57,674 nucleotides of DNA, taken from Rhodospirillaceae bacterium. GTDB lineage: Bacteria > Pseudomonadota > Alphaproteobacteria > Thalassobaculales > Thalassobaculaceae. Position numbers and translations under genes: made by a program. The number at the start of each line of letters is the position of its first letter. Within the stretch, counting starts at the first letter, position 1. Location of the stretch: positions 11,847 through 69,520 of the forward strand of contig PANE01000017.1 of assembly GCA_002708305.1 (NCBI GenBank), in the 5' to 3' direction. The notes beneath the pieces are model-generated. The model saw only the letters and a program-made list of their open reading frames with translations. It searched no databases and was not told the DNA's origin. Below are positions 1 to 57,674 of the stretch, piece by piece.

Positions 1-215
1 AAGAGGCTGAGAAACTTGCAAAAAAATTAGCAAAAGGGCCCACAAGAGCCTATGGTGCAGTTAAGAAGTTATTGTCAAAAACGTTTGAACAATCATTGGA
101 AGAGCAACTTGAAATTGAGTCCCGTCACATAGCAAAGATGGCTGATTCTGTTGATGGGAGAGAGGGGCTAGATGCATTTCTGAAAAAGCGAAAGCCATCC
201 TTTAAAGGGAATTAA
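1..215 (+). CDS. Enoyl-CoA hydratase/isomerase, C-terminal fragment
   Basis: This is the last 70 codons of a crotonase-family protein; the 5' part lies outside the window and the first complete codon is at 3. The visible residues (AKGPTRAYGAVKKLL, then a helix ending DAFLKKRKPSFKGN) are the typical C-terminal trimerisation helices and the FL.KR.P.F.G tail of acyl-CoA hydratases of the PaaG/EchA type. The active-site part is not visible, so substrate cannot be judged. An AT-only hairpin with a T-run follows the stop. A second, complete crotonase gene lies at 2163-2951, so this may be the end of an adjacent acyl-CoA degradation operon. Confidence 0.85.
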   Translation, partial: EAEKLAKKLAKGPTRAYGAVKKLLSKTFEQSLEEQLEIESRHIAKMADSVDGREGLDAFLKKRKPSFKGN

Positions 216-218
216 TTC

Positions 219-240
219 ATTTAAACATTTTAAATTTTTT
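219..240 (+). terminator. Weak AT-rich intrinsic terminator
   Basis: A 7-bp perfect stem (ATTTAAA at 219-225 and TTTAAAT at 229-235) with a 3-base loop is followed by six T residues, three bases after the stop of the truncated hydratase gene. The stem has no G-C pair, so it would be weak. Position and T-run make it the best candidate end of that transcript. Confidence 0.4.
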
Positions 241-278
241 ATTGCGCCAAGACATCTTTCTCTATTTGCTCTCGAAAA

Positions 279-866
279 CTACAATAGCTTTGCAGTAGAT
301 GCCCCATCTAGTGCACCGAATACTATACTTGCACAATTAGTAAAAATTTCATGTACCTTGTGATCTTTTATTGTGTAGGTGTTGCGAGCTTGAGAAGCGG
401 TGATAAATTGTCCGATAAAATTACCCCGACAGAACATTGGACTATACATTGCGGATCCCATGCGAGCCGTCTTTAGAATTTGTTTAAAATCTGGGTGTTC
501 ATCAGTATTGGATAAGAGAAGTGATTTCTTATTTTTTACCACCCAGCCTGGATGACCAATATTGTCCGGTATAGACAGTCTGTGTTGTTCTTTTGGGAAA
601 CCTTGTTCGGCGAAAAGACAGCTTTCTTGTTTTTGTGGTATGTGAAGAAAAAAACCTGCGATAGAAAATTGAGATTCGCCTTCTTTTAGATTGCCTGGAA
701 TTTGGGCGGCGGATGAGTCCCCTAATATTCTTGTTGCTGCGAGACTAAAGGCCTTAAGCACAGTTTCAACATTACCTCCAGATTGAGCAAGTATCATTAA
801 TTGATTGAGTTGGTAGAGTTGTACGGAGTTGATTTGTGGAGATTTTGAAGATGGCTTATCTGTCAT
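279..866 (-). CDS. GAF-domain protein, probable small-molecule or redox sensor
   Basis: A protein of about 195 residues. A helix near the N-terminus (LYQLNQLMILAQ) leads into a single GAF-like domain with the usual IGHPGWVVKNKKSLLLSNTDEHPDF segment and a C-terminal helix. No histidine kinase, cyclase or DNA-binding domain is attached, so it is a stand-alone sensor or regulator, and the ligand is unknown. The reading frame can extend upstream to a TTG at 887; I chose the ATG at 866 because the sequence in between adds only seven residues. It is transcribed divergently from the flavin oxidoreductase at 1056. An inverted repeat (892-910) sits just upstream. Confidence 0.7.
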   Translation of the reverse strand: MTDKPSSKSPQINSVQLYQLNQLMILAQSGGNVETVLKAFSLAATRILGDSSAAQIPGNLKEGESQFSIAGFFLHIPQKQESCLFAEQGFPKEQHRLSIPDNIGHPGWVVKNKKSLLLSNTDEHPDFKQILKTARMGSAMYSPMFCRGNFIGQFITASQARNTYTIKDHKVHEIFTNCASIVFGALDGASTAKLL

Positions 867-891
867 AGTAGGTATCCATTTAATCAAACTG

Positions 892-910
892 GTAAAACTA
901 ATGGTTTTAC
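892..910. promoter_or_regulatory. Inverted repeat GTAAAAC-N5-GTTTTAC in a divergent intergenic region
   Basis: The sequence shows a perfect 7-bp inverted repeat, GTAAAAC (892-898) and GTTTTAC (904-910), directly followed by an A-run. It lies between the GAF gene (minus) and the oxidoreductase gene (plus). On neither strand does a T-run follow the hairpin, so it is not an obvious terminator. A dimeric repressor site is possible, but no partner protein is identified. Confidence 0.3.
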
Positions 911-1055
911 AAAAAAAAAATTAAATTTAGAAAGTGATTTTAGATTGGATCAGATATGTGAAGCACTACAGAAGCGTATTATGTTTATCTTCATAAAATA
1001 GTTTAACATCAAGTTGTTTGTCGATTTAAATTGTGATTGAAAAGGAAACTAGTAA

Positions 1056-2135
1056 GTGACGGGCAAGTGTCAGAATCTAAAATTTGGTTTTACCGCAGCA
1101 GCCACATCAGCAGATACAGAGTGCAGTAGCGATGGTGAACGATACGGTCAAATGCTCACAGATTGTAAGCTTGGGTTCGAGTTAGGGTATGATTGTGCCT
1201 GGGTTTTAGAACATCATTTCACCGATTATTTTCCGACACCTAGCCCAATAGTTGTGATGTCACATTTGGCAGCAGCGTTTCCTGGCTTATCTTTGGGCTC
1301 GTGTGTTCTGGTTTTACCTTGGTATAACCCCTTACGGCTTGCCGAAGAAATATCCATGTTGAGTCATTTTTGTAAGGGGGATTTGCATCTAGCTTTTGGC
1401 CGTGGAACGGCAAAAATCGAATATGATGCTTACGGTATTGATATGTCGTCAGCCAAAGAGCGTTTTAAAGAAGCGATAAGAATTATCAATCAGGCCTTAT
1501 TGGGTGAGCCCTTTGAGTTTAAGGGAGATTTTTATGAGGTTGGGCGAAAAGTAGCGATAAGACCAACACCTAATCGGGAGAAAATTCATTTTTATGGGGC
1601 AGTGGGGAGTAAAGAAAGTGCGGCGGGAAACGCAGATATGGGGATGCCTATTCTACTAAATACGCAATTTCCCCCCCATATGTTAAAAAAAGTCACAACT
1701 GGATGGCAAGCAAGAGCCGATGAAATAGGTTTTGTGGCGGCTGGCGATCGTCCAATTTCGACTAATTGTGTGGTAGCAGATAGTGACGAAGAGGCGCGTG
1801 AGGTTGCCAGAGGATATATGGCATCATTTTTTGCTCTTCAAGCAGATCATTATGAGGCAGATGCGGATCACTGGAAAGATATTGAGGGATATAAACAGTT
1901 TTCAAAGACGTTTGGAAATTTGAGAAAGATGGCTGATCCAGCAAATTTGGATGGGTTTCTGGATAATCAGTTGATTGGATCCCCTAGCACTATTGCAGGA
2001 AAATTAGAAGAGTATCGAGACCTTGGTTTCAATCATTTTATTCTTAACTGCGCGCGTGAAGGCTGGCCTGCAGAGTTGAGGAAAATTACTATGCAACGAT
2101 TTGCTAAAGAAATTGCCCCTGGGTTCAAAAATTGA
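1056..2135 (+). CDS. Luciferase-like (LLM class) flavin-dependent oxidoreductase
   Basis: A 359-residue TIM-barrel protein of the bacterial luciferase/alkanesulfonate monooxygenase superfamily, which uses FMN or F420. Visible landmarks are the WVLEHHF strand-loop near residue 50, the GRGTAKIEYDAYGID motif near 115-130 and the C-terminal GSPSTIAGKLEEYRDLGFNHF motif that closes the barrel. The start is a GTG with AAAGGAA eight bases upstream; no ATG fits better. It is the first gene of a same-strand run with the hydratase at 2163, another LLM enzyme at 3019, the VOC protein at 3898 and the racemase-like protein at 4675. The substrate is unknown; monooxygenation of an organic acid or heterocycle is a guess from the cluster. 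Confidence 0.85.
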   Translation: MTGKCQNLKFGFTAAATSADTECSSDGERYGQMLTDCKLGFELGYDCAWVLEHHFTDYFPTPSPIVVMSHLAAAFPGLSLGSCVLVLPWYNPLRLAEEISMLSHFCKGDLHLAFGRGTAKIEYDAYGIDMSSAKERFKEAIRIINQALLGEPFEFKGDFYEVGRKVAIRPTPNREKIHFYGAVGSKESAAGNADMGMPILLNTQFPPHMLKKVTTGWQARADEIGFVAAGDRPISTNCVVADSDEEAREVARGYMASFFALQADHYEADADHWKDIEGYKQFSKTFGNLRKMADPANLDGFLDNQLIGSPSTIAGKLEEYRDLGFNHFILNCAREGWPAELRKITMQRFAKEIAPGFKN

Positions 2136-2162
2136 ATTTACAAGTATTGGGTTGACCTAGCT

Positions 2163-2951
2163 ATGACTTACAAAAATCTCATTGTTGAATATCGGAATGA
2201 AATAGCCACAATAAGCTTCAACAGAGCTAATAGGGCTAATGCTTTAAACTATGATTTAATTTATGAGATTGAAGCAGTAGCATTATCTTTTCGTGATGAT
2301 ATCGACACTAGAGTGGTGGTTTTTACGGGGCTAGGAAAGAATTTTTGTGCTGGTGCAGATTTAGGCGATCCGGGGATTGGATATTCTGGACCGTTAATTC
2401 AGAGACGTCGACGGCGTAGAATAGGGGAAAGGGCTATTCAGGCAATTCTAGAGATGGATCAAATTACGATAGCGGCATGGAATGGAGCAGCTGCAGGTGG
2501 TGGTGGCTGTCTAGCGATGGCCATGGATTTTAGACTAGGCACAAAAGATAGCTTGTTATTTTTTCCTGAGGTTGATTTAGGTTTAAACCTAATGTGGCGG
2601 GCGATGCCTTTATGTGTCAGTTTAGTTGGACCAGCCAGGGCAAAAAGATTGATGGTTGGTGGTGAACGTATTATGGGTAAAAAGTTGCTCGATTGGGGCG
2701 TATTAGATGAGGTTGTTTCACCAAATACGTTAATGCAAAAGACTTATGAAATGGCAGAGTTTTATGCTGGAAAGCCTCATATAGCAGCTCAAATGATTAA
2801 GCGCAGTATTAATAGTTATACGACCGCTTTGGATAAAGCGATCATGCATTCCGATGTAGATCAGTTTCTTTTAGCTCAATCTACGGATGATCATTCAATT
2901 GCAGCTGAGGCCTACCGGGATAAAAAAAAGCCAAACCTTAAGGGAGATTAA
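2163..2951 (+). CDS. Enoyl-CoA hydratase/isomerase family protein
   Basis: A 262-residue crotonase-fold protein of normal length. The two oxyanion-hole segments are visible (FCAGADLG at about 61-68 and AAAGGGGCLAMAMDFRLG at about 119-136), as is the PEVDLGL segment that usually carries a catalytic acid. The crotonase family hydrates, isomerises or cleaves acyl-CoA esters, and the exact reaction cannot be told. An unusual run of six arginines (residues 81-86) sits in the variable loop after the first oxyanion segment, where CoA phosphates are often bound. It lies 27 bases after the LLM oxidoreductase, on the same strand. Confidence 0.85.
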   Translation: MTYKNLIVEYRNEIATISFNRANRANALNYDLIYEIEAVALSFRDDIDTRVVVFTGLGKNFCAGADLGDPGIGYSGPLIQRRRRRRIGERAIQAILEMDQITIAAWNGAAAGGGGCLAMAMDFRLGTKDSLLFFPEVDLGLNLMWRAMPLCVSLVGPARAKRLMVGGERIMGKKLLDWGVLDEVVSPNTLMQKTYEMAEFYAGKPHIAAQMIKRSINSYTTALDKAIMHSDVDQFLLAQSTDDHSIAAEAYRDKKKPNLKGD

Positions 2952-3018
2952 GAATGATAAGAATTTTATATATCAGAAATAAAAATGGATTTTAGTTAAA
3001 CTAATAAGGAGAAAGTTT

Positions 3019-3888
3019 ATGAAATTAGGCCTTTCTTTTCCACAAACGGAAATTGGTACTGATCCAGTAAAGATAAAGGACTTTATTCAAACTGCTGAGG
3101 GTCTGGGCTATGACTTTATAACGTTTGTAGATCATGTGCTTGGAGAGGAAGCGCCGCGTGGGGCTAGTTTTGCTGGAAACTATACGCGTGATTATATGTT
3201 TCATGAGGTGATGGTTCTGATGGGATATGCTGCCGCAGTTACAAAGACGATAGGCCTGGGAACAGCTGTGATGATATTACCTCAGAGGCAGGCGGTACTT
3301 GTTGCAAAGCAGTCTGCGGAAGTAGACCTTCTATCCGGTGGACGAATGCGATTAGGCGTCGGTTTAGGCTGGAATAAGGTTGAGTACGATGGCCTTGGTA
3401 TGTCGTTTAAAAATCGAGCTAAGCGCTTCAGTGAACAGATAGAGGTGATGCGAGAGCTATGGTCGAATAGGGTTGTCGAATACAGAGGAGAGTTCCACAG
3501 CTTTGATAGTGCAGGTATAAATCCAGAACCAATCCAGCGGCCAATACCTGTTTGGATAGGCGCAATGAAAGATGTCGCTGTTCGACGTGCGGCTCGTATT
3601 GGCGATGGATGGTTCATGTACCCGCGTCAGGAACCGAGTGATGACGCTCACGAGATGATTTCAATTTATCGGCAGGCTGCTGCTGAGGCAGGCCGAGAGC
3701 CAGATAGTTTGGGTATAAATGCGACAGTTTTTGCCAATCAAGGCTTAGGACCAGATGAATGGCGGTCAATTATGGAAAAATGGAAAGAAATGGGCGTAAA
3801 TGAATTCACTTTCCGCACAGCAGAATCAGATCTGAAAAATTTAGAAGCTCATATGAATGCTATAAAAGAAATGGCAGAGGTTAGATAG
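3019..3888 (+). CDS. LLM class oxidoreductase, probably F420-type
   Basis: A 289-residue luciferase-family TIM barrel. It starts MKLGLSFPQTEIG, with an AAGGAG ribosome-binding site about 6-11 bases before the ATG. It carries the VDHVLG strand, the LLSGGRMRLGVGLGWNKVEYDGLG motif near residues 105-130 and the RPIPVWIGAM..VAVRRAARIGDGWF motif near 175-200 that is common in F420-dependent members. It differs clearly from the LLM protein at 1056, so the cluster holds two distinct enzymes of this class. Cofactor choice (FMN or F420) is inference; no F420 biosynthesis gene is in the window. Confidence 0.85.
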   Translation: MKLGLSFPQTEIGTDPVKIKDFIQTAEGLGYDFITFVDHVLGEEAPRGASFAGNYTRDYMFHEVMVLMGYAAAVTKTIGLGTAVMILPQRQAVLVAKQSAEVDLLSGGRMRLGVGLGWNKVEYDGLGMSFKNRAKRFSEQIEVMRELWSNRVVEYRGEFHSFDSAGINPEPIQRPIPVWIGAMKDVAVRRAARIGDGWFMYPRQEPSDDAHEMISIYRQAAAEAGREPDSLGINATVFANQGLGPDEWRSIMEKWKEMGVNEFTFRTAESDLKNLEAHMNAIKEMAEVR

Positions 3889-3897
3889 GGGAAAAAA

Positions 3898-4662
3898 ATG
3901 CGATTAGATCATGTCGTTATTAATGTAAGAGCAGATATGGATGTTGCCGAGGCAACATTTCGTGATCTTGACTTCACTGTTACACCTCGGGGTTATCATA
4001 CGTTGGGGTCCATTAATCATCTGATGATATTCGAAACTGACTATTTAGAATTAATTGGTATTCCCGAGGGGAGAGAGACAAGGCGTGCCGATTTACTAAC
4101 CGCTCCTCTAGGAATCAATGGTCTAGTATTTAAAAGCGAAGATGTTGATGTAACGTTTAACCATCTAAAAGAATTAGGGATGGATGGTGAGCCCCCCAGA
4201 TCTTTTAGTCGGCCTGTTGAAGTCAATCAGAAGACCGTTGATGCTAAATTTAGGACTGTATCGGTGAGGCCGGATGTTTTTCCGGAAGGACGAGTTTACT
4301 TTTGCGAACACGGTACACCCGAGCTTGTTTGGAGAAAAGAGTGGCAAAACCATAAAAATAGAACCACTGCCGTGACAGAAATAGTAGTTGTTACGAATAA
4401 TGTTGCGGGAACTACCACGAATTATACCAACTTAGTTAATAGCAAAGCTGAAATACAGAGTAGCGATCTTGCTAATATTGTAACCGACGATGTGCTGCTT
4501 ACCATTTATTCGCCAGAGCGATATCATGACCGTTATGGAGAAGCGGGTTCAGATCTAGGCGATAGGGGATCTATGTTTGGAGCATTAGTTTTTAAAAGCG
4601 AAGAGAAGTCAAATATCATACGCTTACCAAATTACGACGCTCTATTAGAATTTAAAAACTAG
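3898..4662 (+). CDS. VOC-superfamily (glyoxalase-like domain) protein
   Basis: A 254-residue protein opening with MRLDHVVINVRADMDVAEATFRDLDFTVTPRG, the standard first beta-alpha-beta module of the vicinal oxygen chelate fold, with a metal-ligand-type His5. The segment INHLMIFETDYLELIG (about 41-56) supplies further candidate ligands. A second, weaker module covers about residues 155-250. The pattern resembles the Glyoxalase_3 group, whose members include isomerases, lyases and dioxygenases. It starts nine bases after the LLM gene and ends 12 bases before the racemase-like gene, so co-transcription is likely. Its reaction is not known. Confidence 0.75.
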   Translation: MRLDHVVINVRADMDVAEATFRDLDFTVTPRGYHTLGSINHLMIFETDYLELIGIPEGRETRRADLLTAPLGINGLVFKSEDVDVTFNHLKELGMDGEPPRSFSRPVEVNQKTVDAKFRTVSVRPDVFPEGRVYFCEHGTPELVWRKEWQNHKNRTTAVTEIVVVTNNVAGTTTNYTNLVNSKAEIQSSDLANIVTDDVLLTIYSPERYHDRYGEAGSDLGDRGSMFGALVFKSEEKSNIIRLPNYDALLEFKN

Positions 4663-4674
4663 AAATAAAAGTAG

Positions 4675-5847
4675 ATGCTTATCAGTGGGGATGATACGCG
4701 GTTTGGGACGCATCCGGCGTGGATGGAAATAGATGCACAAGCCTTACGACATAATTTAAAGCAAATACGAAAGCGTGCTGCTTCAAATGTAATGGTAATT
4801 GGTTCCGTCAAGGCTAATGGTTATGGGCATGGCGTTTTACCAATTTGTAAAATTTTAGAAGAGGCTGGGGTTGACATGTTAACCACGGGCTCTTTTTCTG
4901 ATGCTAGAATTCTTAGAAATGAAGGGATTACTACTCCAATTGTAATGCTAGGAGGAGCATTGCCTGTAGGAATTAGTGAGTTAGTCCAAGAAAAAGTTAT
5001 ACCAACTATATATAATATTGAAGCCGCTAATGCTGTAGATGTAGCAGCCGGTTCTATGGGTGCCAATGGTAAGATCCCTGTATTCATCAAGGTCGATTGT
5101 GGCATGGGGCGCCTAGGGATCAGTCTAAGCGGAGCCGTCTCCTTCATAGAAAAGGTATCAAAATTAAAAAATTTATGGATACAAGGTCTGTACACACACC
5201 TATCCTTTAAAGATGAAAATGGAATGGCTTTTGCAGAAAAAAGATTGATTTTATTTTATGACCTAATCGGAGAATTAAAAAAACGTGGCCATAACATTCC
5301 AATCACGCAAGCATTAGCAAGTTCTGCGCTAGCGGTGGGGTGGCAAGATCAATGCAGTGCTATATGCCCAGGCCATCTTCTTTACGGCTTGCCATCAATT
5401 GTTTCTCACTTGGGAGATATAGATGAATTTTTACCTGTCTGTAAGAACGTAAGAACGAGAGTAATTCATTTAGCAGATCATCAAAACGACCCAAATCTGC
5501 GCTCGGGGGGCTACCATACCGAAAGATCGTTACCGAAAACTGGGGTGGTGCCATTTGGCTTAAACGATGGAAATCGTTCATTTTCCAAAGATAAAAAACC
5601 TGTAGTTCTGTTCAAGGGGCAGCGTTTGCCTGTTTTAGGAGTTTCTTTAGAGCACCTAACTTTTGAAATGCCAAATAACGTTGCAATTAATTTAGGGGAT
5701 GTAATCACTATTATCGGTAAGTCGGGTAATGACTGCATCGGAATGGAGGAATTTTCAAGCTGGTTCGACAGCACGAGCCTTGAGACTATGTTATCTTTAA
5801 GTAACCGAATGCCAATTATCTTAAGGAATGAGAACTATAATAGGTAA
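4675..5847 (+). CDS. Alanine-racemase-fold PLP protein with altered active site
   Basis: A 390-residue protein with the two-domain architecture of alanine racemase (fold type III PLP enzymes). The PLP lysine is K46 in SVKANGYGHG, R146 in the GMGRLG motif is kept, and THLSFKD and PGHLLYG are recognisable. Two residues that define the racemase chemistry are changed. The family Arg that contacts the pyridine nitrogen (usual form RPG..LYG) is Cys231. The second catalytic base Tyr (usual form GYADG) is Leu296 in PFGLNDG. The later SMD motif is SLE (324-326). It probably binds PLP but is unlikely to be a standard alanine racemase. It closes the plus-strand run and converges on the hydantoinase gene 24 bases away. 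Confidence 0.8.
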   Translation: MLISGDDTRFGTHPAWMEIDAQALRHNLKQIRKRAASNVMVIGSVKANGYGHGVLPICKILEEAGVDMLTTGSFSDARILRNEGITTPIVMLGGALPVGISELVQEKVIPTIYNIEAANAVDVAAGSMGANGKIPVFIKVDCGMGRLGISLSGAVSFIEKVSKLKNLWIQGLYTHLSFKDENGMAFAEKRLILFYDLIGELKKRGHNIPITQALASSALAVGWQDQCSAICPGHLLYGLPSIVSHLGDIDEFLPVCKNVRTRVIHLADHQNDPNLRSGGYHTERSLPKTGVVPFGLNDGNRSFSKDKKPVVLFKGQRLPVLGVSLEHLTFEMPNNVAINLGDVITIIGKSGNDCIGMEEFSSWFDSTSLETMLSLSNRMPIILRNENYNR

Positions 5848-5871
5848 TTATTTTTGTATTATAATTCACTA

Positions 5872-8800
5872 TTATAATGGGTCTCCGAAACCACCGCCAC
5901 CGGGTGTACCTAAAGTGATTATGCTTCCAGGAGAGATAATATGCTGTGTTTTAGGGTCAATTGGTTTACCATTTATTTTGAGAATACCTGTCTCCCCGTC
6001 CCCTCCACCATATAAACCTTTCGCAGGGCTCTTCATGCGCTCAGCTAGAAATGCTAGGATACCGTCCGTCACTCCCGTATATTCTAATTCAACAATTTGT
6101 CCGTCGCCTCCATTATATTTTCCAACTCCTCCTGACCCTTCTCTTAATGCTCTCTTTCTCACTTTTATAGGCAGACGGTTTTCTATCTCTTCTGCCGGTG
6201 TAGATGAGATATTTGAGGGCCAACTAACACAAGATAATCCATCAGCGTCTGCTGAAGCACCCATTCCTCCATTGAAGAAAAATAACCCCGTAATTGGTAT
6301 ACCTATTGCGTTGGTGCCGCTAATATTTACGCACCAAATTGGAGAACCAGCACCCGCTAAAATGCGGTTTGGCGCGACCCTCGATAATGCATCCATTATA
6401 AGCGCGGGGATATAATGTCCAGTTAGAACACGGCTACCAACAGATGCCGGGTGCTGAGGGTTTACTATATTACCTTCTGGAGAAACAACTTTGATTGGTC
6501 TAAGGGCCCCATCATTATTTGGAAGTTCAGGAGCTAAAGCTGATTTAATTGCGTAAGACGTCATTGCGCGCGTATAGCAAAGGGGGCAGTTTACTGCTTT
6601 AGATACTTGCTTCGAGGATCCGGAGTAATCAACTTCTATTGTATCGTCTTTAATTATGACTTCCACTACTATTTCAATTGGTTGTTCAGACAGTCCATCA
6701 GTGGTGACTGATGATTTATATACACCATCGGGTAAGCTTTTTATTTCTTTCCGGGTTGCTTGTTCTGTCCTTCGACATACGGCTTCGGATAATTCGGATA
6801 AATTACCGAGCTGATAAGTATTTATAAGGTCGTTTATGCGCCGTGCCATAGTATCCAGTGCACCAAGTTGGGCTTCTAGGTCCCCCTCAACTTGATCAGC
6901 TACGCGAACGTTCTTTCTTAGCATAGACATTAAAGTTTCATTGACTTCACCCGCATCAATGAGCTTTAACATAGGTATTTGCAACCCTTCCTCGTAAACT
7001 TCTCTTGGTTCGGGAGATCTGATTTTTCCACCAATATCTGGGGCGTGGGCAGTACTCGCTGAGAACCCTATTAATTCGTTGTTATTGAATAGTGGTTTGC
7101 AGACACTGATGTCAGGTAAATGGCCTGTCCCAAGATAAGGGTCGTTGGTGATAAGGACATCTCCAGGTGACAAATTTTCCGACGAAAAATAATTGATAAA
7201 ATGTTTTACTGTATCAGGTAATGTGCCAATAAATGAAGGAATACTGTCAGAAGCTTGCGCCAGAGCATTCCCATCGGAGTCGGTTATAACACAAGAGAAA
7301 TCATAGGATTCGCGAACAACTGTGGAGAAAGAGGAACGTAGTAGAGATGCAGCAGCTTCGTCAGCTGCCGCGATAACCTTGTTCCAAAGAATTTCTAGAT
7401 GTATCGGATCGTCTATTTTGGCTAAAGGTCTTTTAGTCTGACTATCGTCATTTCCTATCTCAATAATTAAATTACCAACGGGATCAATTTTAACACTTGT
7501 ATTGTGAGGCAGTACTGTCGTTGATTGACCTTCCTCTATTATCGCGGGCCCCTTGATGTTTTGGCCGGGTCTAAGTGCTTGTCGGTTAAAAACATTTACT
7601 TCCCTATATAATTCTTCTCCAGGCAAAAGAATTTCCCGGGTCTTATTTATAATACCAGTTTCACCTTGGCTGCCTAATTTTGGTTGTAAATCTTCTTCTG
7701 TCGTTGTGGCTTGGACCTCCACTCTCGCAGTAATGAATTCTACCAACACATTTTCAAAGCATCGCCCATAAGTTATTTGGTGGGCATTATTAAACGCATC
7801 ATTTATGGCTTGAAGTGGGGTGCTTGAAAGTAGTGCGCCTGTGATATCTACAACTAGTACCGCTCCTTGCCCGGAATATCTCAATTCAGCTAAACGGCGT
7901 TTCGAAATTTTAGATGTTTTGATAGATTGTGATATGATTTGAGCAGCTTCATCTTCAAGCTTTGAAAATAAGCCTTCTAATTCTTTTGATTCTATGTCCT
8001 GTATAATTCTTCCAACACTAATGCTCCTATCTACACGAGCCGGTGCAAGGGTCAGTCCTAAAGCAGACGCAACTCCAGCAGCTGGAGGAATAATAACTCG
8101 GCTAATTCCAAGACGCTCGGCTACGGCACAGGCATGTACAGGAGCGGCACCTCCGGTTGCATACAGTGCATAATCTCTGGGGTCACGACCTTTTTTTGCT
8201 AGATGAACTTGTGCAGCCATTGCCATGTTTTCACATACTACTTGATGAATGCCTAACGCTATATTACTGGACGAAACTTTAAATGCTCTACCAAGAGCTT
8301 CCAGTGCTACTACTGATTTTGGCATATTGATACTCAAAGTACCTTCGGAAAAACCCGACGCGTCTAAATATCCCAGATGCAAGTCGGCGTCCGTGACAGT
8401 AACATCAACGCCGCCACGATCGTAACAAACAGGCCCAGGAACTGACCCGGCGCTTTTGGGCCCCACTTTTAACAGATCAAGGCTATCTTTTTTGGCTATA
8501 CTACCACCACCCGCACCGATCTCGACCAACTCCACGGTTGTTATACGGACTGGGAGCCCGCTGCCAGGAGCAAATCGACGTTCTCTAGCAGCCTCAAAAG
8601 AAAAAGTCACTTCTGGACTGCCATCATCCACAATGGCAAGCTTTGCCGTTGTGCCTCCCATGTCAAAAGCCAAAAGTCTATTTTCTCCAGCCTTTCCACC
8701 TATCAAGGCTGCGGAGAGTGCACCAGCGGCAGGACCTGACTCTAATAATTGGACAGGCCTTCTTTTCGCTTCATCTAAATGGGTAAGTCCACCGTTAGAC

Positions 8801-9531
8801 AGCATTAACATCAAGGGGGCTTGTATATCTAGGTTGAGTAAAACGTTTTGAAGCCTGTCAATATATTGACTGGCTAAGGGCTTTATAAAGGCATTTATTA
8901 CGGCGCTGGATGTGCGTTCGAATTCTCCAGGTTCGCGTCCGATATCCGAGGATAAAGTAATAGATAACTCCGGAAAGTGAGAGGCAATTAATTGGCCAGC
9001 CTCTTGCTCATGGGCCGGGTTGATGTGAGAATTAACGAATGATATGGCTATAGATTCAACTCCTTGTTTCTTGAGCCTTGCTATTATGCCAATAAACGCC
9101 TTTTCATCGAGTTTCGTAACAATTTGTCCTGTGTTTGTAATCCGTTCTGAAACCTCATATCGCAAATCTTTGAAAACTAATGGGTCGGGAAAAGTTAAAA
9201 AGAGATCATAGATATCGTATTTGCGTTCACGACGTAGTTCTAGTGTATCCTTAAATCCATCAGAGGTAACTAATCCTGTTTTTGAACCTTTTCGTTCAAT
9301 CAGTGCATTACTGAATAACGTTGTTGCATGGACTACACGTGATATATTATTGCCACCACCTATTTTGGGGAGAAGTTCGGCTAATCCATTTTCCACACCG
9401 ACTTGGGGGGTGGCTGGAGTAGTTAAGACTTTTGCTGTCTCGCAAAAACCGGTTGATGAGTTTAGCGCTACGAGATCAGTAAAGGTTCCGCCAATATCAA
9501 TGCCGAGTGTAAAAAGGTTCTGAGTTTTCAT
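5872..9531 (-). CDS. Hydantoinase/5-oxoprolinase, HyuA-HyuB fusion
   Basis: A 1219-residue protein joining the two subunits of ATP-dependent N-methylhydantoinase/5-oxoprolinase/acetone-carboxylase-type enzymes. The HyuA half (roughly residues 1-690) begins GIDIGGTFTDLVAL and has the second ATPase motif LLAFDMGGTTAKLAIV near 290. The HyuB half (roughly 695-1219) begins DPIHLEILWNKVIAAADEAA, contains TNDPYLGTGHLPDI and ends GTPGGGGFGDPL. This family opens lactam or imide rings (5-oxoproline, hydantoins) using ATP, or carboxylates ketones. The one-chain form is typical of the eukaryotic and some bacterial 5-oxoprolinases. It is transcribed away from the TauD-like gene, across a 205-base region. 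Substrate is not determined. Confidence 0.9.
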   Translation of the reverse strand: MKTQNLFTLGIDIGGTFTDLVALNSSTGFCETAKVLTTPATPQVGVENGLAELLPKIGGGNNISRVVHATTLFSNALIERKGSKTGLVTSDGFKDTLELRRERKYDIYDLFLTFPDPLVFKDLRYEVSERITNTGQIVTKLDEKAFIGIIARLKKQGVESIAISFVNSHINPAHEQEAGQLIASHFPELSITLSSDIGREPGEFERTSSAVINAFIKPLASQYIDRLQNVLLNLDIQAPLMLMLSNGGLTHLDEAKRRPVQLLESGPAAGALSAALIGGKAGENRLLAFDMGGTTAKLAIVDDGSPEVTFSFEAARERRFAPGSGLPVRITTVELVEIGAGGGSIAKKDSLDLLKVGPKSAGSVPGPVCYDRGGVDVTVTDADLHLGYLDASGFSEGTLSINMPKSVVALEALGRAFKVSSSNIALGIHQVVCENMAMAAQVHLAKKGRDPRDYALYATGGAAPVHACAVAERLGISRVIIPPAAGVASALGLTLAPARVDRSISVGRIIQDIESKELEGLFSKLEDEAAQIISQSIKTSKISKRRLAELRYSGQGAVLVVDITGALLSSTPLQAINDAFNNAHQITYGRCFENVLVEFITARVEVQATTTEEDLQPKLGSQGETGIINKTREILLPGEELYREVNVFNRQALRPGQNIKGPAIIEEGQSTTVLPHNTSVKIDPVGNLIIEIGNDDSQTKRPLAKIDDPIHLEILWNKVIAAADEAAASLLRSSFSTVVRESYDFSCVITDSDGNALAQASDSIPSFIGTLPDTVKHFINYFSSENLSPGDVLITNDPYLGTGHLPDISVCKPLFNNNELIGFSASTAHAPDIGGKIRSPEPREVYEEGLQIPMLKLIDAGEVNETLMSMLRKNVRVADQVEGDLEAQLGALDTMARRINDLINTYQLGNLSELSEAVCRRTEQATRKEIKSLPDGVYKSSVTTDGLSEQPIEIVVEVIIKDDTIEVDYSGSSKQVSKAVNCPLCYTRAMTSYAIKSALAPELPNNDGALRPIKVVSPEGNIVNPQHPASVGSRVLTGHYIPALIMDALSRVAPNRILAGAGSPIWCVNISGTNAIGIPITGLFFFNGGMGASADADGLSCVSWPSNISSTPAEEIENRLPIKVRKRALREGSGGVGKYNGGDGQIVELEYTGVTDGILAFLAERMKSPAKGLYGGGDGETGILKINGKPIDPKTQHIISPGSIITLGTPGGGGFGDPL

Positions 9532-9599
9532 TATAAAACAATCACAGGGTCATAAAAATAAGATAAATCTATAAACCTTAATAATATTTAGCCAAGTCT

Positions 9600-9627
9600 T
9601 TGGTCAATAGATCTATATGAGGATAAT
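9600..9627 (+). promoter_or_regulatory. Candidate sigma-70 promoter for the TauD-like gene
   Basis: TTGGTC (9600-9605) and GATAAT (9622-9627) are separated by 16 bases in the divergent hyuAB/tauD-like intergenic region. They would give a leader of about 100 bases. The -35 match is poor, so this rests mainly on the -10 box and position. Confidence 0.3.
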
Positions 9628-9736
9628 TAATGTATTACAGCATAATTGGGGTAGATCGTTTCTATTTTTGCAAATACTGTGATTTTGCGGGATGGTTTTT
9701 TACTAGATCAGAAGTTAAATAGATTTGGAGTTAAAG

Positions 9737-10591
9737 ATGACTATTTTGGTTAATCGATTAACGGATAATTTCGCAGCAGAAATTCGCGGTGTCGATTTAA
9801 GTCAAAAGATTCCATCAGGCGACTTTGCAGATATCAAAACAGCGTTTGAACAACACTCTATTTTAGTTTTCCCAGATCAACCTCTTACGGACCAACAGCA
9901 AATCATATTTTCTGAGAGATTTGGAGAATTAGAAAAGACAATAAACTCAAAGAAACAGAGTGGTGCAGGAAAACCAGTCACGGTACTGACGAATGTTGGC
10001 AAAGGTGGTGAGGTTATTGCGCCCGAAGATAGAAGAATGGTTTTCAACACTGGAAATCAAATGTGGCACACAGATAGTTCTTTTAAACCAGTACCGGCAA
10101 TGATGTCATTATTATCGGGTCGAGAGGTCCCGTCGGAAGGGGGGGAGACCGAATTTGCTAGCATGCGCGCTGCTTACGATGGTCTGGATGATAAACAAAA
10201 AAATGAACTCGAACATTTGATATGCATACACGACTTTGCCTACTCGAGAAGTTTGATAGATACAAGCCTCTTAGATAGGGAAGATAGGCACGAATTGCCC
10301 CCTGTCAGACAAGCTATGATCCGTATCAACCCAGTAAACCGAAGGAAAAACTTATTCCTCGGTGCCCATGCTTCCTATGTCGAGGGATGGCCCCTAGAAA
10401 AGGGCCGCACTCTGATTATCGAACTTAACAGGCATATAACTGATAATAAATATATCTATAAGCATACGTGGAAACGCAATGATCTAGTGATATGGGATAA
10501 TAGGTGCGCTTTGCATCGAGGGCGTCCTTGGCAAAAAATTGATAAACGCGTAATGCACAGGACGACCGTCGTTGGCTCTATGACTGTTTAG
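9737..10591 (+). CDS. TauD/TfdA-family 2-oxoglutarate-dependent dioxygenase
   Basis: A 284-residue Fe(II)/2-oxoglutarate oxygenase. The metal triad is visible as H111 and D113 in MWHTDSSF and H260 in CALHRG, and R275 (MHRTTV) fits the 2-oxoglutarate carboxylate contact. Members hydroxylate sulfonates, aryloxyacids and similar compounds, which often leads to cleavage. I chose the ATG at 9737 because GGAG lies six bases before it; a TTG four codons upstream would bury that site. It is divergent from the hydantoinase gene and followed by the GntR regulator, which suggests one regulated catabolic locus. The substrate is unknown. Confidence 0.88.
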   Translation: MTILVNRLTDNFAAEIRGVDLSQKIPSGDFADIKTAFEQHSILVFPDQPLTDQQQIIFSERFGELEKTINSKKQSGAGKPVTVLTNVGKGGEVIAPEDRRMVFNTGNQMWHTDSSFKPVPAMMSLLSGREVPSEGGETEFASMRAAYDGLDDKQKNELEHLICIHDFAYSRSLIDTSLLDREDRHELPPVRQAMIRINPVNRRKNLFLGAHASYVEGWPLEKGRTLIIELNRHITDNKYIYKHTWKRNDLVIWDNRCALHRGRPWQKIDKRVMHRTTVVGSMTV

Positions 10592-10613
10592 TATCATTCA
10601 CCTATCTGATGTT

Positions 10614-10622
10614 TGTCGGACA
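10614..10622. promoter_or_regulatory. Candidate GntR operator TGTC-G-GACA
   Basis: A perfect 4-1-4 palindrome, TGTCGGACA, lies 92 bases before the GntR start codon, in the gap after the dioxygenase gene. FCD-type GntR proteins commonly bind palindromes built on TnGTnnnACnA, and this site matches all but the outermost base. Autoregulation is an inference from position; I found no second copy in the neighbouring intergenic regions. Confidence 0.3.
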
Positions 10623-10714
10623 CCACTACAATAGATTCCAAGTAGTCTGTATAATCGTGTTAGAAGCGAGGCATTATTTCCGCGCAGTTTTTTAAAATAA
10701 TAGAGGTCTAATTT

Positions 10715-11404
10715 ATGGAATTAAGACATAGTTTGGCCATAGACCTTTCAAAGTGTGAATATCAAGCGCCAGATAGCCAAACAGAGATCGCATATCATCA
10801 GTTGGAAGAAAAAATAGTGTTGCTGGAATTTTCTCCTGGACTAATAGTAACTGAGAAGGATTTTTCAGAATCAATTGGTTTCGGAAGGACACCAGTTAGG
10901 GAAGCAATTCAAAGGCTCGCCATGGCTGGTCTTTTAAACGTTTTACCTCGCCGTGGGATTAAGGTCTCAGATCTTGATGCATGTTCAGTCTTAAGACTTT
11001 TAGAAGTTAATAGAGGGCTTGATGACTTAGTCGCTCGAAGCTCTGCCGTAAGAGCTACGAATGAGCAGAGGTTAGAATTTTCACGCTTAGCGGAAGAGTT
11101 CGATGACATAGCAGAAAGAAATGATGTTGTTGCCCAAGTTCGCCTTGATAGTGACTTTAATAATCTTTGTATGCTTGCGATGGGAAATGAGCACGCTAAT
11201 AAAATGTGTAGATTGTTACAGCCTATAATGCGGAGGTTCTGGTTTGCGCATACAAGGATGGTTGGTGATACCCGCCTCATATCAAGAATGCATGGCCAAG
11301 CAGCGAGGTCGGTTGCGGAGGGCGATGAGGATAAGGCGGCGAAAGCATTTACACGAATTGTTGATTCGAATAGGAGTTTTGTTCAGTCCGTAATTTACAA
11401 ATAA
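10715..11404 (+). CDS. GntR-family transcriptional regulator (FCD domain)
   Basis: A 229-residue regulator. The N-terminal winged helix-turn-helix (about residues 22-90) shows the GntR signature: VTEKDFSESIGFGRTPVREAIQRLAMAGLL, followed by the wing LPRRGIKV. The C-terminal alpha-helical FCD ligand-binding domain (about 100-225) contains the D..F and H residues expected for a metal or carboxylate effector pocket (LDSDFNNL; SRMHGQAARSV). FCD regulators usually respond to small organic acids that feed the controlled pathway. It lies downstream of the dioxygenase gene and upstream of an MFS gene, so it is the likely local regulator of the cluster. Confidence 0.88.
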   Translation: MELRHSLAIDLSKCEYQAPDSQTEIAYHQLEEKIVLLEFSPGLIVTEKDFSESIGFGRTPVREAIQRLAMAGLLNVLPRRGIKVSDLDACSVLRLLEVNRGLDDLVARSSAVRATNEQRLEFSRLAEEFDDIAERNDVVAQVRLDSDFNNLCMLAMGNEHANKMCRLLQPIMRRFWFAHTRMVGDTRLISRMHGQAARSVAEGDEDKAAKAFTRIVDSNRSFVQSVIYK

Positions 11405-11548
11405 TTAATCTGTAATAACCAATTCTGCCAAAGCTACTATTTTCTGTTACAACTATTATTCTAGAGATTAAGTGGTAGATGCCGTGTTACTTTATTGAGG
11501 TTTCAGATTCTAAAAATTATATTATTATTAACCCCTTGAGACGACACT

Positions 11549-12823
11549 TTGTCTGATTTTGGGTTTAAGGCAGCAATGTTGCAGTATTTTCAGTTTGTAA
11601 AGAGTAACGTTCGATTTCTGGGGTTCGGCTATTTTACAGCCTTTATTTCGACTTTTGGCCAAACTTTTTATATTGCTATGTATAGCGGTGAGCTTAGAGC
11701 TACTTTTGATCTCAGCCATGGTGAATTTGCGAATATATACGCGATTGGAACTTTAAGTAGTGGTTTGTTATTAATTTGGTTAGGTAAATTAATAGACCGA
11801 TTTGATCTTCGCTCTTATTCATTCTTTTTATGTCTTGGGATGGCCGTTGCATGTCTTTCTATATCCTTTGCCCAAGGTATAATAATGCTTACGGTGTCTA
11901 TCTTTTTACTTCGGATTACAGGGCAGGGCCTCTTGAGCCAAGCTGCCACCGTCACCATGGCACGATATTTTGATGACAATAGTAGGGGGCGTGCTGTCAG
12001 TCTCGCGGCACTTGGCTTCCCGAGTGGGCAAGCAATATTTCCGGCAGCGTCTGTTCTAGTTCTTGTTATTGTACCGTGGCGAAGCGTTTGGCTATTCAGC
12101 GCAATTATTTTGTTTGCTCTTGTTCCCCCATTATTATTTTGGCTTTTAAAAGGTCACAGAGTTAGGCATGAAAATTTTTTGGCCACTAATAAAAAAATAA
12201 AAAACCTAGACCTTAGCAATAAACGAAGGCAATGGACACGGATCCAGGTCCTTAAAGATATGAGGTTTTTCCTTGCTATGATTGCTATGATGTCCACCGC
12301 TTTTGTGATTACTGGATTAAATTTTCACCAAGTTCATTTAACCGAAATAAAAGGGTGGGATCTATCCGTTTATGCCTCGTGTTTTGTTATATATGCAACA
12401 TGCCAAGTGGCAATGTCAGTAGTCACCGGCATGTTGGTTGATAGATATGGAGCATTAAGTTTAACACCTTTTTACATGGTGCCCATGATTTGTGCCACAT
12501 TCGTTTTGGCTTATTTTGATGCCTCCGCCACTATTATCGCCTTTATGGCGTTAGCAGGGATAACTGGAGGCGCAACTGCTACAATAATATCGACAGTTTG
12601 GGCGGAACTCTATGGCGTTTTACATTTAGGATCCATTAAAGCTATGGTAGCGGGCATTCAAGTTATAGCAAGCGCTCTTGGGCCGGCTGTCTTTGGGTGG
12701 TTAATAGACTCAGGTACAAATATTGAGCACATCTCTCTCGCATGCGGTATTTATTCTTTTCTAGGCTGTATACTATTAGCCAGCCTTTTTAAGCCTAGAC
12801 TTTTGATGCCGTGGAAGATGTGA
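11549..12823 (+). CDS. Major facilitator superfamily transporter
   Basis: A polytopic membrane protein of up to 424 residues with about 12 predicted hydrophobic segments and a basic central loop (around residues 205-235, rich in K and R) between the two six-helix halves. The loop LIDRFDLRS after helix 2 and LVDRYGALS in the second half match the MFS A-motif positions (D-R pairs). It resembles the monocarboxylate/oxalate-formate type of MFS, but I cannot name a substrate. The start is uncertain: TTG at 11549 as given, or ATG at 11576, which has AAGG five bases upstream. The position after the GntR gene suggests uptake of the compound degraded by the cluster. Confidence 0.8.
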   Translation: MSDFGFKAAMLQYFQFVKSNVRFLGFGYFTAFISTFGQTFYIAMYSGELRATFDLSHGEFANIYAIGTLSSGLLLIWLGKLIDRFDLRSYSFFLCLGMAVACLSISFAQGIIMLTVSIFLLRITGQGLLSQAATVTMARYFDDNSRGRAVSLAALGFPSGQAIFPAASVLVLVIVPWRSVWLFSAIILFALVPPLLFWLLKGHRVRHENFLATNKKIKNLDLSNKRRQWTRIQVLKDMRFFLAMIAMMSTAFVITGLNFHQVHLTEIKGWDLSVYASCFVIYATCQVAMSVVTGMLVDRYGALSLTPFYMVPMICATFVLAYFDASATIIAFMALAGITGGATATIISTVWAELYGVLHLGSIKAMVAGIQVIASALGPAVFGWLIDSGTNIEHISLACGIYSFLGCILLASLFKPRLLMPWKM

Positions 12824-12837
12824 TCAGTTTATTAAAC

Positions 12838-13854
12838 CTAGCTACGAAAATATTTAGAAAATGCAGAGATTATCATAGGAATGTCTTTTTCCTTAATGTC
12901 TCTATGCAATACCAAACGAAAAGTAGGGGGACGTCCCCCTATCAGGATGCCATTTTGTTTGAGAAACTCTTTGAGAGGATCACGGTCTGCCTCTGGGACT
13001 TCAATAAAAATCATATTAGTATTCGCCCCTTCAGGTGCTGTTTGGACCTCAGGGATTTGTGCTAGTTCAGTTGCTAGGCGAGATGCTAAACGATGGTCCT
13101 CTTCTAATCTATCAATCTGTGTTTGGACGGCCACCAAACCACAGGCGGCAAGTATTCCTGCTTGACGCATCCCCCCACCCAGCATTTTTCTTGCCCTTCG
13201 AGCCTCTTTTATAAAGTCAGATTTGCCTGTAAGTACGGATCCAACCGGGGCTCCTAATCCTTTTGATAAGCATAACGAAACTGTAGTAAAACCGCGAGTG
13301 AGATCTTTTGGTGAACAACCGTAAGCAATCGCTGCGTTCATTAAACGGGCTCCATCTAAATGGGATGATAGTCCATGTTTGGATGCAACATTAGCTGCTG
13401 TTGTCATATAATCTGGGGACAAAGCTTTTCCATTATAGGTGTTCTCAAAGCATATTAGCTTAGTTCTTGGAAAGTGCATGTCCTCTGGTTTAATTTTAGA
13501 CTCTATTAAATCAATATCGACGGAGCCATCGTTCTTTACGGGAATAGTTTGCGGGATAATACCCCCAAGCGCTGCAGTACCCACTGCTTCGGATTTATAA
13601 ACATGATAAGTTTCCCCGATAATATACTCATCGCCACGACCACAATGGGTTAATAATGCTGTGAAGTTTGATTGTGTGCCAGACGTGACAAACATGCCAG
13701 CTTCAAAGCCTAGCATTTCTGCGACTGTTTGTTCTAATTCATTTATTGTTGGATCGTCTCCGTAAACGTCGTCACCAACTACCGCTTTTGCCATAGCATC
13801 ATACATTTCAGGTGTTGGTTTGGTCACCGTATCGCTGCGTAGATCAATCATCAA
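12838..13854 (-). CDS. ltaE: L-threonine aldolase (low-specificity type)
   Basis: A 338-residue fold type I PLP enzyme that cleaves L-threonine and L-allo-threonine to glycine and acetaldehyde. It begins MIDLRSDTVTKPT, the family hallmark, with VGDDVYGDDPT next. The PLP lysine is K198 in SLCLSKGLGAPVGS. H84 (ETYHVY) stacks on the cofactor, and D167/R170 (HLDGARL) complete the pocket. Length is normal. It converges on the MFS gene with only 14 bases between the stops, and the SDR gene lies upstream on the same strand. Confidence 0.9.
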   Translation of the reverse strand: MMIDLRSDTVTKPTPEMYDAMAKAVVGDDVYGDDPTINELEQTVAEMLGFEAGMFVTSGTQSNFTALLTHCGRGDEYIIGETYHVYKSEAVGTAALGGIIPQTIPVKNDGSVDIDLIESKIKPEDMHFPRTKLICFENTYNGKALSPDYMTTAANVASKHGLSSHLDGARLMNAAIAYGCSPKDLTRGFTTVSLCLSKGLGAPVGSVLTGKSDFIKEARRARKMLGGGMRQAGILAACGLVAVQTQIDRLEEDHRLASRLATELAQIPEVQTAPEGANTNMIFIEVPEADRDPLKEFLKQNGILIGGRPPTFRLVLHRDIKEKDIPMIISAFSKYFRS

Positions 13855-13926
13855 ATTTCTCTCACTTTAATCTTTAAAATAATTATATGTGCAATATTTA
13901 TGTTTTCCTTATTAGGGTCAAACGTT

Positions 13927-14691
13927 TTAGGTTAGGAAAGCCCCACCATTAATGTGTAGAGTTTGGCCTGTTGTAAAACCTCCATTCGGACCGACAATGA
14001 GATTAACTAACGAGGCGACTTCCTCAACACTACCCATTCGTTGCATAGGTATGGTATTTCCACCAGAATTAGTTGGGCGTTCCCCAGATGCTTTTCCACG
14101 TACAGTATTTATCATTCCTGGAGCAACGCAATTACAGGTTATACCATAAGGTGCAAGCTCAATCGCAAGTGAGCGCATCAATCCCTCTAATCCAGCCTTT
14201 GACGCAGATACATGGCACCTGTTTACTGTTCCAATATGGTGAGATATGCCCGATAAAGCGACAATAGAACCGCCACCCCTGTCCATCAATAGCGGAACGG
14301 CAGCCTTTGTAAGAAGAAAAGCGCCATCTAACGCCACAGATAAAATTTCTCGCCATTCGGAAAAAGACATATCCAGAAATTTTGTTTGCCGTCGCAAGCC
14401 TGCATTACAAATTAATATATCAAGTCCACCAAGGTCACTTTTTATTTTATCTATTAGAGTTTTGACCGAAATGGGATCTGATATATCGGCCATATATCCT
14501 ACCGCATTTCCTCCATTTTTTTTTATTTCTGCTACTGTTTCCGAGACAAGACCTTTATTATCCCGTCCATTTACGACTATTGTTGCTCCAGATGCAGATA
14601 AGCTTAGGGCTATGCCGCGTCCAATATTTTGACCCGCTCCAGTTACAAGCGCAATTTTCCCCGACAAAGATTTGAGTGCCATGTGATTCAC
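13927..14691 (-). CDS. SDR-family protein lacking catalytic Asn and Tyr
   Basis: A 254-residue short-chain dehydrogenase/reductase. The Rossmann motif is TGAGQNIGRG (residues 18-26) and CNAG follows beta-4 (95-98). In the classical Asn-Ser-Tyr-Lys tetrad, Ser (S147 in ALSGIS) and Lys (K165) are present. The Tyr position four before the Lys is V161 (CHVSASK), and the Asn of the usual VNL segment is A120 (SVALDGAF). The C-terminus has the common PMQRMG.VEEVASLV..G...TGQTLHINGG. H160 may substitute as an acid/base, or the protein may not be a normal dehydrogenase. The substrate is unknown. Confidence 0.85.
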   Translation of the reverse strand: MNHMALKSLSGKIALVTGAGQNIGRGIALSLSASGATIVVNGRDNKGLVSETVAEIKKNGGNAVGYMADISDPISVKTLIDKIKSDLGGLDILICNAGLRRQTKFLDMSFSEWREILSVALDGAFLLTKAAVPLLMDRGGGSIVALSGISHHIGTVNRCHVSASKAGLEGLMRSLAIELAPYGITCNCVAPGMINTVRGKASGERPTNSGGNTIPMQRMGSVEEVASLVNLIVGPNGGFTTGQTLHINGGAFLT

Positions 14692-14775
14692 CGTGATAAA
14701 ATAAATTATGACTTCAATTGTTCCGACGATTTATCTGCCGTATAAGGTATTATAACTTAAATGGAGATCAGAGCT

Positions 14776-15837
14776 ATGTCGAAGCTTAAAATAGCGGTCA
14801 TACCGGGAGATGGTATTGGTTGGGAAGTCGTGCCGGAGGGTATAAAGGTCTTGGAAGCCGTAGGCGCTAAATACGATCTTGATTATGAATTTATAGAATA
14901 TGATTGGGGTTGCGAACGTTACCACAAAACCGGAAAACTGATGCCTGATGATGGCATTGAAACTTTAAAGGATTTTGATTCTATTTTTCTTGGTGCATGT
15001 GGATATCCTGGGGTTCCAGACCACGTCTCTCTTTGGGGACTTTTAATTCCTATCCGGAGAGAAATGAAACAATATGTGAACTTGAGACCTGTTCGGATGC
15101 TTAAGGGGATGCCATGTCCTTTATCTAATAGAAGTCCAGAGGATATTAATTTTTGGGTTGTTAGAGAAAACAACGAAGGTGAGTACTCTGAAATTGGAGG
15201 CAGGCTTCACAGAGGCACTGAATATGAGGTCGCTGTTCAAGAATCGGTTTTTACTAAATTTGGAACTGATCGAATACTCAGATATGCATTCGACTTGTGT
15301 GAAAAAATAGGAAGAAAAAAAGTAACCTCAGCAACAAAGTCCAACGGTATCATCCACACGATGCCATATTGGGATGAACGATTTGCCGCTATATCTGAAG
15401 AATATCCTTCTTTAGATACAGATCAATATCATATCGATATATTGACCGCTAACTTTGTCTTGCATCCAGATTGGTTTGACGTCGTTGTGGGGTCTAATTT
15501 ATTTGGTGACATTTTATCGGACCTTGGTCCTGCTATTGCAGGGTCAATCGCAATAGCCCCTTCAGCTAATATAAATCCAGATGGAGACTTGCCATCGATG
15601 TTTGAGCCTGTTCATGGCTCCGCTCCAGATATAGCGGGGAAAGGGATCGCAAATCCCATTGGACAGATATGGTCTGGTTCGATGATGTTGGAGCATCTTG
15701 GATATAGTGAAGCTGCAGATGAAATAGTGCGGGCCATTGAAGAGGTTGTGTCTGGAGGTGGGCCTAAAACACCAGATTTAGGTGGTCAAGCGAATACCAA
15801 AGACCTCGGAGATGCAATCGCTGAAGCCATAAGGTGA
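14776..15837 (+). CDS. Tartrate/D-malate dehydrogenase-like (isocitrate/isopropylmalate family)
   Basis: A beta-decarboxylating NAD-dependent dehydrogenase of about 353 residues. The family marks are IAVIPGDGIGWEVVPE at the start, LRPVR near residue 105, VVRENNEGEYSEIGGR near 130, and NLFGDILSDLGPAIAGS plus FEPVHGSAPDIAGKG in the C-terminal half. The YSEIGGR segment and overall form match tartrate dehydrogenase/decarboxylase and D-malate dehydrogenase better than 3-isopropylmalate dehydrogenase. The start is taken at the ATG at 14776, which has GGAG nine bases upstream; an in-frame ATG at 14761 would include that site. It is divergent from the SDR gene. Substrate preference needs an assay. 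Confidence 0.85.
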   Translation: MSKLKIAVIPGDGIGWEVVPEGIKVLEAVGAKYDLDYEFIEYDWGCERYHKTGKLMPDDGIETLKDFDSIFLGACGYPGVPDHVSLWGLLIPIRREMKQYVNLRPVRMLKGMPCPLSNRSPEDINFWVVRENNEGEYSEIGGRLHRGTEYEVAVQESVFTKFGTDRILRYAFDLCEKIGRKKVTSATKSNGIIHTMPYWDERFAAISEEYPSLDTDQYHIDILTANFVLHPDWFDVVVGSNLFGDILSDLGPAIAGSIAIAPSANINPDGDLPSMFEPVHGSAPDIAGKGIANPIGQIWSGSMMLEHLGYSEAADEIVRAIEEVVSGGGPKTPDLGGQANTKDLGDAIAEAIR

Positions 15838-15900
15838 ATAAGATCTATCCATGGTTGAAATCATACGGGTGGCGATATCTAGGTTTGGAAGATAATCTTT

Positions 15901-16371
15901 CTAATGGGTGTGCTTTTTCTTATGATTATGGCTCATAGCACCAAGTTTTTTTATTTTTACTGAAACAGAGATCTCCCCAGCATTCTTGAAAATAAGTGTC
16001 ATGTTGAATTGGTTGCCTTCTATCAAAGGCGCTTTGAGTCCCATAAGCATTACATGAAAGCCACCCGGTTTTAATTCAAATCTGTCACTCCCTGCAATAG
16101 TCACATATTCGACTCGTCGCATTTTCATTATACCATTGTCATTTATATGATTATGAAGACTGGGTTTAGATGCTATTTTTGTTTTAACTGCAAGCAATCG
16201 ATCTTCTTTATCTGAATGGTTTGTTATCGACATGAACGCAGCACTGTTTCTTGCGGTGCCTATGGAGGTCCTTGCAAACGCCTTCTCGATAGTAATAGAA
16301 GATGAAAGAGCTGGGGCTGCAACGAAAGCGCCAATTCCGGTTAATATCAAAATTCTAAAAAAAGCAGACAT
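15901..16371 (-). CDS. PCu(A)C copper chaperone (periplasmic)
   Basis: A 156-residue exported protein. An N-terminal signal segment (about residues 1-24) precedes a PCu(A)C domain. The copper motif H-X10-M-X21-H-X-M is met exactly by H73, M84, H106 and M108, inside KPSLHNH, MKMR and GGFHVMLMGL. The C-terminal tail (SHNHKKKHTH) is His/Lys-rich and may bind extra copper. The family delivers Cu(I) to the CuA site of cytochrome c oxidase, often with Sco. It converges on the dehydrogenase gene and stands alone, with no cox or sco gene in the window. Confidence 0.88.
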   Translation of the reverse strand: MSAFFRILILTGIGAFVAAPALSSSITIEKAFARTSIGTARNSAAFMSITNHSDKEDRLLAVKTKIASKPSLHNHINDNGIMKMRRVEYVTIAGSDRFELKPGGFHVMLMGLKAPLIEGNQFNMTLIFKNAGEISVSVKIKKLGAMSHNHKKKHTH

Positions 16372-16456
16372 ATTTGGAACCTTTAATTTAGTAAGACTAG
16401 CCGATAATCGGAGCTATTTAAACTATGTCTAAAATCTTGTATATAGTTGATGAGAG

Positions 16457-16499
16457 GAATGATTTAATTAATGATGAGAAAAATTAAGCTAAAAAATTC
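16457..16499 (+). promoter_or_regulatory. Structured metY leader, possible SAM riboswitch variant (weak)
   Basis: In the 213-base gap before metY, GAAT (16457) and TTAATT (16464) can pair with AATTAA (16482) and ATTC (16496), leaving the octamer GCTAAAAA (16488-16495) looped out on the 3' side. That is the layout of one half of a SAM-II-type pseudoknot. I could not find the other required stem (P1), so this is only a candidate. SAM-II and SAM-V riboswitches are known upstream of metY in alphaproteobacteria. Confidence 0.2.
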
Positions 16500-16584
16500 T
16501 AAGATATAACAGGTTCTAATTTGTGGTTTAAGAATACTTTAGATCTCAAGTTCAGAAAAAAATTTGTGAAATTGGGAGTTTTAA

Positions 16585-17892
16585 ATGGGGTCTTCTGGAA
16601 ATATTTTTGACTTCGATACGCTTTCGTTACATGCAGGGCAAAAGCCTGATCCGGATACTGGTGCTAGGGCAGTTCCTATTTATCAGACAAGTTCGTATGT
16701 TTTTCGTGATGTGGATCATGCTGCTTCATTATTTAATTTAGAAAGAGCTGGGCATATTTATTCCCGAATATCTAATCCGACAGTAGCGGTGCTAGAGGAA
16801 CGTATAGCCGCTTTGGAAGGGGGGGTAGGTGCTGTGGCAACAGCTAGTGGTCATGCAGCTCTAGTTCTGGGAATACTAACTCTGATGGGGCAAGGAAGTC
16901 ATATAGTGGCTTCCAGTGCATTATATGGTGGTAGCCACAACCTATTTAGCCATACACTGCCACGGTTCGGTATTGAAACAACAAAAGTTCATCCAAGAGA
17001 TATTGAAGGGTTTAAAAAAGCTATTCGGCCAGAGACGAGATTGATTTTTGGAGAAACTATTGGAAATCCAGGTTTAGAGGTTTTAGATATACCTAAGTTA
17101 TCACGAATCGCGCATACTGCAGGTATCCCTTTAATGGTTGATTCTACCTTTGCTACACCGCACCTCTGTCGGCCATTTGAGTATGGTGCAGATTTAATAT
17201 TCCATTCAGCTACGAAATGGCTTGGGGGACACGGCATTGCAATAGGGGGTGTTCTAGTTGACGGCGGTAAATTTGACTGGGAAAGCTCAGGAAAATTTCC
17301 AACTCTTACTGAACCGTATGCTGGGTATCATGGTCTAGATTTTGCTGAAGAGTTTGGCCCGCAAGCTTTTATAATGCGAGCTCGAGCAGAGGGGTTGAGG
17401 GATTTTGGGGCCTGTATGTCACCAACAACAGCATTCCATCTCCTTCAGGGTGTTGAAACTTTACCGTTACGAATGGAAAGACATGTTTCAAACGCCCGCA
17501 AAATAGTAAAGTTCTTGACGGAATCAGTTGCCGTTGAATGGGTTGCCTATCCAGAGCTAGATAGCCACCCCGATAAAGAATTAGCATCAGAATTAATGCC
17601 TAAAGGAGCAGGGTCAATGATTGCTTTCGGTATAAAAGGAGGCAGAGAAGCGGGTCGGACGTTTATAGAACGTTTGGAGCTTTGGTCACATTTGGCAAAT
17701 GTAGGGGATGCGAAATCACTTGTTATACATCCGGCTAGTACAACCCACCAACAAATGGATGGGGAAACAATGAAGGCAGCTGGTTTGACGGAGGACTTAA
17801 TTCGTCTCTCTGTCGGACTCGAGGATGTTAATGATTTGATAGCCGACCTTAAGCAAGCCCTTTATGCAGCTACCAAAACTAAAGTGGTATAA
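16585..17892 (+). CDS. metY: O-acetylhomoserine sulfhydrylase (aminocarboxypropyltransferase)
   Basis: A 435-residue Cys/Met-metabolism PLP enzyme that makes homocysteine from O-acetylhomoserine and sulfide. It starts DFDTLSLHAGQKPDPDTGARAVPIYQTSSY, typical of the group. The PLP lysine lies in FHSATKWLGGHG near residue 210, and the C-terminal motif TTHQQM..E....GL...LIRLSVGLED is present. At 435 residues it fits MetY rather than the shorter MetB/MetC/MetZ enzymes. GGGAG lies about nine bases before the ATG. The hydrolase gene begins three bases after its stop, so the next two genes are probably co-transcribed with it. Confidence 0.9.
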   Translation: MGSSGNIFDFDTLSLHAGQKPDPDTGARAVPIYQTSSYVFRDVDHAASLFNLERAGHIYSRISNPTVAVLEERIAALEGGVGAVATASGHAALVLGILTLMGQGSHIVASSALYGGSHNLFSHTLPRFGIETTKVHPRDIEGFKKAIRPETRLIFGETIGNPGLEVLDIPKLSRIAHTAGIPLMVDSTFATPHLCRPFEYGADLIFHSATKWLGGHGIAIGGVLVDGGKFDWESSGKFPTLTEPYAGYHGLDFAEEFGPQAFIMRARAEGLRDFGACMSPTTAFHLLQGVETLPLRMERHVSNARKIVKFLTESVAVEWVAYPELDSHPDKELASELMPKGAGSMIAFGIKGGREAGRTFIERLELWSHLANVGDAKSLVIHPASTTHQQMDGETMKAAGLTEDLIRLSVGLEDVNDLIADLKQALYAATKTKVV

Positions 17893-17894
17893 TC

Positions 17895-18698
17895 ATGGAA
17901 TTACTAGTTGATGGACACAATGTCTTTGTTGCTACTGGTGGAAAAGAGTTTGACGCAAATAAGCCTACTTTAATAATGCTTCATGGTGCAGGTATGGATC
18001 ATACAGTATGGTCAATGCAGGCGAGATTTTTTGCTCACCATGGGTATTCTGTTCTAAACCCTGATTTGCCCGGGCATGGACGGTCTCAGGGGACTTCCCC
18101 CGTTTCTATCCCTGAATATACACAATGGGTATCGAAACTAATAAATACATTAGATGCTGGTAATATTCATGTTATAGGGCATTCGATGGGCTCATTGATT
18201 GCTCTTGATTGCGCTGCAAAACTGCAAAAAAAAATATCAAAACTAGCTCTAGTAGGAACGCTGCCTCATCTTCAAGTTCACCCCAGGTTACTTGAGGCAG
18301 CGCAAAAAAATGAGCATAGCGCGTATGAGACTATAGTCGGTTGGGGTGTTGGTTCAAAGGCTCAAATAGGTGGAAATCGGTCACCTGGTTCATGGATTAC
18401 CGGTGCAAGTATGAGGCTACTGGAGGCGAGTGGGGCAGGCGTTCTGGGTAACGATCTGAATGCTTGTAATAGTTGGGAGAATGGGCTCGAAGCCTGCGCT
18501 GAGGTGCTTTGCCCCACCCTACTCTTGATTGGGTCAAACGATAAAATGGCTCCACCTAGAGGGACAAAAAAAATGTCAGAAAGCCTGCAAATATCTACGA
18601 CAGTAACTTTGAACGATGCTGGGCATATGATGATGGTTGAGCAACCAGAGCAGACACTCGACGCGTTAATTAAATTTTTTGCAGGATCGATCACTTGA
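17895..18698 (+). CDS. Alpha/beta hydrolase
   Basis: A 267-residue serine hydrolase. The nucleophile elbow is GHSMGS with S97. The oxyanion strand is LIMLHGAGMDHTVW (about 27-40). The acid is the Asp in LLLIGSNDKMAPP and the His is in NDAGHMMMVEQPE near the C-terminus. There is no signal peptide, so it is cytoplasmic. The gene is tightly packed between metY (three-base gap) and the thioesterase gene (four-base overlap, TTGA). A link to homoserine ester or thioester metabolism is possible from context, but the substrate is unknown. Confidence 0.85.
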   Translation: MELLVDGHNVFVATGGKEFDANKPTLIMLHGAGMDHTVWSMQARFFAHHGYSVLNPDLPGHGRSQGTSPVSIPEYTQWVSKLINTLDAGNIHVIGHSMGSLIALDCAAKLQKKISKLALVGTLPHLQVHPRLLEAAQKNEHSAYETIVGWGVGSKAQIGGNRSPGSWITGASMRLLEASGAGVLGNDLNACNSWENGLEACAEVLCPTLLLIGSNDKMAPPRGTKKMSESLQISTTVTLNDAGHMMMVEQPEQTLDALIKFFAGSIT

Positions 18699-19141
18699 CT
18701 GCAGACACCTTTATTAGTCAAACACGGGACGGTTTTGTTTGGTTCGCGAAAATACCTACGCGTTGGATTGATGTAGATGTTTATGGCCATGTTAATAACG
18801 TGCAGTATTACTCATATTTTGACACAGCGGTCGCAGAACATTTGATACGGTGCGGCGGACTAGAGCCACAAAAATCTTCTATCATAGGCTTAGTTGTGGA
18901 AACAAAGTGTACATTTCTCAAGTCAATTCCGTTTCCTGCCGTCGTTAATGCTGGATTGCGGGTTAATCGTATAGGGACAACAAGTGTGACTTATGAAATA
19001 GGTTTGTTTTTAAACGATGAAGTCGTACCGGCAGCGATAGGTTATTTTGTGCATGTTTACGTCGATAGATTCACACAGGCTCCAACAAGTATACCTTCCG
19101 AAAGACGAGATGCTTTGCAAAAGCTTTTAGTAAAAAATTAA
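18695..19141 (+). CDS. Acyl-CoA thioesterase, 4-hydroxybenzoyl-CoA thioesterase type
   Basis: A 148-residue hot-dog-fold thioesterase. The segment RWIDVDVYGHVNNVQYYSYFDTA (about residues 26-48) contains the D-x-Y-G-H-V-N-N motif with the catalytic Asp of the FadM/YbgC/4HBT group. It hydrolyses acyl-CoA esters, and chain preference cannot be predicted. Translation probably starts at the TTG whose TTGA overlaps the stop of the hydrolase gene, which implies translational coupling. A strong hairpin 17 bases after the stop ends the operon. Confidence 0.83.
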   Translation: MTADTFISQTRDGFVWFAKIPTRWIDVDVYGHVNNVQYYSYFDTAVAEHLIRCGGLEPQKSSIIGLVVETKCTFLKSIPFPAVVNAGLRVNRIGTTSVTYEIGLFLNDEVVPAAIGYFVHVYVDRFTQAPTSIPSERRDALQKLLVKN

Positions 19142-19158
19142 TATACTAGAATGCAGGG

Positions 19159-19187
19159 AAACCTAGGATATACTCTATCCTAGGTTT
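19159..19187. terminator. Bidirectional intrinsic terminator
   Basis: A perfect 12-bp stem (AAACCTAGGATA at 19159-19170 and TATCCTAGGTTT at 19176-19187) with a five-base loop lies between the convergent thioesterase and hsp20 genes. T residues end the stem on both strands, so it can serve both transcripts. Confidence 0.8.
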
Positions 19188-19208
19188 CTAAAAACTAGTA
19201 CTACAGTA

Positions 19209-19679
19209 CTATGCGGCTCTAGGTGCTAATTTTGGTTGCCCTTTTCCGATCTTAATTTTACGAGGCTTTTTCTCTTCTGGGATTTCCCGGACTAAATCTA
19301 TATGGAGTAGGCCGTTTTCCAAGCCAGCCCCCGTGACGATAATATGATCGGCTAAATCAAAGCGGCGTTCAAATGAACGGGCCGCAATACCACGGTGAAG
19401 GAATATTTTTTTGGGGTCTTGTGCTAATTTTGCTACCTTTCCACTTATAAAAAGACTGTTTTCTTTTACAGTAATCTCAATATCCGGTTCCGCAAATCCA
19501 GCTACAGCCATCGATATTTGATAGGTGTCCTCATCAATTTTCTCGATATTATATGGGGGATAGCTTTGTTGTGTAGTTGTTTCAGACGCTTGGAATGCAG
19601 CGTCAACGAGACGAGCCATCCTATCAAAACCAACAGTAGAGCGAAACACGGGGGTAAAATCTATGCTATTCATATCCAA
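19209..19679 (-). CDS. Small heat-shock protein, Hsp20/IbpA family
   Basis: A 156-residue alpha-crystallin-domain chaperone. The N-terminal arm (about 1-35) contains the class A start DFTPVFRSTVGFDRMARLVD. The crystallin domain (about 38-135) has PPYNIEK.DEDTYQISMAVAGF and ends with GLLHIDLVREIPEE. A C-terminal tail follows. Such proteins hold unfolded proteins until Hsp70/ClpB act. AAAGGAG lies seven bases before the ATG. The 5' region holds a heat-shock-type promoter and a hairpin that can cover the ribosome-binding site, so expression is probably heat-induced. Confidence 0.9.
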   Translation of the reverse strand: MDMNSIDFTPVFRSTVGFDRMARLVDAAFQASETTTQQSYPPYNIEKIDEDTYQISMAVAGFAEPDIEITVKENSLFISGKVAKLAQDPKKIFLHRGIAARSFERRFDLADHIIVTGAGLENGLLHIDLVREIPEEKKPRKIKIGKGQPKLAPRAA

Positions 19680-19683
19680 TTTC

Positions 19684-19701
19684 TCCTTTAAGCAAAGTGG
19701 A
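19684..19701 (-). promoter_or_regulatory. Hairpin covering the hsp20 ribosome-binding site
   Basis: On the minus strand TCC-AC-TTT and AAA-GGA can pair around a GCTT loop. This traps the AAAGGA core of the hsp20 ribosome-binding site in a short, bulged hairpin, and the TTTGCT next to the Shine-Dalgarno recalls ROSE thermometers. The predicted stability is low and the role is inference. Confidence 0.3.
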
Positions 19702-19770
19702 CGTTAGGTTAATCCGCCATCAAGGCCGGATTGTTTAATACAGAGATCTCTTCATGAGCATCTCCAGACT

Positions 19771-19803
19771 TACATGTCGTTATTACACTGGATGTTTTCA
19801 AGA
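19771..19803 (-). promoter_or_regulatory. Candidate heat-shock (RpoH-type) promoter of hsp20
   Basis: Minus-strand TCTCTTGAAA (CTTGAA at 19803-19798) is followed after about 17 bases by CGACATGTA (19779-19771). This is close to the CTTGAA / CCCCAT heat-shock consensus. It lies roughly 90-125 bases upstream of the hsp20 start codon. Confidence 0.45.
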
Positions 19804-19820
19804 GAAAAATTTATTTTTTC

Positions 19821-19844
19821 AAAAAAAAAGCGCCAAAACGGCGC
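19821..19844 (-). terminator. Intrinsic terminator of rpmE
   Basis: On the minus strand GCGCC and GGCGC form a 5-bp G-C stem (19840-19844 with 19830-19834) around a five-base loop. A run of nine T follows (19829-19821), 23 bases after the rpmE stop. Confidence 0.8.
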
Positions 19845-19867
19845 CTTAAGTATTGATTTCACAAACT

Positions 19868-20095
19868 CTACTCTGTTTTTACCCCTAGGCCAGCGAATCT
19901 CTTGTTGAACTGAGCTACACGGCCACCACTATCAAGTATTCGACGGACACCGGTCCATGCTGGATGGGATTTTGGATCTATATCAAGTCGCATTACGTCG
20001 CCTTCCGATCCCCATGTGGATCGAGTTTCATATTCAGTACCATCAGTCATTACGACCTTAATCATATGATAATCAGGATGAATATCAGCCTTCAT
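19868..20095 (-). CDS. rpmE: 50S ribosomal protein L31
   Basis: A 75-residue L31. It begins [29 protein letters not shown] and contains [10 protein letters not shown]. No CxxC pair is present, so it is the zinc-free form usual in alphaproteobacteria. The longer open frame reaching 20344 is not real coding: the family start is MKADIHPDY at 20095, and GGAGGAAATT stands directly before this ATG. It is a single-gene unit with its own terminator, divergent from the ABC exporter gene. Confidence 0.95.
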
Positions 20096-20267
20096 AATTT
20101 CCTCCGACACGCTAGTTGTAGCGGTAAATCCTACCTCGACCGGTGGTATACCTCTTTCTTGTTTGTAGCACAAGAGGTAACAAAATCTATAAATCCTGAT
20201 CATTGTATTCTTGTGAGGTGGGCAATAAAGTGCAAATGAATAAAATATCGAAAGGTAGTCGTATAAA

Positions 20268-22055
20268 GTGCAACCAAGGGATAAACAAAATATCAAAGAA
20301 GGTAAGAGTATTTCTGCCTTAAAGATGGTATTGCCATATATCACCCCTTATCGACTTCAATTAGGCGGAGCTGCGGTCGCGCTTTTATTTGCTGCTGCTA
20401 CAGTCTTAGCGATGGGGGCAGGGCTTCGTCTTCTTATTGATGAGGGTTTCGCTGCCGGAAATCCACTTTTGTTAGACCGCGCGGTGGTCGTACTGGTTGC
20501 AGTAGTTGTGTTGCTAGCCGGCGCCAGTTATGCACGGTTTTACCTAATATCATGGGTAGGCGAACGCGTGGTGGCTGACCTGAGGGTAGCAGTCTTTAAT
20601 CACGTGATAGGTTTGAATTTAGGTTTTTTTGAAACACGTAGCACGGGTGAGATCTTATCAAGAATTAGTACCGACACAACATTGGTTCAAACCGTGGTTG
20701 GTTCATCTGTTTCTATCGCTCTTCGTAATCTATTGTTGTTCTTTGGGGGCATGGTCATGTTACTTATAACAAGTCCAAAGCTCACTGGACTCGTTCTGTT
20801 AGTTATCCCTTTTGTTGTAATACCAATAATAGTGTTAGGAAGAAAAGTAAGAATATTAAGTCGAAATTCACAGGATCGAGTAGCTGATTTAGGTTCCCAT
20901 GTAGAAGAAATTCTATCAGGAATAAGGATAGTTCAGGCCTTTAGCCATGAAAGTTTAGATAAAATAAAATTTACGCAAAGGGTAGAAACAGCTTTTGACA
21001 CAGCGATCGAAAGGGTCCGCAAACGGGCTTTGCTTACGGCTGTAGTTATTGCATTTATTTTTGGAGCTGTTGCCATCGTGTTGTGGATTGGTGGTCGTGA
21101 TGTTCTTGCAGGTAACATTTCTCCGGGAGAACTGTCTGCTTTTGTCTTTTACGCTATTGTTGTTGCTGGATCGACTGGTGCGCTATCTGAAGTGATAGGT
21201 GAACTCCAAAGAGCGGCCGGTGCGATGGATCGATTAAATGAACTGTTATTAGTTACCTCAAATATCCCGATTCCACTGGAACCCAAAAGCCTTCCCAAAA
21301 AAGTCACTGGTGCAATCATTTTTAATAAGGTCAACTTTTATTACCCATCAAGACCAGACCAGTTAGCATTAAACGATTTTAATTTAGAGATAAAACCTGG
21401 AGAGACTGTGGCTTTTGTTGGTCCTTCTGGCGCAGGTAAAACAACAGTATTTCAACTTTTGCTTCGGTTTTATGATCCTAATCATGGGACTATTAAGCTA
21501 GAAGGGGTTTCATTAAATCAGACAGACCCAAAAATAGTGCGAAGGAAAATTGGCCTTGTCCCGCAAGACGGAGTTATTTTCTCAGACAATGTGATAGAAA
21601 ATATCCGGTATGGAAGGCCTGAATCTACAGAAAAGGAAATAAAATTAGCTGCCGAGTCTGCTAATGCACTAGAGTTTATAGAGAAACTACCCAACGGTTT
21701 TGAGACAAACTTAGGAGAGAAAGGCGTGCAACTTTCTGGAGGTCAAAGACAGAGACTAGCTATCGCTAGAGCTCTATTAAGAGACCCAGCTGTCTTATTG
21801 TTGGATGAAGCAACTAGTGCCTTAGATGCTGAAAGTGAACGTTTTGTTCAAAGGGCTCTTGATAAAATAATGGTTGGCAGGACAACTTTGATAATAGCCC
21901 ATAGACTGGCAACCGTTCTCAGGGCTGATCGTATCATTGTTATGGAAGAAGGTCGCGCTATTGCAAGTGGTTCCCATGAGCAATTACTAAAGTCCTGCCC
22001 GCTCTATGCAAGATTAGCTCAGCTTCAGTTTGATTTAAATTCGACCAACGACTAG
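20268..22055 (+). CDS. MsbA-like ABC exporter (fused membrane and ATPase domains)
   Basis: A 595-residue half-transporter. The N-terminal membrane domain (about 20-320) has six hydrophobic segments. The ATPase domain (about 345-590) shows Walker [10 protein letters not shown], the signature LSGGQRQR, Walker [13 protein letters not shown] and the His switch IAHRL. It would work as a homodimer in the inner membrane, exporting a lipid or other hydrophobic substrate. It matches the MsbA-related group common in alphaproteobacteria. The GTG start is the best available; AAAGG is 13 bases upstream, which is rather far. It converges with the MotB-like gene after 15 bases. Confidence 0.9.
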
Positions 22056-22070
22056 GGTTTGAATTCATTT

Positions 22071-23363
22071 TCAGCGTTGGGTTAATTTCATTTCTATTCT
22101 TCTATTTCTTCTGTTGCCTATTTCGTCCCGCCTTTTATCGAGGGGATGGAACTCTCCATAGCCGGTTGCAGAAAGCCTGCCAGCTGGAACGCCCTGTTTT
22201 ATGAGAAATTCTACAACCGAAATAGCTCTCGCTGCTGAAAGATCCCAGTTACTTTGAAAGCGCCCATTGGAAATAGGGATGTGGTCTGTGTGTCCTTCTA
22301 TCTGCAGAATCCAATTAATTTTATTTGGTATTTCCGGTGCTATTTCATTTAGTGTACGTGCTAATTGCTTGAGTTCTTTTTGTCCATCGGTTGCTATATC
22401 TGATGCGCCGGAACCAAACAGTACTTCCGACTGAAAAACAAAACGATCCCCTACTGTCCTAATGTCGCGTCTATTTTTGAGTACAGCTTGAAGTCGTCCA
22501 AAAAACTCAGATCTAAATTTTGCTAATTCCTGTACCTTGGAGGCTAACGCACGGTTAAGCTTTTTTCCAAGGTCAACTATTTTGACATTTTTTTCCTTGT
22601 TCTTTACTTCAGATATCTCAAGGATTTTACTAAGATTTAATATCTCACGGCGGAGGGCTATGATCTGAGAGTTTAGATGACTATTAGACGAAGCATGCTT
22701 TATTTCGAGTTTCTTATTTAATTCTTTAAGGTTGACTAGATGAAGTTTTTCTTTTGACAGTTTGAATATGATTTTCTGCAGCAAATCCTTAGCTTCGTCT
22801 AAGTCAGATAATGTTAGTGTGTTAAACTTTCTAGCCGTGTTGAGTTTTTTTTGTGTTTCCTGCTTCTCCTTGGTTTTTAATTCAAGTTTAATCTGAATAT
22901 CTTTCAATTGTGTGAGTGCTGTTTCTAGATCAGATTTATGAAGATTTATGGATAAATTAGAGTTTTTTAGATCCTGCTCCAAAACATCGTTTTGGTGCAT
23001 TAGCGCGCTTGTTTTTGCCCCTAAGTTTTCGTTTATAACAATTAACTCTGAGAGCTTTGAGTTTAGTGTATCTTTTTCTGTCGCTGACGTGACTAACCGT
23101 TCATTTAGAAGCTCAATACTGTTTTCCAGTTTATTATTAGTTGTTCTTTGTACCGATAGTAATTCACCCAACTCTAGGATCTGGCCCTGTAATTTGGCTA
23201 GATCATCGTCGCGACCAGAGAGTAACTGTGTCAAATAAAATTGTGCCACGATGAATATCATTAATACGAAGATTATAACCATCAATAGAGCCGCGAGTGC
23301 ATCAACGAAACCAGGCCAGATATTGGTTTCCTGGGTTCTTTTTCGGCGAATTAAGGTCGCCAT
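22071..23363 (-). CDS. MotB/OmpA-type peptidoglycan-binding protein with long coiled coil
   Basis: A 430-residue protein with one transmembrane helix near the N-terminus (about 16-45). That helix starts with the PGFVDALAALLMVIIFVLMIF pattern, whose Asp (D21) corresponds to the proton-binding Asp of MotB, TolR and ExbD. Residues about 55-290 are a heptad-rich coiled coil. The C-terminal OmpA domain (about 300-428) has the peptidoglycan-binding pattern EGHTDHIPI and NWDLSAARAISVVEFL plus NRRNRRIE. It lies 19 bases after the TolQ/ExbB-like gene, so the two likely form an ion-driven stator-like complex spanning the periplasm. No flagellar genes are nearby. Confidence 0.88.
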   Translation of the reverse strand: MATLIRRKRTQETNIWPGFVDALAALLMVIIFVLMIFIVAQFYLTQLLSGRDDDLAKLQGQILELGELLSVQRTTNNKLENSIELLNERLVTSATEKDTLNSKLSELIVINENLGAKTSALMHQNDVLEQDLKNSNLSINLHKSDLETALTQLKDIQIKLELKTKEKQETQKKLNTARKFNTLTLSDLDEAKDLLQKIIFKLSKEKLHLVNLKELNKKLEIKHASSNSHLNSQIIALRREILNLSKILEISEVKNKEKNVKIVDLGKKLNRALASKVQELAKFRSEFFGRLQAVLKNRRDIRTVGDRFVFQSEVLFGSGASDIATDGQKELKQLARTLNEIAPEIPNKINWILQIEGHTDHIPISNGRFQSNWDLSAARAISVVEFLIKQGVPAGRLSATGYGEFHPLDKRRDEIGNRRNRRIEMKLTQR

Positions 23364-23382
23364 GTGTTCATGACCCCTCTCA

Positions 23383-24522
23383 TTATTCTGCCTCTTCAGC
23401 TAAAACAGCTATAGTTCGGGCGAGAAGTCTAATTTCTTGTCTGATCTCTTCCACGGATTTATCCCTGCCCAATCGAAGTTCATTGATCAGTTGCGTTAGT
23501 TGCTTCTCAATATTGCGGATATGTAGACGGAGTTCTTCTTTGTTCTTATCTGACGACGGATCGATCGCTTTGGACAGGTTTGAGTTTAGTGCTATCTGGC
23601 CCTCACTAATTTTACTTATAAGTTGAGTTTGGATCTCGTGTTTATCTGCCAATAACAGAAGGGTATCATTTAGTTTAACTAAATGCTGATTGCTCTCGCG
23701 TCGCTCATCCTCATTTTGGACCATTACCCTTTGTAGGCGATCGAGGCTCTCTGCAGTTTGTTCGAAGAGTGCTGCTTGGTAGGCACTAGCAGAAGCGTCG
23801 CTATCGCTATTTATACCTATACCAGCACTTAATTTTGTTATCCCAGAAAGCCACTCCTCTAAATCATTGTAGAATCGGTTTTGTGCTTGTCCAAGTTGTA
23901 AGTCTATAAAACCTAGTGCAAGTGATCCAGCTAATCCAAATAATGATGAGCTAAATGCTGTTGCCATGCCCGATAACGGCGCTTCTAATCCATGTTTCAG
24001 ATTTGCAAACGCGTTTTCTAAGTTATCCCCTTTTAAGGACAGGTCCCCAATAACCCCACTTACTGCACCTACTGTTTCTAAGAGTCCCCAGAAGGTGCCA
24101 AGTAATCCGAGGAAAATTAAAAGTCCGATCAGATATCTTGAGGTATCGCGAGATTCAGACAGTCTACTATCGATGCTATCCAGCAAAGAGCTGAGTGAGC
24201 TAGCTGATAAACTGATCTTCCCATTAGCCTTATTCCCCAACATATTCGCCAATGGAGCTAAAAGCTTTGGTTGCGGCTGTCTTGCTAAACGTGCTTCATT
24301 AAGCGTTCTGAATGCTGAAATCCAGGCAGCTTCTGGCCTCAAAAGTGCTACTTTTCGAACAATAAATATCAATCCAATTAAAAAGACAGCCAGTATCATT
24401 CCATTTAAAGCAACATTTGCTATGAAAGCATTAGCTATCGGGGTTATCAAAAAACTGACAACGACTAATACCATTAATACGAAAAATAAAATCCTAAACA
24501 GATAGTGGCTTGGATTTGTCAC
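23383..24522 (-). CDS. MotA/TolQ/ExbB-family proton-channel-like protein
   Basis: A 379-residue inner-membrane protein. Two hydrophobic helices lie near the N-terminus (about 8-55). A conserved channel helix follows, LIGLLIFLGLLGTFWGLLETVGAV (about 127-150), and another is near 190-205 (FSSSLFGLAGSLALGFIDLQ). These are the TolQ/ExbB/MotA channel signatures. The C-terminal half is a charged coiled coil. It pairs with the MotB-like gene downstream and the OmpA-like gene upstream. The set recurs in alphaproteobacteria and is separate from the true tolQ at 38100. Function is inferred from fold only. Confidence 0.85.
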   Translation of the reverse strand: MTNPSHYLFRILFFVLMVLVVVSFLITPIANAFIANVALNGMILAVFLIGLIFIVRKVALLRPEAAWISAFRTLNEARLARQPQPKLLAPLANMLGNKANGKISLSASSLSSLLDSIDSRLSESRDTSRYLIGLLIFLGLLGTFWGLLETVGAVSGVIGDLSLKGDNLENAFANLKHGLEAPLSGMATAFSSSLFGLAGSLALGFIDLQLGQAQNRFYNDLEEWLSGITKLSAGIGINSDSDASASAYQAALFEQTAESLDRLQRVMVQNEDERRESNQHLVKLNDTLLLLADKHEIQTQLISKISEGQIALNSNLSKAIDPSSDKNKEELRLHIRNIEKQLTQLINELRLGRDKSVEEIRQEIRLLARTIAVLAEEAE

Positions 24523-24579
24523 GGTTCGCCTCGCTATTCGCTATCAGAAATACCTTTGACGCAAGTATGCTTGTTTGAA

Positions 24580-25410
24580 CTAGTTAAGTAAAATTATATC
24601 AACACGATCAACCGGGCCTATACCTGTATTGTTACCCAAAGCTTTCACGTTTAGTTTGCTACTACTGATACCCCGTTTAATTAGAAAGGATCTAATTGTA
24701 AGCGCCCTCATTAGAGACATCCGTCTCGCTTTACTTGCGCTGTCTTCTGATGAGTAAGCCGTCAGCTCTAGTCGCTGGTTCTTATTTAGGTTCATAATAC
24801 GGACGATTTTATTGAGTTTTAAGACTGCCTTTTCTTGGAGTTCTTTGTCTTCAGGGTTGAAGGATACTAATATTTTATTGGAGTTACGTTTAACTTCCTT
24901 CAAGTCTTTGATGGAAACTGCCTTTGAAACCGCGCTGTTTTCTTTTTTATATAGAAGGTTTGGACTGATTTTAATGTTCCCAGATTTTGCCACAGGTGCT
25001 GTTTTCAAAGATTGCTTTTTGGGTTTTGGTGGCACCCTTGTTATCGTATTAAAATTAGTTCCTTGGTCGACGGATGCGACTGGGGCGGATTGTATAAAAG
25101 GCTGTTGAGGCAATATATTTTTATTTTTTTTCTCATCATTTTTACCATAAGTATTTTTTCCCTCATTCTGTGATTTCACCAGAGACTGATTGTACTTAAG
25201 TCTACCAGACCGCAGAAATAGGTCGGGAATGGTTACAGTGTTAGTAATCTGATCCAAGGTTTCAAAATTGATTTCTACACTTTGGTCGGGCGCATTGCCT
25301 ATGATGACGGTGTCTTGTGCTGCAGAGGGATTAAATTGCAGAACTGATTGTAGGATACAAGTTGCAAAGAAAAGTATTCCGAGGATGAATGGGTTATTCC
25401 TCCACATCAT
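24580..25410 (-). CDS. Exported OmpA-domain protein
   Basis: A 276-residue protein with an N-terminal signal segment (about 1-31, ending SAAQ). A low-complexity, Lys/Pro-rich periplasmic stretch (about 65-165) follows, then a C-terminal OmpA-like domain (about 180-276). That domain is recognisable from ILVSFNPEDKELQEKAVLKL, the LTAYSSEDSASKARRMSLMRALTIRSFLIKRGI helix and the final VDRVDIILLN. The usual GH.D of strong peptidoglycan binders is AYS.ED, so binding may be weak. It is the first gene of the envelope trio after suhB and probably acts with the two channel proteins downstream. Confidence 0.72.
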   Translation of the reverse strand: MMWRNNPFILGILFFATCILQSVLQFNPSAAQDTVIIGNAPDQSVEINFETLDQITNTVTIPDLFLRSGRLKYNQSLVKSQNEGKNTYGKNDEKKNKNILPQQPFIQSAPVASVDQGTNFNTITRVPPKPKKQSLKTAPVAKSGNIKISPNLLYKKENSAVSKAVSIKDLKEVKRNSNKILVSFNPEDKELQEKAVLKLNKIVRIMNLNKNQRLELTAYSSEDSASKARRMSLMRALTIRSFLIKRGISSSKLNVKALGNNTGIGPVDRVDIILLN

Positions 25411-25506
25411 ATGAAATCACTCCAGAGAAATAAGTCGTCTTTTTTATTTTTATCCCAAAACTTTCATCCCTACAACTGAAAGGAAAGTTTAATTTTTGAT
25501 AAAACT

Positions 25507-26322
25507 TTACAGCCTACTCTTTTTTTCGTCTGTAATTGCCTTTGTTAATCGTAATAGCCGATGGTGAATTCTGGCATTTGCTGCTAATATTTCGGTTTTA
25601 TAAGACATTTTGATGCCGCCGGTTAAATCGGTGATATATCCACCGGCTTCTTTTACAATAATAATACCGGCTGCCATTTCCCAAGGTAATATTTGGGGGT
25701 GCCAAAAGCCATCCAATCTACCGGCAGCTATATATGCTAGATCTAAGGAAGTAGAACCTAAATCTCTTATCGCTCCAGATGCGTTTCCAATTTCAGCTAT
25801 ATAATCATTATGTCCGTCAGCATTAATGGCTTCTGAGTGAAACTCTGTTGCTATTAAACAATTCACAAGATCTCGACGTTCAGAAATACGTATTCTGCTA
25901 TCATTCAAAAATGCTCCTAACCCTTTTTCAGCCCAAAACAATTCATCTCTGGTCGGATCATAGATAGCGCCCGCGACCAATTCTCCTTCCTCCTCTAGAC
26001 CGATGGATATTGACCAATGAGGTATACCATGTAAAAAATTTGTAATTCCATTTAGTGGGTCCACAATCCACTTCCTGTTTTTTGGGTCGTTACTCTCAGT
26101 AGATTTTGCATGTTTAACAATAAGCCCATAATCGGGTCTAGCATATGCAAGTTCCTCACTTATCTTTTTCTGTGATGCTGAATTCGCAGTGATTGCAAAA
26201 TCTTTGGGGCCTTTTCGTGATGCTTGCAGTTGTTCAACCTCTCCGAAATCACGTAAAAGAGATTTCGAGGCTTTATAACAAGTTCTAGCCATGACGTTGA
26301 TTATTGCTGTTCGGGTCGCCAT
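25507..26322 (-). CDS. suhB: SuhB-family (inositol monophosphatase fold) protein, degenerate active site
   Basis: A 271-residue IMPase-fold protein in the usual alphaproteobacterial place beside efp. The fold is clear, but metal ligands are altered. The family EE.G motif is KHAK (segment LIVKHAKSTES), DPLDGTTNF is DPLNGITNFLHG, and WD.AAG is WEMAAG. Thus two or three of the acidic Mg ligands are changed, and the catalytic Thr region is Ile. Phosphatase activity is doubtful. E. coli SuhB also acts without catalysis in rRNA antitermination, and a structural role of that kind is a reasonable inference. Length is normal and there is no frameshift, so the protein appears to be under selection. Confidence 0.85.
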   Translation of the reverse strand: MATRTAIINVMARTCYKASKSLLRDFGEVEQLQASRKGPKDFAITANSASQKKISEELAYARPDYGLIVKHAKSTESNDPKNRKWIVDPLNGITNFLHGIPHWSISIGLEEEGELVAGAIYDPTRDELFWAEKGLGAFLNDSRIRISERRDLVNCLIATEFHSEAINADGHNDYIAEIGNASGAIRDLGSTSLDLAYIAAGRLDGFWHPQILPWEMAAGIIIVKEAGGYITDLTGGIKMSYKTEILAANARIHHRLLRLTKAITDEKKSRL

Positions 26323-26351
26323 AACTTCTCCAATTTGTAACTCTTGTTAGG

Positions 26352-26918
26352 CTAATCTTTAGCTCTTTCAACGTAACTTCCGTCCTCAGGTTTTATAACA
26401 ACCCTAACACCAGCTCCTATATGTGGGGGCACCATAATGCGGGCACCATTCTCTAGAATGGCTGGTTTAAAAGACGAAGATGCTGTCTGCCCTTTGACTA
26501 CGGCATCTGCTTCTACTATTTCCACTATAACCGTGTCCGGTAGGATTACGGATAAAGCCTCGCTTTCAAAACTCTCGATAGTTACGTCCATGCCGTCCTG
26601 CAGATAGATTTCTTTCCCACTTAATAGTGCGACATTGATAATAGTTTGTTCATATGTCTCGGAGTCCATAAAGGTGAGCATATCTGCATCACGGAATAAG
26701 AACTGAGCCTTAGTTTGTTCTAAACGGACACGCTCTACTTGCGCATCTGCTCTAAACCGTTCATTGAGCTTGCTCCCATTTCTGATGTCTTTTAATTCAA
26801 CTTGATTGAAAGCACCGCCCTTTCCAGGTTTGACTGCCTGTGTTTTTACAGCGACCCAAAGTCGACTGTTATGCTCTATAATATTACCAACACGAATAGC
26901 ATTTCCATTTATCTTCAT
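26352..26918 (-). CDS. efp: Elongation factor P
   Basis: A 188-residue three-domain EF-P that relieves ribosome stalling at polyproline. The N-terminal KOW-like domain carries the tip loop KPGKGGAF with the lysine that is modified in many bacteria (K34 region). Two OB domains follow: SETYEQ near residue 90 and the C-terminal GA.VMVP..I..G..V.....YV.R.. pattern, seen here as IMVPPHIGAGVRVVI. No epmA/epmB or earP gene is in the window, so the modification type is unknown. It lies 29 bases upstream of suhB on the same strand. Confidence 0.95.
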   Translation of the reverse strand: MKINGNAIRVGNIIEHNSRLWVAVKTQAVKPGKGGAFNQVELKDIRNGSKLNERFRADAQVERVRLEQTKAQFLFRDADMLTFMDSETYEQTIINVALLSGKEIYLQDGMDVTIESFESEALSVILPDTVIVEIVEADAVVKGQTASSSFKPAILENGARIMVPPHIGAGVRVVIKPEDGSYVERAKD

Positions 26919-26937
26919 CTGAACACTCCGTGGGAAT

Positions 26938-26980
26938 AAAAAAACAGACGTGGCGTTTTAACAGGGTGATGATAGTCTGT
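26938..26980 (-). terminator. Possible terminator after thiE
   Basis: On the minus strand ACAGAC (26980-26975) and GTCTGT (26949-26944) can form a 6-bp stem enclosing about 25 bases, followed by a run of seven T. The large loop makes it a weak candidate. It lies between thiE and efp. Confidence 0.35.
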
Positions 26981-27015
26981 CCATCAAACTATAGGCCCTT
27001 TCTTTTCCGAATTCT

Positions 27016-27654
27016 TTATGAATACATACCAAACATCTTATTAAAAGCTTTTACGGCCGCTGCTTCCCCATCTTGATAGTTCCAAACGCCGTCTATTATT
27101 GCTAGAAAATCTGTCCCCGACGCTATTAAAGGCTTACAGTTATCAACAGTTATACCGCCAATCGCTACTGACGGCACTGTAGTAGTGTCATTCCACCATT
27201 TGATTGTTTTTAAATCTGCGGGGGTAGCTTCAGGTTTTGTCTCAGTTTGGAAAAAAGCTCCAAAGGCGACGTACTCAGCCCCACTTTCTGCCGCCTCTAC
27301 AGCCAAATGTCTAGAATTTTTACACGTTACCCCTACCGTAAGGTCTGACCCCATAATTGAACGCGCCTCATTATAGCTTACATCAGCCTGCCCAACATGC
27401 ACGCCATCACAGCCTGTAACCATTGCTAAGTCAGGCCTATCGTTCATTATCAGTGGTATCCGATAACTATGGCAGATAGGCAGAAGTGCTTCTGCGGCAA
27501 GCTTAATGGCATCGTCTTCTACGTTCTTGAGCCGCAACTGCAGACAGGCAACTGGTCCCGCATCCAAAGCGATATTTAACCGTTTGGAAAACCAATTAAG
27601 ATCAAACCTGGCTGGTGTTATAAGGTAGAGCTGACACTTTGACTTTTTATCCAT
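27016..27654 (-). CDS. thiE: Thiamine-phosphate synthase
   Basis: A 212-residue TIM-barrel enzyme that joins the pyrimidine and thiazole phosphates of thiamine. Recognisable are LQLRLKN (substrate-binding strand), MNDRPDLAMVTGCDGVHVGQADV (the NDR..LA...GADGVHLGQ.D motif), GVTCKNS, YVAFGAFFQTETKP and VAIGGITVDN. It sits between the aldolase gene and efp on the minus strand, the usual alphaproteobacterial arrangement. A 53-base upstream gap leaves no room for a TPP riboswitch. thiD is far away at 49357. Confidence 0.92.
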   Translation of the reverse strand: MDKKSKCQLYLITPARFDLNWFSKRLNIALDAGPVACLQLRLKNVEDDAIKLAAEALLPICHSYRIPLIMNDRPDLAMVTGCDGVHVGQADVSYNEARSIMGSDLTVGVTCKNSRHLAVEAAESGAEYVAFGAFFQTETKPEATPADLKTIKWWNDTTTVPSVAIGGITVDNCKPLIASGTDFLAIIDGVWNYQDGEAAAVKAFNKMFGMYS

Positions 27655-27707
27655 TTAAAATTTATAACCCAAAGCACACAACACCCCAACCCTCATGAGA
27701 AAATTGA

Positions 27708-28637
27708 TTACGCTCGGTTTCTATAGATATTTATTATTTTATCAAGCATAGCTGCCGCTTCGTTTCTCGGACGCTGAAACGTGTTCCTGCCTATGATTGA
27801 TCCCGAAGCGCCACCATCTCTAAGTTGTATGATTTCTGAAAACAATCCATCTAAATCTTTAGCCTCGCCTCCTGAAAAGACTACCAACCTTCTACCATTA
27901 AAGGACGATTGGATAACGTGTTTTATACGGTCACTAAGGGTATCTATTTTGATCCCATTATTTTCGTAGGCTTTTTTTGCAGCGCTTAATTCGATGTGAT
28001 TTGTTGGTGGCTTAACTTTAATGATATGAGCACCCGATAGGGCCGCCATATGAGCCGCATACGCGACTATATCTATTGCAGTCTCACCTTGCTTGGACAA
28101 ACCTCCCCCACGAGGATATGACCATAAAACTACAGCCAAACCAAAAGCCTTTGCCTCTTCAGCAATTTCTTTAAAATCTGTCATCATATCGAATGCAGCA
28201 TCGGATCCTGGGTAGATAGTATATCCAACTGCAGAACACCCTAGTCGCAAAGCTTCCTGCACAGAACCTGTTATAGCCTGATTGGGTGCATCTTTCTCAC
28301 GAGAAAGACTATTCGAGCTATTGAGTTTCATTATGGAAGGGATTTGGCCGGCAAAGCTGTCTGCGCTCGCTTCTATCATTCCGAGAGGTGCAGCGTGAGC
28401 TGATAAACCCGCGTCTAAGGCCAATTGAAAATGGTAACGTGGATCGTAAGCGTCGGGGTTTGGGGCGAAACTTCTTGCAGGCCCATGCTCGAACCCCTGG
28501 TCAACAGGAAGTATAACGATTTTCCCTGTTCCACCCAAGCGCCCTTGCATCAAAATCCTAGCAAGATTTGCTTTTGTTCCTGGCGAGTCGCTTTCATAGT
28601 TATTTAAGATACGCTTTACGGCTCTAGTTATTTTCAT
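27708..28637 (-). CDS. fba: Fructose-bisphosphate aldolase class I (DhnA type)
   Basis: A 309-residue class I aldolase of the archaeal/DhnA family (no metal). It shows ILPVDQGFEHGP near residue 42, the GCSAVGYTIYPGSD strand and AHIIKVKPP, where the Schiff-base lysine is expected. The end shows VVFSGGEAKD and GRNTFQRP. It acts in glycolysis/gluconeogenesis and the Calvin-type carbon rearrangements, together with the neighbouring gap and tkt. AAGGAG is not obvious upstream; GGAGTAACAAA precedes the ATG. pgk, which commonly separates gap and fba in relatives, is absent here. Confidence 0.92.
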   Translation of the reverse strand: MKITRAVKRILNNYESDSPGTKANLARILMQGRLGGTGKIVILPVDQGFEHGPARSFAPNPDAYDPRYHFQLALDAGLSAHAAPLGMIEASADSFAGQIPSIMKLNSSNSLSREKDAPNQAITGSVQEALRLGCSAVGYTIYPGSDAAFDMMTDFKEIAEEAKAFGLAVVLWSYPRGGGLSKQGETAIDIVAYAAHMAALSGAHIIKVKPPTNHIELSAAKKAYENNGIKIDTLSDRIKHVIQSSFNGRRLVVFSGGEAKDLDGLFSEIIQLRDGGASGSIIGRNTFQRPRNEAAAMLDKIINIYRNRA

Positions 28638-28679
28638 TTTGTTACTCCTTAAGTCTCTCAGAATGCCATTTTACTGATT

Positions 28680-29690
28680 TTATAATGTTTTTGCCACTAC
28701 TGCAGCTGTATCAGACATTCGGTTTGAAAAACCCCACTCATTATCATACCATGATAATACTCTTACCAGCCCGCCTTCTATAACCTGCGTTTGGCTTAGA
28801 TCGAAAGTTGAACTATGTGGGTTATGATTGAAGTCAACAGAGACTAGGGGTTCTTCGTTTATGCCAAGGACGCCTTTAAGTGGTCCTTCTGTTGATGCGG
28901 CTATTACAGCCTCATTCACTTCACTAACATTAGTCTTTCTTTTTGGGATGAATTTGAAGTCTATAAGACTTACATTTGACGTTGGTACCCGAATAGCTGT
29001 GCCATCTAATTTACCAAGTAGCTCCGGCATTACCAGTCCCACTGCTTTGGCCGCACCGGTTGAGGTGGGGATCATTGACGTAGCAGCAGAGCGCGCTCTA
29101 TGTAAATCACCATGGAAAGTGTCTAAGGTTGGCTGATCACTTGTGAAAGCATGAATTGTTGTCATATAGCCGGATGTTATTCCTATAGAGTTATTGAGAA
29201 CATAAGCTACCGGGGCTAGGCAATTCGTAGTGCACGAGGCATTGGAAATCACAGTGTGTTCAGAATTAATTTTATCGTGGTTAACGCCGTAAACAACTGT
29301 CAAGTCCGCCCCATTCGCCGGGGCAGATATAATAACTCTCTGTGCACCGGCTTTTAAATGCATGGCAGCTTTCTCACGATCGGTAAAAATGCCAGTACAT
29401 TCTAAAACAATATCAACGTTTAAAGCCTTGTGTGGTAATTTGCTGGGGTCCCGCTCGGCGGTGACTTTTATTGGGCCTCGACCAAGATCAATTGTATCAT
29501 CTTTAACCACAATATGCCCTGGAAAGCGACCATGATTACTGTCCCATTTCAGTAGATGCGCATTTGCTTCTACTGACCCAAGATCGTTTATAGCAACGAT
29601 ACGTAAATCTTCTCGATTACTCTCATAAAGAGCGCGTAAAACTAACCGCCCGATACGCCCAAATCCATTAATTGCTACATTGACTGCCAT
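28680..29690 (-). CDS. gap: Glyceraldehyde-3-phosphate dehydrogenase, type I
   Basis: A 336-residue GAPDH. It has INGFGRIGRLVLRAL at the N-terminus, the catalytic cysteine in SNASCTTNCLAP (about residue 153), the phosphate site segment STGAAKAVG, and WYDNEWGFSNRM near the end. All catalytic features are intact. GGAG precedes the ATG by seven bases. It follows tkt by 38 bases and is followed by the aldolase after 42 bases, so a tkt-gap-fba carbon-metabolism operon is likely. Confidence 0.96.
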   Translation of the reverse strand: MAVNVAINGFGRIGRLVLRALYESNREDLRIVAINDLGSVEANAHLLKWDSNHGRFPGHIVVKDDTIDLGRGPIKVTAERDPSKLPHKALNVDIVLECTGIFTDREKAAMHLKAGAQRVIISAPANGADLTVVYGVNHDKINSEHTVISNASCTTNCLAPVAYVLNNSIGITSGYMTTIHAFTSDQPTLDTFHGDLHRARSAATSMIPTSTGAAKAVGLVMPELLGKLDGTAIRVPTSNVSLIDFKFIPKRKTNVSEVNEAVIAASTEGPLKGVLGINEEPLVSVDFNHNPHSSTFDLSQTQVIEGGLVRVLSWYDNEWGFSNRMSDTAAVVAKTL

Positions 29691-29728
29691 ATATTTTTCT
29701 CCTGGCTAATATTTTATTAGTTTTACGA

Positions 29729-31747
29729 TTAGGTAGAAATTTGTTGCTTTGCAGACTTGATTATTACTTCGGTGGTGATATTGAAGTGTTTGTACAGGCT
29801 GTCAGCTGGTGCAGAGGCGCCAAACCCATCCATTCCAACAAACTGACCATTTCTTCCAAGCATTCTATCCCAGCTCTGCCGAAGACCAGCCTCTACAACA
29901 ATTAATTTAGATCCCGGCGTAATGACCGAGTCTTGGTAATGTTGAGTTTGGGAACGAAAAAGTTCACAGCTTGGCATTGAAATCACTGCGGTTGCTATAC
30001 CCTCTTTTTCTAATTGGATTTGAGCTTCAATAGCTAATGAAACTTCAGACCCGGTCGCTACTATTGTGACCGCTCTGGTTACAGCTTTTGTCTCTCTGAG
30101 AATATATCCACCTAATCCAGATAAGTTTGTATCGGAGACTTGCAATCTAACTAAAGGTAAATTTTGTCTGCTCAATGCAATGACAGATGGCGTGTTTAAT
30201 GCCGTTAGAGCAAGATGCCAACATTCCATAGTTTCTATCGAATCTGCTGGCCTAAAAACATTTAAATTAGGGATAACCCTAAGGGCCGCTAGGTGCTCGA
30301 TGGGTTGGTGTGTAGGGCCATCTTCCCCTAATCCTATTGAGTCGTGGGTCATCACATAAATTGTTCGTAAACCCATAAGAGCCGCCAATCGGATCGATGG
30401 ACGGCAGTAATCTGTGAAGACTAAAAAGGTTCCACCGTACGGTATAATTCCGCCATGCAACGCCATTCCGTTCATCACTGCGGCCATGGCGTGTTCTCTC
30501 ACCCCAAAATGGATATAATTACCATTTGGGTTTTCTTTGTTGAGTATACTGTGCGACCCTGTTTTGGTATTATTCGATCCGGTGAGGTCAGCCGACCCAC
30601 CAAGGAGTTCTGGTAAAACTGGTGTTAGCACTTCCAGAGTCTTTTGAGACGCTACCCTTGTGGCAACTTTCGGCTGTTCATTTACCAAAGCTATCTCGTG
30701 AGCTTTCAAGGCTTCCTTTACGGCGTTATTGACTGCACCAGTCAAAGCGTTAGTGAAATCATTTTTCACGACTTGTTCAGTGTTATTTAGACGTTTAGTC
30801 CATGCATCTCGCAAGTGGGCGTTTCGATCCCCAATATCCCTCCATATTGTTAAAAGATCGGCAGGAATATCAAAAGGTTCGTTGGGCCAGTCTAATGTGT
30901 TCCTCACAAGAGCGATCTCTTCTAAACCTAATGGTGCCCCGTGAGAACCGGCTGTTCCTCCCTTGTTGGGAGAGCCATATCCAATTTTGGTGCGTGCGGC
31001 TATTAAGGATGGCTTGGGCGATAACTTTGCATCTTCAAGTGCATGGGATATTGCGACAGGGTCATGTCCATCGATAGAAATTGTGTGCCAGCCATAGGCA
31101 TTAAATCGGGCTAAAGTGTCTTCAGAGACTGTTAGGCTCGTCGGCCCATCGATCGAGATACCATTATCATCAAAGATCACTATTAGTTTTTCTAATTGGT
31201 GATGCCCTGCTAGTGATGCTGCCTCGTGGCTTATACCCTCCATAAGACAGCCATCTCCTGCGATACAATAGGTATGGTGATTGACTAATTTTGGGCCAAA
31301 GCGTCCTTGAAGTTTTCGTTCTGTCAGAGCCATGCCCACCGCGTTGGCAAAACCTTGTCCTAGAGGTCCTGTCGTTGTCTCAATTCCTGTGGCCGCACCA
31401 AACTCAGGATGCCCAGCCGTTCTTGCCCCAAATTGTCTAAAATTTTTCAATTCATCGATAGACATATCGGGATAGCCCGTAAGATACAGCAAGGCGTACA
31501 ATAGCATTGATCCATGTCCGGCCGATAATATAAATCGATCTCGGTCAGGCCAATCTGGTTTTTTGGGATCGAATTTGATAAAATTAGAAAATAAAACTGT
31601 CGCTACATCCGCCATTCCCATTGGCATTCCTGGATGACCCGATTTAGCCTGCTCAACTGCGTCAATGGCTAAAACACGTATTGCGTTAGCTAGTCTAAAA
31701 TGTTGATCAGTCGTGATATTATTTTTTATATTAGTTCCCACGCTCAT
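29729..31747 (-). CDS. tkt: Transketolase
   Basis: A 672-residue transketolase of normal length. The ThDP-binding half shows SGHPGMPMGMAD, TTGPLGQGFANAVG and the GDGCLMEGISHEA motif. The pyrimidine half shows FGVREHAMAAVMNG, and the sugar-phosphate residues lie in SIGLGEDGPTHQPIEH. It transfers two-carbon units in the pentose phosphate pathway. It heads the minus-strand tkt-gap-fba-thiE-efp-suhB run. Its upstream region contains a stable hairpin (31837-31861) in the probable leader. Confidence 0.96.
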   Translation of the reverse strand: MSVGTNIKNNITTDQHFRLANAIRVLAIDAVEQAKSGHPGMPMGMADVATVLFSNFIKFDPKKPDWPDRDRFILSAGHGSMLLYALLYLTGYPDMSIDELKNFRQFGARTAGHPEFGAATGIETTTGPLGQGFANAVGMALTERKLQGRFGPKLVNHHTYCIAGDGCLMEGISHEAASLAGHHQLEKLIVIFDDNGISIDGPTSLTVSEDTLARFNAYGWHTISIDGHDPVAISHALEDAKLSPKPSLIAARTKIGYGSPNKGGTAGSHGAPLGLEEIALVRNTLDWPNEPFDIPADLLTIWRDIGDRNAHLRDAWTKRLNNTEQVVKNDFTNALTGAVNNAVKEALKAHEIALVNEQPKVATRVASQKTLEVLTPVLPELLGGSADLTGSNNTKTGSHSILNKENPNGNYIHFGVREHAMAAVMNGMALHGGIIPYGGTFLVFTDYCRPSIRLAALMGLRTIYVMTHDSIGLGEDGPTHQPIEHLAALRVIPNLNVFRPADSIETMECWHLALTALNTPSVIALSRQNLPLVRLQVSDTNLSGLGGYILRETKAVTRAVTIVATGSEVSLAIEAQIQLEKEGIATAVISMPSCELFRSQTQHYQDSVITPGSKLIVVEAGLRQSWDRMLGRNGQFVGMDGFGASAPADSLYKHFNITTEVIIKSAKQQIST

Positions 31748-31836
31748 TCTTTACCTTGCTGTTTCACCAAATTTTATCGATGATCTCGTCGACTCATTCG
31801 ATAAAGCTCAAATCAACTCGTTGAAGTTTCCGTTAA

Positions 31837-31861
31837 AGGGCATTTCTATGGAAAATGCCCT
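31837..31861 (-). repeat. Inverted repeat AGGGCATTT-N7-AAATGCCCT in the tkt leader
   Basis: A perfect 9-bp stem with a seven-base loop lies 90-114 bases upstream of the tkt start codon. No T-run follows on either strand, so it is not a simple terminator. It could be a leader RNA hairpin or an operator for a dimeric regulator. Confidence 0.5.
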
Positions 31862-32124
31862 GACCTTTATGCTTACGTCAACTGTCTATTATTCTGAAGT
31901 GTCAATGTTCTAAATAATTATAAGTACGATAAGACATGTCTAAAAATTTAAATTTATAAAAAACTGCTTACAACGACCACCATTTCTCTGAAATTTAGAA
32001 TAAATTAGATTAGTGGAAGATTATCTTTAAGCAAAGAATATCCACCTCTCCGAATTAAAGAGCAGCAGAAAAAAATAAATCCTCTGGTATCTTTGCTACG
32101 GTTTATAGTAATAACGATGCATGG

Positions 32125-32154
32125 TTGACTGTTGGGTAACATGGCAGATATTGT
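32125..32154 (+). promoter_or_regulatory. Candidate sigma-70 promoter of the zapA-6S unit
   Basis: TTGACT (32125-32130) is followed by GATATT (32147-32152, spacer 16) or TATTGT (32149-32154, spacer 18). It would start transcription near 32160, just before the GTG start at 32193. That argues against the longer upstream reading of the coiled-coil gene. Confidence 0.4.
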
Positions 32155-32192
32155 TGCTTTTGGTGTTGTTCCAAAAATTGGGGGGTGACCTT

Positions 32193-32414
32193 GTGGGTGC
32201 GTTGGACAAAGCTTTAGATCATCTCAAACTATCGATTAGTCGATTGGAAGCATCCGTCGCAACCAGTTCATCAAGAAAGAGCGAATCGGATCATAGGCAA
32301 GCGCAGATAGCAGAGTTGCAGGCCGAATGCGATCGCTTAACTGCAGTTACCCAGCAAGTAGATAAGGGCTTGGAAAAAACAATCGATCGACTGAAGTTTG
32401 TTTTAGAGGATTAA
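32193..32414 (+). CDS. Small coiled-coil protein upstream of zapA (DUF4164-like)
   Basis: A protein of about 73 residues that is almost entirely heptad-rich helix (ALDKALDHLKLSISRLEA, then AELQAECDRLTAV and TIDRLKFVLED). It overlaps the zapA start codon by one base (TAATG), which implies translational coupling. Many alphaproteobacteria carry a small coiled-coil gene of this type directly before zapA, and a role with ZapA in Z-ring assembly is inferred from that. The frame is open up to 32121, but I chose the GTG at 32193. The upstream residues (WVTWQILLLLVLF) overlap the predicted promoter and do not look conserved. Confidence 0.65.
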   Translation: MGALDKALDHLKLSISRLEASVATSSSRKSESDHRQAQIAELQAECDRLTAVTQQVDKGLEKTIDRLKFVLED

Positions 32415-32743
32415 TGTCAGTGGCTCAGGTTGATATAAACGTAAATAGCCAAAATTTTCAAATAGCTTGTGAGGACGGTCAGGAAGATAGATTGTTAGAC
32501 CTTGCTAAAATAGTTGACGAAAAAGTGATTGAGTTAGTCGATCAAGTTGGGCAAGTTGGGCAGAACCGCCTACTGGTTATGGCGGCTTTAGTTATCGCTG
32601 ACGAATTAGCGGATTATCGAGATTTGGCGAAAGAATCCGCTGAAGGAAAGACAGCTGAAGCAGATAACAAGATGGCAGCTTCAATTGAGGAATTATCTCA
32701 AAGAATAGAAAAGATTGCCGATTGGGTGAATGAGGCTTTATAA
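32414..32743 (+). CDS. zapA: Cell division protein ZapA
   Basis: A 109-residue FtsZ-ring-associated protein. The N-terminal globular part begins VAQVDINVNSQNFQIACEDGQEDRLLDLAKIVDEKV, the standard ZapA pattern. It is followed by a coiled coil (RLLVMAALVIADELADYRDLA and the helical tail). ZapA crosslinks FtsZ filaments at midcell. It is coupled to the upstream coiled-coil gene by a one-base overlap and is followed directly by the 6S RNA. Confidence 0.9.
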   Translation: MSVAQVDINVNSQNFQIACEDGQEDRLLDLAKIVDEKVIELVDQVGQVGQNRLLVMAALVIADELADYRDLAKESAEGKTAEADNKMAASIEELSQRIEKIADWVNEAL

Positions 32744-32744
32744 G

Positions 32745-32916
32745 AGGGTAGGACGGTTGCTACCTGACCCGACAGGCCGAGTTATCTCTGGGGCTATAAA
32801 TCATCCTTTGGGAGCTGCCCCTGCCAAGACCGTGGTCTTGGTATAGCGGTGCCCACCTGTATTATCAGGCCACAGAGGATATTCAGTGCCATCGATCTTG
32901 GTGGCTTCCGTTCTTT
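32745..32916 (+). ncRNA. ssrS: 6S RNA
   Basis: The gap between zapA and the 5-formyltetrahydrofolate cyclo-ligase gene is the classic 6S RNA locus, and its sequence folds accordingly. The closing stem is GGACGG/CCGTTC and GCTACC/GGTGGC (32751-32764 with 32900-32913), with a symmetric TT/TT internal loop. A large central bubble follows, and its 3' side carries a small hairpin, CCTG/CAGG (32856-32869). The terminal arm is GGGAGCTGC/GCGGTGCCC (32810-32818 with 32846-32854), capped by CCAAGAC-CGTG-GTCTTGG (32824-32841). 6S RNA mimics an open promoter and sequesters RNA polymerase in stationary phase. Ends are approximate. Confidence 0.82.
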
Positions 32917-32940
32917 GTTTATTTTAAGTATGATAAACAA

Positions 32941-33549
32941 ATGAGTTTTGAAGAGACCTCGCTTAGCGACATTAAATCGGAAAAAAGAATAATGAGGCGT
33001 GATGCGGAGTTTAGGCGTCAAAAGTTGGCGCGGAATGCTGGAGAGTTTGTTCCTCAACGACTGTTGGAAAACTTTACTGAAACCTGGAACCCACCGTCTT
33101 GGGCTGTAATCTCCGCTTTCTGGCCGTTTAAATCGGAATTGGACATCCGCTTATTGATCCACCATCTAAGTGGGAATGGATATTCTATAGCTTTGCCAGA
33201 AGTAACAAAGAAATGTGATCCGCTTCTCTTTAGGAAATGGACAAAAGACATCAAACTAGTGAAGGATAATTATGGTGTATTATGTCTTCCCGATAACGCT
33301 AAAATTGTGCTTCCAGATTGGCTGCTTGTGCCATTATTAGCTTTTGATAAGGCTGGGTTCAGACTTGGATATGGCGGTGGGTTTTATGATTTGACACTAG
33401 CAAAACTCAGGAAAGAAAAGAAAATATTTGCAATTGGAGTGGCTTATGACGATCAAATCGTTGAAAAGGTTCCTCGAGATCAGCATGATAGCAGACTGGA
33501 CGCCATTCTAACTGAAAGACAAGTTTATATTATGGGAGATAGTAAGTAA
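32941..33549 (+). CDS. ygfA: 5-formyltetrahydrofolate cyclo-ligase
   Basis: A 202-residue enzyme that converts 5-formyl-THF to 5,10-methenyl-THF with ATP. The N-terminal helix SEKRIMRRDAEFRRQKL carries the nucleotide-contacting Lys/Arg residues. The family motif is GYGGGFYD (about 150-157), preceded by LLVPLLAFDKAGFRL. It lies directly after 6S RNA, as in many proteobacteria, where the two are co-transcribed. Its TAA overlaps the ATG of the next gene by one base. Confidence 0.92.
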   Translation: MSFEETSLSDIKSEKRIMRRDAEFRRQKLARNAGEFVPQRLLENFTETWNPPSWAVISAFWPFKSELDIRLLIHHLSGNGYSIALPEVTKKCDPLLFRKWTKDIKLVKDNYGVLCLPDNAKIVLPDWLLVPLLAFDKAGFRLGYGGGFYDLTLAKLRKEKKIFAIGVAYDDQIVEKVPRDQHDSRLDAILTERQVYIMGDSK

Positions 33550-34364
33550 TGCGCGTCCTGTTTTTAGGCGATGTTGTCGGGCGTTCAGGTCGAACGGCGG
33601 TAGTTGAGAAACTTCCTGATTTAAAAAAAATATTACGTCCAGATTTCATTATTGTTAATGGAGAGAATGCTGCAGGTGGGTTCGGGATAACACCATCTAT
33701 AAGTGAAAATTTGTTGAACTCCGGTGTTGATGTCGTTACGACAGGTAATCATGCATGGGATCAGCGGGATATAATAGAATTTATAGACCGAGAGCCAAGG
33801 CTTTTGCGGCCAATAAACTACCCTAGTACCTGTCCTGGGAGTGGTGTTGGTTTGTTTCACGCAACGAATGGCCGTTTAGTTCTTGTCATTAACGTGATGC
33901 TCCGTTTGTTTATGGACCCGCTGGACGATCCTTTTGCTGCAGTTGAAGCAGTGATAGATGACTCGCCCTTGGGGTCTGTTGCAGACTTTATCTTTGTTGA
34001 CATGCACGGTGAGGCCACTAGTGAAAAGATGGCGTTTGGACATAATTTTGATGGACGTGTATCTGCTATCATAGGTACTCACACGCATATCCCAACATCT
34101 GATACTATGGTCTTGCCAACGGGCACAGCGTACCAAACTGACGCAGGTATGTGTGGTGATTATGATTCTGTCATTGGTATGAAAAAAGAAACGCCAGTTG
34201 ACCGGTTTGTATCAAAAATGCCTGGTCCTAGATTGGATGCTGCCGGCGGTGATGCTACGGTTTGTGGCAGTTTTATAGTAAGTGATGACAGAACAGGGCT
34301 AGCTTTAAGTATAGAGCCAGTTCGCTTAGGGGGGCTCTTAAGTCAAGCTTTACCTTCATCCTAA
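33549..34364 (+). CDS. YmdB-type metallophosphoesterase
   Basis: A 271-residue calcineurin-like phosphoesterase of the TIGR00282/YmdB family. The metal-binding segments are visible: LFLGDVVGRSGR at the N-terminus, VNGENAAGGFG near residue 37, TTGNHAWDQ near 65, DMHGEATSEK near 150 and GTHTHIPTSD near 177. Relatives hydrolyse 2',3'-cAMP and influence RNA turnover or colony behaviour; the physiological role here is unknown. It is coupled to the cyclo-ligase gene by a one-base overlap. Confidence 0.88.
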   Translation: MRVLFLGDVVGRSGRTAVVEKLPDLKKILRPDFIIVNGENAAGGFGITPSISENLLNSGVDVVTTGNHAWDQRDIIEFIDREPRLLRPINYPSTCPGSGVGLFHATNGRLVLVINVMLRLFMDPLDDPFAAVEAVIDDSPLGSVADFIFVDMHGEATSEKMAFGHNFDGRVSAIIGTHTHIPTSDTMVLPTGTAYQTDAGMCGDYDSVIGMKKETPVDRFVSKMPGPRLDAAGGDATVCGSFIVSDDRTGLALSIEPVRLGGLLSQALPSS

Positions 34365-34554
34365 TATACAGCAAATGATCTATTTCAGTTCATTTTCACA
34401 TAGTGCGGTAAAAACATATTATTTGAATAGCCATAATATCGCCTAATTTGCGTGATTAAACACAATAAGATAGAAATGGTATCAACGCTAGATGTGGTAT
34501 GGTAATGTTTGTATACCACAATTTTGTCGTTCATTAAGCTATACGGAAACAAAT

Positions 34555-35301
34555 ATGGCCGGACATTCACAGTTTAAAAATATTATGCATCGGAAAGGTG
34601 CACAAGATAAGAAACGGGCTAAGGTTTTTACTCGCTTGATAAGAGAGCTGACAGTGGCCGTCAAAGCAGGATCCGATCCTGATGCAAACCCGGGACTTCG
34701 ATCAGCTATCGCTGCCGCCCGTGCAGCAAACATGCCTAAAGACAACATAGAAAGAGTTATAAAAAAAGCCACAGGAGGGGGCGAAGAGACAAATTATGAT
34801 GAAATTCGGTACGAGGGATATGGGCCTGGTGGAGTGGCTATAATAGTTGATGCTTTGACGGATAACCGAAATCGCACCGCGTCAGAAGTTCGCTCGGCGT
34901 TTAACAAATTTGGAGGTAATTTAGGCGAGACAAATAGTGTTAGTTTTATGTTTGATCGCGTTGGTTTAATTTCATATCCGTTGGACTTAGGAACGAGTGA
35001 TGAGGTATTTGAGGCTGCCGTAGAAGCTGGCGCTGAAAACGTTACTTCTTCAGAGGGTTTTCACGAATTTAGTTGTTCGCCCGAGGAGTTTAATTCCGTA
35101 CGAGAGCAACTTGAAGTGCATTTTGGTTCTCCTGAGTCAGCTAGCCTTGGATGGAAAGCCCATAACAACATATCGCTGACTGAAGACCAGGCGTCCACAT
35201 TGATTAAACTTTTCGACACTTTGGATGATAATGAGGACGTGCAGTCTGTTTTTGCTAATTTCGAAATAAGTGATGATATAATGTCGAAACTTGTTGTCTA
35301 A
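34555..35301 (+). CDS. yebC: YebC/PmpR-family regulatory protein (TACO1-like)
   Basis: A 248-residue protein with the invariant start [25 protein letters not shown], then DANPGLR.AI..AR..NMPKDNI and [24 protein letters not shown]. The family was first seen as DNA-binding regulators near ruvC; recent work links it to relieving ribosome stalling at proline stretches. The frame extends upstream to 34492, but the conserved N-terminus fixes the start at 34555. ruvC starts within its stop codon (TAATG), so it leads the ruvCAB operon. Confidence 0.95.
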
Positions 35302-35918
35302 TGACTTTCGCGAATTCTGGTTTCTCTGGGAAGAAAAGGTTGCTTGGCCTTGATCCGGGGCTCCGTAGGACCGGCTGGGGTATCATTGATATTGACGGTA
35401 GCCGTTTGGTGCACGTTGGCAATGGGGTTGTTTGTTCGACTGCAGGGCTAGATATCGCGGAACGCCTAGTGGAATTACATTCGGGTGTTTTAGATTTAGT
35501 TAAAAAATTCCAGCCAGATGAGGTGGCTGCCGAAGAAACATTTGTTAACAAGAACCCTGAGTCCACACTTAAATTAGGTTTAGCAAGAGGGTCGGTGCTT
35601 TTAGCTCCAGCTTTATCAGGAGTTTCCGTGACGGAATACGCTCCAAATCGTGTTAAGAAATCTGTCGTAGGAGCTGGACATGCAAATAAAGATCAGGTGC
35701 AAATGATGGTTAGTAGGATATTGCCTAAAGCTATCCTTTTTAATGAGGACTCAGCCGATGCTTTAGCTGTTGCAATATGTCATGCGCATTTTGCACAGAA
35801 TCGCTTTTTAAATGAAAAAGTTGGTATAAGAAATCATGGAAAACTAAGCCATAACAGTACTCGATCTCGAATGAAAGAACTCATAAATGCTGCGATTTTA
35901 AAAGAAGAAAATCAATGA
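35301..35918 (+). CDS. ruvC: Holliday junction endonuclease RuvC
   Basis: A 205-residue resolvase with the RNase H fold. Catalytic acids are visible: the Asp in LGLDPGLRRTGWG, the Glu in AAEETFVNKNP and the Asp pair in EDSADALAVAICHAH. The C-terminal tail (about 30 residues after the core, Lys/Arg/Asn-rich) is a little longer than in E. coli RuvC. It cuts Holliday junctions brought by RuvAB. It overlaps ruvA by four bases. Confidence 0.95.
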   Translation: MTFANSGFSGKKRLLGLDPGLRRTGWGIIDIDGSRLVHVGNGVVCSTAGLDIAERLVELHSGVLDLVKKFQPDEVAAEETFVNKNPESTLKLGLARGSVLLAPALSGVSVTEYAPNRVKKSVVGAGHANKDQVQMMVSRILPKAILFNEDSADALAVAICHAHFAQNRFLNEKVGIRNHGKLSHNSTRSRMKELINAAILKEENQ

Positions 35919-36520
35919 TAGCAAAGTTATATGGAGTGTTGGACTCGATACTTGATAATGGTGCGATCATAAACGTAGGCGGAGTTGGGTATTTTATATT
36001 TGCGTCATCGAGAACTTTAATGGAGCTTGGGGCTATTGGTGATACCGTAGCAGTTCATATAGACACGCACGTCCGAGAGGACCACATCCATCTTTTTGGG
36101 TTCGTTATTGAGGATGAGCGGGCCTGGTTTCAATTATTGCAAACTGTCCAGGGTGTTGGAGCTAAGGCCGCCTTGGCAATATTATCTGCTTTGTCTACAG
36201 ATGAAGTGTCGGGCTCAATAGTTGCGCAAGATAAGGCAAGCTTGTGTAGGGCTGAGGGTGTTGGGCCCAAGTTGGCGGATCGAATTCTTAACGAGTTAAA
36301 GGATAAGGCCCCAAAACTGTTAGGTTCTTTGACTCAATCATCGCAACCGCTCCAGTCGTCAACAGACCCAATGTTTACAGATGCGGTATCGGCAATGATC
36401 AACTTAGGGTATAGCCGTTTAGATGCCCATAAAACGGTTACAAATGTGCGGAAAAAAGGTGCCGATGATGAGACACTCGATCAAATTATATCAGCGAGCC
36501 TGAAGGAGCTCAGCTCGTGA
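35915..36520 (+). CDS. ruvA: Holliday junction branch migration protein RuvA
   Basis: A 201-residue RuvA. Domain I (residues 1-64) begins [12 protein letters not shown] and contains [10 protein letters not shown]. The double helix-hairpin-helix domain II follows ([16 protein letters not shown] and [19 protein letters not shown]). After a flexible linker comes domain III (about 155-201), which contacts RuvB ([19 protein letters not shown]). The tetramer holds the four-way junction open. It overlaps ruvC and ruvB by four bases on each side. Confidence 0.96.
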
Positions 36521-37611
36521 GTGAATCTCAAAATAATACATCAGACCAAACGGATCGATTAATTACGGCGGAAAATAGTGAAGCCGATGTACAAGATACA
36601 TCCCTTCGACCATTAAATCTATCCGAATTCATAGGGCAACAGCAACTTCGGGATAATTTAAAGGTTTTTATTGATGCTGCTCGGGGACGGCAGGAATCTA
36701 TGGACCATGTGCTTTTCCATGGTCCGCCGGGGCTTGGAAAAACAACTTTGGCTCAAATTGTTGCTAGAGAATTGGGTGTGAACTTTAAAATGACGTCTGG
36801 TCCCACAATCGCTAAAGCAGGGGATCTCGCCGCTTTGCTTACAAACTTACAAGCTAGAGATGTATTGTTTATTGATGAGATTCATCGCCTTAGCCCGGTG
36901 GTTGAGGAAGTTCTTTACCCCGCAATGGAGGATTTTCAGCTTGACTTAATTATAGGGGAAGGGCCGGCGGCAAGATCTTTAAGGATAGATTTAGCGCCCT
37001 TTACGCTTGTCGCTGCCACTACAAGGTCAGGGTTAATGACGACACCGCTTCGTGAACGTTTTGGCATTCCAATGCGGCTACAATTTTATAACAACGATGA
37101 ACTCTGTAAAATAATAATGCGAGCCGCGAAATTATTATCTCTCGAAGTGACGAATGACGGAGCAGATGAAATCGCTCGGCGTTCTAGAGGTACGCCTAGA
37201 GTGGCTGGCAGACTACTCCGACGAGTGCGTGATTTTGCGGGTGTAGCCGGTACACTAAAAATTGGCGCTAAGGCTGCCGATGCTGCCTTAAATAGGTTGG
37301 AAGTCGATGCTCGTGGCTTAGATACGATGGATCGCAGATACTTGCGCTGTATCGCAGATAATTATGGAGGCGGTCCCGTTGGTGCCGAGACACTAGCTGC
37401 AGCATTATCGGAGCAACGTGATGTTATTGAGGAGGTTATTGAACCATACTTGCTGCAACAAGGTTTGATTGGCCGAACTCCTAGAGGCCGCGTGCTGTCT
37501 TCTTCTTCATACGAATACCTGGGGCTACCCGCTCCTAATCCGTCTAATCAACTAGATATGTTAAGTGCAAGGTCTGGACAGACAATGGGTGGTGACGACT
37601 TAGATGGATAA
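36517..37611 (+). CDS. ruvB: Holliday junction branch migration ATPase RuvB
   Basis: A 364-residue AAA+ motor. It has [12 protein letters not shown] near residue 31, Walker [13 protein letters not shown], Walker [12 protein letters not shown], sensor I ATTRSGLM, and the arginine finger region RERFG. The C-terminal winged helix shows [15 protein letters not shown]. Length is about 20-30 residues above E. coli, from short extra tails. It overlaps ybgC by eight bases. Confidence 0.97.
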
Positions 37612-38077
37612 TCGTGACGTCCGCAATCCTAGTTCAGGTTGCTGGATAAGCAATATACATAAATTGAGAATTCGTGTTTATTATGACTCAACAGATGCTG
37701 GAGGCATCGTTTATCACTCTCAATATTTATCTTTTGCGGAACACGCAAGAACTGAAAGTTTGAGGCTCTGTGGGATTAATCAAATTAATATATTGGAAAA
37801 TCAAGGGGTTTCCTTTGCTGTGCGCCATTGTGCAATTGACTATAAGCAGCCGGCACGACTGGATGATTTAATCGAAGTGCAAACTATATTTGGTTCTACC
37901 AGTGGAGCAAGAATTGCAGTAAAGCAAACTATTTTTAAAGTAGAAAATAATATTTTAGACGTTAACTGGTTAGCACAATTGGATGTAAATCTGGCGTGTA
38001 TAAACAATGGTGGAAAAGCGACCCGCTTTCCTGCGCGAGTAAGGCAAGTGATTTTGGATAAGATAACAAGTACATAA
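37604..38077 (+). CDS. ybgC: Tol-Pal system acyl-CoA thioesterase YbgC
   Basis: A 157-residue hot-dog thioesterase. The active-site segment is [28 protein letters not shown], with the catalytic Asp in the D-x-x-G-x-V pattern. YbgC hydrolyses acyl-CoA or acyl-ACP and is encoded at the head of tol-pal operons in proteobacteria, with a likely role in phospholipid metabolism. The start overlaps the ruvB end, so ruvCAB and tol-pal may be read together. Confidence 0.9.
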
Positions 38078-38099
38078 ATTGTAAAGGATGTTGAGGCGT

Positions 38100-38831
38100 A
38101 TGGAACAGGCCGTGGTAGATAGTGTTCAACTTAGTGGCTCTGTAGAGCTCGATCTAAGTATTATTGGGTTGTTTTTGTCAGCGGATATAATTGTCAAAAT
38201 CGTTATGGTTGGTCTACTAGGAGTTTCAGTCTGCTCTTGGGCGATCATTATAGACAAGTCTCTAAAAATTAGGGGTTTAAGATCGAGTTCACGCTTATTC
38301 GAAGATATGTTTTGGTCGGGTGGCTCATTGGAAGATTTATACGATCAGATTGGTAACGTTCCTACTGATCCAATGTCGTCAGTTTTTTCAGAGGCTATGA
38401 AAGAATGGCGCCTTTCTAAAACACGGGGATTGGTATCTAAGGGCGAAGAGGCGCGGGCTAGTTTAAGAGAAAGAGTTCAACAGAAAATGAACCTAACTAT
38501 TGATAGAGAAATAGAGCAGCTGGAGAAAAATATGTCGTTCTTAGCCTCTGTGGGTTCTACAGCGCCGTTTGTTGGCTTATTTGGCACGGTTTGGGGTATT
38601 ATGGATGCATTTCAATCGATAGCCGCTACGAAAACAACAGCTCTATCTGTTGTTGCTCCAGGAATTGCTGAGGCATTATTTGCGACGGCTCTAGGTTTGG
38701 TAGCCGCCATTCCTGCAGTAATAGCTTATAATAAAATTAGCCATGATCTTGATCGATTCTCCCAGCGTTTAGAGGGGTTCTCTGCTGAGTTTATCTCCAT
38801 CCTCTCGAGACAACTCGACGAAGGGGCATAG
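38100..38831 (+). CDS. tolQ: Tol-Pal proton channel subunit TolQ
   Basis: An inner-membrane protein of about 243 residues with three transmembrane segments. The first helix is IVKIVMVGLLGVSVCSWAIII (about 30-50). The channel helices are FLASVGSTAPFVGLFGTVWGIMDAF (about 150-175) and VAPGIAEALFATALGLVAAIPAV (about 190-215). The conserved Thr residues in GSTAPFVGLFGTVWG line the proton path with TolR. A start at 38088 is also open, but its ribosome-binding site would touch the start codon, so I chose 38100. tolR follows after two bases. Confidence 0.95.
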   Translation: MEQAVVDSVQLSGSVELDLSIIGLFLSADIIVKIVMVGLLGVSVCSWAIIIDKSLKIRGLRSSSRLFEDMFWSGGSLEDLYDQIGNVPTDPMSSVFSEAMKEWRLSKTRGLVSKGEEARASLRERVQQKMNLTIDREIEQLEKNMSFLASVGSTAPFVGLFGTVWGIMDAFQSIAATKTTALSVVAPGIAEALFATALGLVAAIPAVIAYNKISHDLDRFSQRLEGFSAEFISILSRQLDEGA

Positions 38832-38833
38832 AA

Positions 38834-39331
38834 ATGGCTATAAATTCTCCTAAGAGGGCGAGTAATAGGCGCAGTAAAAGCCAACCCATGAGCGATATCA
38901 ACGTCACTCCTTTTGTTGATGTTATGTTAGTTCTGTTAGTTGTATTTATGGTTACAGCTCCACTCTTAGTTTTGGGGATCCCAGTGCAACTCCCAAAAGT
39001 AGGAAAAGAGTATATAATAGCTGATGATGATACTCCACTAAATGTCGAGATAGACAAGAGAAAAAGAATTTATGTAAACAAAACTGAAATACTTTTATCA
39101 TCATTGACCCCCCAATTAATGCGAATAAAGTCAGTGAATCCAAAAGTAAAAGTTCATTTACGTGGAGATGCGAGACTAAACTATGGTGCCATTGCCGTCG
39201 TTGCTGGAGAAATCCGTAATGCCGGAATACAGGTAATAGCTTTGAGAACTGACTTGGCTAGTTTGAAAAATGAAATAGAAACTTTCCCTGTCAATATAGC
39301 CAAACCAAAATCAGTAAATACTGGAGGGTGA
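38834..39331 (+). CDS. tolR: Tol-Pal proton channel subunit TolR
   Basis: A 165-residue ExbD/TolR protein. After a basic N-terminus (SPKRASNRRSKSQPMSDINVTPFVDVMLVLLVVFM) comes the single membrane helix with the essential Asp in FVDVMLVLL. A periplasmic domain that dimerises on peptidoglycan follows. With TolQ it converts proton flow into TolA movement. It sits between tolQ (two-base gap) and tolA (six-base gap). Confidence 0.95.
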   Translation: MAINSPKRASNRRSKSQPMSDINVTPFVDVMLVLLVVFMVTAPLLVLGIPVQLPKVGKEYIIADDDTPLNVEIDKRKRIYVNKTEILLSSLTPQLMRIKSVNPKVKVHLRGDARLNYGAIAVVAGEIRNAGIQVIALRTDLASLKNEIETFPVNIAKPKSVNTGG

Positions 39332-39337
39332 TTTTGT

Positions 39338-40219
39338 ATGAGGTTAGGCGTAATCCTCTCTCTTGGTTTGCATATGCTGGTTGTTGCAATAACCTGGTTT
39401 GGTCTTCCTCATTTGCGTCGAGATCCGCCATTATTGGATGATATTATTTTTGTAAAAATTACAGAAATAGCAGAGGTGACAAATGTACCGCCAGTATCTG
39501 AGAGTAAGAAGCCTAAACAAAAGCAAATAGCGAAACCAAAAGTACCAAGAAATAAGCCAAAAGCACCAATTTTGCAAAAAAAACGTATATCAAAAAAAGA
39601 GCAGATAATTCCTAAGGTAAATAAAAAGTCTCCTGAAATAGTACCAAAACCCAAGAAAAGGAAGAAAAATAGTGTGCTTTCGGAGGTTTCAAAACCAAAA
39701 AAGAAACCCAGTCAACCTAGAGAGAGATCTATAGTAAAAAAGAAACCACCCCCCCCAAAAAGGCCTATGAAAAAAAAGTTTACGAGCTTACTGAAGGACT
39801 TGAAGAAAGAAAAAACGAATCGATCTGATATTAAAAAAAGCCTTGCAGATAGATTAAGAGAGGCTTCACGAAATCGGAATAATCAGTCTTTTAAACCTAA
39901 AGAAAATGTAACTATTGGGGAAATAGATTTAGTTCGGCAGCAAATCAGCCAATGTTGGAATATAACTTCTGGTGCTCGCCAGGCAGATGCTTTAAGTGTT
40001 GAAATAGAGATGAAAATGAACCCAGATGCCACTGTAAGACAAGCTAGTGTTGTTGACTCTATCAGAATGAACTCTGATCCTTATTACAGAGCCGCTGCAG
40101 AGAGTGCTTTGCGGGCTCTTAGTCACCCGGATTGCATCCCTTTAAAACTTCCTTTGGACAAATACTACATGTGGAAATCATTCACATTTAACTTCGATCC
40201 AAAGAATATGTTACAGTAA
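39338..40219 (+). CDS. tolA: TolA envelope-spanning protein
   Basis: A 293-residue protein with an N-terminal membrane anchor (about 1-24). A long Lys/Pro-rich periplasmic segment follows (about 45-165, including a run of four prolines after KKK). The C-terminal TolA domain (about 195-290) carries [20 protein letters not shown] and [13 protein letters not shown]. The middle is proline/lysine-rich rather than the Ala-rich helix of E. coli TolA, as in many alphaproteobacteria. It links the TolQR motor to Pal and TolB during outer-membrane constriction at division. Confidence 0.9.
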
Positions 40220-40236
40220 CTTACGGAGTGAAAATA

Positions 40237-41589
40237 ATGTCAAAAATTCATATGATTAGCTATAGAGCCATAAGGCTAAGTTTTTTAGCGCTATTTTTGT
40301 CATTTTCTCTCAACCTTGAAATAGCTTTTGCTGATCTCAGGATAGACGTGACACAGGGCCGCGCTGACCCAATGCCAATAGCAATCAATAATCTGTTTGG
40401 CGTGAATAAGGAATATAGCCAGGTCGGAAAAAATATAGCTGAAGTTATTTCGGCAAATTTAGAAAGAACTGGTTTATTTGCGCCGATAGAAAAGAAAGCC
40501 TTTATAAAGGAAGTGGCAGGATTAGATACACGCCCAACGTTTACAAATTGGAAAGTGCTCAATGCTCAAGCCATGGTTCATGGTCGTGTAGTCATAAAAG
40601 ATGACGGGCGGTTAAATGTTCAATTCCGGTTGTGGGATGTATTTGCAGAGCAGCAGATGGTTGGAAATGCTTATTTTACGACGCCACAAAATTGGCGTCG
40701 CATTGCCCACATAATGTCGGACTTGATATATAAAAGAATTACGGGTGAGAACGGCTATTTCGATACCAGGATAGTTTATATTTCAGAGAGTGGTCCAAAG
40801 GATAAGCGTCAAAAACGGCTCGCTATAATGGATCAAGATGGTGCCAATCATCGGTTTTTGACTGATGGAGCAGATTTGGTTCTCACCCCGAGGTTTTCGC
40901 CGACGATGCAAGAAATTACCTACTTGGGATATTACAATAAAAAACCAAGAGTCTATATTTTTAATATTGATACAGGGCAACAAGAAGTTCTTGGCGATTT
41001 TCCAGGAATGACTTTTGCTCCACGGTTTTCTCCAGATGGAGCAAAAGTGATAATGAGCATCGCCAAAAGTGGCGTTACGGATATTTATACTATGGCTTTG
41101 GCGGATCGAAGAGTTACTAGGTTAACTAATAGTCCTGCGATTGATACTTCACCCACTTATTCTCCTGACGGTAAGCGAGTGGTTTTTAATTCTGACCGAG
41201 GTGGATCACAGCAAATTTATGTCATGAATTCCGATGGGTCGTCTATTAAAAGAATCAGCTTTGGCGATGGGCGATATGCCACACCCGTTTGGTCCCCAAG
41301 AGGGGATTTAATTGCTTTTACAAAAATGCGTAAAGGCCGCTTTTCTATTGGAGTCATGCGACCTGATGGTAGTGGAGAACGTATTTTAACAAGTGGCTAT
41401 TTGGTTGAGGCTCCAACCTGGTCTCCAAATGGTCGTGTGCTGATGTTTTTCAAACAAATGCCTCCTAAAGCAAATGGTAAAAATGGTCCCGTGAGGCTAT
41501 TTTCTATAGATCTGACAGGTTTTAATGAGCGTGAAATTATTACACCGTTGGATGCTTCTGACCCTGCTTGGTCACCATTAAACAACTAG
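40237..41589 (+). CDS. tolB: Tol-Pal system protein TolB
   Basis: A periplasmic protein of about 450 residues. A signal peptide (about residues 1-32, ending IAFA) is followed by the N-terminal alpha/beta domain ([17 protein letters not shown]...) and a beta-propeller. The propeller repeats are obvious: [56 protein letters not shown] and [12 protein letters not shown]. TolB binds Pal and TolA. The ATG at 40237 is chosen because GGAG lies nine bases upstream; a GTG at 40228 would abut it. Confidence 0.95.
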
Positions 41590-41755
41590 AAAACGGAAAA
41601 ATATGAATTTTAAACCAATTTCCGACTGTTTTAGGTTTATTTTCAGTGCGTAATCGTATACGTGTCTACAAACTTGTTTTTTTACAACCATTAATTGTGT
41701 AAGGTTTTCTTGTGGTCTTCGTAGACTTCATCTGAATTGTTTGAGGGGTTAAATC

Positions 41756-42280
41756 ATGCGACTTAATATTCTAAGCTTAGTTGCTATGTTTTCGTTATTG
41801 GCAGCTTGTGCCCAAGATCAGAATATGGCGGATAGTTCCAGCGGAAGTGGAAGTGCGAGCAATAATCAAACGGCCTCCAGCAGTAGCGGAAGTTCTTCTT
41901 CCGGCGTATCTTATGGGACAGTCCCAGGTTCAAAAGAAAATTTTATATCCGAAGTAGGGGATCGGATCTTTTTTGGTTATGACAAGTCAGATTTAACAAT
42001 GGATTCTCAAGCCACCTTAGATCGTCAGGCAGCCTGGTTGCAAAAATATCCAAGTGTTAGAGTATCTATAGAGGGGCATTGCGATGAACGCGGCACACGC
42101 GAGTACAACCTGGCTTTAGGGGAACGTAGAGCTAGTGCAACTAAAGACTATCTAGTCGCACGTGGCATCGATGGTGGAAGGATAAGTACAATCAGTTATG
42201 GCAAGGAAAAGCCCGTCTCTTTGGGTAATGACAAAGCTTCGTGGAGCCAGAATAGACGGGGTGTTACAGTAGTTCAATAA
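41756..42280 (+). CDS. pal: Peptidoglycan-associated lipoprotein Pal
   Basis: A 174-residue lipoprotein. The signal peptide ends in the lipobox LAAC (cysteine at residue 18). A Ser/Gly-rich linker (about 25-55) follows, then the OmpA domain (about 62-174). That domain has FFGYDKSDLT, the peptidoglycan-binding IEGHCDERGTREYNLALGERRA and the NRRGV end. It anchors the outer membrane to the wall and is pulled to the septum by Tol. A 166-base gap separates it from tolB, so it may have its own promoter. Confidence 0.96.
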   Translation: MRLNILSLVAMFSLLAACAQDQNMADSSSGSGSASNNQTASSSSGSSSSGVSYGTVPGSKENFISEVGDRIFFGYDKSDLTMDSQATLDRQAAWLQKYPSVRVSIEGHCDERGTREYNLALGERRASATKDYLVARGIDGGRISTISYGKEKPVSLGNDKASWSQNRRGVTVVQ

Positions 42281-42401
42281 GTTGCACATTTGTGGATTAA
42301 GGGCGTCATACTGAAATAGCACAGTTGGCGCCTTATTTCTGACATAAAAATCCTATTTTCTTGAATAATACAGTCTTTAATTGATTAGGCGAACTATTCG
42401 G

Positions 42402-43376
42402 ATGCCCCAAAAATATACATGGGTTTTAATTGCTTTATTAATGCTGTCTTTCACGGCAGTGGCATCCAGCCAGTCCAGTAATGATGTGCTAAATAGAATA
42501 AACCGATTAGAAGCTGAAATGGGCGATTTAAACCGGCATTTATTCTCGAAGGAAGGATCCTCACAAAAGCCTCTTAACCCAGCGGCTTTTGAAAATAAAC
42601 AACCTACTGTCCCTGGTAAATTAAGAAGAAGTCCAAACACCGCAGTTTATAATACAGTCAAATTGCAAAAGCTGGAAACGCTTGTGCGCTCTCTTAAGGG
42701 AGAGTCTGAGAAATTGAATAATCGTATCGATAAACTTGTGTCGGACCTTGATAGACGTCTAGCTGCGCTAGAAACAATTTCTGAATCTTCAGATAAAAAT
42801 TTAACTAGCCGGAGAGATGAAAAAATTAAAGTTGGAGGAAATTATACTAAACCGTCTAAAACAGGCGTTCTTGGATACCTCCCGGGCCCCCGTATTGAGG
42901 ATCAGTTAAAACAATCTGAAGCCGAGAAGTTTGCGGCCTCGGTAGGATCAATTCCTGCTAAAAAACAATTGAGATTATTACCCAAAGGCGGTCCTAATGA
43001 ACGTTATAAATTTGCGTTTGAGTATCTGAGAAAGCGTGAATACAAACGTGCAGAGTTGGCATTACTCGAGTTCATCGAATTTCATCCTAATGATCCATTA
43101 GCAGGGCATGCGATGTATTGGCTCGGGAAATCTTACTATATTAGAGGATCATATGATAAAGCTGCGGATACTTTTATAACAAGTTATGAGAAATACTCTT
43201 CGAATCCAAAGGCGCCAGATAGTCTATTAAGCCTTGGTTTTTCACTTGTACGTTTGAATCGTTCAGAGGACGCTTGCCTAGCTTTTGGCCAATTACTAAA
43301 TGAGTTTTCCAGTCTGCGATCATCAACGAAACAACAGGCTATTGCAGAAAGCAAAAGGATTGGTTGCAAGGATTGA
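42402..43376 (+). CDS. cpoB: Cell division coordinator CpoB (YbgF)
   Basis: A periplasmic protein of about 324 residues. The signal segment is residues 1-22 (WVLIALLMLSFTAVASS). A coiled coil then lies near 25-50 and 85-125 (VLNRINRLEAEMGDL; LVRSLKGESEKLNNRIDKLVSDLDRRLAALE). A C-terminal TPR domain (about 205-320) holds repeats such as YKFAFEYLRKREYKRAELALLEFIEFHP and AMYWLGKSYYIRGSYDKAADTF. CpoB links wall synthesis and outer-membrane constriction through TolA and PBP1B. The TTG at 42381 is also in frame; I chose the ATG because the signal peptide starts there. Confidence 0.88.
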   Translation: MPQKYTWVLIALLMLSFTAVASSQSSNDVLNRINRLEAEMGDLNRHLFSKEGSSQKPLNPAAFENKQPTVPGKLRRSPNTAVYNTVKLQKLETLVRSLKGESEKLNNRIDKLVSDLDRRLAALETISESSDKNLTSRRDEKIKVGGNYTKPSKTGVLGYLPGPRIEDQLKQSEAEKFAASVGSIPAKKQLRLLPKGGPNERYKFAFEYLRKREYKRAELALLEFIEFHPNDPLAGHAMYWLGKSYYIRGSYDKAADTFITSYEKYSSNPKAPDSLLSLGFSLVRLNRSEDACLAFGQLLNEFSSLRSSTKQQAIAESKRIGCKD

Positions 43377-43379
43377 AGG

Positions 43380-44804
43380 ATGTCGATTGAAACGCCCTTC
43401 ACCAATGGTTTGACAACTTCAGTACAACGGAAAGAATTCTCAAATTTAATATCTGCTTGTGGCACTGTAAAGAACTCAACCCATCTAGCGGTGGGTGTCT
43501 CAGGTGGTGCGGATAGCATGGCGCTTTGCATACTATCAAATGAATGGGGTCGTTTGAATGGTGTTTCTGTTACAGCGTTAGTTGTTGATCACGGTCTTCG
43601 TCAAAATTCTTCATTAGAAGCCATTAAAGTTTCCTCTTGGCTTAAACAATTAAAAATTAACTTTGATATTCTCACAATAAAAAAAAACCAACCAATAACA
43701 AGAATTCAGGAATTAGCCCGAACTTGGAGGTTTTCAGCTTTTAATCAGTGGTGCCGAGCAAATGGTGCTGATACAGTTCTATTGGGACATACGTTAGAAG
43801 ATCAAATAGAGACAATTTTTATGCGTATTCTTGCTAATACAGGCCCAGATGGACTGAGTGGAATTCGAAACTACACCAGGATTGCTGGGTTAAATATAGC
43901 CCGGCCTCTTTTATCTGTGACGAAAAAAAGGCTTATAGCTACATGCCATCAGTATAATCAGGTTTGGATTGAAGACCCTAGCAACACAGATGTTAAATTT
44001 ACGAGAGTTGTTTTACGTAATCTACAACCTAAAATCGAGCAAGTTGGTCTGTCAAAAAGGCACGTTGAGCGGTATGCCAAAGCGATGGGACGCATGCGGG
44101 ATGTGCTTGATAAGATTTGCTATGATTTGGTCAAAGGTTTTGGTGAGGTCTCTAACGCTGGGTTTTTGCGATTAGATTCGTTACGTCTCTCAGAAATACC
44201 TCTGGAAATAAGGGGATTGCTGATGGGGCGAATATTAAAATCTATCGGGGGTATCGCGCGACCAGTGCGAAAAAAACGCATTGTTAGGCTATGCCAGGAT
44301 TTAACAGATAGAAGTGTATTAAAAATGACATTAGGTGGATGCATAATTCATAAATCAGAAAATGGTAGTGTATTATTTTATAGAGAGTATTTTAAATGCG
44401 CGCCACCTATCTTGGCGTTAACAGAGCATCTAACTCGATGGGATAATAGATTTGAGGTTTTGCGAGTAGATGAAACGGATGGGTATATCGAAAAGCTTGG
44501 ATATCATGGTTGGTCACAGATCAAGATGGGTAAAAAAGTTTTTGGAGATTTAAATTTCCTGTTGAAGATACCTTTTGGTGCGAGATTATCTTTACCCATG
44601 GTTCGACACCTTGACGGAACGCTGTTGATACCCCACTTTGTAAGTAATATTGATGCTGGCGTTAAGTCAGGGTATGGTTTACCGATTGCACAGTTCAAGC
44701 CTGACGAAGAATGGTTCTGTGATTTGGTTTTTATGTGTGAAGATAAGAAAAAAATAGATAGTAAACCATCAATACGAGATGGTTCGTTGAAAAAACTAGA
44801 CTAG
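43380..44804 (+). CDS. tilS: tRNA(Ile)-lysidine synthase TilS
   Basis: A 474-residue ATP-dependent enzyme that modifies C34 of the CAU-anticodon tRNA(Ile) to lysidine. The PP-loop is [12 protein letters not shown] (S41-S46). It is followed by [14 protein letters not shown], the [15 protein letters not shown] segment and RPLL near residue 180. The long C-terminal half is poorly conserved, as is normal for the family. It lies between cpoB (three bases) and ftsH (16 bases); the tilS-ftsH pairing is common in bacteria. Confidence 0.93.
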
Positions 44805-44820
44805 CCAAAGGGAATGTCGT

Positions 44821-46752
44821 GTGAATAGGTTTGGTAAGAATATAGCTTTGTGGATAGTGATTGGCGTTTTACTGGTAGCGTTATTCAATCTTTTCCAAAA
44901 TAATACATCGCGAGGAAACTACTCCAGCTTAGCTTTCTCTGATTTCCTGGCTGAGGTAGAACAAGGCCGGATAAATGAAGTCACCATACAAGGGAATACG
45001 ATAAAGGGATATTTTAATGATGGTCGCGCTTTCACAACCTACACACCAAATGATCCTGGTATCGTTGATAGATTACGTGAAGGTAATGTGCGCATTTCGG
45101 CAGCCCCTAAAGAAGAAGGGATGTCTGGTCTACTAGGAATACTTATTTCATGGTTTCCTATGCTCTTATTTATAGGTGTGTGGATCTTCTTCATGCGGCA
45201 GATGCAGGGTGGTGGTGGAAAAGCTATGGGGTTTGGAAAAAGCAAGGCCAAACTTTTAACTGAAAAATTGGGTCGTGTAACTTTCGACGATGTTGCCGGA
45301 ATAGATGAAGCGAAAACTGAACTCGAGGAGATAGTTGAATTCCTTAAAGATCCGCAAAAATTCCAAAGATTGGGAGGGAAAATACCCAAGGGTTGTCTGC
45401 TAGTGGGTCCCCCCGGTACGGGCAAAACTCTTCTAGCAAGAGCGATAGCTGGTGAAGCTAATGTTCCTTTCTTTACAATATCTGGATCTGACTTTGTTGA
45501 GATGTTTGTAGGGGTTGGTGCCAGCCGTGTTCGAGACATGTTTGAACAGGGTAAAAAAAATGCACCATGCATCATATTTATTGATGAAATAGATGCTGTT
45601 GGTCGACATAGGGGTGCTGGTCTGGGGGGTGGAAATGATGAACGAGAGCAGACACTGAACCAATTGTTAGTTGAGATGGATGGGTTTGAGGCGAATGAGG
45701 GCGTTATTCTTATTGCTGCTACTAACCGTCCGGATGTCTTGGATCCTGCATTATTACGCCCGGGTCGGTTCGATCGTCAGGTAGTTGTGCCGAATCCTGA
45801 TATTCTGGGAAGAGAACGAATATTGAAGGTTCATATGCGTAAAGTACCTCTGGCTCCTGATGTAGAGGCCAGAACAATTGCCCGTGGAACTCCAGGGTTT
45901 TCCGGTGCGGATTTGGCGAACTTAGTTAATGAAGCGGCATTGTTGGCAGCGCGAAAAGGTAAACGAGTTGTATTTATGAGTGAGTTCGAGGAGGCCAAGG
46001 ATAAGGTCATGATGGGCTCAGAGCGGCGATCAATGGTAATGACTGATGAGGAAAAAAAGCTCACGGCTTACCATGAGGCTGGCCATGCGGTAGTAGCTTT
46101 GCACTGTGAAGATTCAGACCCAATACACAAAGCGACAATTATCCCCAGAGGACGGGCCTTAGGGATGGTCATGCGTTTACCTGAGGGGGATAGGATTTCC
46201 TTATCCAAGGCAAAAATATATGCTGACTTAAGAGTGGCGTGTGGTGGGAGAATCGCAGAAGAGATGATTTTCGGGGAAGAGAAAATTACGACCGGGGCAT
46301 CATCTGACATAAAAATGGTCTCTGATATGTCGCGGCGTATGATAACAGAGTGGGGTATGAGTGAAAAACTTGGATTTTTAGCCTATGGTGCTGATCAACA
46401 GGAGGTTTTTCTTGGACATTCGGTAACGCAAACTAAGAATAATTCTGACGCAACAGCAAACGCTATTGACGAGGAAACCCGTCGTATTATTGACAATGCC
46501 TACAAAGATGCTTCGGATATTTTGAAAAAAAATAAAGATCAATTAGAAACCGTAGCAAGGGGTTTATTAGAATATGAGACTTTGTCAGGCGCTGAAATAG
46601 ACGCTTTAATCAGCGGTGATACTTTGTCGAAAACTAAACCCGGCGATGACTCTCCAAAGTCCAATGGAGGCACTCGTTCTTCCGTGCCGACGGGTGGTGG
46701 AGATAGTCAAACTGAGAATGGTTTAGAGCCAGATCCGCAATTAGGCGATTAA
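44821..46752 (+). CDS. ftsH: ATP-dependent zinc metalloprotease FtsH
   Basis: A 643-residue membrane AAA+ protease with two N-terminal membrane helices (about 7-25 and 100-122) around a periplasmic domain. Its ATPase has Walker A GPPGTGKT (about 195-202), Walker [12 protein letters not shown] and the second region of homology [21 protein letters not shown]. The zinc site is YHEAGHAVV (about 418). The tail is disordered and acidic. It degrades unfolded membrane proteins and regulators such as LpxC or RpoH. The start is GTG. A strong terminator hairpin begins 32 bases after the stop, inside the next open frame. Confidence 0.97.
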
Positions 46753-46754
46753 AA

Positions 46755-46778
46755 GATAATTTTATGCGTAAAATTATC
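46755..46778 (+). repeat. Perfect hairpin over the folP start codon
   Basis: GATAATTTTA (46755-46764) and TAAAATTATC (46769-46778) form a perfect 10-bp stem with a TGCG loop. The ATG of the folP frame (46764-46766) lies at the top of the stem. Only six bases separate this hairpin's 3' end from the terminator-like hairpin that follows. It could limit folP translation or act with that terminator as an attenuator. Confidence 0.6.
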
Positions 46779-47891
46779 AAATTAGCCGCGCCCCCGCGCG
46801 GCTTTTTTGATTCAAAGAGAACCCGTCTTTATTGTAGGCCGATCGATTTAATTTATAATACAAAAGACGACCAGTATAATCTTGATTGTTTCAACCAATC
46901 TCTTGTTGGGGGGAATATGTCGTTTAAGGACATCGAGATTATATTGCGGGATGAAAGTAATATTTACGCATTCAGAACATCCATTGAAACGGCAAGAGAA
47001 TGGGGATTAGCTGAAGGGTGTTCAGAGACGATTGATAAACTTATGCTTAATATAGCAGGTCGGCGCGCTGGAATTTTGAGCCTAAGAAATGACAATACTC
47101 CACTTCTAATGGGCGTGGTAAATGCATCTCCTGATAGTTTTTATGATGGAGATGCTAGTTTAGGTGGGCAATCTGTTATTGCTCGTGCTCATTCTTTGAT
47201 AGAGGAGGGAGCAGATATTATAGATATTGGAGGGGAGTCAACAAGGCCCGGCTCAAAACCAATAAGTGTTTCGGAAGAGATAGATAGAGTAATGAGTGTA
47301 ATAGAAAATGTTAGAGGTTTTGGTGTTCCAATTAGCATTGATACTTCTAAATCGTCAGTTATGCAGGCTGCTCTTGCAGCAGGGGCATCAATTATTAATG
47401 ATATTTCCGCTCTTACAGGTGACCCTAAAAGTTTAAATATAGCAGTTAAATTCCGGGTGCCTGTCATTCTGATGCATATGCGCGGTACCCCTCTGACAAT
47501 GCAGAAAAATCCTAAATATGACAATCCGTTATTAGATGTATATGATTATCTGCAATGGCGTATTTCTCTTTGTACGAAGGCTGGGATTTTACCGGAAAAT
47601 TTGATTGTAGATCCAGGTATAGGGTTTGGGAAAAATGATGAACAAAATTTGTCTATCTTAAGACGTGTAAGCTTGTTTCATAGTTTAGGTCTTCCAGTTA
47701 TGCTGGGTGTATCTCGGAAATCAATGATTGGTAATTTGAGTGGTGGAGAACCGGCAGATAAAAGACTACCTGGGTCTCTGGCTACAGCGCTTTTTGCTGC
47801 CGCAGAAGGTATCCAATTCTTGAGAGTACATGACGTCAGTGAAACAAAACAAGCTCTTCGTATCAAGCAAGTCCTAACTGACACTTTTTAA
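46764..47891 (+). CDS. folP: Dihydropteroate synthase
   Basis: The frame encodes up to 375 residues. The TIM barrel (about 110-370) shows MGVVNASPDSFYDGD, DIGGESTRPGS, SIDTSKSSV, IINDISALTGD, VILMHMRGTP, DPGIGFGKN, LGVSRKSMIG and the final RVHDV, all diagnostic. It joins pterin pyrophosphate and p-aminobenzoate in folate synthesis. The extra N-terminal domain (RLYCRPIDLIY... to about residue 65) is typical of alphaproteobacterial FolP, which supports translation from well upstream. The only standard start codon before RLYCRP is the ATG at 46764, whose first codons carry a terminator hairpin. A shorter start at 46918 (MSFKDIE, after a G-run) would lose that domain. Confidence 0.9.
   Translation: MRKIIKLAAPPRGFFDSKRTRLYCRPIDLIYNTKDDQYNLDCFNQSLVGGNMSFKDIEIILRDESNIYAFRTSIETAREWGLAEGCSETIDKLMLNIAGRRAGILSLRNDNTPLLMGVVNASPDSFYDGDASLGGQSVIARAHSLIEEGADIIDIGGESTRPGSKPISVSEEIDRVMSVIENVRGFGVPISIDTSKSSVMQAALAAGASIINDISALTGDPKSLNIAVKFRVPVILMHMRGTPLTMQKNPKYDNPLLDVYDYLQWRISLCTKAGILPENLIVDPGIGFGKNDEQNLSILRRVSLFHSLGLPVMLGVSRKSMIGNLSGGEPADKRLPGSLATALFAAAEGIQFLRVHDVSETKQALRIKQVLTDTF
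46784..46808 (+). terminator. Strong intrinsic terminator inside the folP 5' coding region
   Basis: AGCCGCGC (46784-46791) and GCGCGGCT (46796-46803) form a perfect 8-bp G-C-rich stem with a CCCC loop, followed by TTTTTT. It is a textbook terminator for ftsH, yet it lies in frame within codons 7-15 of the folP reading frame. Confidence 0.85.
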
Positions 47892-47983
47892 GTGAAGAGA
47901 TAATTTCAGCATCGATGTAAAGAGCCATGTGTGTTACAAATTAATCTGCATAACATAAATGGTTATATGTTGGATTTAGTCGT

Positions 47984-49345
47984 ATGATTCGTAAGATTTT
48001 TGGAACGGACGGGGTTCGCGGGACGGCTAATAAAGAGCCGATGACAGCTGAGACGGCGTTGAAGATAGCAATGGCTGCGGGACGGTATTTTGCACCAGAA
48101 CCTGGTAAACAAAGACCCCTAGCAGTGATTGGAAAAGACACACGACTTTCTGGTTATATGCTTGAACCGGCGATGGTGGCTGGATTTACAGCCATTGGTA
48201 TGGATGTGATTTTAGTAGGCCCGATGCCAACGCCTGGAGTAGCTATGCTCACGCGGTCTTTACGGGCGGATTTGGGAGTAATGCTGTCAGCGTCCCATAA
48301 TCCATTTTATGACAATGGGATTAAATTGTTTGGCCCAGATGGATATAAACTCTCAGATGAAATAGAGTTTTGTATTGAAGAATTAATTAATAGTATTCCC
48401 GATGGTAATAGGGCTAGTCCCAAATCGCTAGGGCGGGCCAAGCGACTTGATGATGCAGCTGGAAGATACGTGGAGATAGCTAAAGGTACTTTTCCCAAAG
48501 GGTTAACCTTAGGTGGGCTTAAAATAGTTGTCGACTGCGCAAATGGTGCCTCTTACAAATTAGCACCAAAAGTCTTTTTTGAATTAGGTGCGGAGGTGAT
48601 CCCAATAAGTGTTGAACCAAACGGTTTTAATATAAATGAGCAGTGTGGTGCCACTGCGCCCTCAAATATTCAACAGGCTGTCCTTACAAATAAAGCGGAT
48701 GTTGGCATTGCATTGGATGGTGATGCGGACCGTTTAGTTCTTGTTGACGAGTTAGGAAATGTTGTCGATGGAGATCAAATAGTGGCCGCGATCGCAACAG
48801 CCTGGCAATCGACTGGTCGATTAAAAGGAAATAATATTGTTGGCACTGTTATGTCTAACTTGGGTCTAGAAAAGTACTTAAAAAGTATTAATTTGACTCT
48901 AGACCGTGCTGATGTTGGAGATAGATATGTTTTAGAGCACATGCAAGCTAGCGGTTCGAATTTAGGAGGAGAACAGTCGGGACATATTATCTTGAGTGAT
49001 TATGCCACTACAGGAGATGGCGTTATTGCTGCATTACAAATGTTGGCCATCGCTGTTCAGGAGGGGAAAACGATCAGTGAAGTTACTGGTCTATTTGATC
49101 CGTTACCGCAATACTTAAAAAATATTAAAATAGAGAAAATAAATCCATTAGATAGTTCTTTGGTAAACGATGCTATAAAAAGAGGGCAACGATACCTTGG
49201 TCATAATGGAAGAGTACTGATTAGAAAATCAGGAACAGAGCCTTTGATCCGGGTAATGGCCGAGGGTGAGGACGAAGATATAGTAAGAAAAATTGTTGAT
49301 GATATAAGTAAAGAAATTCAACAAGCCACAATCAAAAATAGTTAG
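47984..49345 (+). CDS. glmM: Phosphoglucosamine mutase
   Basis: A 453-residue alpha-D-phosphohexomutase that makes glucosamine-1-phosphate for peptidoglycan and LPS. It begins [15 protein letters not shown]. The phosphoserine loop is [17 protein letters not shown] (Ser near residue 103), the metal loop is [13 protein letters not shown] near 243, the sugar-binding loop is [10 protein letters not shown] near 328, and the phosphate loop is [16 protein letters not shown] near 410. The order folP-glmM after ftsH is standard. It starts 92 bases after folP. Confidence 0.96.
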
Positions 49346-49356
49346 GTTTAAGCTCG

Positions 49357-50214
49357 GTGATAGATCCTCAATTATATACTCCTATGACTGGCCGAATTCT
49401 AATTTGTGCGGGGTCCGACTCGGGTGGTGGAGCGGGAATACAAGCAGACATTAAGACAGTTACAGCTTTAGGAGGTTTTGCGAGCACAGCCTTAACGGCT
49501 CTGACGGCACAAAACACTACAGGTGTATTTTCAATCCAGGAAGTTCCAGTAAGCTTTATTGCAGAACAAATGCGTGTGGTATTGAGTGACTTAGGTGCGG
49601 ATTGTATTAAAACTGGAATGCTTCATAATGTTGAGGTGATTGAGATAGTCGCCGAGGTTATAGAACGGGAAGTACTTAATACATATCTCGTTGTTGATCC
49701 GGTTATGGTAGCTAAAGGAGGCCATCGATTGTTAGATGTATCGGCCTTGGATGCGCTCAAATCCCTCATGGTTACAAAGGCTGATCTATTAACTCCCAAT
49801 ATTCCAGAGGCTGAGTTATTAACGGGATTGAATATAACAGATTTAGATGGTATGCGACGCGCAGCTTATAAGGTTTTGGAGTTGGGTTCGAAGGCAGTTC
49901 TTTTAAAAGGTGGGCACTTAGACAGCGAATTTTTAACTGATTTGCTTGTGACCGAAAATAGTGAACAAATATACAATGGACCGAGACTGAATACAAAACA
50001 TACGCATGGGACAGGATGTACAATGGCGTCGGCTATCGCTACTTGTATAGCGCAGGATTATCCATTGGGAGAAGCGGTTCAAAGAGCTCGGGACTTTGTG
50101 TTCAAGGCTATTCAAACTGCCCCTGGAATTGGGAATGGTCATGGACCTCTAAATCATGCACATACAGTAGTGATTAAAAATGAACAAACTATGGATAATT
50201 CCTTTTCTGGTTGA
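49357..50214 (+). CDS. thiD: Hydroxymethylpyrimidine/phosphomethylpyrimidine kinase
   Basis: A 285-residue ribokinase-fold enzyme that phosphorylates HMP and HMP-P for thiamine synthesis. The marks are [21 protein letters not shown] at the N-terminus, [13 protein letters not shown] near residue 118, [13 protein letters not shown] near 145 and the [11 protein letters not shown] anion hole near 222. The first codon given is a GTG; the ATG at 49384 just before [10 protein letters not shown] is an alternative. It follows glmM by 11 bases, so it may be read with the folate/wall genes, away from thiE. Confidence 0.93.
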
Positions 50215-50387
50215 CCCAACTGACTATCCTACTATTCGATGGATTCTTCCAGAATATTTAAAGGTTATTACTCTAGTGATTAAAATATTAAGGTAAAAGG
50301 TTTGGTTTATTTTGAACGAATCTTAGAGTTTCCATACAATATTCTATAATAAAAATCATTTAATGCAATGAGTCAAAAGGAACAATT

Positions 50388-51095
50388 ATGACAAAAGAAT
50401 TATTTCGAGAAGATGCATACTCGCAGGTTTGTGATGCTGAAGTTTGTCAAGTTACAAGCGAAGGCTTAATCCTTGATCAAACAATATTTTACCCCGAGGG
50501 TGGAGGCCAGCCCGGTGATACAGGCAGTATTGTTAAGTTAGATGGCTTAGAGATGAAAGTTCTGAACACCCTGAAAACGCCTCATGGAATCCTTCATATG
50601 ATTGAGGGCCAGTTTGATGGAACTTCTATTGGTGACCGGGTGAAGGTGAATATTAATTGGGAACGCCGATTTATGCATATGAAAATGCATACTGCTCTGC
50701 ACCTTCTTTGTTCCCAAGTTGAGGGTGCTGTAACAGGTGGAGCAATAGGTGCCCAAAAGAGCAGGTTAGATTTTGATATGCCTGGCGAAAGACCTGAAAA
50801 AGAAGATTTAGAGCAAAGAATGAATAATTTAATAAACCTAGATCATTCAATATCCATTTCTTGGATAAGCGATGAAGAATTGAAAAATAATCCTGACCTA
50901 GTTAGAACAATGACAGTGAAGCCTCCTATGGGGTCGGGACAGGTGCGGATGATATGTATTGGCGAAAACGTTGACTTTCAACCTTGTGGAGGCACCCATG
51001 TAAAGTCAACAGCAGAAATAGGAGTTATAAGAATTGCCAAAATTGAAAATAAGGGCAGGCAAAATAGACGAGTACATTTAACAATAGATAATTAA
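50388..51095 (+). CDS. AlaX-type alanyl-tRNA editing protein
   Basis: A 235-residue free-standing homologue of the AlaRS editing domain. The N-terminal beta-rich part has LDQTIFYPEGGGQPGDTG. The editing core has the zinc ligands HTALH (in MKMHTALHLL, near residue 103) and CGGTH (in FQPCGGTHVKST, near 205). It hydrolyses Ser-tRNA(Ala) or Gly-tRNA(Ala) in trans. AAAAGGAA lies six bases before the ATG. The size fits AlaX-M. There is no full alaS nearby, and both flanking gaps exceed 170 bases, so it is probably its own unit. Confidence 0.9.
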   Translation: MTKELFREDAYSQVCDAEVCQVTSEGLILDQTIFYPEGGGQPGDTGSIVKLDGLEMKVLNTLKTPHGILHMIEGQFDGTSIGDRVKVNINWERRFMHMKMHTALHLLCSQVEGAVTGGAIGAQKSRLDFDMPGERPEKEDLEQRMNNLINLDHSISISWISDEELKNNPDLVRTMTVKPPMGSGQVRMICIGENVDFQPCGGTHVKSTAEIGVIRIAKIENKGRQNRRVHLTIDN

Positions 51096-51277
51096 TGAAT
51101 TGTTATGCGATATATTAAAATTTTCCCTATCCAGGTTTCTGGGACATAGATGTTATTTACCGTTTTATAGGCACCGGGTATGATCGTTTAACAATAATTA
51201 TGAAAATTAATGTTCTCTAAGTATTTTTATCGTGTAAAATATTTATATCTTTTTAACTTAATTCAAAGGTGGTTTGT

Positions 51278-51574
51278 ATGGGACAATATCTAGATGATCT
51301 ATGGAATGACCTTGAGCAAACATGGGATCTTGCTATGAAAGTGAATGATTTATCTGAGAGTGATCGTAATAACCCAAATAAAGCCTGGGAAGACTACTTC
51401 AAAGGTGATGCTTTAGTTGATATAGGCAGAACAGAAACAGAATTAGGATCTGAGGCTACTGTTAATAGAGTCTTTTGTAAAAATATCTATGGAATTCAAT
51501 ATAATAATGAAACTAAATATTGGGTGCCCTTCCGTCATGGAGAGGTTGATGCAGTAAAGTTTTCCGAAGATTAA
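51278..51574 (+). CDS. Hypothetical 98-residue acidic protein
   Basis: I do not recognise this protein. It is acidic and rich in Asp, Glu, Trp, Tyr and Asn, with an N-terminal helix (YLDDLWNDLEQTWDLAMKV) and a C-terminal part likely to form strands (VNRVFCKNIYGIQYNNETKYWVPFRHG). It has no signal peptide or membrane segment. The start is the ATG at 51278, five bases after AAAGGTGG; this strong ribosome-binding site is the best evidence that it is a real gene. A frame extension to a GTG at 51269 would overlap that site. It stands alone between the AlaX and pseC genes, with gaps of about 145-180 bases. Confidence 0.6.
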   Translation: MGQYLDDLWNDLEQTWDLAMKVNDLSESDRNNPNKAWEDYFKGDALVDIGRTETELGSEATVNRVFCKNIYGIQYNNETKYWVPFRHGEVDAVKFSED

Positions 51575-51720
51575 ATGAATTTGTGTGCTTAGTATATTTT
51601 AACGTAAAATTTCTATGATGCCGTAGTACATGATGCTTAATGATAGGTACGAAAATGCAAGGTTGCTTTAATCGCTTGAAATGATCAGAAAATTATAATC
51701 TGAACGGAAGAAAACCTAAC

Positions 51721-52956
51721 TTGAAAAAAAAAAAGTTTCTCCCATATAGCCGTCAAGTTATTGATGAAGAAGATATTGAATCAGTAACGCGTGTATTGCG
51801 CAGTGCTTGGTTGACTACTGGCCCAATGGTTAAAGAGTTTGAGGAAAAATTTGCAGAAGAAGTAAATGCAGATTATGCGATTGCATGTTCTAGCGGTACT
51901 GGAGCTTTACATTTATTATATGTAGCACACGGTATCGGTCCGGGAGACTCTGTAATTCTCCCTTCCATGACTTTTCTGGCGACAGCAAATGCTGTGCGTT
52001 ATGCTGGTGCTGAAGTTATATTCTCTGATGTCGATCCAGATACCGGCTTAATGAATGCTACCCATTTGAGAGATGCGTGGACGCGAGCTTGTAATAAGAA
52101 TATCAAGGCTGTTTGTGTGGTTCATTTAAATGGCCAATGTGTTGATATGAAGGATATGCGCCGTGAAGTAGGTGACGTAACTTTGTTTGAAGATGCCTGC
52201 CATTCTTTGGGAGCCCTTATAAGGGACAATTCTGGTAATAAAGTCAAAGTAGGTGGATGTTATCTGAGTAATGCAACAATATTCTCTACCCATCCAGTAA
52301 AGGCGATTACGACGGGAGAGGGAGGGATGATCACGACAAATGACGAAGGGTTAGCCCGCAAATTGCGACAACTTCGAAGTCACGGGGTCAGAAGAAGACA
52401 GGACTTCACTGAAGTAGACCTAGCCGATTCTAATACTAAAAGCTTTATGGATCCGTGGTATTATGAAATGAGAGACTTAGGGTTTAACTATCGTTTATCA
52501 GATATCCACAGTGCACTTGGTATTAGTCAGTTAAAAAAACTCAAATATTTTGTAAAGCAGAGAAATTCGTTGAGGGATAGATATGAGCAACATTTGTGCT
52601 GTCTTGGAGAACACGTTCGTCCTCTTGCATTAGTTAGTAGTTGTATTCCTGCTTGGCATTTATCTGTTGCATTAATTGATTTTAAGGAAATTGGTATTTC
52701 GCGGTCAGAAGTGATTAATCAGCTCAGTATAAAAGGTATAGGTACCCAAGTTCACTACATTCCAGTTCACCAACAACCATATTATAAAAATAGGTATGGA
52801 ACCCTTATGCTTCCCGGAGTATCAACTTATTATTCACGATGCTTAAGTTTACCGTTATGGCCTGGTATGGATTTAAACGACGTGGATCGCGTTATAGGGG
52901 CCTTAGCAGAGGTTTTGGGTATTAATTTTGATAGTGATACAAGTTTTGCACCATAG
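51721..52956 (+). CDS. pseC: UDP-4-amino-4,6-dideoxy-N-acetyl-beta-L-altrosamine transaminase (PseC-like)
   Basis: A 411-residue DegT/DnrJ/EryC1 sugar aminotransferase. It starts LPYSRQVIDEEDIESVTRVLRSAWLTTGPMV, as PseC enzymes do. It has the cofactor segments SSGTGALHLLY and FEDACHSLGA, and the PLP lysine in FSTHPVKAITTGEGGM near residue 198. The C-terminus has the substrate-loop HYIPVHQQPYY. PseC is the second step of pseudaminic acid synthesis, and pseB (first step) lies 22 bases downstream. The start is TTG with GGAAG upstream. None of the other pathway genes (pseH, G, I, F) is here. Confidence 0.88.
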   Translation: MKKKKFLPYSRQVIDEEDIESVTRVLRSAWLTTGPMVKEFEEKFAEEVNADYAIACSSGTGALHLLYVAHGIGPGDSVILPSMTFLATANAVRYAGAEVIFSDVDPDTGLMNATHLRDAWTRACNKNIKAVCVVHLNGQCVDMKDMRREVGDVTLFEDACHSLGALIRDNSGNKVKVGGCYLSNATIFSTHPVKAITTGEGGMITTNDEGLARKLRQLRSHGVRRRQDFTEVDLADSNTKSFMDPWYYEMRDLGFNYRLSDIHSALGISQLKKLKYFVKQRNSLRDRYEQHLCCLGEHVRPLALVSSCIPAWHLSVALIDFKEIGISRSEVINQLSIKGIGTQVHYIPVHQQPYYKNRYGTLMLPGVSTYYSRCLSLPLWPGMDLNDVDRVIGALAEVLGINFDSDTSFAP

Positions 52957-52978
52957 GACAAGTAGTTTACTATAAAAT

Positions 52979-54016
52979 ATGGAAACTAAAATGAGTTTTG
53001 ATAATCAACAGTCTTTTGGTCAATATTTAAACCTTAATGGCAAGGCGATATTGGTTACTGGCGGGACAGGATCGTTTGGAAAAGCATTTATTAAAACAGT
53101 GCTAGAAAAATATAAAATTAGACGATGTATTGTATTCTCACGTGACGAATTAAAGCAATATGAAATGAGCCAGGAGTTTCCTGCTGGCCCAGGACTTCCA
53201 ATTCGTTATTTCATTGGGGATGTTCGTGATGTTGAGCGATTAGAGTTAGCAATGCGGGATGTAGATTATGTTGTCCATGCCGCTGCTTTGAAGCACGTTC
53301 AAACTGCGGAGTATAATCCATTCGAATGCGTAAAGACAAATATTCATGGCGCAGAAAATGTTGTCATGGCCGCAATACGAACCGGTGTAAAAAGAGTCAT
53401 CGCGCTATCAACAGACAAAGCCTGTAACCCGGTAAACCTTTACGGTGCAACGAAGTTGGCTGCCGATAAAATTTTTGTTGCAGGGAATAATCTTTCAGGA
53501 TCTGAAGGGCCAATCTTTTCCGTAGTTCGTTATGGTAACGTTATTGGATCTCGAGGTAGCGTAGTTCCACTATTTAAGAAATTGATTGCTGAGGGAGCGG
53601 GAGAGCTCCCAATTACAGATTTACGAATGACTCGATTTTGGATCACATTAGATCAAGGGGTGGCTTTTGTATTATCATGCTTAAACTCAATGGAAGGTGG
53701 CGAGATATTTGTTCCCAAAATACCTTCAATGAAAATAATTGAATTAGCAAAGTGTATGGCATCTGATTTGAAACATAGAGAAGTTGGTATAAGGCCAGGA
53801 GAGAAGTTACACGAAGTTATGATTTCGGAGGATGATGCTAGAACGACAGTCGAATTTAACGATCGTTATGCTATTTTAGCACCGTTTGTAAATAACCACA
53901 GGACTAATAAAGGAGCCATCGAAGGCAAACCAGTAGTAGCTGGTTTTCGTTATGCCAGTGATACGAATACCGATTGGTTATCATCACACGAATTTCGACA
54001 AATACTGTCAATGTAG
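52979..54016 (+). CDS. pseB: UDP-N-acetylglucosamine 4,6-dehydratase, inverting (PseB-like)
   Basis: A 345-residue extended SDR. It has the NAD motif LVTGGTGSFGKAF (about residues 24-36), HAAALKHVQTAEYNPFECVKTN, STDKACNPVNLYGATKLAADK with the Tyr-x-x-x-Lys pair, and VRYGNVIGSRGSVVPLF. The absence of an N-terminal membrane domain and these motifs point to the PseB/FlaA1 type rather than the large PglF/WbpM type. It makes the UDP-4-keto-6-deoxy-AltNAc that PseC aminates. Two ATGs (52979 and 52991) are possible starts. Flagellin or surface glycan modification is the usual end use. Confidence 0.9.
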   Translation: METKMSFDNQQSFGQYLNLNGKAILVTGGTGSFGKAFIKTVLEKYKIRRCIVFSRDELKQYEMSQEFPAGPGLPIRYFIGDVRDVERLELAMRDVDYVVHAAALKHVQTAEYNPFECVKTNIHGAENVVMAAIRTGVKRVIALSTDKACNPVNLYGATKLAADKIFVAGNNLSGSEGPIFSVVRYGNVIGSRGSVVPLFKKLIAEGAGELPITDLRMTRFWITLDQGVAFVLSCLNSMEGGEIFVPKIPSMKIIELAKCMASDLKHREVGIRPGEKLHEVMISEDDARTTVEFNDRYAILAPFVNNHRTNKGAIEGKPVVAGFRYASDTNTDWLSSHEFRQILSM

Positions 54017-54100
54017 TCATCATAAAATACTTAAATTTGAAAAAAAGATCTCACTTAATTTGAAAACGCCGTTGTTGTCGCGTTTAAGCAATTAAGCCAG

Positions 54101-54138
54101 GCCCAACCCTGTTATCACCGTTTTTTTTTGAGTTGGGC
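54101..54138 (+). repeat. Inverted repeat GCCCAAC...GTTGGGC before the MFS gene
   Basis: A perfect 7-bp repeat (54101-54107 with 54132-54138) encloses 24 bases that include a run of nine T. The 3' arm ends five bases before the MFS start codon, so pairing could hide the initiation region. The large loop makes the structure uncertain. Confidence 0.3.
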
Positions 54139-54143
54139 TAATT

Positions 54144-55364
54144 ATGTCACGTGTATCAGCTTCTACGATATCTTTGTTAGTAAGTGTAATGTTTGTTTGG
54201 GCCGCAAATGGTCTTTGTTTTACGTTATTAGCTTTGAGAATGAGTATCGAGGGATTCGATACAATGGATATAGGTTTAGTCACGACAGGTTATTTTTTTG
54301 GTCAACTTCTGGGAGCTATATTCTTTGGTATAATAATTGAACGGGTTGGTCATGTTCGTGCTTTTGCCGCTTTTGCATCTTTATTATCGGCTGGTGTTAT
54401 AGGTTATGTTCTTTATGTTGATTTAATAGTTTGGAGTTGTATTAGAGTTTTACACGGAATGTGCATAGCTGGTTTATTAATGGTTGTAGAAAGTTGGTTG
54501 AATGGCTCAGTTTCCAATAAAAGTCGTGGAAGATTATTAGCGCTCTATACCATTGTTCAGTCCATATCTATGAGCTTAGGGCAACAGTTATTGAATTTAG
54601 AAGAACCAAATAGTTTTATATTATTTGCTCTTGCGTCTATTTTTTTCTCTCTAGCCTTGCTACCTCTCGTCTTGTCACGGTCTGTAAGTGTGGGCGAAGT
54701 GGTCCCATCTCGCCTAAAATTTAGGGAATTAATAAAAATCTCTCCTTTAGGGGTAATGGGAAGCTTGGGAAGCGGTGCGTTGGTTTCAATCTTAATTGGA
54801 CTTAGTCCTATATATCTAGGAACATTAGGCCTTTCTATTTCCCAAATAGCGCTATTTATGAGCGTAATTATTTTTGGTGGTTTAATAGTTCAATATGCGG
54901 TGGGTCGTACTTCAGATATTTTTGATAGACGAACGATAATTGCCATAGCTCTATTTTGCGGCGGTAGCTTATGCTTGGCTATCAGTTTAACGCCGGGGCT
55001 TAATTTTTGGACCCTACTGGGACTTACAACTATATATAGTGGTATAATTTTTGCGGTATACCCACTTTCTGTAGCCCATGCTAATGATTATTTAGAGGTT
55101 GATGACCTGGTTCCAGCTAGTGCCGGATTAATCATGGCGATGGCAATTGGAGCCACAGTGGGTCCGTTGGTTACCACCATGTATATGGAATATTTTGGTA
55201 ATTCAGGATTCTTTGTTTTTAGTAGCATCATTTGTTTTATGATTGGGGGGTTCGCAATTTTTAGGATGTCACGTCGCTCTGCTCCAGATATGAAAGACCA
55301 AGGACCTTACGTGTTGGTCTCTAGAACCACCCCAGCGTCTGTTGAACTGGATCCTAGAACATAA
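54144..55364 (+). CDS. MFS transporter, YcaD-like
   Basis: A 406-residue membrane protein with about 12 hydrophobic segments in two halves. The first half contains LRMSIEGFDTMDIGLVTTGYFFGQLLG and the loop IIERVGHVRAF (A-motif position). VVESWLNGSVSNKSRGRLLALY in the centre of the first half is characteristic of the YcaD group. The second half has the A-motif-like GRTSDIFDRRTII. It is probably an efflux or uptake carrier with unknown substrate. There is no good Shine-Dalgarno before the ATG at 54144, and an inverted repeat ends five bases upstream. It converges on soeC after 28 bases. Confidence 0.85.
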   Translation: MSRVSASTISLLVSVMFVWAANGLCFTLLALRMSIEGFDTMDIGLVTTGYFFGQLLGAIFFGIIIERVGHVRAFAAFASLLSAGVIGYVLYVDLIVWSCIRVLHGMCIAGLLMVVESWLNGSVSNKSRGRLLALYTIVQSISMSLGQQLLNLEEPNSFILFALASIFFSLALLPLVLSRSVSVGEVVPSRLKFRELIKISPLGVMGSLGSGALVSILIGLSPIYLGTLGLSISQIALFMSVIIFGGLIVQYAVGRTSDIFDRRTIIAIALFCGGSLCLAISLTPGLNFWTLLGLTTIYSGIIFAVYPLSVAHANDYLEVDDLVPASAGLIMAMAIGATVGPLVTTMYMEYFGNSGFFVFSSIICFMIGGFAIFRMSRRSAPDMKDQGPYVLVSRTTPASVELDPRT

Positions 55365-55392
55365 TAGTTTTAAGCATTTTTGACTTTGTTTT

Positions 55393-56343
55393 TTATAGAG
55401 ACTTTGCCCCATAAAATAGCGTCACCACATGTTTTGCTTCCGCGAAAAATAACCATCGTTCGGTTATTGTTCCCAGTGTAGCTGATACTAGGGCCACTAG
55501 GCTAGATATTAAGATTATCGATCCATCCTGTTCAAATAGAGTTATTGCTGCCGCTACTGTTGGAATAAGAAACAGTGAGATAAATGTTAGCTTACGCAAT
55601 TTCTGAGTGTGCTTTCGTGCAACACTAAAACCCATCTCCCTCATGACAAAGTTTTCTGAAGTTGTGGGACTATCAAGTAGAGTTACTGATTCTGATCCAT
55701 CCCCTAACCCGGTTGCTGTAGCAGAGGTTGAGCGTGAGGGCTTATCGATCACTTTCCAATACGTCAATTTTACTATTCCACCTAGTATTCCCAACGAAAG
55801 TATTATCCAAGAAAGATTAATAACAAATGAATCAAAGATTGCAGTAAGAAAAGTAATAATCAGTGCGCCGTCCAAAAGGCCGATTAGCAGATAAATAAAG
55901 GGCACAAATAGAGAGTTCCACTGCGGAATAGTTTTCAGAGAGGCATATATTTGCGCAGTACAAAATATAGTGAGCAAACTAAAAACACCCGCTGTAAGTC
56001 CCCAAAATTCCCACGGACCAAGGATAAGATCTGGAAACCCTCCGGCTAACCAGAAAATACTAGCTGGGATAAATGTTATGATAGCAAACACACCTTCGCG
56101 AGATAGCCATGAAGAACGCCATTGCGACAAAGCTCTCCAAGCCCGTTCAGGGTGCCCTAAATGTGCCGTTGAAGATAAAAGTCCTGCCGTAATTAAAATC
56201 AAAGCAAGTGTAATGATTGTAAGGTTAAATGATGCTTTTAATGGTATCCAACCGAACGCAGCAAATAAACCTAGCAGTGCCAGTATTCCATAACCGGCTC
56301 CAGAAGCTGAAGTAAAAAAAATTACAGAAAATGCTGGGTGCAT
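55393..56343 (-). CDS. soeC: Membrane anchor subunit of a molybdoenzyme, SoeC/DmsC family
   Basis: A 316-residue membrane protein with about eight to nine hydrophobic helices. It begins MHPAFSVIFFTSASGAGYGILALLGLF, a form I associate with the SoeC type of DmsC-family anchors, and shows HLGHPERAWRALSQWRSSWLSREGVF near residue 60. It passes electrons between the iron-sulfur subunit and the quinone pool. The frame is open to 56376, but the conserved N-terminus and the AAGGA site fix the ATG at 56343. It lies ten bases after soeB. Assignment to sulfite dehydrogenase rather than DMSO reductase is inference. Confidence 0.78.
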   Translation of the reverse strand: MHPAFSVIFFTSASGAGYGILALLGLFAAFGWIPLKASFNLTIITLALILITAGLLSSTAHLGHPERAWRALSQWRSSWLSREGVFAIITFIPASIFWLAGGFPDLILGPWEFWGLTAGVFSLLTIFCTAQIYASLKTIPQWNSLFVPFIYLLIGLLDGALIITFLTAIFDSFVINLSWIILSLGILGGIVKLTYWKVIDKPSRSTSATATGLGDGSESVTLLDSPTTSENFVMREMGFSVARKHTQKLRKLTFISLFLIPTVAAAITLFEQDGSIILISSLVALVSATLGTITERWLFFAEAKHVVTLFYGAKSL

Positions 56344-56353
56344 AATAGTTTCC

Positions 56354-57151
56354 TTATCGGGAGAGCACTGCATCAACCCACTTTAATAACGGGTTGTCGA
56401 TAGCTGCGGCTTGATCATTATTATCAGAAATTGCCATATTCAAAATTGATATTTGATCATGTTTTTCTGATGTTTGATCACGGCGCGGTCTTGGCGGCAA
56501 ATACTTATTTGTTGGTTTATATCCAAGTTCTGGCAATAAATCATAGCCTTGACGATCTTTTACTAAAACTGAGACGTCAGAATTAGGGTCATTAAAATCA
56601 CCAAAATGTCTAGCTCCCGCAGGACATGTAGAGACACAGGCTGGTACTCGATCCACCTCTTCTAAATTTTCGTTATAAATTTTATCAATACAAAGGGTGC
56701 ATTTTTTCATGACACCGTCTGTTTGATCATATTCCCGGGCTCCATATGGACAAGCCCAAGAACATAGTTTGCAGCCTATACAGGTATCGGGATTCACCAA
56801 AACTATGCCGTCTTCTTCACGTTTGTATGAAGCTCCAGTTGGACAAACGGTAACGCAGGCTGGCTCTTCGCAATGAAGGCAAGAACGTGGAAAATGAACT
56901 GTTCTACTTTGGGAACCTTCGCCAACTTCATAGGTATGGACTCTATTAAACCAAACGCCCCAGGCACCAGTATCATCGCCATCTTGAGATTCAGTTCCTG
57001 AATATGCGTTCCAATCGGTCATTGGAGCTGAATGCCCCCCCGAGTTCCACTCTTTACAATTTACAGCACAGGCGTGACAACCAACACAAATGTCTAGATC
57101 TATAACCAGGCCTAGCTTTGAACCGTTTAATGACTTTGGTAGATTTGTCAT
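56354..57151 (-). CDS. soeB: Iron-sulfur subunit of a molybdoenzyme, SoeB/DmsB family
   Basis: A 265-residue ferredoxin-like subunit. Four cysteine groups can hold four [4Fe-4S] clusters: CVGCHACAVNC (about 22-32), CLHCEEPACVTVCP, CIGCKLCSWACP, and CTLC with CVSTCP. The insertion between the first two groups (HSAPMTDWNAY..., GVWFNRVHTYEVG) matches the SoeB-type subunits of cytoplasmic sulfite dehydrogenases better than short DmsB proteins, to my reading. It has no twin-arginine signal. It lies two bases from the catalytic subunit gene and ten from the anchor gene, so the order is soeA-soeB-soeC. Confidence 0.82.
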   Translation of the reverse strand: MTNLPKSLNGSKLGLVIDLDICVGCHACAVNCKEWNSGGHSAPMTDWNAYSGTESQDGDDTGAWGVWFNRVHTYEVGEGSQSRTVHFPRSCLHCEEPACVTVCPTGASYKREEDGIVLVNPDTCIGCKLCSWACPYGAREYDQTDGVMKKCTLCIDKIYNENLEEVDRVPACVSTCPAGARHFGDFNDPNSDVSVLVKDRQGYDLLPELGYKPTNKYLPPRPRRDQTSEKHDQISILNMAISDNNDQAAAIDNPLLKWVDAVLSR

Positions 57152-57153
57152 AA

Positions 57154-57674
57154 TTATTTGTCCTTTCCACCATATCTGGACACTGAGTCTCCTCGGGGTA
57201 CAGTAGAAAACACTTTCATGATTTCGAATTGTGGTTCTGATAATTCACCTGGCCTATCAGCACCTGCCTTTTCAATCTTCACTCTAAGGTCAAACCAAGC
57301 TGCTTGTCCTGTGATTGGGTCCGAATTTGCGTATCTATAGCCGTCGCCTTTTTCTGGTAATAACTGAGAGATTATATGGTTAAGGAGAAAGCCCTTAGTT
57401 CCTTCTGGTGCATCTGGAGATAGGTTCCATGCACCACGTCTTTTCCCTATCGCATTCCAGGTCCATACTGTATCCTCATTGACACCCTCCATCAGTTGGA
57501 CCTGAGCCTTTAACCTCCCCTGGGACGATGAAACATAGACCCAATCGGCATCATCTATACCCATTTTTGTGGCCCGTTTTCTACTCATGTATAGCTTATT
57601 AAAACCATGAATTTGTCGTAGCCAAGCATTTTGGGAGCCCCATGAGTGATACATTGCCATTGGTCTTTGCGTTA
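57154..57674 (-). CDS. soeA: Molybdopterin oxidoreductase catalytic subunit, C-terminal part (SoeA-like)
   Basis: This is the C-terminal 173 codons of a large molybdenum enzyme; the frame runs open to the window edge, with TQRP before the first Met. The visible part is the molybdopterin dinucleotide-binding domain: MAMYHSWGSQNAWLRQIHG, LYMSRKRATKMGIDDADWVYVSSSQGRLKAQV (the family's late beta-barrel with a G...GD/DW..V pattern) and WTWNAIGKRRGAW. The end is normal. With SoeB and SoeC it would oxidise sulfite in the cytoplasm and feed electrons to quinone. A DMSO or other reductase is the alternative, since the active-site part is missing. Confidence 0.78.
   Translation of the reverse strand, partial: TQRPMAMYHSWGSQNAWLRQIHGFNKLYMSRKRATKMGIDDADWVYVSSSQGRLKAQVQLMEGVNEDTVWTWNAIGKRRGAWNLSPDAPEGTKGFLLNHIISQLLPEKGDGYRYANSDPITGQAAWFDLRVKIEKAGADRPGELSEPQFEIMKVFSTVPRGDSVSRYGGKDK

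Follow-up and report, generated by a model that had tools for sequence, protein, structure and literature searches.

The closest described counterpart of the gene studied here is alanine racemase (Alr, EC 5.1.1.1; TIGR00492), represented below by the Geobacillus enzyme (GsAlr, 1SFT/1BD0). Replacement of Tyr265 by Ala turned GsAlr into a D-threonine aldolase in the work of Seebeck and Hilvert, with His166 as the base for the beta-hydroxyl proton, and natural D-threonine aldolase places a neutral Gln (Gln249) at the ring nitrogen of PLP (PMC4401734, PMC6411801). Similarly, the Y274F substitution in E. coli Alr, which affects the Tyr of the GYADG motif, enlarged the pocket for bulkier substrates (PMC5025676). 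Other fold-III relatives include the natural D-serine and D-3-hydroxyaspartate dehydratases, as well as PLPBP/YggS, a single-domain PLP-containing barrel. A further system of relevance is the ATP-dependent hydantoinase/oxoprolinase module (HyuA/HyuB, caprolactamase CapAB), for which our literature search found no link to an alanine racemase homologue.

Within the window, meaning the whole 57,674-nucleotide stretch of DNA analysed, positions 4675-5847 (+ strand) contain a single uninterrupted open reading frame of 390 amino acids, which we term AlrL. It is 22-27% identical to Alr and shares its two-domain fold and many of its PLP-site residues but, unlike Alr, it lacks the equivalents of Arg219, Tyr265, Tyr284, Tyr354 and Met312, carries Glu for Asp313, and resides in a catabolic cluster in which HyuA/HyuB homologues adjoin it. 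As in the engineered GsAlr aldolase, a small residue occupies position 265 while His166 and the PLP lysine are kept; however, AlrL is a natural protein that additionally lacks Arg219, Tyr284 and Tyr354, and for which aldolase activity is only a candidate.

The AlrL fold and its altered active site

Pfam assigns to AlrL an Ala_racemase_N domain (4.7e-46) and an Ala_racemase_C domain (2e-12), and the protein scores 202 bits against the NCBIfam alr equivalog TIGR00492 (cut-off 168). An AlphaFold2 monomer model built from 13 sequences (mean pLDDT 84.5, pTM 0.85) agrees with known Alr structures. In a Foldseek search of the PDB the alanine racemases among its top-ranked matches gave TM 0.80-0.88, and nearly all of the best 50 listed matches were fold-mate racemases (alanine, VanT serine, lysine and broad-spectrum), together with engineered proteins. 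The presence of the Alr C-terminal domain sets AlrL apart from single-barrel PLPBP/YggS proteins. Likewise, the two Ala_racemase domains are its only Pfam matches at E <= 0.001, which places it outside the D-threonine aldolase/D-serine dehydratase group; a profile of the clade described below does match D-threonine aldolases weakly, over the N-terminal barrel.

To map the active site we aligned AlrL to the GsAlr sequence and checked the numbering. Eight GsAlr residues are kept, all encoded on the forward strand: Lys39 as the PLP Schiff-base lysine Lys46 (4810-4812), Tyr43 as Tyr50, the carbamylated Lys129 as Lys139, Asp131 as Asp141, Arg136 as Arg146 (5110-5112), His166, the proposed base of the Y265A aldolase, as His175 (5197-5199; PMC4401734), Ser204 as Ser216, and Gly221 as Gly233. 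The initial annotation, made from the DNA letters, had reported retention of Lys46 and Arg146 and replacement by Cys231 of the Arg that contacts the PLP nitrogen. Both readings are borne out, the latter because GsAlr NMVRFG aligns with AlrL SAICPG and thereby places Cys231 (5365-5367, + strand) at the Arg219 position.

The catalytic Tyr required a different assignment. It had been read as lost at Leu296, the position of the GYADG Tyr; the loss is real, but the position was mistaken. In PDB entry 1xqk, whose title names the Y265F mutant, the sequence KVSFGATY stands 19 residues ahead of GYADG; Tyr265 thus belongs to a (G/S)Y-G motif, and residue 284 is the Tyr of GYADG. The same separation of 19 residues is found between catalytic Tyr263' and entryway Tyr282' of S. 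pneumoniae Alr (PMC3146814); the E. coli counterparts are Tyr255' and Tyr274' (PMC5025676). Therefore Leu296 (5560-5562, + strand) occupies the site of the gate Tyr284, and Ser277 (5503-5505, + strand) that of the catalytic Tyr265. Spacing in this region is gapless, with 15 residues from Arg250 to Tyr265 as from R262 to S277, and 19 from Tyr265 to Tyr284 as from S277 to L296. The sole candidate for a substitute Tyr is Tyr280 (GGYH; 5512-5514, + strand), three residues past Ser277 and out of register with Tyr265. Model confidence is low around Tyr280 (residues 271-280, pLDDT about 57), and its conservation extends across the window's family but not to other Cys-group proteins. Five further changes had been overlooked: Leu325-Glu326 for Met312-Asp313 (5647-5652, + strand), Y354 to L369, N203 to A215, and I222 to H234. 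In sum, the PLP-holding half of the active site is retained, while the L-face base, the ring-nitrogen Arg and three entrance-narrowing tyrosines have gone.

A distinct branch of the alanine racemase family

Variants were gathered from genome searches and plasmid records, and the resulting 50 were aligned with 24 canonical Alr proteins. The check proposed in the initial annotation, whether the substitutions mark a clade, returned one branch: in a maximum-likelihood tree 49 variant rows group together with support of 100/99 and all 24 Arg-bearing rows fall outside, a split on which smaller trees agree. Taken together, these results strongly support the existence of the clade, which is found mostly in Alphaproteobacteria. 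Canonical proteins carry Arg219, Tyr265, Tyr284, Met312 and Asp313 without exception (24/24). None of the 50 variants has Arg at position 219, where Cys (28), Asn (10), Asp (9), Ala (2) and Ser (1) are found instead, and none has Tyr at position 284; position 313 is Glu in 47 of the 49 readable rows and Gln in 2, the region being missing from the remaining row. AlrL, with a non-Arg residue at 219, a non-Tyr residue at 284 and Glu at 313, fits this pattern and lies inside the branch. Tyr265 is absent from 46 of 50; the four that keep it (L108 and the Bosea, Caballeronia and S. meliloti proteins) are all of non-Cys types. By comparison, the Lys39, Arg136 and His166 positions are invariant in the variants. 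Indeed, conservation of the PLP-site residues, of Glu326 and, within the Cys types, of His234 holds between proteins only 25-55% identical, and four close AlrL pairs gave dN/dS values of 0.13-0.18, indicating purifying selection. Because they are fixed across the clade under such selection, these changes exceed what chance would produce.

In an even draw of the class, 17 of 385 genomes carry the variant, counted after removal of canonical matches and with one low-scoring match (G081) left unread. Its frequency is far higher in one order, that of genome G102, where 14 of 15 genomes have it. Matches of 200-300 bits in other classes were considered as distant members, but the 21 whose residues were read, a set that left out a further group from a second profile, have Arg and Tyr and were treated as canonical.

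Two subtypes are found in named bacteria. In the Ala-at-219, Arg-at-284 subtype of Sinorhizobium meliloti plasmid pRRI128_3 (L184) and Phyllobacterium (L183), the gene is annotated 'alanine racemase' and adjoins a phosphodiesterase or metallophosphoesterase and a sugar-type ABC transporter. An Asp-at-219, Trp-at-284 subtype, annotated 'alr', occurs in Sinorhizobium medicae (L187), Agrobacterium vitis (L188) and Shinella (L189); the A. vitis and Shinella genes sit within an amino-acid ABC transporter operon and that of S. medicae adjoins a solute-binding protein gene.

The clade members that we looked up in annotated records are mostly called 'alr, alanine racemase', some with a peptidoglycan biosynthesis term. 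Since records are so named and AlrL passes the equivalog cut-off, pathway reconstructions and antibiotic-target searches will count the clade as racemases, a name that is probably wrong for all of it. The clade also offers a natural substitution series at Arg219, a residue thought to control PLP reaction choice. Cultured Sinorhizobium, Agrobacterium, Bosea and Caballeronia contain relatives, among them WP_027990949.1 of Sinorhizobium meliloti and WP_149134251.1 of Bosea, which together with the series opens the control of reaction specificity in fold-III PLP enzymes to direct tests.

Gene neighbourhoods of AlrL and its relatives

The window's cluster was annotated with Pfam and, where stated, NCBIfam. 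Upstream of AlrL on the same strand, and supported also by synteny, lie a luciferase-like monooxygenase (LLM; 1056-2135), an enoyl-CoA hydratase/isomerase family protein (ECH; 2163-2951), a second LLM of the TIGR03619 family (3019-3888; Pfam and NCBIfam) and, directly upstream across a 12 bp gap, a Glyoxalase_3 (VOC) protein (3898-4662). Convergent with AlrL across a 24 bp gap is a fused HyuA-HyuB protein of the ATP-dependent hydantoinase/oxoprolinase type (5872-9531, - strand, 1219 aa; Pfam and NCBIfam), followed by a TauD-family Fe(II)/2-oxoglutarate dioxygenase (9725-10591, +), a GntR/FCD transcriptional regulator (10715-11404, +), an MFS transporter (11549-12823, +) and a GntG-family PLP aldolase of the fold-I L-threonine-aldolase type (12838-13854, -; NCBIfam NF041359, 445 bits, cut-off 230). 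One cluster thereby pairs a fold-I threonine-aldolase type with a fold-III candidate aldolase. The top NCBIfam match of the fused hydantoinase is caprolactamase alpha, under that model's cut-off; HyuA and HyuB are separate genes in Bosea and at L102, L105, L108 and L109.

Wherever the contig allows, the window's family keeps the order GAF, LLM, (ECH), LLM, VOC, AlrL, converging HyuAB, TauD, GntR, (Rieske), MFS, GntG aldolase. A Rieske-type oxygenase gene lies between GntR and MFS in sister genera (L040, L041, L043, L044, L046) and is absent from the clusters of the window, L037 and L038. The co-occurrence with LLM, VOC and hydantoinase genes raised by the initial annotation thus holds throughout this family, within which VOC was followed; beyond it, the partner that recurs is the hydantoinase/oxoprolinase pair, found at L102, L105, L108, L109, L119-L128 and in Bosea and Caballeronia. 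Neighbours were detected with profiles grown from single seeds, so that the following counts are lower bounds: 25 of the 43 variant loci have HyuA/HyuB genes no farther than 7.5 kb away, compared with none of the 22 canonical alr loci (Fisher 9e-7, a statistic inflated by relatedness among loci), while Fe/2OG dioxygenase genes (TauD or ectoine-hydroxylase-like PhyH) and LLM genes each occur at 15 of 43 versus 0 of 22, associations that relatedness likewise inflates and that stem mostly from one syntenic family. At least five changes of the hydantoinase label are required on the tree, and its pairing with AlrL is therefore not simply one inherited event.

Hydantoinase-free variants adjoin M20 deacylase or amidase genes, PhyH genes or amino-acid ABC transporters. 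From these contexts we infer that the loci commonly serve to take up and break down compounds resembling amides, lactams or amino acids. At L099 (9745-13121) the AlrL gene is followed by ectoine-hydroxylase-like PhyH, GTP-cyclohydrolase-II-like and DUF1688 genes, the last two of which resemble the yeast URC1/URC4 uracil-catabolism pair.

Candidate reactions for AlrL

The central proposal of the initial annotation, that this is not a normal alanine racemase and carries out altered PLP chemistry within a degradation cluster, is supported, and we consider it likely that AlrL is a catabolic PLP enzyme other than alanine racemase. The clade is a large and unrecognised branch of the Alr family, often placed beside ring-opening degradation enzymes, and probably performs a different vitamin-B6 reaction; it also points to an undescribed hydantoinase-linked catabolic step.

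Our best combined explanation, plausible though short of probable, is that AlrL belongs to a hitherto unnamed clade of the alanine racemase family and is a PLP-dependent enzyme of fold type III, serving small-molecule catabolism often beside an ATP-dependent hydantoinase/oxoprolinase, with retro-aldol chemistry favoured. PLP would be held by Lys46, Tyr50, Lys139, Arg146, His175, Ser216 and Gly233, and the means for two-base racemisation of small substrates would be gone through the replacement of Arg219 by Cys, of Tyr265 by Ser, of Tyr284, Tyr354 and Met312 by Leu, and of Asp313 by Glu. Lys46 and PLP could then work on a bulkier amino acid of D configuration from a single face, with His175 taking the beta-hydroxyl proton so that the bond between C-alpha and C-beta is cleaved; the Fe/2OG dioxygenase neighbours could supply beta-hydroxylated substrates. 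Retro-aldol cleavage of a D-beta-hydroxy amino acid is the likeliest single reaction, albeit a tentative assignment, and is favoured because of the Y265A and Y274F precedents and because the neutral Gln of D-threonine aldolase is matched by the neutral Cys of AlrL. Several points weigh against it: four of the 50 members keep Tyr at position 265, an L-threonine-type fold-I aldolase is already present in the same cluster, and the dioxygenase linkage is much weaker than the hydantoinase linkage. In addition, the role of Tyr265 could be filled by Tyr280 in the window's family. Proteins of the Asp subtype are expected to protonate the ring nitrogen, a sign that the chemistry may differ within the clade. 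A wider possibility, which we put forward cautiously, is that the clade is a natural Alr descendant bearing the engineers' Tyr265 change and performing a new non-racemase (e.g. C-C cleaving) PLP step beside hydantoinases, with the ring-nitrogen residue (Cys/Asn/Asp/Ala) setting the reaction of each sub-branch.

Two other reactions are unlikely to a similar degree. Dedicated racemases are known from hydantoin pathways, and AlrL, given its hydantoinase partnership, might racemise or epimerise a hydantoinase product with Lys46 and a substitute base (Tyr280, His175 or a cysteine), opening both isomers to a stereospecific enzyme. The conservation of Tyr280 in the window's family would suit such a role; however, this residue is unaligned with Tyr265 and not conserved in other Cys-group members, and no clade member keeps Arg219, the residue that tunes Alr for racemisation. 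Alternatively, AlrL might catalyse beta-elimination from a D-amino acid, as a dehydratase or a lyase. In mammalian serine dehydratase, an eliminating enzyme, Cys303 contacts the PLP ring nitrogen. This Cys forms a hydrogen bond with PLP (PMC555945). E. coli Alr Y274F acquires beta-elimination, but at a very slow rate of about 10 turnovers per hour (PMC5025676). Moreover, the metal site of known fold-III D-serine dehydratases contains a His/Cys pair; that of the D-threonine aldolase AxDTA is His347/Asp349 (PMC4401734).

The option of a PLP-binding non-enzyme, also raised by the initial annotation and conceivable as a sensor or PLP carrier, would accommodate the loss of catalytic residues and has a parallel in fold-mate PLPBP proteins, which have no known enzyme activity (PMC9605639). 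We regard it as improbable, given the new clade-specific conserved residues (Glu326, Cys231, His234), the recurrent pairing with metabolic genes and a GntR regulator already present in the cluster. Slightly less probable still is a decarboxylase- or transaminase-type reaction at C-alpha: the Asp subtypes do resemble the acidic ring-nitrogen residue of fold-III ornithine decarboxylase (PMC6411801), but the window protein has a non-acidic Cys.

Finally, that AlrL is an ordinary alanine racemase tolerating its substitutions for cell-wall synthesis is very improbable, since, although it passes the alr equivalog cut-off and the window's assembly (92% complete, so that the absence is probably a gap) yielded no canonical alr, both Tyr265 and Arg219 are missing and genus-mates have both genes. 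Genus- and family-mates such as G001, G003, G004, G010, G011 and G020 encode a canonical Alr too, about 25% identical with Arg and Tyr intact; AlrL is therefore not the housekeeping enzyme of the genus-mates, and a cell-wall role was rejected. In one genus-mate, another contig (G001:C2:134179-134385) bears a C-terminal AlrL-like fragment, 55% identical and with an in-frame TGA, possibly a degraded second copy.
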